Shown here: one piece after another, positions 1 to 41,226 of the stretch
Layout: the number at the start of each line of letters is the position of its first letter
How positions within the stretch are numbered: position 1 is the first letter of the stretch
Assembly (NCBI GenBank): GCA_024636705.1
Contig: JAGXGN010000083.1
Location: forward strand, 1 to 41,226
Reading direction: 5' to 3'
DNA: 41,226 nucleotides
Source: Halomonas sp.
GTDB lineage: Bacteria > Pseudomonadota > Gammaproteobacteria > Pseudomonadales > Halomonadaceae
The notes under the pieces: model-generated
The model's input: the letters and a program-made list of their open reading frames with translations, nothing else
Databases searched by the model: none
Told to the model about the DNA's origin: nothing
Program-made: the position numbers and the translations under genes

Positions 1-325
1 GCACAGCGCCTTCCTCCAGGGTCTCGGTATCGGCCGCCACTTCCTCGTCCGTTGCCGTCAGTCCGGCTTGTGTTTCATCATCGGATGACGCCTCCTCGGT
101 GGCGACCTGATCGGATCCCTGCTCTTCAGCATCCGGGGCAGCATCCGGGGCATCCGCTGAAGGATCCACGCTCGTGGCCGACTCGTCCGCCGGGGCCGTC
201 TCTTGCGACTCCTCTTGTGACTCCCCGGTACCCGGGGTCGGGGTGTCGTCGCCATTGCCACAGGCGGCAAGACCCAATGGCAGCATCAGCACCAGAAGTG
301 CCGATCTCCAGGATAACTTCGGCAT
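1..325 (-). CDS. Putative lipoprotein, N-terminal part (gene continues beyond window start)
   Basis: The minus strand reads from an ATG at 325 without a stop to the window edge, so only the first 108 residues are visible. The N-terminus is a lipoprotein signal: a basic start, a hydrophobic stretch and the lipobox LAAC, with Cys22 as the probable lipidated residue. After it comes a low-complexity segment rich in Glu, Asp, Ser, Pro, Ala and Thr, including a short repeat of the type DAPDAAPDAE. This looks like a flexible acidic linker, and any folded domain must lie in the missing C-terminal part. A GGGAGAGAG ribosome binding site precedes the ATG. I cannot name a function. Residue 23 is Gly, not Asp, so the +2 rule does not favour inner-membrane retention. 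Confidence 0.7.
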   Translation of the reverse strand, partial: MPKLSWRSALLVLMLPLGLAACGNGDDTPTPGTGESQEESQETAPADESATSVDPSADAPDAAPDAEEQGSDQVATEEASSDDETQAGLTATDEEVAADTETLEEGAV

Positions 326-394
326 TCACTCTCTCCCGTTTTCGTCGAAATATGACGGGCACCACCTTGCCCATCGACCCCTGTGCCGTTCGGC

Positions 395-823
395 TCAGGT
401 GGCGAACAACTGGCCGGCTATGTCACGGAATGCCTTGAATTCGATGGCGTTGCCACTGGGATCACGAAAGAACATGGTGGCCTGCTCACCGGGTTGACCC
501 TCGAAACGGATATGGGGTTCGATCTCGAAGGTGACCCTGGCGGCTGCCAGGCGGTCGGCCAGCGCCTGCCAGTCGTCCATCTCGAGCACCACGCCAAAAT
601 GCGGGACCGGCACACCGTGTCCATCCACCGGGTTGCGATGATTTTCGATTCCCTTCTCACCCAGTGCCGGGTTCAGGTGGCAGACGAACTGGTGGCCCAG
701 GAGGTTGAAGTCGACCCAGCTATCACTGGAACGTCCTTCCGGGCAGCCCAGCACTTCGCCGTAGAAGCGTCGGGCCTCGGCGAGATCGTGGACTTGTACG
801 GCAAGGTGAAAGGGGGTCAGCAT
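395..823 (-). CDS. VOC (glyoxalase/dioxygenase fold) family protein
   Basis: The 142-residue protein starts MLTPFHLAVQVHDLAEARRF, which is the beta-alpha-beta opening of a vicinal oxygen chelate module, with His6 in the usual metal-ligand place. A second module begins near VPHFGVVLEMDDW and ends with FFRDPSGNAIEFKAF, where the Glu is the expected last ligand. The length fits a single two-module VOC subunit that dimerises. Family members include glyoxalases, dioxygenases and fosfomycin-resistance enzymes; nothing here selects a substrate, so no specific reaction is assigned. The start has GGAG about nine bases upstream. It lies downstream of the M48 protease gene with an 82-bp gap and may have its own promoter there. 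Confidence 0.85.
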   Translation of the reverse strand: MLTPFHLAVQVHDLAEARRFYGEVLGCPEGRSSDSWVDFNLLGHQFVCHLNPALGEKGIENHRNPVDGHGVPVPHFGVVLEMDDWQALADRLAAARVTFEIEPHIRFEGQPGEQATMFFRDPSGNAIEFKAFRDIAGQLFAT

Positions 824-905
824 CGCGAGATTCTCCGGTCAGTCATAAAGAAAAGGCACAAGTGCACTATCTTGAGGGCTTTGAACGGACTTGCCAAGAC
901 AAAGG

Positions 906-2783
906 CTATCGGGTCGGATCCGGTAACGGGCAACCCAGCGTCCAGGCGATGGCACTCAGCAATTCAGCCTCGCGAGGCGCTACCCGACCGTCGTGGGCCG
1001 CACAACACGCCATGGCCGCCAGCAACGGCGCTCGCTCTCGCTCGACCAGGCGTACCAGGCGTTCCATGGCCCAATCCAGGTCGGTCGCACTGGCAGGTTC
1101 GACAACGAAATCCAGGGAGACGCCGAGGCTCCTGGCCACCTGGTCGAAGGCCTCACGGTCATCGGGCTCGTCCCCCTGAGCGGCCAGTACCAGTGTCGAG
1201 AGCATCAAGGAAAGCGGCCCCGTCATGTCCTTGAGATGCCGGTCTCGTCGAGCGCGGCGTGCGCCATCGATCCCCTGGGTCACCAGTCGATGCATGGCCC
1301 ATTGAAGCGCACCGGGCTGCTGTTCCAGGGCCATCAGTCGACGAAGACAGGCACGGAAACGCGACGCCTGGGCCGCCGAGAGCTGACGAAGCACCGGCAG
1401 CGAGAGCTCGATCAGGGGGAGGCGTTGACCGGGAGAGAGTCGTCCCTGGGGCGCCGAAAGACGATCCAGTTCGACGAGCACGCCGGGGAGGGCCTGGTCT
1501 GTCAATGCCTGGCGCTGCCGCTCGCGGCTGGTCGGATCGATCCCCATCAGGATGCCATAGACCAGCGCCCGGGCGGCGAAGGGGTCATGGGCCGCCTCGA
1601 CCAAGGCGTCATCGATCTCGCCGAGTCGTTTGCGCGCCCGGGCAATATCCTCGGCACTGGGCTGACCGACGCTGGCGACCACCGCTGCCCCCAGAACACC
1701 CGCCGCCACGGCACCAGCGGTTTCGGCTCGGCCAGCAGGGGAGGCTGCGGGCTCGGGTGTTCTCGGGGCCCTGGGAGGCGGCAAGCGGCCATCCCAGTCC
1801 GGCAGGACGCGTCGGATGCGGGCATCGAGTGGCGGGTGCGTTGCCGTCAATCGTGCCAGGGAACGAACGCCGGTAGCGAAGTACAGATGACTGAACTCCT
1901 GGGCACGCACGGTGCGCAATCGAGATCCCGGAACGTGCGCCGCCAGGCGCTTCAACGCTTCCCCGATGCCATGCGGGTTGCGGGTATACTGGACGGCGCT
2001 GGCATCGGCGAGGAATTCCCGTTGGCGGCTCACCGCCGCCTTGATCAGGTTCCCGCACAGGGTGCCGGAATAGCCCACCACCATCAGACCCGCCCCCAGC
2101 CCCAGGACAGCCACATGGCCATTGCCGCGGCGCCTGACTCGCCGTCCCGAGACCGAGGAATGAAGCAGCAAGCGGCCGATGAAACCGATCACCAGGATAC
2201 CGTGCAAGAGCGCCACCAGGCGCAGATTGAGACGCATGTCACCATGCAGGATATGGCTGAATTCGTGGGCAATCACCCCTTGCAGTTCGTCACGGCCCAG
2301 GGTCTCGATGGCACCGCGAGTCACACCGATGGCGGCATCATGGTACTCGTACCCGGCGGCGAAGGCATTGATGCCCGGATCTTCCAGGAGATAGACCTCC
2401 GGCACCGGCATCCCCGAGGCAATGGCCATCTCCTCCACCACGTTCAGTAATTGGCGCTCGTCGTGATCCCGGGTGTCGATATTCAGGGGCCTTCCCCCCA
2501 AGGCCTCGGCCACCGCCGACCCACCCGAGCGAAGCTGGAGGTGGCGTGTCAGGCTCCCCAGGACCACTACCAGGATCACCCCCAGGGCAACGCTGCCCAG
2601 GAGTGCCGGATCGAGGGCCCGATCCAAGGGCTGACCCGCGTAGAGGCCACCGTCCAGCAGGACCACGGCCAGGGCAACCACCAAAGAAGCCACGAGGATC
2701 AGCGCCACCACGGCCAGCATCAGCAGGGCGACGAGTCGACCGGACAGCTTCCTGGCCTGGTCCTGGGCCTCGAAGAAATTCAT
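906..2783 (-). CDS. M48 family membrane zinc metalloprotease with C-terminal helical (TerB-like) extension
   Basis: This is a 625-residue integral membrane peptidase of the HtpX/Ste24 type. Two hydrophobic segments (about residues 15-43 and 60-80) are followed by the zinc site HEFSH at 173-177 and the third ligand Glu256 in EFLADASAV. A further hydrophobic stretch lies between them (about 185-245). It is much longer than HtpX (about 290 residues). The region after about residue 345 starts with a Pro/Ala-rich linker and ends in a conserved segment around AAHDGRVAPREAELL, which resembles TerB-type helical domains. Its stop is read before position 906, and lemA ends 13 bp upstream of its start, so the two form an operon. 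LemA-M48 pairs are common in proteobacteria; a role in membrane protein quality control is likely by family but not proven. Confidence 0.9.
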   Translation of the reverse strand: MNFFEAQDQARKLSGRLVALLMLAVVALILVASLVVALAVVLLDGGLYAGQPLDRALDPALLGSVALGVILVVVLGSLTRHLQLRSGGSAVAEALGGRPLNIDTRDHDERQLLNVVEEMAIASGMPVPEVYLLEDPGINAFAAGYEYHDAAIGVTRGAIETLGRDELQGVIAHEFSHILHGDMRLNLRLVALLHGILVIGFIGRLLLHSSVSGRRVRRRGNGHVAVLGLGAGLMVVGYSGTLCGNLIKAAVSRQREFLADASAVQYTRNPHGIGEALKRLAAHVPGSRLRTVRAQEFSHLYFATGVRSLARLTATHPPLDARIRRVLPDWDGRLPPPRAPRTPEPAASPAGRAETAGAVAAGVLGAAVVASVGQPSAEDIARARKRLGEIDDALVEAAHDPFAARALVYGILMGIDPTSRERQRQALTDQALPGVLVELDRLSAPQGRLSPGQRLPLIELSLPVLRQLSAAQASRFRACLRRLMALEQQPGALQWAMHRLVTQGIDGARRARRDRHLKDMTGPLSLMLSTLVLAAQGDEPDDREAFDQVARSLGVSLDFVVEPASATDLDWAMERLVRLVERERAPLLAAMACCAAHDGRVAPREAELLSAIAWTLGCPLPDPTR

Positions 2784-2796
2784 GGCATGGCCCCGC

Positions 2797-3393
2797 TTAG
2801 AAGTTCACACGCGGCGCCGCCTGGATCTCGGCGCTGTCCGCAAACTCCAGCAGAGCGGCATCGTCTCGATGCCCCAGCGGGCCGGCGAGCAGTACCGGCG
2901 GGAAGCTCTGCTTGTAGGTATTGTATTGCATCACCGCATCGTTGAAGGCCTGGCGCGCGAAAGCGACCCGGTTCTCGGTGCTGGTGAGGGTCTCGCTGAG
3001 CTGGCGCATGTTCTCGGCAGCCTTGAGGTCGGGATAGGCTTCCATGACCATGTTGAGACGGCCCAGGGCAGACCCCAGCGCACCTTCTGCGCTCGCGAGT
3101 TCCGCCATGGGCCCCGGCTCACCGGGTCTGGCAGCGGCGTCTTTCAGGCCGGCCAGGGCATGGTTTCGTGCCTCGGTTACCGCCTGCAGGGTCTCACGCT
3201 CGTGACTCATGTAGGCCTTGGCCGTCTCCACCAGGTTGGGAATGAGGTCATAGCGACGCTTGAGCTGGACCTCGATCTGAGCGAAGGCATTGGTATAGCG
3301 ATTCTTGAGCGTCACCAGGCGATTGTAGATGGCCACCCCATAGACCAGCAGCAGACCCAGTACCACCAGCAACACGATGGTCGTGATTCCCAT
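2797..3393 (-). CDS. lemA: LemA family protein
   Basis: This 198-residue protein has an N-terminal transmembrane anchor (residues 3-22, rich in Val and Leu) followed by the LemA signature YNRLVTLKNRYTNAFAQIEV and LKRRYDLIPNLVETAKAYM. The rest is predicted to be long helices, as in the four-helix-bundle LemA fold on the outer face of the membrane. Its length is typical. It is the first gene of a two-gene unit with the M48 protease, whose start lies 13 bp after its stop. This linkage is recurrent, and LemA is generally taken to be a partner or adaptor of the protease. The biochemical role is unknown. Confidence 0.93.
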   Translation of the reverse strand: MGITTIVLLVVLGLLLVYGVAIYNRLVTLKNRYTNAFAQIEVQLKRRYDLIPNLVETAKAYMSHERETLQAVTEARNHALAGLKDAAARPGEPGPMAELASAEGALGSALGRLNMVMEAYPDLKAAENMRQLSETLTSTENRVAFARQAFNDAVMQYNTYKQSFPPVLLAGPLGHRDDAALLEFADSAEIQAAPRVNF

Positions 3394-3459
3394 TTTCCTA
3401 TCTCCGTACCAGGGATCGTCGTGCGCATTACCGCCATGCGGCAGGACGATACTGATGAT

Positions 3460-3465
3460 ATATTA
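3460..3465 (-). promoter_or_regulatory. Candidate -10 box for lemA-M48 operon
   Basis: The minus strand reads TAATAT here inside an AT-rich island, about 65 bp before the lemA start codon. I see no good -35 hexamer at 16-18 bp. Two 9-bp direct copies of ctgcactga (3497-3505 and 3510-3518) lie upstream and could be an operator. Confidence 0.3.
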
Positions 3466-3665
3466 GTCCCGTCTCACTTCGGACGGCACCTTCGCCCTGC
3501 ACTGACGACCTGCACTGATAAATAGGCTAGCAGGATGCCACGCCAGGGTCGTCATCGGAATGTTCGAGAGGATCATCCAGGAAGCCAACATTGGCCGAAC
3601 AATTCAGGAACAATGAGCGATGCCATTCTGATGGAAATAATGACAAGACACGGAGACAAGACGCC

Positions 3666-3740
3666 ATGAAGTTTTCCCTGCAGGTGGGACTGGTGACCAT
3701 GGACGATATCGTTGACACCGTCCTCGACCCGATCGAGTGA
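3666..3740 (+). CDS. Possible 24-residue small ORF upstream of the membrane protein gene
   Basis: An ATG with GGAG about eight bases upstream opens a 24-codon frame (MKFSLQVGLVTMDDIVDTVL and four more residues) that stops 18 bp before the start of the next gene. It is acidic at the C-terminus and has no recognisable domain. It could be a leader peptide coupled to the membrane protein gene or chance. Only the ribosome binding site and the position support it. Confidence 0.25.
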   Translation: MKFSLQVGLVTMDDIVDTVLDPIE

Positions 3741-3758
3741 GGCCCAAGGCGACCTGAC

Positions 3759-4046
3759 ATGTCCGATTTCTTTGCCTCATTCGGCGCCCTGCTGGGCGAA
3801 ATCATCCGCATCATCGTGGATTTCTTCACGGGATTCTTCGGCGACCTCGGGGATTCCGGCAGATCCTTCCTGCGCGGAATGTCCCGGTCACTCGGCATTG
3901 CCCCCTCGCTGATCAACCTGCTGGTCATCGTGCTGGGCCTCTGGATGCTGTGGAAAGCGCTGCGCGCCTTCATGCGCCGGGCCCTGTTCGTCGGCGGAAT
4001 CTGGTTATTGCTGGGAGTGGTCATCCTAAGCTGGCTGATCAATTGA
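3759..4046 (+). CDS. Small membrane protein of unknown function
   Basis: This 95-residue frame encodes an amphipathic Phe-rich N-terminus (residues 3-28, FFASFGALLGEIIRIIVDFF), a polar linker with several Gly, Ser and Arg residues, and two hydrophobic segments (about 48-66 and 74-94) joined by an Arg-rich turn. It looks like a two-helix inner-membrane protein with the basic loop in the cytoplasm. I recognise no family. It stands alone on the plus strand between the lemA operon (divergent) and pepN (convergent) and is followed at once by a perfect stem-loop. The opposite strand is also open over part of this stretch, but that reading is polar and patternless, and the hydrophobic plus-strand protein is the more credible one. 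Confidence 0.65.
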   Translation: MSDFFASFGALLGEIIRIIVDFFTGFFGDLGDSGRSFLRGMSRSLGIAPSLINLLVIVLGLWMLWKALRAFMRRALFVGGIWLLLGVVILSWLIN

Positions 4047-4056
4047 GCAACCGGCT

Positions 4057-4100
4057 CACCACATGACAGCGCCGCCCGAGGGCGGCGCTGTCATGTGGTG
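4057..4100. terminator. Perfect 20-bp stem-loop between convergent genes
   Basis: The arms 4057-4076 and 4081-4100 are perfect inverted copies (20 bp) around a 4-base CGAG loop. The hairpin lies 11 bp after the stop at 4046 and 33 bp after pepN in the other direction, so it can serve both. It has no T-tract on either side, so a pure intrinsic mechanism is doubtful; it may act as a transcript-end stabiliser. Confidence 0.7.
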
Positions 4101-4132
4101 CTATCGTATGGCGAGCCCTGGAAGCGGGAGGC

Positions 4133-6766
4133 TCAGGCCAGAGCCTTCTCGACGACCTCATAGACATTCGGCGAGAGCTGCTCGGCACGGATGCGTTCGA
4201 GTTCAGCCTTCATGCGCTCCTGGCGCACCTCATCGAAGCGCTGCCAGCGCGTCAAGGGAGCGACCAGTCGTGCGGCGATCTCGGGATTGAGCCGGTTGAG
4301 CTCGATCACCACATCGGCCAGTACCCTGTAGCCCTCGCCGTCCAGCCGATGGAAATTGACGCGATTCTGGCCGGCAAAGGCACCGATCAGGGCTCGCACC
4401 CTGTTGGGATTCTTCAGCGAGAAGGCGCGATGCTCCATCAGCACCTTCAGACGCTCCAGCACATCCGCCTGGGGACGTGTCACCTGGATACTGAACCACT
4501 GATCCATGACCAGGGGGTCATGGGCCCACTTCTCGGCGAAGGCCCGCAAGGCGGGGTCGGCAAGGTCATCGCGGGAGCTGTGCGTCAGCAGGGTCAGGGC
4601 ATGGCGCACATCGGTCATGTTGTGATCGGCACCGTACTGCTCGCGGGCAAGCTCGGTCCCCGTCTCGTCCTCGATGGCCATCAGGTAGGAGAGCGCCACA
4701 TTCTTCAAGCTGCGTGAGGCGATCTGATCGGGATCCGGGGAATAGGGGGCGTCGAGACGGTTCTGCTCGTAGAGCTGCAGGAACTCGTCTCGCAGCACGC
4801 CGGCCAGGCTCTGCTTGACGAAGGTTCTCGCGGCGTGGATGGCATCCACATCGACCAGCGGCTGTTGCTCCGCAATATACGCCTCGGAGGGCAAGGTCAA
4901 CATCTCGGCGAGAACCGCCTTGTCGTCGCTCGCCTTGCCGAGCAAGCCGCGAAAGGCCTCTACCACCCGGCTATCCATGACCTTCTCCACCCCGTTGCGG
5001 TGGGCGGCGATCAGGTCATCCAGGGCGAGCATTGCCAGGCGTTGACCGGCATCCCAGCGATTGAAGTCGTCGGAGTCATGCTGGAGCAGGAAGGCCAGAT
5101 CCTCGCGGGCATAGGGGAAGCGCAGCTTGACGGGTGCCGAGAAGCCGCGCAGCAGTGAGGGAACGGGGGCTTCGGCCACATCGGTGAAGACGAACGCCTG
5201 CTCCTCCTCGCGCAGATGCAGCACGGTGTCCTTGCCGAGGGAATGGCCATCCAGCGTCAGAGAGAGGTCACGACCGGACTTGGTACCCACCAGCCCCATC
5301 CTCACGGGGATATGCAGGAGCTGTTTCTCCGGTTGGTCGGACGTTGCCGGCGTCCGCTGACGCAGCACCAGTCGATACTCCCCGGTGGCATAAGCGTACT
5401 CGCCGCTGGCGTCGATCTCCGGTGTGCCGGCCTGGGAGTACCAGCGCATGAACTGGTCCAGATCCAGGCCCGACACCTCGGCCATACAGCCGACGAAATC
5501 CTCGATGGTCACCGCCTGACCATCGAATCGCTCGAAGTAGAGGTCGCTGCCGCGCCGGAAATCCTCCCATCCCAGCAGGTTGCGCAACATCCGCACGATC
5601 TCGGCACCCTTCTCGTAGATGGTCAGGGTGTAGAAGTTGGTGATCTCGATGTAGTGATCCGGCCTCACCGGATGGGCGGTGGGACCGGCATCTTCGGCGA
5701 ACTGGGCGGTGCGGAAGAAGGAGACATCCTGAATGCGCTTGACCGGGGCGGAGTTGGTGTCGGCGCTGTAGCACTGATCGCGAAACACCGTGAAGCCCTC
5801 CTTCAGGGAGAGCTGGAACCAGTCACGACAGGTCACCCGGTTGCCCGACCAGTTGTGGAAATACTCGTGGGCGACGATACCCTCGACCCGCTGGAAGGCC
5901 GCATCGGTGGCGGTATTGGGATGCGTCAGCACCGCCGCCGAGTTGAAGATATTGAGCCCCTTGTTCTCCATGGCGCCCATGTTGAAGTCGTTGACCGCTA
6001 CGATCATGAAGAGATCCAGATCGTATTCCCGGCCATAGGTCTGCTCGTCCCATGCCATGGCGCGCTTGAGCGAGGCCATGGCATGGTCGGTCTTGTCGAG
6101 GTTCTCCTCCTCGACCCATAGCTGCAGATCGACCTCACGATCACTCAGGGTCGTGAAGCGGTCCTCGACCTTCTTCAGGTCGCCGGCCACCAGGGCAAAG
6201 AGGTAGCAGGGCTTGGGGTGGGGATCCTCCCAGGTGACGAAGTGGCGGTCGTTGGGCAGTTCTCCCCGCTCCACCGGATTGCCATTGGAGAGCAGCACCG
6301 GCTCGCGCTGACGATCACCGATCACCGTGGTGGCGAATGTCGCCATCACGTCGGGACGATCCGGATAGAAGGTGATGCGCCGGAAACCCTCGGCCTCGCA
6401 CTGGGTACAGTACATGCCACTGGACTGATAGAGGCCGGAAAGCGCGGTGTTGTCGCTGGGGGCGATCTCCACCTCGGTATCGAGCAGGAAGGCCTCCGGC
6501 ACCCGATGCACCCGCAAGCCACTGGAGCTGACCTCGTATTCGTCCTCCCCAAGTGGCTGACCATCGATGGCGATACGCCTCAGTGTCAGCTGCTCGCCAT
6601 CGAGGTCGAGCGAGGCATCGCTCTCGCTATCGGGGTGTCGTTGCAGATGCAGGCGTGATCGTACCCGGGTAGCCGAAGGATCGAGGTCGAAGGTCAATTC
6701 GGTATGCGTCACGCGATAGGCCGGGGGGCGATAATCGCTGAGGTGAATCGACTGGGGTTCGGACAT
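4133..6766 (-). CDS. pepN: Aminopeptidase N (M1 family)
   Basis: This 877-residue enzyme is close to the E. coli PepN length (870). It is a cytoplasmic zinc aminopeptidase that removes N-terminal residues from peptides in the last steps of protein turnover. The exopeptidase motif GAMEN is at 264-268. The zinc site is HEYFH at 300-304, with the third ligand Glu323 in LKEGFTVF, the 18-residue spacing expected of gluzincins. The N-terminal beta domain, catalytic domain and long alpha-helical C-terminal domain follow in the usual order. I chose the ATG at 6766 because AAAGGAG lies 10 bases upstream and the protein then begins like other PepN proteins; the frame stays open 22 codons further but with no ribosome binding site. 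A single-gene unit with its own promoter is likely. Confidence 0.97.
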   Translation of the reverse strand: MSEPQSIHLSDYRPPAYRVTHTELTFDLDPSATRVRSRLHLQRHPDSESDASLDLDGEQLTLRRIAIDGQPLGEDEYEVSSSGLRVHRVPEAFLLDTEVEIAPSDNTALSGLYQSSGMYCTQCEAEGFRRITFYPDRPDVMATFATTVIGDRQREPVLLSNGNPVERGELPNDRHFVTWEDPHPKPCYLFALVAGDLKKVEDRFTTLSDREVDLQLWVEEENLDKTDHAMASLKRAMAWDEQTYGREYDLDLFMIVAVNDFNMGAMENKGLNIFNSAAVLTHPNTATDAAFQRVEGIVAHEYFHNWSGNRVTCRDWFQLSLKEGFTVFRDQCYSADTNSAPVKRIQDVSFFRTAQFAEDAGPTAHPVRPDHYIEITNFYTLTIYEKGAEIVRMLRNLLGWEDFRRGSDLYFERFDGQAVTIEDFVGCMAEVSGLDLDQFMRWYSQAGTPEIDASGEYAYATGEYRLVLRQRTPATSDQPEKQLLHIPVRMGLVGTKSGRDLSLTLDGHSLGKDTVLHLREEEQAFVFTDVAEAPVPSLLRGFSAPVKLRFPYAREDLAFLLQHDSDDFNRWDAGQRLAMLALDDLIAAHRNGVEKVMDSRVVEAFRGLLGKASDDKAVLAEMLTLPSEAYIAEQQPLVDVDAIHAARTFVKQSLAGVLRDEFLQLYEQNRLDAPYSPDPDQIASRSLKNVALSYLMAIEDETGTELAREQYGADHNMTDVRHALTLLTHSSRDDLADPALRAFAEKWAHDPLVMDQWFSIQVTRPQADVLERLKVLMEHRAFSLKNPNRVRALIGAFAGQNRVNFHRLDGEGYRVLADVVIELNRLNPEIAARLVAPLTRWQRFDEVRQERMKAELERIRAEQLSPNVYEVVEKALA

Positions 6767-6796
6767 TCGGCAAGGCTCCTTTAAGGAATGGCCCCC

Positions 6797-6826
6797 ATTG
6801 TACGGTGCCCTTACCCCTGACCACAA
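6797..6826 (-). promoter_or_regulatory. Candidate sigma70 promoter for pepN
   Basis: On the minus strand TTGTGG (6826-6821) and TACAAT (6802-6797) are 18 bp apart. The -10 box lies about 30 bp before the pepN ATG at 6766, which would give a short leader carrying the strong AGGAG site. Confidence 0.5.
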
Positions 6827-6876
6827 AAACATGCCCCTGCTCGGCCAGTCTGCATTGCCGGATCCTGCCGACGGGC

Positions 6877-7362
6877 TCAGTCGCGGAAGTTGTCGAACTG
6901 CAAGGGCAGATCGGGGCCCGCCTCTCCCTTGAGCAATGCCATGATGGACTGTAGGTCGTCACGCTTCTTGCCGGTGACCCGGACCTTGTCACCCTGGATC
7001 TGGGCCTGGACCTTTTGCTTGCTATCCTTGATGCGCTTGACGATGTCCTTGGCCTCCTGCTGGTCCAGGCCCTGCTTGAGCTTCACCTCCTGGCGGGCAC
7101 GCACCCCGGACAGCACGGGATCCTGCACATCCATGCAACGCGCGTCGATCCCGCGGGCGATCAACTTGTTACGCAGCACATCGAGCATCTGCTTGAGCTG
7201 GAAATCGACATCGGCATCGAGGGACACCGTCTCGCCACTCAGCTCGAAACTGGCGGTGACGCCCTTGAAATCGAAGCGAGACTGGATCTCGCGGTTGGCC
7301 TGATCCACGGCGTTGGTGGCTTCGTGCTTGTCGAACTCGGACACGATATCAAAGGACGGCAT
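6877..7362 (-). CDS. yajQ: YajQ family nucleotide-binding protein
   Basis: This 161-residue protein has the standard YajQ start [20 protein letters not shown] and the segments [10 protein letters not shown] and [17 protein letters not shown]. The family has two ferredoxin-like halves, and some members (Xanthomonas, Pseudomonas) bind cyclic di-GMP and act as transcription co-regulators; whether this one does cannot be read from sequence. The ATG has AGGAG eight bases upstream. It sits between the GNAT gene (39 bp upstream) and pepN (110 bp downstream) on the same strand. Confidence 0.95.
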
Positions 7363-7401
7363 GAATGGCTCCTGGTCGGCGATGAATGTCGCTGGATTCT
7401 A

Positions 7402-7902
7402 TCAGCCTGCTCGCTCCACCGGGGACTCCCCCGCCGCATCGGATACGGGACTGCCGAGTGTCTTGACCATCTGCCAGGCGGCACAGCCATCGCTGTAGTA
7501 CGCCTCGAACCAGCTCTCGAGACGAAAGCCCATGCGTCGATAGAGACTCAGGGCCACCCGGTTGTCGGCTCGCACCTCCAGCCCCAGCCGCTCGACACCG
7601 CGTTCGCCGGCCGCCACTTCCAGCGCCTCCAGCAACTGCCTGCCCAGGCCGGTACCGCGGGCAGTGGGGTGCACACAGAAGGAATAGAGCCGCCCACGAC
7701 GGCTACCAAAGCGGAAAAGCAGGGTACCGTAACCCAGCAGTTGGCCCTCATCGCCCTCGGCGACCAGGGTTTCGGCATTGGCACGATTGAGCAGGTGCCA
7801 TAGCTGGCGACGACTGAAACGCTCGCTGCTGAAGGCCACCTGCTCGAGACGATTGAGGGCGTCCAGGTCGTACCCCGTCGCTTTCCGCAGGGTCACGCTC
7901 AT
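7402..7902 (-). CDS. GNAT-family N-acetyltransferase (RimI-like)
   Basis: This 166-residue single-domain protein has the acetyl-CoA pyrophosphate-binding motif in CVHPTARGTGLGRQLLEAL, followed by LGLEVRADNRVALSLYRRMG, the typical beta4-alpha3 and beta5-alpha4 regions of GNAT enzymes. It resembles RimI but lacks a clear signature for ribosomal protein S18 modification. It is transcribed divergently from the RLAN/ATP-grasp ligase gene across 173 bp. GNAT domains and RLAN-type ATP-grasp ligases are repeatedly found together, often with a C39-like peptidase fused to the GNAT domain; here the protein ends soon after the GNAT domain and no peptidase is present. Its substrate may therefore be an amino acid or peptide made with that ligase. 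Start: ATG with GGGAG eight bases upstream. Confidence 0.88.
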   Translation of the reverse strand: MSVTLRKATGYDLDALNRLEQVAFSSERFSRRQLWHLLNRANAETLVAEGDEGQLLGYGTLLFRFGSRRGRLYSFCVHPTARGTGLGRQLLEALEVAAGERGVERLGLEVRADNRVALSLYRRMGFRLESWFEAYYSDGCAAWQMVKTLGSPVSDAAGESPVERAG

Positions 7903-7965
7903 GTGGTAGCTCCCGGAAAAGATGCCGTGATGATTAGCATGGCAATAGTAGGCGACAGTGGGCAG

Positions 7966-7971
7966 TATAAT
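7966..7971 (+). promoter_or_regulatory. Consensus -10 box for the RimK-like gene
   Basis: A perfect TATAAT on the plus strand lies about 105 bp before the ATG at 8076. The best -35 candidate 17 bp upstream (CAATAG) is poor, so recognition may need an activator. The leader of about 95 nt is GC-rich with no obvious hairpin. Confidence 0.4.
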
Positions 7972-8075
7972 GAAATCTTTTCACACAAGTCAGGCCTTGC
8001 CGGCGAACCGCCTCACCGCCATGCTGATGTCCTCCCGGCCATCGTCGCCGCCCCTCCCGCCCTGCAGGATTTTCC

Positions 8076-9572
8076 ATGTGCCCCTTGCGCATCGTCGTCG
8101 ACCGTCTGGATGACTGGCAGCCCTACTACCCCACCGACGATCTCATCAGTGCCGACGACTTCCTGTCACGAGACCCCTTTCAACGCGGCCTCGGCGACCA
8201 GGACCCTGCCACCCATGTGATCAACCTGTGCGGCGAGCTCGACTACCTCGGCACCGGCTACTACGTCTCCCTGCTCGCCCAGGCCCGTGGCCAGAGGGTG
8301 CTGCCGACGGTGGAAACCCTCAATGAATTGTCGCGCAAGGCATTGATCGACCTACAACTCGACACCCTGGGTCCGCTACTCGGCGAACTGTCGCGACAGG
8401 GCTCGTTGAGCGGAAACAGCCTGACCCTGAGGGTCCTGTTCGGTGAATGCCGCGAACCGGCCCTTGCCCGCCTCGCCCGGAAATTGTTCGAGCGCCTGCC
8501 CTCCCCGCTCCTCGAGGCTCGGCTGGTGCGCCGACATGATCTCTGGCAACTGGCAAGACTCAGACCGCTTCGACTCCGCGAACTCACCGCACAGGAGCAG
8601 GCGTTGTTCGCCACGGCGCTCAACCGTCACTCGCGAAAGGTCTGGCGCACGCCCAAGGCCCGCCGCCGCTACCGCTTCGATCTGGCCATCCTGGTCGACC
8701 CGGGCGAAGCCCTGCCTCCCAGCAATCGCAGCGCCCTCAAGGCCTTCATCAGGGCCGGAAGGCGACTGGGCATCGATGTATCACTGATCACCAAACGCGA
8801 TGCCGGGCGCCTCGCCGAATTCGATGGCCTCTTCATCCGTGAAACCACCGCCCTGGACCATCATACCTATCGCATGGCCAGGCGAGCGGAGCACGAGGGG
8901 TTGGTGGTGATCGACCATCCCCGGGATATCCTGCGCTGCACCAACAAGGTCTATCTCCATGCCCTGCTGCGCGCACGCGGCGTCCCGGCCCCCGAAGGCG
9001 CCCTGCTGAGACGCGGCGATCGACGCGAACTGGAAGCGCAGATCGAGGGCCTGGACTTCCCACTGGTCCTCAAGATTCCCGATGGCGCCTTTTCCCGTGG
9101 CGTAGTCAAGATCGAATCCTTGACCCAGCTCAAGCAGGCCTCCCGGCAGTTGTTCGAGGATTCTGCCCTGCTGTTGCTCCAGGAATGGATGCCCACGGAA
9201 TACGACTGGCGAATCGGCATCCTCGATGGCCAGGTGCTGTTCGCCAGCCGCTACTACATGGCCCGCGGCCACTGGCAGATCTATGACCATTCCGGCGCCA
9301 GGACCAAGAGTGGCGGGTTCAGCACCCATGACCCCGCCGAGGTGCCCGCCCCCGTGATCAAGACCGCCCTCAAGGCCACCCGTCTGATCGGCGATGGCCT
9401 CTATGGTGTCGACCTCAAGCAGAGCGGGGAGCGGGTCGTGGTGATCGAGGTCAACGACAATCCCAATATCGATGCAGGCGTCGAGGATGCCCTTCTCGGG
9501 CGGCGACTCTTCGATCGCATCATGGCGGTCTTCCTGACCCGAATGGAAGCACGCGTGCGCGAAATACCCTGA
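8076..9572 (+). CDS. RimK family ATP-grasp ligase with RLAN N-terminal domain
   Basis: The protein has 498 residues. Residues 1 to about 200 match the RLAN domain that precedes RimK-like ATP-grasp modules in this subfamily, opening with LRIVVDRLDDWQPYYPTDDL. The ATP-grasp part (about 285-485) shows an ATP-binding Lys in VLKIPDGAFSRGVVKIE (Lys333), the Asp-Trp-Arg segment near 377-379, and the magnesium ligands in VIEVNDNPNIDAG (Glu458, Asn460). Such enzymes activate a carboxylate as acyl phosphate and join it to an amine; true RimK adds glutamate to ribosomal protein S6, but the RLAN type is about 200 residues longer and its product is unknown. The divergent GNAT gene is its usual genomic partner. 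The next gene, cobO, is 110 bp away and unrelated. Confidence 0.9.
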   Translation: MCPLRIVVDRLDDWQPYYPTDDLISADDFLSRDPFQRGLGDQDPATHVINLCGELDYLGTGYYVSLLAQARGQRVLPTVETLNELSRKALIDLQLDTLGPLLGELSRQGSLSGNSLTLRVLFGECREPALARLARKLFERLPSPLLEARLVRRHDLWQLARLRPLRLRELTAQEQALFATALNRHSRKVWRTPKARRRYRFDLAILVDPGEALPPSNRSALKAFIRAGRRLGIDVSLITKRDAGRLAEFDGLFIRETTALDHHTYRMARRAEHEGLVVIDHPRDILRCTNKVYLHALLRARGVPAPEGALLRRGDRRELEAQIEGLDFPLVLKIPDGAFSRGVVKIESLTQLKQASRQLFEDSALLLLQEWMPTEYDWRIGILDGQVLFASRYYMARGHWQIYDHSGARTKSGGFSTHDPAEVPAPVIKTALKATRLIGDGLYGVDLKQSGERVVVIEVNDNPNIDAGVEDALLGRRLFDRIMAVFLTRMEARVREIP

Positions 9573-9636
9573 CCGGCCCTCGACACGGCTGACGATACCC
9601 GCGTTCTGGCGTAGGCTATTCCCCCTTTCCCCGAGT

Positions 9637-9662
9637 CGCTAGTTACTCGAGACGCTAGTTAC
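9637..9662 (+). repeat. Two direct 10-bp repeats upstream of cobO
   Basis: The decamer cgctagttac occurs at 9637-9646 and 9653-9662, a 16-bp period, ending 20 bp before the cobO ATG at 9683. It may be an operator or a small tandem duplication. No cobalamin riboswitch fits in the 110-bp gap. Confidence 0.6.
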
Positions 9663-9682
9663 CCGATACATCAGGAGCCGAC

Positions 9683-10282
9683 ATGACAGATCGCGATACC
9701 CGCCACCAGCAGGCCATGCAGAAACTCAAGGCCCGGGTCGACGAGAAGGTGGCCGACGCCACCGAGCAGCGCGGCTTGCTACTGGTGTTCACCGGCAATG
9801 GAAAGGGCAAGACCACGGCCGCCTGGGGCACCGTGACCCGCGCCCTGGGCTATGGTTACCGAGTCGGGGTCGTGCAGTTCATCAAGGGGCTCTGGGAATG
9901 CGGTGAACGCGATCGCCTGCAGGAAGACGCGAATCTCGAGGTAGCGATCATGGCCACCGGTTTCACCTGGGACACCCAGAACCGGGAGGCGGATACCCGC
10001 GCCTGCCAGGAGGTCTGGCGCGACGCCGAGCGAATGCTCGCCGACCCCGAGACCTATCTGGTCGTGCTCGACGAGATCACCTACATGCTGAAGTTCGGTT
10101 ATCTGGATATCGACACCGTGAAACACGCCATCGAGAACCGTCCCGAGGAACAGACGGTCATCATCACCGGGCGTAACGCCCACCGGGAACTGCTCGCCAT
10201 GGCCGATACCGTGACCGAGATGCAGGAAGTCCGGCACGCCTTCAACGATGGGTTGCAGGCGCGCCGCGGCATCGACTATTGA
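9683..10282 (+). CDS. cobO: Corrinoid adenosyltransferase (CobO/BtuR type)
   Basis: This 199-residue enzyme transfers the 5'-deoxyadenosyl group of ATP to the cobalt of cob(I)alamin or cob(I)yrinate a,c-diamide, making coenzyme B12 forms. The P-loop variant TGNGKGKTTAAWG (about residues 37-49) and the segment VVLDEITYMLKFGYLD are signatures of the CobA/CobO/BtuR family, distinct from PduO. The C-terminus ARRGIDY is the usual family end. An N-terminal helix (residues 1-30) covers the nucleotide as in CobA. The ATG has GGAG about eight bases upstream. No other cobalamin gene is in the window, so it could serve salvage or a pathway encoded elsewhere. It converges with purA across 12 bp. Confidence 0.95.
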   Translation: MTDRDTRHQQAMQKLKARVDEKVADATEQRGLLLVFTGNGKGKTTAAWGTVTRALGYGYRVGVVQFIKGLWECGERDRLQEDANLEVAIMATGFTWDTQNREADTRACQEVWRDAERMLADPETYLVVLDEITYMLKFGYLDIDTVKHAIENRPEEQTVIITGRNAHRELLAMADTVTEMQEVRHAFNDGLQARRGIDY

Positions 10283-10294
10283 GCAGGAAGAAGC

Positions 10295-12821
<2,527 letters not shown>

Positions 12822-12907
12822 GTCTTGTCATCCTGCAACACGATGAAAGGCCTCCCGGGCAAGGTCGCGCGCTGATCCCCCACGACGAACCAATGGCTGG
12901 AGGCCAC

Positions 12908-12932
12908 AAAAAAACCGGGGCACGCCCGGTTT
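12908..12932 (-). terminator. Rho-independent terminator of the hfq-hflXKC transcript
   Basis: On the minus strand an 8-bp perfect stem (AAACCGGG with CCCGGTTT, loop of 5) is followed by an uninterrupted T-run (total seven T on the transcript, counting the stem end). It lies 68 bp after the hflC stop and before hisZ, so the two are separate units. Confidence 0.85.
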
Positions 12933-12969
12933 GAGGATCTTACCACATCGGCTACCGGGATAAACCCGC

Positions 12970-12994
12970 CTGCGGGCGGACATGCCGCCCGCAG
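12970..12994. other. 10-bp perfect hairpin just after hflC
   Basis: Arms 12970-12979 and 12985-12994 pair perfectly around a 5-base loop, starting 6 bp after the hflC stop. It precedes the intrinsic terminator and may protect the mRNA 3' end or work as a first terminator; only a broken T stretch follows it on the minus strand. Confidence 0.6.
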
Positions 12995-12999
12995 TGCGC

Positions 13000-13884
13000 T
13001 CATTGACGGCTAGGCGTCGGACTCTTCAGATACTGGAAGAACTCGCTGGAGGGATCGAGAACCAGCATGTTGCCGTCACCCTCGAAGCTCTGGCGGTAGG
13101 CATCGAGGCTACGCCAGAAGCTGAAGAACTCCTCATCCTGACCATAGGCCTCGGAGAAGATGGCCGCCGCCTCGGCGTCACCCTCACCGCGCAGGGTTTC
13201 GGAACGCGCCCGGGCCTGGGCAAGCAGGACCTGGCGGCGTCGATCAGCATTGGCGCGGACACGCTCGGCCTCTTCCTGGCCCTGGGCACGCCACTCGCGG
13301 GCCTGGCGCTCACGCTCCGAGCTCATCCGATTATAAACCGCCGTCGAGACGTCTTCCGGAAGATCGATACGCTTGACGCGGATATCAATGATGGCCACAC
13401 CCAGCTCTTCTCGCATCAGCGAGTCGAGATCGTCGGCGGGTCCGGTCATCAGATCATCGCGGCGCTCGGCGATGATCTCCTGCAGGGTCAGGCGACCGAA
13501 CTCGTTACGCAGGCTCTCGTCGACCCGTGGCTGGATCAGCCGGATCGCCATGAGTTCATCGCCGGCCGTTGCCTCGTAATAACGCGTGGGGTTGACCACC
13601 TGCCATTGCACATAGGAGTCGACGATCACCGCCTTCTGCTCGAGGGTCAGGTAGCGGCTCGGGTCGGTGTCCAGCGTCCGCACCCGCGTATCGAAGGTGC
13701 GAATCGTCTGAGTGATCGGGACCTTGATGTGCAGCCCGGGCTGAATGTCCTCCTCGATGATCTCGCCGAAACGCAGCTTGACCGCGCGCTCGGTCTCGTC
13801 GACCACGTAGAGGCTATTGCTGGCCAGCCAGGCCACGGCGGCGATACCACCGACGATGAGCAGGGAACGATTATTGATCATCAT
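13000..13884 (-). CDS. hflC: Protease modulator HflC (SPFH domain)
   Basis: HflC (294 residues) forms with HflK a large periplasmic cage around the FtsH protease and limits its action on membrane proteins. One N-terminal transmembrane anchor (residues 7-26) is followed by the SPFH/band 7 domain (YVVDETERAVKLRFGEI onward) and a charged coiled-coil segment rich in Arg, Glu and Ala (about 195-250, RMSSERERQAREWRAQG). The start MMINNRS abuts the hflK stop (TAAATG), so translation is coupled. It is the last gene before the terminator at 12908-12932. Confidence 0.97.
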   Translation of the reverse strand: MMINNRSLLIVGGIAAVAWLASNSLYVVDETERAVKLRFGEIIEEDIQPGLHIKVPITQTIRTFDTRVRTLDTDPSRYLTLEQKAVIVDSYVQWQVVNPTRYYEATAGDELMAIRLIQPRVDESLRNEFGRLTLQEIIAERRDDLMTGPADDLDSLMREELGVAIIDIRVKRIDLPEDVSTAVYNRMSSERERQAREWRAQGQEEAERVRANADRRRQVLLAQARARSETLRGEGDAEAAAIFSEAYGQDEEFFSFWRSLDAYRQSFEGDGNMLVLDPSSEFFQYLKSPTPSRQ

Positions 13885-15123
13885 TTAGCGGCCCTCCCTG
13901 CGGATTCCACTGCTGTTGCTGTTACTGCCGGTATTGCTGGACGACTGTGTGCTGCGCAGTCGTTCGAGCACACGTGGATCGAGCTCACCTTCCTCGCCGA
14001 GACGGGCACCACTTGATTCACCACCGCGTCCACCACCGAGGCGCTGGTCCAGAGGCAGGTACATCAAGGGACTATCCTCGGCCATGTCCACCAGCACCTT
14101 GTCGGTGTTGCCGAAGACCTCGGACATGGTGTCGAGGTACAGGCGCTCGCGCATGATGCCCGGTGCATTGATGTACTCGGAAAGCAGCTGATTGAAACGG
14201 TTCGCCTGCCCCTGTGCCTCGGCGACCACGGACTCACGATAACCCTGGCCCTGCTCGATCAAGCGCTGGGCCTGACCCTGCGCCTGCGGGATGATGGCAT
14301 TGGCATAAGCCATGGCTTCGTTGATGGTGCGCTGCCGATCTTCACGGGCACGAATAACGTCATCGAAGGCATCCTGCACGGCCGTCGGTGGCGAGGTCGA
14401 CTCTATGTTTAGTGTCTGGAGCAGAATCCCGGTCCCGTAACTGTCGAGATAGGACTGCAGCCGGCTGTTCACGGAGCTGCCGAGGATCTCGCGTCCAGAG
14501 GTCAGGATATCGATCATGTCGGTACCGCCGACCACATGACGCAGGGCTGAATCCAGGGCGTTCTCGAGGCTGAGCTCCGGGTTGCGGACATTCAGCACAT
14601 AGGCACGGGGATCGGCCACCTGATACTGCGCGGATATTTCCACGGAGACGATGTTCTCGTCCTGGGTCAGCATCGACTGCGTCTGCGTCAATGAGCGCAC
14701 GCGCGTCACGTTGACCATACGCACGTCATCGATCAGCGGCGGATTCCACTGCAGACCCGGCGTGACCACCTCCTGAAACTTGCCGAAGCGCAGCACCACG
14801 CCACGCTCGGACTGGTCGACCAGGTAGAAGCCGGTCGCCGCCCAGATCGCCAGCGCCACGATCAGCAACAGTCCCGGCAAGGCGAAGACGTTACGCGGCT
14901 TGTCACCACCGCCACCGCTCTTGCCGCCGGAACCGCCCCGCTTGCCGCCGCGGCCACCGAGCATGCTGTTGAGCTTGTCCTGAAACTTTTTCAGGGCCTC
15001 GTCGAGATCCGGAGGCCCCTGATTGCCCCCGCGATTCCCGCCGCCGTTGTCACCACCGCCGCGACGACCACCACCACTCCAGGGATCGTGCTGGTTGCCA
15101 CCACCAGGCTCATTCCAGGCCAT
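13885..15123 (-). CDS. hflK: Protease modulator HflK (SPFH domain)
   Basis: HflK (412 residues) is the partner of HflC in the FtsH-HflKC complex. Residues 1-75 are very rich in Gly, Asn, Asp and Arg (a disordered cytoplasmic tail). A transmembrane segment follows near 85-103, then the SPFH domain beginning YLVDQSERGVVLRFGKFQ, a long coiled coil (REDRQRTINEAMAYANAIIP onward), and a Ser/Asn-rich C-terminal tail. I start at the ATG at 15123 (MAWNEPGGG), which has GGAG upstream and matches the family start. The 162-bp gap to hflX may hold a separate promoter. The length is close to that of E. coli HflK (419). Confidence 0.97.
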   Translation of the reverse strand: MAWNEPGGGNQHDPWSGGGRRGGGDNGGGNRGGNQGPPDLDEALKKFQDKLNSMLGGRGGKRGGSGGKSGGGGDKPRNVFALPGLLLIVALAIWAATGFYLVDQSERGVVLRFGKFQEVVTPGLQWNPPLIDDVRMVNVTRVRSLTQTQSMLTQDENIVSVEISAQYQVADPRAYVLNVRNPELSLENALDSALRHVVGGTDMIDILTSGREILGSSVNSRLQSYLDSYGTGILLQTLNIESTSPPTAVQDAFDDVIRAREDRQRTINEAMAYANAIIPQAQGQAQRLIEQGQGYRESVVAEAQGQANRFNQLLSEYINAPGIMRERLYLDTMSEVFGNTDKVLVDMAEDSPLMYLPLDQRLGGGRGGESSGARLGEEGELDPRVLERLRSTQSSSNTGSNSNSSGIRREGR

Positions 15124-15285
15124 ATAGCTTTTCTCCACTCTGTGTTGCATCCCCCTGCTGAACGGCTGCCGGCAGGGAGTTCAGGTTGCGATCCTGTCAC
15201 GCCAGACATGACGCGCCTTGACCTTGACGTTGTATCGCTTTCCGCCCCATCGATGGATGAAACGGACAGCAGATGCGATTTTCTC

Positions 15286-16602
15286 TCAGGCCTCCCAGAC
15301 GGCACCTTGCTGCAGCGCAGCGGGAAGGTAATCATTGGCTCGCTCATCGAGCCTTGCCATGAGCTGCAGGAAATCCCGCCGGGGCAACCGGACCTCCAGG
15401 TGTATCCGACCCTGGTCATCGAAGGTCTCCTCGCGCACCCCGCCGAGATCATGCAGACCGGCACGCAGACGCCCCTGCTCGGGGCTGAGCGTCAAGGCGA
15501 CATCGATGACATCATCCGCCAGCCGTTCCGAGAGTGCCTGGCTGAGCAGGTCCAGTCCACGGCCCTCCTGGGCGGAGAGCCAGACCACCTCCGGCCGACC
15601 CTCGCCATCGCGCTCGATGCGCGGCGCACTGTCGAGGAGATCGATCTTGTTCATCACCTTGAGTGTCGGCACATCCAGCGCATCGATCTCGTCCAGCACC
15701 GTCTCGACCTGAACGACATTGAGCTCGCGATCCGGATCCGCAGCATCGATCACATGCACCAGGAGAGTCGACTCTGCCGCTTCCTGGAGGGTAGCGCGAA
15801 AGGCCTCTACCAACTTGTGGGGCAGATGGCGGATGAATCCCACGGTATCGGCAAGCACCACCGGCCCCACGTCCTCGATCTCCAGGCGACGCAGGGTCGG
15901 GTCGAGAGTAGCGAAGAGCTTGTCCGCCGCATAGACGGTGGATGAGGTCAGGACATTGAACAAGGTGGATTTACCGGCATTGGTATAGCCCACCAGGGAA
16001 ACACTGGGAATCTCGGCCCGGGCCCTGGCACGACGATTCTGGTTGCGCTGGCTGCGCACCTTGTCCAGCCGCTTGTGAATGGCCTTGATTCGCGCCCGCA
16101 GCAGTCGGCGGTCGGTTTCGAGCTGGGTCTCGCCGGGACCGCGCAGGCCGATACCGCCCTTCTGCCGCTCCAGGTGGGTCCAGCCCCGAACCAACCGGGT
16201 CGACATGTACTCGAGCTGGGCCAGCTCCACCTGCAGCTTGCCTTCGTGTGTCCGCGCCCGCTGGGCAAAGATGTCGAGGATAAGACCGGTACGATCCAGC
16301 ACTCGACAGTTCAGCTCCCGCTCCAGGTTACGTGCCTGGGAGGGACTCAGGGAATGGTTGAAGATCACCAGCTCGGCATGGTGAATCGCCAGGGCCTCGC
16401 GCACCTCCTCGAGCTTGCCTGAACCGACAAAGGTACGGGAATCGGGGCGATGACGACTGCCCGTGACCAGCGTCGCCATCACGGCGCCAGCGGAGCGGAC
16501 GAGCTCGAGAAACTCGCCGGCATCCTCGCGAGCCTGTTCGTCCTGAAAATCCAGGTGGACGAGTACCGCCGTTTCACCGGCGTCCGGGCGTTCAAAAAAC
16601 AA
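15286..16602 (-). CDS. hflX: Ribosome-associated GTPase HflX
   Basis: HflX (438 residues) is a ribosome-splitting GTPase that rescues stalled 70S particles. The N-terminal HflX domain (1 to about 195) includes GSGKLEEVREAL and the glycine-rich loop GGIGLRGPGETQLETDRR. The G domain then shows G1 GYTNAGKSTLFN, G3 DTVGFI and G4 NKIDLL. The start appears to be TTG at 16602 (MFFERPDAG), eight bases after the hfq stop; the ribosome binding site GAGG overlaps the hfq stop codon, so it is probably translated by coupling to hfq. No ATG fits better without losing conserved N-terminal residues. Confidence 0.96.
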   Translation of the reverse strand: MFFERPDAGETAVLVHLDFQDEQAREDAGEFLELVRSAGAVMATLVTGSRHRPDSRTFVGSGKLEEVREALAIHHAELVIFNHSLSPSQARNLERELNCRVLDRTGLILDIFAQRARTHEGKLQVELAQLEYMSTRLVRGWTHLERQKGGIGLRGPGETQLETDRRLLRARIKAIHKRLDKVRSQRNQNRRARARAEIPSVSLVGYTNAGKSTLFNVLTSSTVYAADKLFATLDPTLRRLEIEDVGPVVLADTVGFIRHLPHKLVEAFRATLQEAAESTLLVHVIDAADPDRELNVVQVETVLDEIDALDVPTLKVMNKIDLLDSAPRIERDGEGRPEVVWLSAQEGRGLDLLSQALSERLADDVIDVALTLSPEQGRLRAGLHDLGGVREETFDDQGRIHLEVRLPRRDFLQLMARLDERANDYLPAALQQGAVWEA

Positions 16603-16610
16603 TCAATACC

Positions 16611-16862
16611 TCACACGTCGGCTTCCGGCGGCTCAGCGGGATCCTGAACCGGCAGGCGTACGTTGCGCGACGGCACCACAGTGGAAATGGCGTGCTTATA
16701 GACCATCTGGCTGACGGTGTTACGCAACAGGATGACGAACTGGTCGAAGGACTCGATCTGGCCCTGCAGCTTGATACCATTGACCAGGAAAATCGATACC
16801 GGAATGCGCTCCTTGCGCAGTATATTCAGGTACGGGTCTTGAAGGGACTGCCCTTTGGACAT
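16611..16862 (-). CDS. hfq: RNA chaperone Hfq
   Basis: Hfq (83 residues) forms the hexameric Sm ring that pairs small RNAs with mRNAs. The Sm1 region ([20 protein letters not shown]) and the Sm2 signature [12 protein letters not shown] are complete, and the N-terminal [13 protein letters not shown] supplies the proximal-face residues. The C-terminal tail is short and acidic (about 12 residues after the Sm fold), like the pseudomonad type and unlike the 102-residue E. coli protein. The ATG has AGGGAGAG five bases upstream. It lies between miaA and hflX as in most gammaproteobacteria; a promoter in the 122-bp gap before it is likely. Confidence 0.99.
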
Positions 16863-16897
16863 GTTACTCTCCCTGAAATTGTCTCTGGGGGGTTGAC

Positions 16898-16925
16898 GTT
16901 ATATTCATCAGCGTCGCCTGGCGAA
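16898..16925 (-). promoter_or_regulatory. Candidate hfq promoter
   Basis: On the minus strand a TATAAC -10 box (16903-16898) lies 16 bp after a weak -35 (TTCGCC), about 36 bp before the hfq start. The surrounding 40 bp are more AT-rich than the coding DNA. Confidence 0.35.
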
Positions 16926-16984
16926 GCGATCTTTGTTACCCGAAGGGGCTTGGTCACCCGGCTGCTTGAAGCCATTATCTTACG

Positions 16985-17923
16985 CTAACTACTGAATTCG
17001 CGCACCAGTTTCACGACCTCGCCGAGGGGATCCACCCCCAGGCTATCCACCCAATGCAGGCCATGCCAGCTACGCATCCAAGTCAACTGGCGCTTGGCCA
17101 GTTGACGCGTCGCCACGATACCACGCCAACGCAGCGATTCCCGGTCCATTTCGCCATCGAGATACGCCCAGGCTTGACGATAGCCCACGCTCTTCATCGA
17201 CGGCAGTCCGGGATGCAGGCCATCGCGAGCCCTGAGGCTCGCCACTTCTTCGATCAGGCCGGCTCCCAGCATCGCCTCGAAACGTGTCTCGATACGCTCA
17301 TGCAAATCACGACGATCGAAGGGCGTCAGGCCTATCGACAACGTGCGCCAGGGGAAGGTTTCAGGGCGCTGCCGATTCCAGAGCTCGGTCAGGGTAAAAC
17401 CCGAGACACGAAACACCTCCAGGGCACGCATCAGGCGCTGGGGATCGTTGGGATGGATACGCCTCGCCGAGACCGGGTCGACACGAGCGAGTTCATCATG
17501 CAAGGCGGCGAGGCCTCGGGCGGCGACGAAGGCTTCCAGGTCATCACGAACGCCGGGGGCGGAGGCAGGCAGGTTGGCAACGCCTTCCATCAGGCGCTTG
17601 AGATACATGATGGTGCCGCCCACCAGCAGCGGGATCCGACCCGCTGCGCTGATCTGTCGCATCTCACGCAAGGCATCTTCGCGGAAATCGGCAGCCGAAT
17701 AGGCCTCCACAGGGTCACGGATATCGATCAACCGATGCGGCGCCCGGGCCAGTTCCTCGGCAGATGGCTTGGCACTGCCGATATCCATGCCGCGATAGAC
17801 CATCGCCGAATCGACACTGATCAGCTCGCAACCGAGCCGCTCATGCAGCGCGATGGCCAGGTCCGTCTTGCCGGCGGCTGTCGGCCCCATCAGCAGAATG
17901 GCGGGAGGGCGAGTATCTTGCAT
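16985..17923 (-). CDS. miaA: tRNA dimethylallyltransferase
   Basis: MiaA (312 residues) adds a dimethylallyl group to N6 of A37 in tRNAs that read codons starting with U, the first step to ms2i6A. It shows the P-loop GPTAAGKT (13-20), the catalytic segment [20 protein letters not shown], the [13 protein letters not shown] loop, and [18 protein letters not shown] start at the ATG at 17923 because GAGGAGG lies six bases upstream and [20 protein letters not shown] matches the family; the open frame continues about 100 codons into mutL but is not conserved. The ribosome binding site lies inside a copy of an intergenic repeat (17926-17965). The gene follows mutL by 56 bp. Confidence 0.98.
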
Positions 17924-17925
17924 AG

Positions 17926-17965
17926 GACCTCCTCTTCGACCTGCCCCCGACGCCCTGGCATGCCG
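17926..17965 (-). repeat. Half copy of the intergenic palindromic repeat, supplies miaA Shine-Dalgarno
   Basis: The stretch beginning ggacctcctcttcg is nearly the same as 37289-37324: 14 identical bases followed by substitutions at a few positions. Only the right arm of the longer element is present here. Its GAGGAGG on the minus strand is the miaA ribosome binding site. Confidence 0.6.
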
Positions 17966-17979
17966 GTGGATTATCCTTC

Positions 17980-19944
17980 TTACTGGCCCCTCATAAAGAG
18001 CCGGTCCAGCGCCTTCATGCTCATCTCGCACCAGGTCGGGCGCCCATGGTTGCATTGACCGCTGCGCTCGGTCCTTTCCATGTCGCGCAGCAGGGCATTC
18101 ATCTCCGTCAGGGTGAGGCGCCGATTGGCGCGTACGCTGCCATGGCAGGCCATTGTCGAAAGCAAGTCGTTGATATGTGCCTCCAGCCTGTCCGAGCGGC
18201 CATAACGTTCCAGATCGGCGAGCATCCCGCAAATCAGCGGCTCCACGTCGGCCTGGCCGAGCAGCGCCGGCAGCTGGCGCACCAGCAGGGTCTCCGGGCC
18301 GGCCACGTCAAGCTCAACGCCCAGCCGAGCGAAGGCCTCACGCTCGTTCTCTGCCGTCTCCACCTCGGCGGCACTGGCGGCCAGCGACACCGGCACCAGC
18401 AGTGGCTGGGCCTCGATGGCGCCGTCATGCACCTGCGTCTTCATCCGCTCATAGACGATCCGTTCATGGGCGGCATGCATGTCGACCAGGATCATGCCGC
18501 GCTCCGTCTCGGAGAGGATATAGATGCCATGCAGCTGGGCGATGGCATAGCCCAGGGGCGGTGCCCGGGTCGCGTCCGCCTCGGGAAGGGTGTCGGCGCC
18601 GGCATCGACCCGGCGTTCGGCAAGCGCCGTCGCGGCGGCGTCTCCGCCGGCACCCGGGGCGTCCTGCCGCGGCGTCAGCAGGGTCTCTTCATGTTCGGGA
18701 TGCAGTGCCCGGTAGCCATCCATGAAAGCCCTGACGCGATTCGGCGTCACTCCCTCTCGGGCCCCTCCACCGGACTCTCCACCGGACCCTCCACCGGCCC
18801 AGTCGCCAGCGTCCGCGTGGCCGGGCAGCGACATGGGCTGCTGCTGCCATTCAACCGGGCGTTCCGCCACGCCCATTTCAGGCGTGCCTGACCCGGTCTC
18901 GTGGCTCTCCGTATCCGAATGCCCCCCGGCCCGGGCATCACCCAGGGCACGATACAGGCTGGAGAAAAGGAAATCATGGACCATGCGGCCGTCACGGAAA
19001 CGCACCTCGTGCTTGGTGGGATGGACGTTGACATCCACCAGCGTCGGGTCGACTTCCAGATAGAGCACGAAGACCGGGTGCCGGCCATGAAAGAGCACAT
19101 CCCGGTAGGCCTGCCGGATGGCATGGGCCACCAGGCGATCACGCACCACCCGGCCATTGACGAAGAAATACTGGTGGTCGGCCTGGGCCCGCGAGTGGGT
19201 GGGCAGGCCGACCCAGCCCCACAGGCGCAGGCCACCGACTTCCAGGTCGAGGTGCAAGGCATTGTCGAGGAAAGCCTTGCCCAGCAACGCCTGGAGGCGG
19301 CGCTCCCGTTCCACCAGGCTGTTGCCGGGACGCAGCTGATGCAGGGTCTTCTGGTTGTGACGCAACACCCAGCCGATATCGAAGCGCGACAGCGCCTGAC
19401 GCCGGAAAGCCTCCTCGATGTGACCGAATTCGGTCTTCTCCGTGCGCAGGAACTTGCGACGAGCCGGCGTATTGAAGAAGAGGTCACGCACCGTCACCGA
19501 AGTCCCGCGGGGATGCGGTGCCGGCGAGACGCGAGGCGCCATCTCGCGCCCTTCGGCCACCACCCGCCAACCACTCCTGGGATCCTCGTCGATATTCGAG
19601 ATCAGCTCGAGTCGCGAGACCGAACTGATCGACGCCAGGGCTTCACCGCGAAAACCCAGGCTCAGCACCTCCTCGAGGTGTTCCAGGGTAGCGATCTTGC
19701 TGGTGGCATGGCGGGACAGGGCCAGCGGCAGGTCATCCTCCTGGATTCCGCTGCCGTCATCGCGCACCCGAATCAGCCGCGCCCCGCCGGATTCGAGTTC
19801 TACCTCGATACGCTGGCTACCCGCATCGATGGCATTCTCGACCAGTTCCTTGACCACCGAGGCGGGGCGTTCCACCACCTCGCCGGCGGCGATCTGGTTG
19901 GCCAGCCGGGGATCCAGGACCTGGATGCGTCGAGTCTCGGACAT
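17980..19944 (-). CDS. mutL: DNA mismatch repair protein MutL
   Basis: MutL (654 residues) links MutS mismatch recognition to strand removal. The GHKL ATPase domain shows [11 protein letters not shown] (about 34-44), DDGSGI and [13 protein letters not shown]. After a Pro/Gly/Glu-rich linker (about 335-430) the C-terminal domain carries [15 protein letters not shown], which fits the endonuclease motif DQHA(X)2E(X)4E with Met for Gln. It also has ACHGSVRA and CNHGRP, the other metal-site motifs. This is the nicking type of MutL found in bacteria without MutH, as in Pseudomonas. I start at the ATG at 19944, with GGAG upstream; an ATG at 19977 overlaps the amiB stop (ATGA) and would add 11 unconserved residues. 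Confidence 0.97.
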
Positions 19945-19973
19945 ATCGCTCCGCAGGGTCGGGGGTGAAGGCG

Positions 19974-21422
19974 TCATGAACTGGGGATGCGCAGCACCTG
20001 GCCCACACGGATCACGTCGCCGTTGAGTTCGTTGGCCTGCTTGATCTGGGCCACCGGCACGCCGTGGCGGACGGCGATCTCGGAAAGGGTATCGCCTGGC
20101 TGGATGCGATATTCGTTGCCGCCAGTATTACGATTCCGGTCCCGCTGCCAGGCCAGCAAGCTGGCGGGAGGCGGATTGCGTTGGAAGTGGTCGCGCACGC
20201 CGGCAAACATCGCCCTGGCCAACCCCTGCTGGTGGGAGGGGTCACGAAGGCGACGCTCCTCGTCGGGATTGGAAACGAAGCCGGTCTCGATCAGCAAGGA
20301 GGGGATATCCGGTGACTTGAGCACCATGAACCCCGCCTGCTCCACCCGGCTGCGGTGCAACCGGTTGACCTGGCCCAATTGGTCAAGGACCTGACCACCG
20401 ATGGAGAGTGAATCATTCAGGGTCGCGGTCATGGTCAGGTCCAGCAATACGCCGCGCAACACCTCATCCTTGTCCTTCAGGGAGAGGCTGCCGTCTACCC
20501 CGCCGATCAGGTCGGCCCGGTTCTCGCTGGCCGCCAGCCATTGGGCGGTTTCCGAGGTCGCACCACGCTGGGACAAGGCATAGACGGAGCTGCCGTTGGG
20601 CCTCGGACTCGTGAAGGCGTCGGCATGGATCGAGACGAAGAAGTCCGCCTTCTGCTCACGGGCGATACGGGTGCGCTGGCGCAGCCCGATATAATAGTCG
20701 CCATCGCGAATCATAACCGCGCGGAAGCCTTCCGCCTCATTGACCAGCGTCTGCAGTCGCCGGGCGATGTCTATCACCACATCCTTCTCGCGAGTGCCGG
20801 ACGGCCCGATGGCACCGGGATCCTCACCGCCATGACCCGCATCGATGGCGATGATGATATCCCGCCGCGGATGCGGCCGGGCCTGCTGCAGGGTCGCCGA
20901 CGGCTGAGGTGCCGGGGCCACATTCCCGTCGGCCTCGATACGGCCCCGATTGGCAATGATCTCCTGCTCGCGGATCATCGCTTCGATGGGATCGATCGGA
21001 TCCTCCACCGCACTCTCACCGGGATATTCGAGATCCACCACCAGCCGATGACCATACTGATCGTTGGGTTGCAGGGTGAAATGACGAGGCTCGACGTCCC
21101 GTTCGAGTTCCAGGACCACGCGCAGGCCGTTGCCATCGCGCACCCCGGTGCGTAGCTGGCCGATGGCGCTACCGGACAGGTCCAGCTCGCTAACATCGGT
21201 ATTCAAACGGGTATCGGCCAGGTCGATAACCAGCCGGCGCGGATTCTCCAGGCCGAAGACGTTGGCCTGTGCAGGCGATGACAGATCGAAGACCAGACGA
21301 GCATGGTCCGGAGCGGCCCAGAGCCGGACATTATCGACCTGGTTGGCCTGGGCGACGGCAACGAGCAGCCACAAGCCCAGCGTCAGGGCGAGCCGCGAAA
21401 CGAGCAGAGCTTTCTTCTTCAT
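19974..21422 (-). CDS. amiB: N-acetylmuramoyl-L-alanine amidase with AMIN and LysM domains
   Basis: AmiB (482 residues) cuts the bond between MurNAc and L-Ala in septal peptidoglycan during daughter-cell separation. It has a signal peptide (about 1-26, ending AVAQA), an AMIN targeting domain (about 30-130), the amidase_3 zinc domain and a C-terminal LysM (about 437-480, [20 protein letters not shown]). Zinc-site residues are seen in [20 protein letters not shown] and SIHADAF, with the catalytic Glu in [11 protein letters not shown]. coli AmiB lacks the LysM; the pseudomonad form has it. The domain between carries the regulatory helix region (about 300-340, [11 protein letters not shown]) typical of EnvC/NlpD-controlled amidases. 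It overlaps tsaE by 4 bp. Confidence 0.96.
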
Positions 21423-21940
21423 GTCGCCGTCTCACCCTTGCTGTCCATGCGGTCGTTCCGGATCGACGCCTCGGTCGGTGACAGCGCTGCCAGTCTCGCC
21501 AGAACGCACTCCCCCCGGTCACTGAAGGCCTCCAGATCCGCCCGTCGACCCATGTCGGCAAGGCTCAGGGTCACCACCAGATCAGGGGTGGGTAACCAGC
21601 CCTCGCCGCGCTCGGGCCACTCGATGAGGCAGAGGGCATCTGCCGTCATCAGGTCGCGGCCGCCGATGAACTCCAACTCCTCCGGATCACCCAGGCGATA
21701 GAGGTCGAAATGGTGAACCCGGACGCCGCCGAGCTCATAGGGTTCGACCAGAGTATAGGTCGGACTCTTGACCGCCCCCCGGTGACCATGGGCACGCAGG
21801 ATGCCACGCGCCAGGGTCGTCTTGCCGGCACCCAGTTCGCCCTGGAGATGCACGCACCCATGACCCTGCAAGGCACGGCCCAGGCACTCACCGAAGGCGA
21901 CCTGGCGGTCTTCGTCATCGAGTTGCCGTTGCATCGCCAT
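21419..21940 (-). CDS. tsaE: tRNA threonylcarbamoyladenosine biosynthesis ATPase TsaE
   Basis: TsaE (173 residues) is the ATPase that works with TsaB and TsaD to make t6A37 in ANN-decoding tRNAs, an essential step in most bacteria. The P-loop GELGAGKTTLARGIL (about 36-50), YTLVEPYELGGVRVHHFDLYR and the late IEWPERGEGWLP are family signatures. It starts inside the end of nnr (26 bp overlap) and ends 4 bp inside amiB, so its expression depends on the same transcript as nnr. A second ATG two codons in is an equally good start. Confidence 0.96.
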   Translation of the reverse strand: MAMQRQLDDEDRQVAFGECLGRALQGHGCVHLQGELGAGKTTLARGILRAHGHRGAVKSPTYTLVEPYELGGVRVHHFDLYRLGDPEELEFIGGRDLMTADALCLIEWPERGEGWLPTPDLVVTLSLADMGRRADLEAFSDRGECVLARLAALSPTEASIRNDRMDSKGETAT

Positions 21941-23483
21941 CGACCGTCCCGGGATTGATCAATAATTGTGCATAGGATGCCAGATCCGTTGCCAGCAAAC
22001 CACGTTCCCCACTGTCATCGGCCGCCATGTCGGCCGCCAGGGCATGCACCACCACCCCCAGGCGAGCGGCCGCTTCCAGGGGCAAGCCCTGGGCCAGCAG
22101 GGCGCCCAGGATGCCGGAGAGCGAATCCCCCATGCCGCCGCTGGCCATGCCCGGATTGCCGAAGGGACAGACCGCCAGACCCCGGGGGCCGGCGACCAGA
22201 GTGCCTGCCCCCTTGAGGACCACCACACCACCCAGACGCCGCTGGAGCTCCCTGGCAGCAGAGGGACGGTCGGCCTCCACCTCGGCGACATTTATACCCA
22301 GCAGGCGTGACGCCTCGCCGGGATGCGGCGTCAGGATCCAGCCGTCGCGGCGCGCATCATCCCGATACTCCCCCGTGAACCGCGACGCCAGCAGGTTGAG
22401 GGCATCGGCATCCACCACCAGGGGCTTGCCGGCACCGAGCGCCACCTGGAGCATCGACTGCCCCGAGCTCCCCTGCCCCAGTCCCGGCCCCACCACCAGC
22501 ACATCGGCCTGTTCGGGCAGGACGCCCAGGTCACTCCCGCCACGGACGCCGTGCACCATGACTTCCGGGCGGCGCACCAGACTCGCCGTGACATGCTCCG
22601 GTGCCGTGGCCAGGCTCACCTTGCCGGCACCGAGACGGGCACAGGCCTCGGCTGCGATCAGGGCGGCCCCGCCGAACCCCGGTGCCCCGCCCAGTATCAG
22701 GGCATGGCCGAAGTCTCCCTTGTGAGCACCGCGCCGCCGCGGCGGCATCCAGGCGCTGACCAGGCCCGCCTCGAGCAGATGGGCGGCGGGAACCAGGTCC
22801 GTCTGGGCCTCGGCATCGACACCCAGCGGACGAAAGTCCAGGTCTCCCAGATGTGACGGTGCCGCACCCGTGTGCAACCCCAGTTTGTCGCCGATGAAGG
22901 TCACGGTCAGGCTGGCACGGACGGCCGACCCCAGCTCGGCACCGGTATCGGCATGCAGTCCGGAGGGGATATCGATGGCCAGCACCGGCTTGCCGCAGCG
23001 ATTGATGGCGGTAATGGCATCCAGGGCGCCCCCCAGGACATCGCCACTGAGACCGGTACCCAGGAGGGCATCGACCAGCACCTGCCCCTGGAAGGCCATG
23101 CCCGACTGCCAGGGCTCGGCTCCGACATCGGCCGCCGTGGCCATGTCTGCCGCCAGCCGGGCATCGTCGGATAGCGACTCGATCGACTTGAGCAGGATTC
23201 GCTGTACCCTGAGCCCCTCGTTGGCGGCCAGTGCCGCTAGTACATGGCCATCGCCGCCGTTGTTACCGCCGCCGCACAGCACCGTAATCGACTGGACCCC
23301 GGGCCAGCGACGCTTGAGACTCTGCCATGCCGCCGCGGCGGCGTGCTGCATCAGGGCGAATCCGCCGATGCCCGACTCGATGGTCCGTCGGTCGAGCTCA
23401 CGCACCTGGTCGGCGACATAGAGCGGGCGACCCTGGGGCTGTCGATTCGGCCCTTCATGAGGTTCGAGCGGCGCTACGGGCAT
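21915..23483 (-). CDS. nnr: Bifunctional NAD(P)H-hydrate epimerase / ADP-dependent dehydratase
   Basis: Nnr (522 residues, YjeF-type fusion) repairs hydrated NAD(P)H: the N-terminal epimerase half (about 15-230) converts R to S NAD(P)HX, and the C-terminal ribokinase-like half dehydrates S-NAD(P)HX with ADP. Signals are LCGGGNNGGDGHVLA and IDIPSGLHADTG in the first half, and VVLKGAGTLVAG and ASGGMGDSLSGILGAL in the second. I chose the ATG at 23483, with GGGAGA seven bases upstream; a TTG six codons earlier lies within the IS element. Just 5' of the ribosome binding site the sequence changes to the IS1182-like insertion, so the native promoter has been separated from this gene. Confidence 0.96.
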   Translation of the reverse strand: MPVAPLEPHEGPNRQPQGRPLYVADQVRELDRRTIESGIGGFALMQHAAAAAWQSLKRRWPGVQSITVLCGGGNNGGDGHVLAALAANEGLRVQRILLKSIESLSDDARLAADMATAADVGAEPWQSGMAFQGQVLVDALLGTGLSGDVLGGALDAITAINRCGKPVLAIDIPSGLHADTGAELGSAVRASLTVTFIGDKLGLHTGAAPSHLGDLDFRPLGVDAEAQTDLVPAAHLLEAGLVSAWMPPRRRGAHKGDFGHALILGGAPGFGGAALIAAEACARLGAGKVSLATAPEHVTASLVRRPEVMVHGVRGGSDLGVLPEQADVLVVGPGLGQGSSGQSMLQVALGAGKPLVVDADALNLLASRFTGEYRDDARRDGWILTPHPGEASRLLGINVAEVEADRPSAARELQRRLGGVVVLKGAGTLVAGPRGLAVCPFGNPGMASGGMGDSLSGILGALLAQGLPLEAAARLGVVVHALAADMAADDSGERGLLATDLASYAQLLINPGTVDGDATATR

Positions 23484-23498
23484 TCGGTGTCTCCCTAG

Positions 23499-24801
23499 CA
23501 ATCTGTCGGATTAAGGGGTGTGAATCGCAGAAGCAACGTCCCCTCGCTGGTTTCTTCGCAGGGTAAGCGACCCTGCGGTTGGAGAGGCGCTTTCGTCCTC
23601 TACGGCCTCGCCTTGAGCCGCCGCCGGGCGTAATAAAAAGGTGAGAGGCGCTCTTCACCCTGCCTTCAGGCGGTGCATCCGTTTGATGTTCCAGGCCATG
23701 GTCGTCAATCGCCATTCACCACTGACCTTGTCGAGGCCGCGCATCGAGACCTGTCGAAACCCCATCACGTGCTTGATGATCCCGAAGACCGGTTCCACCG
23801 TATGCTTGCGCAGCGCATATTGCGCTCGTCCGGCTTGGGTCTTCAGGCGGCGTGCCATCTGCTCGACATGGTCTGCAACGTCCAGCGCCGGGGGATCAGC
23901 AGCGAAGCGCTCGAAGACGGGCAAATGGTGCACGTCGCGCTTCATGGCCAGCAGCGTTTCGATGTCATGCGCCTGGCAGGCCTCGACATTGGCGGCACTG
24001 AAGTAGCCGGTGTCGGCCAACAGGTAGGTCGGTCGCCCCAGTGCCTCGAGATAGCCTTGCCAAGCCGCCAGCAGCGGCATTACCTGCTGTTTGTCGTTGG
24101 TGGCCTGGGTGACATGCACGTGGGTCACCAACATGGTGTCGGTATCGACGGCGGCCTGAGCGTTGTAGCACTGGTCGAAGCCCTTGCCGGTGACCGGCAT
24201 GATGCGCGACTCCGGATCAGTGAGATTGACTTGGTCCTTGTCGCGCGGGCCTCTGGGATCGCGTCCTCGCGGCTTTTTGCCCGCTTTCCGCTGTGCCTCG
24301 CGTCGCGTCACCTTCTCCTGATAGGCCGCTTGCTCGACGGCATCCCGCTCCTGGGCCCGCGCTTCAATCCTGGCCTTGGCCTCGGCGATCGCGGTCAGGC
24401 GCTGGTCGCCCCGGGCAATCTCCGCCGGGATGTCCATGCCATCGGCGGTTTCGTCCTGATCGGCCGATTCGACACGCTGAGTCAGCGCCTTCACCTCGGC
24501 CTTGTGCTGGGCTTCCAGCTTCTTGGCATGGCTATACGACAACGCCTTGTGCTTGCTGGCATTGGCCTTGAGCTTGGTACCATCCAGGGCGATGGTGCCG
24601 AGCTTGAGCAGCTTCATCTCGCGGGCCAGCAACAGCACCTGAACGAACAGCTGCTCCAGTTCGGGCAGCCACTCGTCCACGGAAGGCGGCAGCAGATAGT
24701 CGGTCTGGCGGTCAACGGGGATGAAGCGGCTCATGGCGTCGTTCCGGTGATGGCGGCATGATGAGAATATCTCACGACGTTATCGAAAACCCGACAGCCT
24801 G
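23499..24801 (-). mobile_element. IS1182-family element, internally deleted
   Basis: The ends are a 14-bp imperfect inverted repeat: 23499-23512 (caatctgtcggatt) and 24788-24801 (reverse complement CAGGCTGTCGGGTT), 11 of 14 matching. Both are flanked by CTAG (23495-23498 and 24802-24805), which could be a 4-bp target duplication or part of the ends. The 1303-bp body holds one transposase frame and 142 bp of noncoding DNA at the left end, with an 8-bp perfect hairpin at 23557-23577. The element lies between nnr and the TnpB element. The transposase lacks its N-terminal domain, so it probably cannot move by itself. End positions are inferred from the repeats. Confidence 0.75.
23655..24734 (-). 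pseudogene. IS1182-type DDE transposase with internal in-frame deletion
   Basis: The frame (359 residues) begins like a full IS1182 transposase (MSRFIPVDRQTDYLLPPSVD) but at residues 23-25 (LPE) jumps straight to the part that normally follows the N-terminal DUF772-like domain (LEQLFVQVLLLAREM). In intact relatives, as I recall them, a segment starting DHLARF and ending KRFLPE lies between, so about 80-90 residues are missing, most simply by recombination between two LPE-coding sites. The catalytic triad appears kept: Asp51 (ALDGTK), Asp241 (LLADTGYF) and Glu314 (HTVEPVFG). The insertion domain with a long charged helix (about 70-155) is present. Loss of the DNA-binding N-terminus should make it inactive, though the frame is open. 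Confidence 0.8.
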
Positions 24802-24829
24802 CTAGGACGGCTTGCTTTACCATCCAGTC

Positions 24830-24960
24830 TGACACTCCCCGCCCTGTCGGGCGAGGGTTCTTGGGTCGCCCCGAGAACCTTCCTGCTTCGATACGCCTTC
24901 ACTAGACCACGGCTAGGCCGCCGTCCCCGCTCCAGTCGCTCCACAGGCTAACCCCGCCAG
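24830..24960 (-). ncRNA. Candidate omega-RNA (reRNA) of the TnpB element
   Basis: By analogy with characterised TnpB systems the guide RNA overlaps the 3' end of tnpB and runs to the element end. Two hairpins fit that scaffold: 24856-24879 (GGTTCT/AGAACC with an inner GGG/CCC stem) and 24841-24852 with flanking pairs. The guide would be the DNA just outside the end, minus strand from 24829 towards 24810 (beginning GACTGGATGGTAAAGC). The 5' limit is a guess. Confidence 0.45.
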
Positions 24961-26037
24961 CCCGGCGGTTCGGATATTCCTGGCGGCATTGATGTCGCGG
25001 TCGATGGCATGGCCGCAGCCGTCACAGTGCCAGTGGCGCTGTGAGAGAGGCAGCTTATCGACCCGATGGCTGCAGTGATGGCAGGTCTTGCTACTCGGCA
25101 GCCACTGGCTCACTTTGACCAGTTGTCGACCTGCCCAGTCGGCCTTGTACTCAAGCTGGCGCACAAACTCACCCCAGCCTGCATCACTGATGGCCTTGGC
25201 CAGATGCCGGTTCTTCACCATGCCGGTGATGTTGAGCGACTCGACGCAGAGGACTTGGTTTTCGTTGACGAGCGTGCGGGTCGCTTTGTGAATCGCATCG
25301 CGGCGGCAGTCCGCGATCTTGGCATGCAGGCGCGCCACTTGCTGTGTGGCCTTAGCGCGGTTTTTCGAGCCTTTCTGCTTCTTGGCCAGCCGACGCTGAC
25401 GATACACTAGCCTGGCTTCATAACGCTTGAGGTGGCGCGGATTGCCCGACTTTTCGCCGCGGCTAGTGATAAACAGATCGGTCAAACCCAGGTCAATGCC
25501 AACGGTTTTCGGTGAGACCGATAGCGCCTCGGGCGAGAACTCACACAAGCAGCTGATAAAGTAGCGGCCAGCGCGATCTCGTGAAAGCGTGATGCTGGAA
25601 GGCGCACAGGGAAGTGGGCGACTCCAGCGAATCGGTAGGAGTTCGCTGGATTTGGCAATGGTGATCTCGCCATGCCGATAGCGAAAAGCCGCCTTGGTCA
25701 GCCGAATGGACTGCCGGCGGTCCTTGCGCTTGAAGCGCGGATAGCGTGCCTTGAGCTTGGGGTTTAAAAAATTGTCTAAGGCAGCCTTCTGATCCCGAAG
25801 CGTCTGCTGCAGGATGACGCTGGAAACGTCCTTTAGCCATGGATACTCGGCCTTTAATGCCACCAGCCGCCTTTCCGCTGCTGAATGCGATACCGACTCC
25901 TCGCGCTGTTGATATACCTCAGTGCGATAGGCCAGCGTATTGTTCCAGACGAAACGGGCAGAGCCGAACGACTTCGCCAGCAGTACGGCCTGCTCAGGCG
26001 TGGGATAAAGGCGTTCTTTGTAGGCCCGTTTCGTCAT
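24913..26037 (-). CDS. tnpB: TnpB RNA-guided nuclease (IS605 OrfB family)
   Basis: The protein (374 residues) is the size of compact TnpB proteins. Such proteins are RuvC nucleases guided by an element-encoded RNA and are ancestors of Cas12. The N-terminal helix-turn-helix/WED region starts RAYKERLYPTPEQAVLLAKS. RuvC residues are visible: Asp182 in VGIDLGLTDL, Glu266 in LCVESLNITGM, and an Asp in AIDRDINAARNI (about 348). The zinc-ribbon cysteines are at 319, 322, 338 and 341 (CHHC and CDGC). The frame is unbroken with all catalytic residues, so the nuclease should be functional. The ATG lies 22 bp after the AT-rich left-end segment. No ribosome binding site is obvious. Confidence 0.93.
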   Translation of the reverse strand: MTKRAYKERLYPTPEQAVLLAKSFGSARFVWNNTLAYRTEVYQQREESVSHSAAERRLVALKAEYPWLKDVSSVILQQTLRDQKAALDNFLNPKLKARYPRFKRKDRRQSIRLTKAAFRYRHGEITIAKSSELLPIRWSRPLPCAPSSITLSRDRAGRYFISCLCEFSPEALSVSPKTVGIDLGLTDLFITSRGEKSGNPRHLKRYEARLVYRQRRLAKKQKGSKNRAKATQQVARLHAKIADCRRDAIHKATRTLVNENQVLCVESLNITGMVKNRHLAKAISDAGWGEFVRQLEYKADWAGRQLVKVSQWLPSSKTCHHCSHRVDKLPLSQRHWHCDGCGHAIDRDINAARNIRTAGLAGLACGATGAGTAA

Positions 26038-26226
26038 GCTGTATAAATATCAGGGTTTAGTGACAACATCAACACAGACAGGCACCGCTGAACGGTGCGC
26101 GCTTATATCACCACCCGAGTAGGCGATGCTTTACGCGCTGTTTGGTAAAATCTTCACGCCTCGCGCCAAGCCCCTGAGCATCGAAATAGGCGTCGAGGCC
26201 TCGACTTGCGTGGTTTTTACTCGATC

Positions 26227-27333
26227 ATGAGTGTTTCAACATCGCCCGATGACGACTCCCTCCCGTACCAGGCCCTGGCCCGGCGTATCAAGGCCTGGGG
26301 TCGGGAGCTGGGCTTCCAGGAGGTCGGCATCACCGATACCGACCTCGCCGGGGACGAGCAGCGACTGCAGCGATGGCTCCAGGCCGGGCATCATGGCGAG
26401 ATGGGCTTCATGGCCAAGCATGGCACCAAGCGGACACGCCCGGCCGAGCTGATACCCGGCACCCTGCGGGTGATCAGCGTGCGCCTGGACTATCTGCCTG
26501 CCGAGGTCGAGACCACCAAGGTTCTGGGCCAGCCCGAAAGGGCCTATGTATCGCGCTACGCCACCGGCCGTGATTACCACAAGCTGATGCGCAAGCGACT
26601 CGCCACCCTGGCCAGCCAGATCGAGGCCGAGGTGGGGCCCTTCGGCTATCGTGCCTTCGTCGACTCCGCCCCGGTAATGGAGCGAGCCCTGGCACGCAAG
26701 GCCGGACTGGGCTGGTTCGGCAAGAATGCCATGTTGCTCAACCCCAGGGCCGGTTCGCTGTTCTTCCTCGGTGAACTCTACACCGACTTGCCCCTGCCGA
26801 TCGACGCGCCCTTCGAGGGGGAGCACTGCGGGAACTGCAGTGCCTGTCGGACCGCCTGTCCCACCGGGGCCATCGTCGAGGACCGGGTGGTCGATTCGCG
26901 CGCCTGCATCTCCTATCTGACCATCGAGCTGTTCGGGTCAATTCCCGAACGCTTTCGGGAAGCCATGGGCAACCGGGTCTTCGGCTGCGACGATTGCCAA
27001 CTGGTCTGCCCCTTCACCCGTTTCACCCGTGTCAGCCAGGAAAGGGACTTCTCGCCCCGTCACGACCTGGACCGGGCCAGCCTGGTCTCGCTGTTCGCCT
27101 GGGGCGAGGAGGAGTTCCTGGACAAGACCGCCGGCAGTCCCCTTCGACGCATCGGCTACGAACGCTGGTTGCGCAACCTGGCCGTGGGCCTGGGCAATGC
27201 CCCCTGGAGCGAGGCCGTGGAGGCCGCCCTGATGGCGCGCCTGCCCTACCCCTCCGATCTCGTCCGTGAGCATGTGCGCTGGGCGCTGGCGCGACAGCGG
27301 GATAAGCGCGAAGCCCTTATCGCCAGAGACTAG
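26227..27333 (+). CDS. queG: Epoxyqueuosine reductase
   Basis: QueG (368 residues) reduces epoxyqueuosine to queuosine at tRNA position 34 with cobalamin and two 4Fe-4S clusters. Cluster cysteines are at 201, 204, 207 and 211 (CGNCSACRTACPTG) and 254, 257 and 261 (CDDCQLVCP). The catalytic Asp lies in AFVDSAPVMERALA (Asp146), and the C-terminus is a HEAT-like helical repeat. The start is uncertain: ATG at 26227 matches the family, but a TTG at 26206 has GAGG seven bases upstream and would add seven residues. Its usual divergent neighbour nnr is now 2.7 kb away because of two mobile elements. A TAAAAT at 26146-26151 may be its -10 box. It needs B12, and cobO lies 16 kb away. Confidence 0.95.
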   Translation: MSVSTSPDDDSLPYQALARRIKAWGRELGFQEVGITDTDLAGDEQRLQRWLQAGHHGEMGFMAKHGTKRTRPAELIPGTLRVISVRLDYLPAEVETTKVLGQPERAYVSRYATGRDYHKLMRKRLATLASQIEAEVGPFGYRAFVDSAPVMERALARKAGLGWFGKNAMLLNPRAGSLFFLGELYTDLPLPIDAPFEGEHCGNCSACRTACPTGAIVEDRVVDSRACISYLTIELFGSIPERFREAMGNRVFGCDDCQLVCPFTRFTRVSQERDFSPRHDLDRASLVSLFAWGEEEFLDKTAGSPLRRIGYERWLRNLAVGLGNAPWSEAVEAALMARLPYPSDLVREHVRWALARQRDKREALIARD

Positions 27334-27345
27334 CGCTGGGCGCTA
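27331..27345. terminator. Small hairpin spanning both stop codons of convergent queG and orn
   Basis: TAGCGC-tgg-GCGCTA is a perfect 6-bp palindrome with a 3-base loop. Its left arm starts with the queG TAG and its right arm ends with the orn TAG (on the minus strand). A second hairpin (GATAAG/CTTATC, 27301-27321) precedes it inside queG. No strong T-run follows, so it is only a weak terminator candidate. Confidence 0.4.
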
Positions 27346-27960
27346 TTCTTCCTCATCGCTGCGCTGGCCCGGCAGGCGCAGGAAGGTGTCGCGGTAATGC
27401 GCCAGCTCGGCGATGGACTCCTTGATGTCGTCCATGGCCAGGTGTGTATTGTGCTTCTCGAAGCCCGCCATGGCCCCCGGGTTCCAGCGCCGGGCGAGTT
27501 CCTTGAGGGTCGAGACATCCAGATTGCGGTAATGGAAGAAGGCCAGCAGCTCGGGCATTTCCCGTTCCAGGAAGCGGCGATCCTGATGGACGCTGTTGCC
27601 ACACATCGGCGACGACCCCGGGTCGACATGGGCATTGAGGAAGTCGAGCGTAAGACGCTCGGCCTCGGCGGTCTCGATATCGCTGCCCCTGATGCGCTCG
27701 ACCAGCCCGGACTGGCCGTGGGTCTTGCGGTTCCAGTCGTCCATGCCCGAAAGCAGGCTCTCCGGCTGTCGAACGGCGATCACCGGTCCTTCGGCGACGA
27801 GATTGAGCTGGTCGTCGGTGACCAGGGTCGCGACCTCGATGATGCGTTCGCGGTTCGGGTCGAGACCGGTCATTTCCAGATCGATCCACACCAGGCGGTT
27901 CTTGCGTGGATCCGTTGCGTCACTCTGCGTCTTGGGAGTCATGGCGGCCTTGTCGGTCAT
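27343..27960 (-). CDS. orn: Oligoribonuclease
   Basis: Orn (205 residues) degrades RNA dinucleotides, including pGpG from cyclic di-GMP, and is essential in many gammaproteobacteria. The DEDDh motifs are [11 protein letters not shown], the middle Asp in [20 protein letters not shown], and [11 protein letters not shown] with the catalytic His-Asp. I start at the ATG at 27960 (AGAGGA about nine bases upstream), which gives about 20 residues before the core; these are polar and unconserved, and the ATG at 27942 is also possible. A long upstream open frame is an artefact antisense to rsgA. It is divergent from rsgA across 81 bp. Confidence 0.97.
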
Positions 27961-28005
27961 GGCAGTGGTCCTCTCGACGTCGGCGACAGTGGACGTCCTG
28001 AATGC

Positions 28006-28025
28006 GTACAATACATCCATTGTAC
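28006..28025. promoter_or_regulatory. Symmetric bidirectional promoter between orn and rsgA
   Basis: GTACAAT (28006-28012) and its perfect inverse ATTGTAC (28019-28025), 6 bp apart, place a TACAAT -10 box on each strand. -35 candidates are weak (GCGACA at 27983-27988 on plus; TTGCTC at 28049-28044 on minus, 19 bp). The orn start is about 59 bp away and the rsgA start about 30 bp. The inverted repeat could also bind a dimeric regulator. Confidence 0.45.
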
Positions 28026-28041
28026 CGAGCATCGGGCCCCC

Positions 28042-29088
28042 ATGAGCAAACGAAACCTGAGCCGCCAGCAACGCTGGCGCATCGAGAAGGTCCAGGCCGA
28101 GCGTGCGAGGCGTGCCGATAGGCGTGACGCTGACGATACCGACAAAGTCGCCGCCGGCGAATACGGCGCCGAGCAACCCGGCCGGGTGGTGGCCCACTAT
28201 GGTCGAACCCTGGACGTCAGCCCCGAAGACGGAAGTCCTGCCGTGCGCTGCCACATGCGCGCCAACCTCGAGGGACTGGTTACCGGTGACCGGGTGATCT
28301 GGCGGGCCGCCAGAAACCCCGATGGCGAAATCGTGGATGGCGTGGTGGTCGCCCGAGGCAAACGTGCCAATGTGCTGGAACGTCCCGATCCCCGGGGACA
28401 GCTCAAGCCGGTCGCCGCCAATATCGACCAGATCCTGATCGTCTTCGCCGTCGAACCCGCCCCCCACGCCAATCTCATCGACCGTTACCTGGTAGCGGCG
28501 GAGGCGACCGGCATCGCCCCGGTGCTGGTGCTCAACAAGCGTGACCTGTTGCCCGCGGATGGCGGTGAACTGCGTAGACTGCTCGGCCGCTACGAGGCCC
28601 TGGGCTACGAGGTAGTGACCTCCTCCACCGAAGGGGAAAACGGTCTGGCAGCGCTGCTCGAACGGCTCGGTGGACGCACCTCGGTATTCGTGGGCCAAAG
28701 CGGGGTCGGCAAGTCGTCCCTGATCGACCGACTCCTGCCGGATGAAGACCTTCGCATCGGCGCCTTGTCCAAGGATTCACGCAAGGGCACCCATACCACC
28801 ACCACGGCACGCCTCTACCGCCTCCCCACCGCCGCGGACGGCGGCGAACCGGGAGAGCTCATCGATTCGCCGGGCATCCGTGAATTCGGCCTGATACATC
28901 TGGACGAACAGCAGGTCGCCGAGGGCTTCATCGAGTTTCGTGAACTGCTCGGCCACTGCCGCTTCCGGGACTGCCGACACCGGCAGGAGCCGGGATGCGC
29001 CATCCTGGCGGCCGTGGAACGCGGCGAGGTCCACGCGCAGCGTTTTGCCAGTTACCTCCATATCGTCGACAGTCTCGACGAGAGCTGA
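28042..29088 (+). CDS. rsgA: Small ribosomal subunit biogenesis GTPase RsgA
   Basis: RsgA (348 residues) is a circularly permuted GTPase acting late in 30S maturation. The order is the permuted one: N-terminal basic tail and OB fold (about 50-110), then G4 LVLNKRDLL, then G1 [14 protein letters not shown], then G3 [12 protein letters not shown]-terminal zinc site follows ([18 protein letters not shown], three Cys and one His). The start ATG at 28042 has no strong Shine-Dalgarno (GGGCCCCC precedes it). It likely begins the plus-strand run rsgA, rhodanese, psd, which is also kept around these genes in Pseudomonas. Confidence 0.97.
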
Positions 29089-29125
29089 TGCCTAGACAAC
29101 CACAACACCGACTCAGGAGATCCCC

Positions 29126-29956
29126 ATGAGCTCAGAAGACAACCTCTTGCCGCTGATCGTCGAACCCGAGCAGCTCGAAGCACGGCTCACTGAGCCCTCA
29201 TTGCTGATCATCGATGTCCCGGTCAAGGCCGAAAGCTACACCCAGGGCCATGTGCCCGGCGCCATCTATCTGGACCATCGTGCCCTGTTGAGCGGAGAGG
29301 GCGAGATACCCAATGACGTCCCCTCTGTCGAGGCCCTGTCGACCCTGTTTTCTTCGCTGGGCCTGACCCGCGATACCCTTGTGGTGGCCTACGACGACGA
29401 GGGTGGTGGCTGGGCCGCACGCCTGCTCTGGACCCTGGACCTGATCGGCCATACCCGCTATTCGTACCTCAATGGTGGCATTCATGCCTGGCGCCAGGAT
29501 GGCCTGCCCGTCTCCACCGAGTCCCATACACCCGAACCCAGCGATTACCGGGCCGAGATACTCAACCCCGAGGCGCTCATCGATCGCCACGAGCTCCAGG
29601 AAAAACTCGGCAAGAAAACCTTCGCCGTCTGGGATGCCCGCTCACGGGCCGAGTACGATGGAGAAAAGGGCAACAACAAGCACCTGGGCCATGTTCCCGG
29701 GGCCGTGAACATGGAATGGACCCTGGCCATGGACCCGGATCGCGGCCTGCGCATCCGCGACTACGCCGAGCTCATCACCGAACTCGAAGCCCTGGGGCTG
29801 ACCCCGGACATGGAAGTGGCCACCCACTGCCAGGGGCACCATCGCAGTGCCTTCACCTGGCTGGTGGGCAAGGCGCTGGGCTTCGAGAAAATACGCGGCT
29901 ATGCGTGCTCCTGGAAGGAATGGGGCAACCGTGACGACACGCCCATCGAAAAATAG
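29126..29956 (+). CDS. Rhodanese (sulfurtransferase) of the RhdA type
   Basis: The 276-residue protein is a tandem rhodanese: an inactive N-terminal domain (about 10-130) and a catalytic domain (about 150-270) with Cys235 in the loop CQGHHRS. The usual thiosulfate sulfurtransferase loop is CRxGxR/T; CQxHHRS is the loop of Azotobacter vinelandii RhdA, which has been linked to iron-sulfur assembly and redox balance. The N-terminal domain has Asp at the place of the Cys ([16 protein letters not shown]). It lies 37 bp after rsgA, with AGGAG before the ATG, and 14 bp before psd, so the three may be one transcript. The same neighbourhood occurs in Pseudomonas, which supports a direct orthologue. 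Confidence 0.92.
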
Positions 29957-29970
29957 GACGGACCCCTCAA

Positions 29971-30804
29971 GTGCCATTCTCAAGACTCTTTGCCCTGATC
30001 CAGTACCCCATTCCCCATCACCTGCTGTCGCGGCTGGTGGGGCGACTCGCCGACTGTCGCCAACCCTGGGTCAAGAACTTCCTGATCAAGACCTTCATCG
30101 AGCGCTTCGGCGTCGACATGAACGAGGCGCTGGAATCCGACCCGACGGCCTATGCGACCTTCAACGACTTCTTCACCCGCGAACTGGAAGAAGAGGCACG
30201 GCCGATCGAGGATGGCCTGGTGTCCCCCGCCGATGGAACCCTGTCACAGTTCGGTGCCATCGAGGCCGGCCAACTGCTCCAGGCCAAGGGACATCGCTTC
30301 TCGGCCATGGAATTGCTGGGCGGCGATGGCGAGGCGGCCCGGCGCTACCTGGGTGGCAGTTTCGCCACCATCTACCTCTCTCCCAGCGACTACCACCGTG
30401 TTCACATGCCGGAGACCGGGACTCTCACTTCAATGGTCTATGTGCCCGGGCGGCTCTTCTCGGTGAATGCCGCCACCGCCGAGCACGTCCCCAACCTCTT
30501 TGCGCGCAACGAGCGCCTGGTCTGCCATTTCGATACCGAACGCGGCCCCATGGTGATGGTACTGGTGGGCGCCATGATCGTCGCCGCCATCGAAACCGTC
30601 TGGGCGGGCCAGATCACGCCCCTCTCGGAGGAGGTGCAGCGAATCCGTTTCGACACACCGATTCGGCTGGCGAAGGGCGAGGAAATGGGCCGCTTCAAGC
30701 TCGGCTCCACGGTGGTCATGGCCTTCGCCGAGCCAGTCGCCTTCACTGACGCCATCGAGCCCGGCGCCAAGGTTCGGGTGGGGCAGACGCTGGGAAGCTT
30801 CTAG
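29971..30804 (+). CDS. psd: Phosphatidylserine decarboxylase proenzyme
   Basis: Psd (277 residues) makes phosphatidylethanolamine from phosphatidylserine at the inner membrane. It self-cleaves at the Gly-Ser bond of LGST (in [11 protein letters not shown], near the C-terminus), turning the Ser into a pyruvoyl group and leaving a short alpha chain. Other motifs are [23 protein letters not shown] with the catalytic-type Asp, and [13 protein letters not shown]. The start is GTG at 29971 ([15 protein letters not shown]), 14 bp after the rhodanese stop, with AGGACGG as a weak ribosome binding site. It ends convergent with epmA, the two stop codons overlapping by 4 bp. Confidence 0.97.
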
Positions 30805-31778
30805 CAGCGCGTCGTGGCGAAGGCCATCACCTCCGCCACGCTCGATTTACCCAGCGCCAGCTGGATCAGCCGGTCGATGCCCAGCGCGACGCCACTGCTC
30901 TCAGGCAGGCCGTGCGCCAACGCCGCCAGAAGGCGGTGATCCACGTCCACCTCGGGCAGGCCCGCGTGACGGCGTGCGGCATTGTCCGCGGTTAAGCGCG
31001 CCGCCTGTTCCTCGGCATCGGTGAGTTCATCATAGCCGTTGGCCAACTCCAGCCCCTCAAGATAGAGTTCGAAGCGGGATGCGACCCATTCACCATCCTC
31101 CGGATCCCGATGGCGTCGCGCCAGGGCCGCATGGCTGGCCGGATAGTCGACCACCACCTCGATTCCCTCGCGCCCCAGTTGCGGCTCGATGACCAGGCCC
31201 ATCAAGAGATCGAGACAGGCATCACGCGATAGCGCCGACGCGTCCAGATTCCCCCACTCCCCGGCCAGGCGGCGCAGTTCCGACAGCTCGACGGTGAAGG
31301 GATCGATGGCCAGGAGATCGCGAAACAACGCCCGGTAGCGCAGGCGCCGTGCCGGCCCCAGATTCCGCTCCAGCACGGCAGCCACCAGGTCGGTGGTTTC
31401 CTCGATCAGGGCGTCCAGTGCCATCCCGGGGCGATACCATTCCAGCATGGTGAACTCGAGGTTGTGGCGCCGGCCCACCTCACCATCGCGAAAGCTCCTG
31501 GCCAGCTGGAAGATGGGTCCGCTACCGGCCGCCAGGAGCCGCTTCATGTGGGCTTCCGGCGAGGTCTGCAGCCATAGTCGTTCGCGCCCCGCCGACGTGA
31601 TGACCTGGCAGGACAGCGATGCCAGATGGACATCGGTGCTACCGCCGTGACCCAGTACCGGTGTCTCGACTTCCAGCACCCCGCGGTCGGCGAAGAAGGC
31701 GCGCACCCTCGCCAGCAGCCGGGCACGCTTGCGCAGCGTCCCGATGTCGGCGGTCGGCTGCCAGTCGAACTCCTGCAT
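30801..31778 (-). CDS. epmA: EF-P lysine ligase (EpmA/GenX)
   Basis: EpmA (325 residues, same length as in E. coli) is a lysyl-tRNA-synthetase paralogue lacking the anticodon domain; it attaches (R)-beta-lysine to Lys34 of EF-P. Class II motifs are visible: [20 protein letters not shown], motif 2 [20 protein letters not shown] and motif 3 [17 protein letters not shown] start at the ATG at 31778, since GGAGAGG precedes it. It follows efp by 66 bp, with a terminator between them, so it may be made from read-through or its own promoter. epmB, which provides beta-lysine, is divergent from efp. Confidence 0.97.
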
Positions 31779-31791
31779 CTTCCTCTCCACC

Positions 31792-31822
31792 AAAAACGCC
31801 GAACCTCGGTGAAGGCTCGGCG
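31792..31822 (-). terminator. Rho-independent terminator downstream of efp
   Basis: On the minus strand a 10-bp stem (one G-U pair), 6-base loop and TTTTT tract form a standard terminator 22 bp after the efp stop. It sits before epmA and its T-tract ends eight bases before the epmA Shine-Dalgarno region, so epmA would be reached only by partial read-through. Confidence 0.85.
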
Positions 31823-31844
31823 CTACCGGATCACGATTCGTGGT

Positions 31845-32411
31845 TTATGCCCGGCTGACGTATTCACCGCTGCGCGTATCCACCTTGAGGACTTCGCCTT
31901 CCTCGATGAACAGGGGGACCTTGACCACCGCGCCCGAGGAAAGGGCCGCCGGCTTTGAGCCGCCCTGGGCGGTATCGCCCTTGAGACCCGGATCGGTCTC
32001 GACCACTTCCAGTTCGATGAAGTTCGGGGCGCTCACCGAAATGGCATTATCGTTCCACAGGGTGACGGTGTAGGGCACCTGTTCCTTGAGCCACTTCTCG
32101 GTATCACCCAGGGCCTTCTTCTCCACGGCGTACTGCTCGAAGGAACCATCGGTCTTCATGAAGTACCACATGTCACCGTCGTTGTAGAGATACTCCATTT
32201 CCAGATCCATGACATCGGCAGCTTCCAGGGAGTCACCGGACTTGAAGGTCCGCTCCCAGACGCGCCCGGTCATCAGATTACGCAACTTGACCCGGCTGAA
32301 GGCCTGTCCCTTGCCGGGCTTGACCAGCTCGTTATCGACGATCGCACAGGGATCGCCGTCGAGCATCACCTTCAGCCCGCCCTTGAATTCGTTGGTAGAA
32401 TAGTTCGCCAT
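31845..32411 (-). CDS. efp: Elongation factor P
   Basis: EF-P (188 residues) relieves ribosome stalls at polyproline runs. The three beta-barrel domains are complete. The loop KPGKGQAF has Lys34 at the tip, the residue beta-lysylated by EpmA and EpmB, both of which are next to this gene. The ATG at 32411 ([17 protein letters not shown]) agrees with all family members; the frame upstream is open but is not conserved. It lies divergent from epmB over 109 bp. The ribosome binding site is weak (AGAGAGA). Confidence 0.98.
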
Positions 32412-32484
32412 GGTTTCTCTCTGATGTTCGAACGCGCCACCGAAAACGATCGGCGGTGCGCCCATGAAAACGACTTTCGACGAG

Positions 32485-32492
32485 AGTATAGT
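32485..32492. promoter_or_regulatory. Overlapping -10 boxes between efp and epmB
   Basis: AGTATAGT reads TATACT towards efp (32490-32485) and TATAGT towards epmB (32487-32492). A TGAAAA 16 bp upstream is a poor -35 for epmB; none is convincing for efp. Overlapping divergent promoters would compete for polymerase. Confidence 0.4.
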
Positions 32493-32520
32493 CCCTCGCC
32501 CGTATTGACTGGTGTGACAA

Positions 32521-33558
32521 ATGATAACCCGAAGCCCGACCCCTTTGCAGCGTAGGCAGACTCGGGAGACGACTCCTGACACCCCGCCAAGCTGGCAGGA
32601 CCAGCTGGCCGGGGTGATTCGCGACCCCCGCGAGCTGTGCCGGCGCCTGGGGCTGGACGCCTCCTGGCTAGCCGGTGCCGAGGCCGGCCACGACCTCTTC
32701 GAGGTACGGGTCCCCGAGGCCTTCCTCGGCCGCATGCGACCCGGCGATCCAGCGGACCCCCTGCTGCGCCAGGTGCTGCCATTGGCCAGTGAGGCCGAGA
32801 CCACCCCGAGCTTCGTCGCCGACCCCCTGGCCGAGGCCGAGAGCACCGCTGCGCCGGGCCTGATCCACAAGTACCCGGGTCGGGTCCTGCTCATCGCCAG
32901 CCCCAGCTGTGCGGTCAACTGTCGCTACTGCTTCCGGCGCCATTTTCCCTACGACGAGAACGCGCCCTCCCGGGCCCAGTGGGACCGGACACTGGCGCAT
33001 CTGCATGATGACCCGTCGATCCGTGAAGCGATCCTCTCCGGCGGCGATCCGCTCGCCGCCAGTGACCGCCAGCTCGCCTGGCTGGTCGAGCGGCTCGAGG
33101 CCATCCCGCACCTGAAACGCCTGCGAATCCACACCCGACTCCCGGTGGTCATCCCCGATCGCATCGATGCTGCCTTGCTGCAATGGCTATCGTCGACACG
33201 CCTGCAGAAGGTCGTCGTCCTGCACATCAACCATGCCAACGAGATCGACGAAGCCGTCATCGGCGCCTGCACGAGACTCCGCGAGGCAGGAGCGACCCTA
33301 CTCAACCAGAGCGTGCTGCTGCGTGGCGTCAACGACGGCATCGCGCCCCTGGCCGAGCTCTCGGAGCGGCTCGTCGAGGCCGGCATCCTGCCCTACTACC
33401 TCCACGTCCTGGATCCCGTCGCCGGCGCCGCCCATTTCGACGTGCCGGACGACGAGGCCCGCGAGCTGGTCGCGGGCCTGCGGGACGTACTGCCGGGGTT
33501 CCTGGTGCCCAGGCTGGTGCGGGAAATCCCCGGCGAGGCCAGCAAGACGCCGCTGTGA
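32521..33558 (+). CDS. epmB: EF-P lysine 2,3-aminomutase (EpmB)
   Basis: EpmB (345 residues) is a radical SAM and PLP enzyme converting alpha-lysine to (R)-beta-lysine for EF-P. The cluster motif CAVNCRYC is at 130-137 (Cys130, Cys134, Cys137), followed by the SAM-binding region [14 protein letters not shown] Lys near the C-terminus (342, EASKTPL) is the probable PLP ligand. Compared with true lysine 2,3-aminomutase it is short and lacks the extra C-terminal part. ATG at 32521; no clear Shine-Dalgarno. Confidence 0.96.
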
Positions 33559-33576
33559 GCGCCGAGCGCCCAGTAG

Positions 33577-33603
33577 GCCGGATAAGCCGAAGGCGCATCC
33601 GGC
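33577..33603. repeat. REP-like palindrome between epmB and leuA
   Basis: GCCGGAT-aa-GCC-gaa-GGC-gc-ATCCGGC forms a 27-bp hairpin with a small internal loop. It resembles enterobacterial REP sequences in layout. The first 13 bases (gccggataagccg) recur exactly as the reverse complement at 37211-37223. It lies between two convergent stops (33558 and 33664), where it could also end transcripts. Confidence 0.75.
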
Positions 33604-33663
33604 GGGAGCAGCCCGGTGCGCTATCGCTTACCGGCCCTGTCGCCGGAATCAGCCGCGCTTCAC

Positions 33664-35379
33664 CTACTTCGCAACGGCCAAACTTTCGGTCGTGACATTG
33701 GCCGCCGGGGCCTGGGTGGACAGGTGACGGTTGATGGCACTCATCACCGCCTTCATCGAGGCACTGGTGATGCTCTCGTCGGTACCCACGCCGAACACCG
33801 CCTTGCCGTCGATGCGCACCTCCACATAGGCGATCGCCTCGGCGTCGGCACCCTGGCCACGCGAATGTTCGTGGTAATCGATGATCTCCACCTCCTTGCC
33901 ATCCGAGGCCAGCGCCTTGACGAAGGCCGCCAGGGGACCATTGCCCTCAACCCGGATGGTGCGCCGTTCGCCGTGCTCCTCGAAGGTGGCGTCCACACTG
34001 ACCCTGGGGCTATCCGGCTCGGAAGACAGGCGATGGCCGAGCATGGCGTAGGGCGAACGCTGCTCGAGGTATTCGTCGGCGAAGGCCTGGTAGATCATCT
34101 GCGAGGTGATCTCCTTGCCGGTGCGGTCGGCCACTTCCTGCACAACCTGGCTGAACTCGATGGAGAGGCGACGGGGCAGTTCGATGCCATGCTCCTGCTC
34201 CAGCAGGTAGGAGATCCCCCCCTTGCCCGACTGGCTATTGACCCGGATCACCGCCTCGTAGCTGCGCCCCACGTCTAGGGGATCGATGGGCAGGTAGGGC
34301 ACCGCCCAGCGGGAATCGGGATGGGCACGATGCTCGGCCATGCCCTTCTTGATGGCATCCTGGTGGGAGCCCGAGAAGGCCGTGAACACCAGATCCCCCA
34401 CATAGGGATGGCGAGGGTGCACGGGCAACTGGTTGCAATACTCCACCTCGCGCATGATCGGCGTGATATTGGAGAAATCGAGCCGGGGGTGCACACCCTG
34501 GGTATAGAGATTCATGGCCAGGGTGACGAGATCGACATTACCGGTACGCTCGCCGTTGGCGAAGAGCGTTCCTTCGACTCGATCGGCACCGGCCATCAGG
34601 GTCAGTTCGGCGGCGGCCACCCCGGTGCCGCGGTCGTTATGGGGATGGACGCTGACGATCAGGCTGTCGCGACGCTTGACCTGACGACAGAACCACTCGA
34701 TCTGGTCGGCATAGTTGTTGGGCGTGGCGACTTCCACGGTGGCCGGAAGATTGACGATCATGCGATTGTCGGGCGTGGCGCCATAGGCCTCCATGACCGC
34801 CTCGACGATCTGAAGCGCGAAGTCCATTTCCGTGGTGGTGAACAGCTCAGGGGAGTACTGGAAGGTCCAGTTCGTCGCGGGGGCGGCTTCCATGTGCCGA
34901 CGAATCCGGGTGGTGGCATCCACGGCAATCTGCACGCATTCCGCCTTGTCGACCCTGAACACCACCTCACGGAACATCGGATCGGTGGCGTTGTAGACAT
35001 GCACGATGGCGTTCTTCGCTCCCTCGAGGGCCTCGAAGGTCCGGTCGATCAACTGGGGCCGCGCCTGGGTCAAGACCTGGATGGTGACGTCATCGGGAAT
35101 CCGGTTCTGCTCGATCAAGTCACGCACGAAGTCGAAATCGGTCTGGGAGGCCGAGGGGAAGCCTACCTCGATCTCCTTGAAGCCGATCTTGACCAGCAGG
35201 TCGAAGAAGCGCTGCTTGCGCTCCTGGTTCATGGGATCGATCAACGACTGATTGCCATCACGCAGGTCGACGCTGCACCAGATCGGGGGTGAGTCGATGC
35301 GCTGGTTCGGCCACTGGCGATCCGGAATATCGAAGGCGACGAAGGGGCGGTACTTGGTAGCGGGATTGTCGAGCATCAT
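33664..35379 (-). CDS. leuA: 2-isopropylmalate synthase (long form)
   Basis: LeuA (571 residues) condenses acetyl-CoA and 2-oxoisovalerate, the first committed step to leucine. The catalytic barrel begins [20 protein letters not shown], with the metal His pair in [17 protein letters not shown]. The C-terminal leucine-binding domain (about 435-571) gives feedback inhibition. The size and the N-terminal extension ([20 protein letters not shown]) place it in the long class known from actinobacteria and many pseudomonads, not the 523-residue E. coli class. I chose the ATG at 35379 (AGGAG nine bases upstream); the next codon is also ATG. The long structured leader upstream implies attenuation by leucine supply. 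Confidence 0.97.
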
Positions 35380-35459
35380 GGCGGCGAACTCCTGACTAAA
35401 AGTATTCAGTGTGTATAGGTTTTCAACGTGTTTAGGTTTTCTACGAATAATAGAGGCAT

Positions 35460-35612
35460 TCAAGAACGAGGACGCCCCGCATGGTTCTCGACCATACGGG
35501 GCGTCACTAGGGGAATCTGGCAGGACGAAGGCGCACGACAGTCGTCCGCTCGCCAATGATGGCGGGATCCCATTCGGGTGTTCATGGAGATGACGGCAGT
35601 GGGAATGAACAT
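35460..35612 (-). CDS. Possible 50-residue ORF in leuA leader
   Basis: An ATG with GAGG seven bases upstream opens a 50-codon frame (starts [20 protein letters not shown]) whose last third contains the large hairpin. It has no similarity I know. It may be a second leader ORF whose translation would melt the hairpin, or chance. Confidence 0.25.
35471..35505 (-). terminator. Large hairpin in leuA leader (possible attenuator terminator)
   Basis: GACGCCCCG pairs with CGGGGCGTC, then ATGGT with ACCAT inside after one mismatch, loop of 5: 14 pairs in all. On the minus strand it is followed by CTCGTTCTTG, a weak T-rich tail. It is about 90 nt before the leuA start. Confidence 0.5.
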
Positions 35613-35643
35613 GGTACGACCTCGTTTCAACCTGGACAGAACA

Positions 35644-35683
35644 GCGATGCCCAAGGCATCGCCCGGCGCGCTCAGGAGCGCGC
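35644..35683 (-). other. Two tandem hairpins after leu leader peptide
   Basis: 35666-35683 is a 7-bp perfect stem with 4-base loop and overlaps the end and stop codon of the leader peptide. 35644-35662 is an 8-bp perfect stem with a 3-base loop. A stalled or moving ribosome on the leader would decide whether the first can form. Confidence 0.6.
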
Positions 35684-35722
35684 TAGTAGTCGTAGGTCGA
35701 GGCGGTACGATGTCTGTTTCAT
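35672..35722 (-). CDS. leu operon leader peptide
   Basis: The 16-residue frame [16 protein letters not shown] has four Leu among residues 8-13, three of them coded by CTA, a codon rarely used in this high-GC, CTG-rich genome, and the fourth by CTC. It ends inside the first hairpin of the leader. This is what a leucine attenuation peptide looks like: shortage of charged tRNA(Leu, UAG) would stall the ribosome just before the hairpins. No clear Shine-Dalgarno is seen close to its ATG, and the predicted start of transcription is very near, so it may be leaderless or start from a promoter further up. Confidence 0.6.
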
Positions 35723-35728
35723 GTGACT

Positions 35729-35757
35729 AGACAATCAGGCTTCGCCCCTCCTGTCAA
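35729..35757 (-). promoter_or_regulatory. Candidate leuA promoter with consensus -35
   Basis: A perfect TTGACA (35757-35752) lies 17 bp before a poor -10 (TTGTCT, 35734-35729). It sits within the last codons of the channel remnant. Good -35 with poor -10 suggests either regulated initiation or a different -10. Confidence 0.45.
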
Positions 35758-35959
35758 CCGTCTCTTGCCCTTGACGGGCCTGCATGGTGGCCTCCACACG
35801 CGACAACTGCTCACCGAGGCGACGCACGTCATCGCGCAGGCCATGCAGTTCCGCCGCTTCGCCTTGCCCGCTTTCGAGTTCCATCTGCAGGTTTTCCTTC
35901 TGCATCACGTCGAGCACGATACCGATCATCATGTTGAGGAAGATGAAGGTGGTGCTCAC
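35735..35959 (-). pseudogene. C-terminal remnant of a voltage-gated sodium-channel-like ion transporter
   Basis: The 74-residue frame begins MSTTFIFLNMMIGIVLDVMQ, the pore-lining S6 helix and its exit as found in bacterial NaChBac-type channels, then a charged helix (about 20-60, heptad-like, GLRDDVRRLGEQLSRVEATM) like the C-terminal coiled coil that holds the tetramer. S1-S5, the pore loop and the selectivity filter are missing. The GTG start overlaps the serB stop (GTGA) and the end of serB supplies GGAGGAGG, so it is probably still translated. The likely history is deletion of the upstream part of the channel gene up to the serB end. It could alternatively be a small real protein with S6-like sequence. 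Confidence 0.6.
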
Positions 35960-37182
35960 TCCGCCTCCTCCAGATCCACCTGGCGGTAGCCGATCAGGTA
36001 GAGCACGGCATCCAGCCCCAGGGTCGAGATGGACTGCCGCGCCTGGGCACGCACCAAGGGCTTGGCACGAAAGGCGATACCGAGGCCGGCGGCGGCGAGC
36101 ATCCTGAGATCGTTGGCACCATCGCCCACGGCGATGGTCTGCTCCATGGCTAGCCCCTCGCGTTGGGCGATTTCGTGGAGTAGCAGCGCCTTGCGGTCGG
36201 CATCGAGGATCGGCTCGGAGACCTCGCCGGTCACCTTGCCGTTCTCGATCAGCAGTTCATTGGCGTGGACTTCATCGAAGCCGAGCCGCGCCTGTAGGTG
36301 GCGGGCGAAATAGCTGAAGCCCCCGGAGAGGATCACCGTGCGGTAGCCCAGGCGCTTGAGCTGCTTCATCAGCCGCTCGACGCCGTCCATGAGTGGCAGT
36401 TCCGCGGCGATCTCGGCCAGTACCGACTCGTCCAGTCCCTTGAGCTTGGCCATCCGTTCGCGAAAGCTCTGCTGGAAGTCCAGTTCGCCGCGCATGGCGC
36501 GTTCGGTGACCGCCGCGACCTCTTCAAAGACACCGTGGCGTCGCGCCAGCTCGTCGATCACCTCGACCTGGATCAGGGTGGAGTCCATGTCGAAGCACAC
36601 AAGGCGGCGGTGTCGGCGCCAGATGGAGTCTTCCTGGATGGCGATGTCCACGCCGTGCATGGCGCCCAGCGCCAGGGCCTTCTCGCGCAAGGCGTCGAGG
36701 TCGACCTCCTCCCCGCGCAGCCAGCACTCCACGCAGGCACCCTGGATGCTCTGGTGGTCACGGTGGATCCCGCCGTCCAAGGGCTCACGGCCAGAGAGCC
36801 GATGGATCAACTCCACGGTGAGGCCGTGCTCGGCGGTCAGGGCCCCCACCTCGGCGAGGATCCCCGCCGGCAGATGAGGCGCCAGCAGGGTCAGGATCAG
36901 GCGGGGCTGGCCGGCATGAGCGCTCCAGCGCTGGTAGTCGTCGGCGCTGACCTGGATCGTCTGGATATCCAGGCCCAGGTCGTCGCCCGCCGCCACCAGG
37001 GCCGCTTCAAGATCGTTGTCCTGGTTGATCCCCACCAGCGCCTCCAGGGAAAGCCTGTCGAAGGTCACGCTCTGGTTGATATCCAGCAGGCGGGCGCCAC
37101 ACTTCGCCAGTGCCTTGCCCAGACCGGCCAGTTGGCCGGGGCACGCCTTGCCAGTGGCGCGGATCAATACTCGTCGTGTCAT
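35956..37182 (-). CDS. serB: Phosphoserine phosphatase with N-terminal ACT domains
   Basis: SerB (408 residues) removes phosphate from O-phosphoserine, the last step of serine synthesis. The HAD catalytic part shows FDMDSTLI (nucleophile Asp198, acid-base Asp200), VILSGGFSYFA and VGDGANDLRML, the conserved motifs I, II and IV. The N-terminal half (about 1-185) forms two ACT-like regulatory domains, as in mycobacterial and pseudomonad SerB2 proteins, and E. coli SerB (322 residues) lacks one of them. ATG at 37182; a modest GAGGCAACC ribosome site precedes it. The intergenic repeat (37211-37317) separates it from parC. Confidence 0.96.
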   Translation of the reverse strand: MTRRVLIRATGKACPGQLAGLGKALAKCGARLLDINQSVTFDRLSLEALVGINQDNDLEAALVAAGDDLGLDIQTIQVSADDYQRWSAHAGQPRLILTLLAPHLPAGILAEVGALTAEHGLTVELIHRLSGREPLDGGIHRDHQSIQGACVECWLRGEEVDLDALREKALALGAMHGVDIAIQEDSIWRRHRRLVCFDMDSTLIQVEVIDELARRHGVFEEVAAVTERAMRGELDFQQSFRERMAKLKGLDESVLAEIAAELPLMDGVERLMKQLKRLGYRTVILSGGFSYFARHLQARLGFDEVHANELLIENGKVTGEVSEPILDADRKALLLHEIAQREGLAMEQTIAVGDGANDLRMLAAAGLGIAFRAKPLVRAQARQSISTLGLDAVLYLIGYRQVDLEEAE

Positions 37183-37210
37183 GGTTGCCTCGGGAACTCA
37201 CTCGGTTTCG

Positions 37211-37317
37211 CGGCTTATCCGGCGACAGGCACTACGAGGAGGCGCTGTAAACCCCTCCCTGGGCGCTACCTTTTCCTTCCCTGGAAAAGGACCTCCTCTT
37301 CGGCCTGTCCCCGGCGC
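37211..37317. repeat. Intergenic palindromic repeat of about 100 bp
   Basis: The left arm (37219-37242, ccggcgacaggcactacgag and on) and right arm (37290-37314) are imperfect inverted copies over about 24 bases, sharing CCGG, GACAGGC and GAGGAGG. In the centre is a perfect 8-bp hairpin (CCTTTTCC/GGAAAAGG, 37269-37290). The outer left edge (37211-37223) is the inverse of the first 13 bases of the REP-like unit at 33577. The right arm recurs at 17926-17965. It lies wholly between parC and serB. I know no named family for it. Confidence 0.7.
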
Positions 37318-37324
37318 CACGGCA

Positions 37325-39592
37325 TCATGTTGTCAAGTGTCGATTCGATACCTCCAGCCGGTCCACCTTCTGCAGGCCGCGGGGCAGCTTGCTGCCGCGA
37401 CGACCGCGTTCACCTCGATAGTAATCCAGATCGGTGGACTTGAGGGTCAGGTGGCGCTTGCCGGAGTGGACCACCAGGGAGGTGCCGGCGGGCAGTACCA
37501 CCAAGTCACGCACGAACTCCTCGCGCCGCGCCGCCCTGGCACCCGGAATATCGATCATCTTGTTGCCCTTGCCCTTGCTCATCTCGGGGAGTTGCTCTAG
37601 CGGAAAGACCAGCAGGCGTCCCTCGTTGGAGATCGCCGCCACGCTGGCACCGGGTTCGTCCGGGATCGGACGGGGGGGCAGTAGGTTGCAGCCCTTGGGC
37701 AGGCTGAGCACGGACTTGCCGGAGCGGTTCTTGCCCACCAGATCATCGAGCCGGGCGATGAAGCCATAGCCCCCGTCGGAGGCCAGCAGGAAACGGCTCG
37801 ACAGCGGCGCCAGCATCAAGCCCGCCATGTGCGCCCCGGCGACCACATTGACTCGGCTGCTGACCGGTTCGCCCTGGCCCCGAGCGCTGGGTAGATTATG
37901 CGCGGAGAGAGTGTAGGCGCGCCCGGTGTCATCGAGCAATACCAGCGGCTGGTTGGTCTTGCCCCGGCCGGCCAGGGCGAAGCGGTCCCCGGCCTTGTAG
38001 GAGCGCCCGGCGGGATCGATCTCGTGCCCCTTGGCGCTACGTATCCAGCCCTTCTCGGAGACCACCACGGTGATCGGGTCGGCACCGACCAGTTCCACCT
38101 CGGAGAGCGCCCTGGCCTCCTCGCGCTCGACGATCGGCGAGCGTCGGGGGTCGCCATGCGCCTCGCCCGAGGCGCGCAGCTCCTTTTCGATGAGATTGGT
38201 GAGCTTGGCTTCGCTGCCCAGCAGCGCCTGGAGAGATTTCCGTTCGGCCTCCAGCTCGTCCTGCTCGCCTCGGATCTTCATTTCCTCGAGCTTGGCCAGG
38301 TGGCGCAGGCGCAACTCCAGGATCGCCTCGGCCTGGCGATCGCTGAGGCCGAAGGCTTCCATCAGGGCGGGCTTGGGCTCGTCCTCCTCGCGGATGATGC
38401 GGATCACCTCGTCGATGTTGAGGTAGGCGATCAAAAGCCCCTCGAGGAGGTGCAGGCGATCCTCGACCTTGCCCAGGCGGTGTTCGAGGCGGCGACGCAC
38501 CGTGGTGCGCCGGAAGCGCAGCCATTCCCCGAGCATGTCCGGCAAGGGCATCACCCGCGGTCGACCGTCCAGGCCGATGACGTTCATGTTGACGCGGATG
38601 TTCTTCTCGAGGTCGGTGGTGGCGAAGAGGTGTGCCATCAGCGCCTCGATGTCGACGCGGTTCGAGCGCGGCTCGATCAGCAGCCGCGTCGGTTCCTCGT
38701 GGGTCGACTCGTCACGCAGGTCGGCCACCATGGGCAGCTTCTTCGCCTGCATCTGGGCGGCGATCTGTTCGAGCACCTTGGAGCCGCTGACCTGATAGGG
38801 CAGCGCCGTGATCACCACGTTGCCCTCCTCCATTTCGTAGCGGGCGCGCAACTTCACCGAGCCGCGGCCGCTCTCGTAGAGCTTTCGCAGGTCCGCACGC
38901 GAGGTGATGATCTCCGCCGCGGTGGGGAAGTCCGGTGCCGGCACATACTCGACCAGCTCGGCGACCGTCGCCTCGGGACGACGCAACAGATGGCAGGTCG
39001 CCTCGACCACTTCGCTGACGTTGTGGGGCGGGATATCGGTGGCCATGCCCACGGCGATGCCGGTGCCGCCATTGAGCAGCACATGGGGCAGGCGCGCCGG
39101 CAGCACCACCGGCTCGTTCATGGTGCCGTCGAAGTTGGGGGTCCAGTCCACCGTGCCCTGGCCGAGTTCGGCGAGCAGCACCTCGGCGAAGTTCGACAGC
39201 CGCGCCTCGGTGTAGCGCATGGCGGCGAAGGACTTGGGATCGTCGGGACTGCCCCAGTTGCCCTGGCCATCCACCAGTGGATAGCGGTAGCTGAAGGGCT
39301 GGGCCATCAGCACCATGGCCTCGTAGCAGGCGCTGTCGCCGTGGGGATGGAACTTGCCCAGCACGTCGCCGACGGTACGCGCCGACTTCTTGTACTTGGC
39401 ATTGGCGGAGAGCGCCAGCTCGCGCATGGCGTAGACGATGCGCCGCTGCACGGGCTTCATGCCGTCGCCGATGTGCGGCAGTGCTCGGTCGAGAATCACG
39501 TACATCGAGTAGTCGAGGTAGGCCTTCTCGGAGTACTCGCGAAGGGATAGACGCTCGACGTCGCCCTCCGCTACCTGGATATCCATGGTCAT
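37325..39592 (-). CDS. parC: DNA topoisomerase IV subunit A
   Basis: ParC (755 residues; E. coli 752) is the breakage-reunion subunit that decatenates daughter chromosomes. The active-site Tyr127 lies in [11 protein letters not shown]. The quinolone-determining region GDSACYEAM has Ser87 and Glu91, matching E. coli Ser80 and Glu84, i.e. the sensitive state. The tower and coiled-coil parts follow, and the last 260 residues form the C-terminal beta-pinwheel with degenerate repeats (for example [15 protein letters not shown]). Start at ATG 39592 or, two codons on, 39586; no strong ribosome site. It follows parE by 77 bp on the same strand. Confidence 0.98.
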
Positions 39593-39669
39593 GGGTTCGG
39601 GGCCCTATCTGCCATCATGGAAAATTCGCGGGATGTGCCCGCACGAAACGTACTGGAAGAGCTGTCAGC

Positions 39670-41226
39670 TTATACTTCTATGTCAGCGAGGTTGCCGTAG
39701 TCTTCCAGCCAGCTCTTTCGGTCGGGCGCGCGCTTCTTGGCCAGCAGCATGTCCATCATCTCCATGGTGCCGTCGTCGACCTCCCGGGTGAGCTGCACCA
39801 GGCGGCGGGTCTCCACCGCCATGGTGGTCTCGCGCAGCTGCAGCGGGCTCATCTCGCCTAGGCCCTTGAAGCGCTGCACGTTCACGGTGCCGCGCTTGCC
39901 CTCGAGCTTGCGCAGGATGGCCGCCTTCTCGCTCTCGTCCAGGGCATAGTGGACCTCCTTGCCCAGGTCGATGCGGTAGAGCGGCGGCATGGCCACGTAG
40001 ACGTGGCCGGCATCCACCAGGGCCGGGAAATGGCGCACGAAGAGCGCACACAGCAGGGTGGCGATGTGCAGGCCATCGGAGTCGGCATCGGCGAGGATGC
40101 AGATCTTGTGATAGCGCAGCTTGGTGAGGTCATCACTGCCGGGATCCATGCCCACGGCGACGGCGATATCGTGGACCTCCTGGGAGCCATAGATCTCATG
40201 GGACTCCACCTCCCAGGTGTTGAGGATCTTGCCGCGCAGGGGCAGGATCGCCTGGGTCTCGCGGTTGCGGGCCTGCTTGGCACTGCCACCGGCGGAGTCG
40301 CCCTCGACGAGGAAGAGCTCGCTCTGGGCGGGGTCCTGACCGTAGCAGTCGGCCAGCTTGCCGGGCAGCGCCGGCCCCGAGGTGACCTTCTTTCGCGCGA
40401 CCTTCTTCGCGCTCTTCTGGCGACGCTGGGCGGCGTTGATCACCAGCTCGGCCAACGCCTCGGCCTGGTCGACATGATGATTCAACCATAGCGAGAAGGC
40501 GTCCTTGACCACCCCGGAGACGAAGCCCGCCACGGTTCGCGACGATAGCCGCTCCTTGGTCTGACCGGCGAACTGGGGATCGAGCATCTTCACCGAGAAG
40601 ACATAGGCGACCCGCTCCCAGAGGTCCTCGGCACTCAGCTTGACGCCCCGCGGCAGGAGACTCCGGTACTCGCAGAACTCGCGCAGGGCCTCGAGCAGGC
40701 CGGCGCGAAGGCCATTGACGTGGGTACCCCCCTGGGTCGTGGGGATCAGGTTCACATAGCTCTCGAGCAGCGGCTCGCCGCCCTCGGGTAACCACTGAAT
40801 CGCCCAGTCCACCGCCTGTTCATCGTCGGCGAAGTGGCCGACGAAGGGCGACGCCGGAAGGACATCAAAGCCATCAATGGCCTGGGCCAGGTAGTCACGC
40901 AGACCGTCCTCGTACTGCCAGACGCTCTCGCCGCCATCGACCTCCACCAGGGTGACCTTGAGCCCGGGACAGAGCACCGCCTTGGCCCGCAACAGATGCT
41001 TGAGGCGCGAGACGGAAATCTTCGCACTGTCGAAGTAGTCGACTTCCGGCCAGAAACGCAACAGGGTGCCGCTGGCTCGCTTGGGGACGCTACCGATCAG
41101 GGTCAGCGGTGAGACCAGGTCGCCATGCTCGAAGGCGATGGCGTGTCGACCGCCGTCCTTGAGCACCTCCACCTCGAGCCGTCGGGAAAGCGCATTGACC
41201 ACCGAGACCCCGACCCCATGCAGGCC
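39670..41226 (-). CDS. parE: DNA topoisomerase IV subunit B, N-terminus outside window
   Basis: The frame is open to the window edge and gives the last 518 residues of ParE; about 110 N-terminal residues are cut off. It begins inside the GHKL ATPase domain (GLHGVGVSVVNALSRRLEV, the ATP-lid glycine loop). The transducer domain with the ATP-contacting QTKERL segment (FAGQTKERLSSR) follows, and the TOPRIM domain has LFLVEGDSAGGSA and the acidic pair in LADADSDGLHI. The ending YGNLADIEV is the normal family C-terminus. ParE and ParC form the A2B2 type II enzyme. Confidence 0.97.
   Translation of the reverse strand, partial: GLHGVGVSVVNALSRRLEVEVLKDGGRHAIAFEHGDLVSPLTLIGSVPKRASGTLLRFWPEVDYFDSAKISVSRLKHLLRAKAVLCPGLKVTLVEVDGGESVWQYEDGLRDYLAQAIDGFDVLPASPFVGHFADDEQAVDWAIQWLPEGGEPLLESYVNLIPTTQGGTHVNGLRAGLLEALREFCEYRSLLPRGVKLSAEDLWERVAYVFSVKMLDPQFAGQTKERLSSRTVAGFVSGVVKDAFSLWLNHHVDQAEALAELVINAAQRRQKSAKKVARKKVTSGPALPGKLADCYGQDPAQSELFLVEGDSAGGSAKQARNRETQAILPLRGKILNTWEVESHEIYGSQEVHDIAVAVGMDPGSDDLTKLRYHKICILADADSDGLHIATLLCALFVRHFPALVDAGHVYVAMPPLYRIDLGKEVHYALDESEKAAILRKLEGKRGTVNVQRFKGLGEMSPLQLRETTMAVETRRLVQLTREVDDGTMEMMDMLLAKKRAPDRKSWLEDYGNLADIEV

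Follow-up and report, generated by a model that had tools for sequence, protein, structure and literature searches.

Two mobile elements between queG and nnr in a Halomonas genome part the nnr operon from its native promoter

Between the divergent genes queG and nnr of a Halomonas genome, we found two mobile elements that separate the nnr operon from its native promoter: a tnpB-only element of the IS200/IS605 type that splits the -10 hexamer, and an IS1182-family element located further downstream, within the nnr 5' leader. From analysis of a 41,226-nucleotide stretch of DNA (the window), we consider it probable that two independent insertions took place at this locus and that the operon would now be expressed through read-through from the elements and through internal promoters. 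In the window, nnr is the first gene of the order nnr-tsaE-amiB-mutL-miaA-hfq, with ATG 23483-23481 (minus strand) as its start codon. The tRNA-modification gene tsaE is essential as a rule. The biology involved is that of known mobile elements, and insertions upstream of operons are otherwise common; the present case is unusually clean. It is a natural example, exact to the base, of two mobile elements that dismantle a housekeeping promoter above an operon that is itself intact, tsaE included, and the locus allows testing of whether mobile-element transcription can substitute for a native promoter and of whether a TnpB guide directed against a conserved promoter holds the locus in its disrupted form. 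The features of the region are listed in Table 1; an Rfam search of the window matched no family.

Table 1. Features of the queG-nnr region, in positions of the window
Feature	Position	Strand	Basis or remark
nnr (NAD(P)H-hydrate epimerase/dehydratase)	21915..23483	-	intact 522-aa frame; family matches; start conserved in relatives
nnr Shine-Dalgarno GGGAGA	23490..23495	-	sequence; GGAGACACC conserved in relatives
CTAG target duplication, nnr side	23495..23498		sequence and related copies
IS1182-family deletion derivative, 1303 bp	23499..24801	-	terminal repeats and flanking CTAG; longer copies compared
Transposase, 359 aa	23655..24734	-	264-bp in-frame deletion; DDE-domain match kept, DUF772 lost; relative has 451 aa
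CTAG target duplication, tnpB side	24802..24805		sequence and related copies
Stranded native leader	24806..24828	-	ACT (24828-24826, second half of -10), then GG and ATGGTAAAGCA (24823-24813); also guide flank of tnpB element
tnpB-only IS200/IS605-type element, 1316 bp	24829..26144	-	3' of TTAC (26148-26145); ends from related copies
TnpB, 374 aa	24913..26037	-	RuvC and zinc-ribbon motifs
Native nnr promoter, first part	26145..26169	-	TTGGCG (-35), 16-nt spacer, TAC (first half of -10); relatives compared
queG	26227..27333	+	intact, divergent from nnr

The native promoter and the empty site

In close relatives, the order upstream of nnr is TTGGCG-N16-TACACT, then ATGRTAAAGCA, then the Shine-Dalgarno sequence. 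In the window, the tnpB element interrupts the -10 hexamer as TAC|ACT, and the only native DNA between position 24805 and this element is the stranded leader. When the flanks are joined with a single CTAG, they read TTGGCG-N16-TACACT-N2-ATGGTAAAGCA-N10-GGGA, and the spacings of 16, 2 and 10 are identical to those in H. korlensis, H. heilongjiangensis, H. jincaotanensis and H. ventosae, which indicates base-exact insertion of both elements. The promoter reconstructed in this way has a sigma-70-like score of 7.9, as in most close relatives. This and the other promoter scores come from a rough scan with standard E. coli consensus weights, with chance levels taken from shuffled sequence.

The queG and nnr genes are divergent and separated by a short gap in 29 relative loci and in 78 of the 80 loci of a second set, in which the gap is estimated at no more than about 330 bp. 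No insert of comparable size was present between the two genes in these 107 relative loci (29 and 78, from overlapping sets). The initial annotation had named ancestral, non-mobile DNA at 23499-24801 as the outcome that would count against it, and that possibility is rejected by the relative loci, which lack such an insert; the comparison of the nnr-queG region that it proposed shows a normally short, divergent region into which the insertion sequence (IS) has been inserted. Its claim that the IS cuts the operon from its native promoter holds insofar as the operon is cut off. The IS does not account for this alone, however, because the native promoter is split by the separate tnpB element, which that account omitted (24829-26144) along with the internal deletion in the transposase gene. 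Either element singly would be enough to part the promoter from nnr, and no second intact nnr promoter was found in this genome (180 contigs, approximately 80% complete).

In many relatives (loci L092-L163), the ATGRTAAAGCA motif (24813-24823, minus strand, in the window) precedes the nnr Shine-Dalgarno sequence by 9-11 nt, and its distance to the -10 hexamer ranges from 2 to 52 nt. Its combination with the Shine-Dalgarno sequence is almost exclusive to nnr in the genomes searched; in the window, the IS1182-family element sits between the two. We also considered the motif as an alternative nnr start, which was rejected because its frame relative to nnr, judged by eye, is not constant among relatives.

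Anatomy of the two elements

The IS1182-family element ends in the imperfect repeats CAATCTGTCGGATT and CAGGCTGTCGGGTT, which are identical at 11 of 14 positions. Eleven longer related copies in three other genomes (G003, G006 and G010) have similar ends and CTAG on both sides, which indicates that the ends and the CTAG target of the window copy are not due to chance. CTAG is also under-represented in the 41-kb window, with 24 occurrences compared to approximately 41 expected from trinucleotide counts. The ends, the CTAG and the 11 related copies thus confirm the earlier proposal of an IS at 23499-24801 with a CTAG duplication against the nnr Shine-Dalgarno sequence. The GGGAGA does abut the CTAG as described, but its placement at 23489-23494 was off by one: it occupies 23495-23490 on the minus strand, so that the two sequences overlap by one base, the initial G of GGGAGA being the final base of CTAG.

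The transposase of this element, which is present as one copy in the genome, has IS1182 as its best model but scores 249 bits where the cut-off is 270, with matches from profile position 117 on, a shortfall that we attribute to an internal deletion. The closest full-length relative transposase, in G010, comprises 451 aa, scores 386 bits to the same model and carries DUF772 at residues 52-121. The two proteins agree through WLP and resume agreement at ELEQLF; the intervening gap corresponds to 264 bp, or 88 codons, and is flanked by two copies of the 8-bp repeat CTGCCCGA. Because the comparison with G010 places the missing 264 bp between these repeats, we conclude that the window element is an in-frame deletion derivative, which is probably unable to move by itself. 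The same deletion was not found in any other genome with related elements among the 250 family genomes searched, and the related copies that span the deletion site are interrupted there by extra sequence. Some IS1182 members use palindromic targets (PMC5678879). An inverted-repeat replacement of the IS1272 type (PMC5678879) was weighed against target duplication and is not favoured, because the length of the leader, with one CTAG counted, matches that of relatives.

The TnpB protein scores 348 bits to the guided-TnpB model (cut-off 100) and also aligns to TnpB structures; all three acidic RuvC motifs were located and the zinc ribbon is kept. The left end of the element adjoins TTAC, a motif that IS608 also uses as its target (PMC8612924), in eight of eight copies, and the right end is GTGTCAG. 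There is no target duplication, and the joined flanks correspond to relatives without a duplicated base. The element is present as a single copy in this genome and contains no tnpA. The sole match to the Y1-transposase family (PF01797) in the genome (G000:C146:8176-8460, locus L192) lies in a 306-aa frame, which is long for TnpA, and is perhaps a REP-associated tyrosine transposase instead. The two element types also meet in a second genome (G060, contig C1, approximately 2422434-2423856, locus L174), where they are arranged differently: a related tnpB element there carries, inside its right end, a related IS1182 element at a CTAG.

Taken together, these sequence comparisons show the following steps. 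The tnpB-only element inserted 3' of TTAC in the nnr promoter and thereby split the -10 hexamer, and the IS1182-family element inserted at a CTAG of the leader, which duplicated this sequence while sparing the Shine-Dalgarno sequence and the start codon. Either here or at its source, the IS1182 copy underwent a deletion of 264 bp between the 8-bp repeats of its transposase gene. One could instead suppose that the arrangement is an assembly artefact, since the genome is fragmented and incomplete and mis-joins are often caused by mobile elements. However, both insertions are base-exact: one has a 4-bp duplication, the other a TTAC target, and the promoter spacing is restored when the flanks are joined. 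Each element is also single-copy in this genome; we regard an artefact as extremely improbable.

Expression of the nnr operon

With the native promoter split and the second element placed against the ribosome-binding site, the nnr operon needs expression from elsewhere. Genes tnpB, tnp and nnr share one orientation, and a search of the nnr strand from 26300 to 23400 revealed no intrinsic terminator, which is why we favour read-through: transcription from the co-oriented tnpB/omega-RNA and tnp would continue into nnr and would be joined by promoters within the operon, which together form the likeliest route of expression. Co-orientation of both elements with nnr has a chance expectation of one in four. 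Read-through could be blocked by Rho-dependent termination or by processing of the omega-RNA. That the cluster has internal promoters is illustrated by Salmonella, where hfq is transcribed mainly from a promoter within miaA (PMC1810395).

The initial annotation had suggested that an outward promoter in the 142-bp noncoding left end of the IS was recruited. Outward and hybrid promoters are recorded for other insertion sequences, and the left (3') end of the IS1182-family element is suitably placed for one, or for a hybrid promoter at the junction with nnr, at approximately 15-170 bp upstream of the gene. The best sigma-70-like site in this end, however, scores 4.08, which is at chance (mean 4.27; equalled by 53% of shuffles) and compares with 7.9 for the native promoter, and the end is not conserved in the G003 and G006 copies. 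We did not retain this proposal, and a drive of nnr from either kind of promoter seems distinctly improbable. ISCR1 is an example of an element with such promoters (PMC6218425), and a literature search on outward promoters of IS1182 elements gave one weak match. The 5' end of the IS reaches 5.58, matched by 29% of shuffles, and the maximum for the whole region is 6.81, at the tnpB left end, reached by 60% of shuffles; neither has statistical support. Structured RNA was likewise not indicated in the left end of the IS (z-score -0.93), where an 8-bp hairpin lacks a T run. The top promoter-like site on the nnr strand, TTGTCA-N15-TATACA (26040-26066, minus strand), is the one that scores 6.81 and lies just upstream of tnpB; it is a possible tnpB promoter, although its score is within chance for the region.

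Another explanation is that nnr is poorly expressed, that tsaE and the later genes use promoters inside nnr and further down, and that the insertions are nearly neutral. Judging by E. coli, nnr is presumably dispensable, which is a point for this explanation, as is the existence of promoters within the cluster in enterobacteria (PMC1810395). It depends on putative promoters inside nnr, however, and nnr retains both an intact 522-aa frame and its Shine-Dalgarno sequence. We judge near-neutral insertions to be unlikely and prefer read-through combined with internal promoters.

Predicted TnpB guide and comparison with known systems

The guide of ISDra2 corresponds to the approximately 16 nt of flanking sequence beyond the right end, and TnpB cuts targets that adjoin the transposon-associated motif (PMC8612924). 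The corresponding flank of the window element is ACTGGATGGTAAAGCA and its motif is TTAC, which when joined constitute the intact nnr promoter, and hence the predicted guide should address that promoter; provided that the nuclease is active, a restored promoter would be cut. Sequence conservation is higher over the last 130 bp of the element (approximately 89%) than over most of its body (approximately 79%), as would be expected if this part encodes a guide-RNA scaffold. No intact target (TTAC-ACTGGATGGTAAAGCA) is left in this genome, at approximately 80% completeness, and H. korlensis and H. jincaotanensis each carry the site with one mismatch in 16. As a tentative and rather unlikely extension, the element may lock in the loss of the promoter: the guide would direct cutting of a restored or incoming native allele, and the cell would rely on mobile-element transcription for the tsaE operon.

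Both elements resemble known systems. The IS1182-family element shares its best-matching transposase family, terminal repeats and flanking CTAG with IS1182-family insertion sequences (ISAzo1-like, and the Halomonas copies in G003, G006 and G010) but differs from full-length copies in the absence of 264 bp of the transposase gene and of DUF772. Similarly, the tnpB element matches tnpB-only IS200/IS605 elements with an IS608-like target in its TnpB family, left TTAC, conserved right end and lack of duplication, whereas it stands out from its IS200/IS605 kin by the lack of tnpA within it and by its location inside a housekeeping promoter. The TldR proteins, which are nuclease-dead TnpB-like repressors aimed at promoters, likewise have a guide that addresses a bacterial promoter, a likeness that is predicted for the window element. 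Assignment of the window protein to TldR was rejected, as it shows no loss of RuvC catalytic residues and the three acidic motifs are present; unlike TldR, it keeps its RuvC motifs, and its guide would be merely the flank of a mobile element (PMC13418256).
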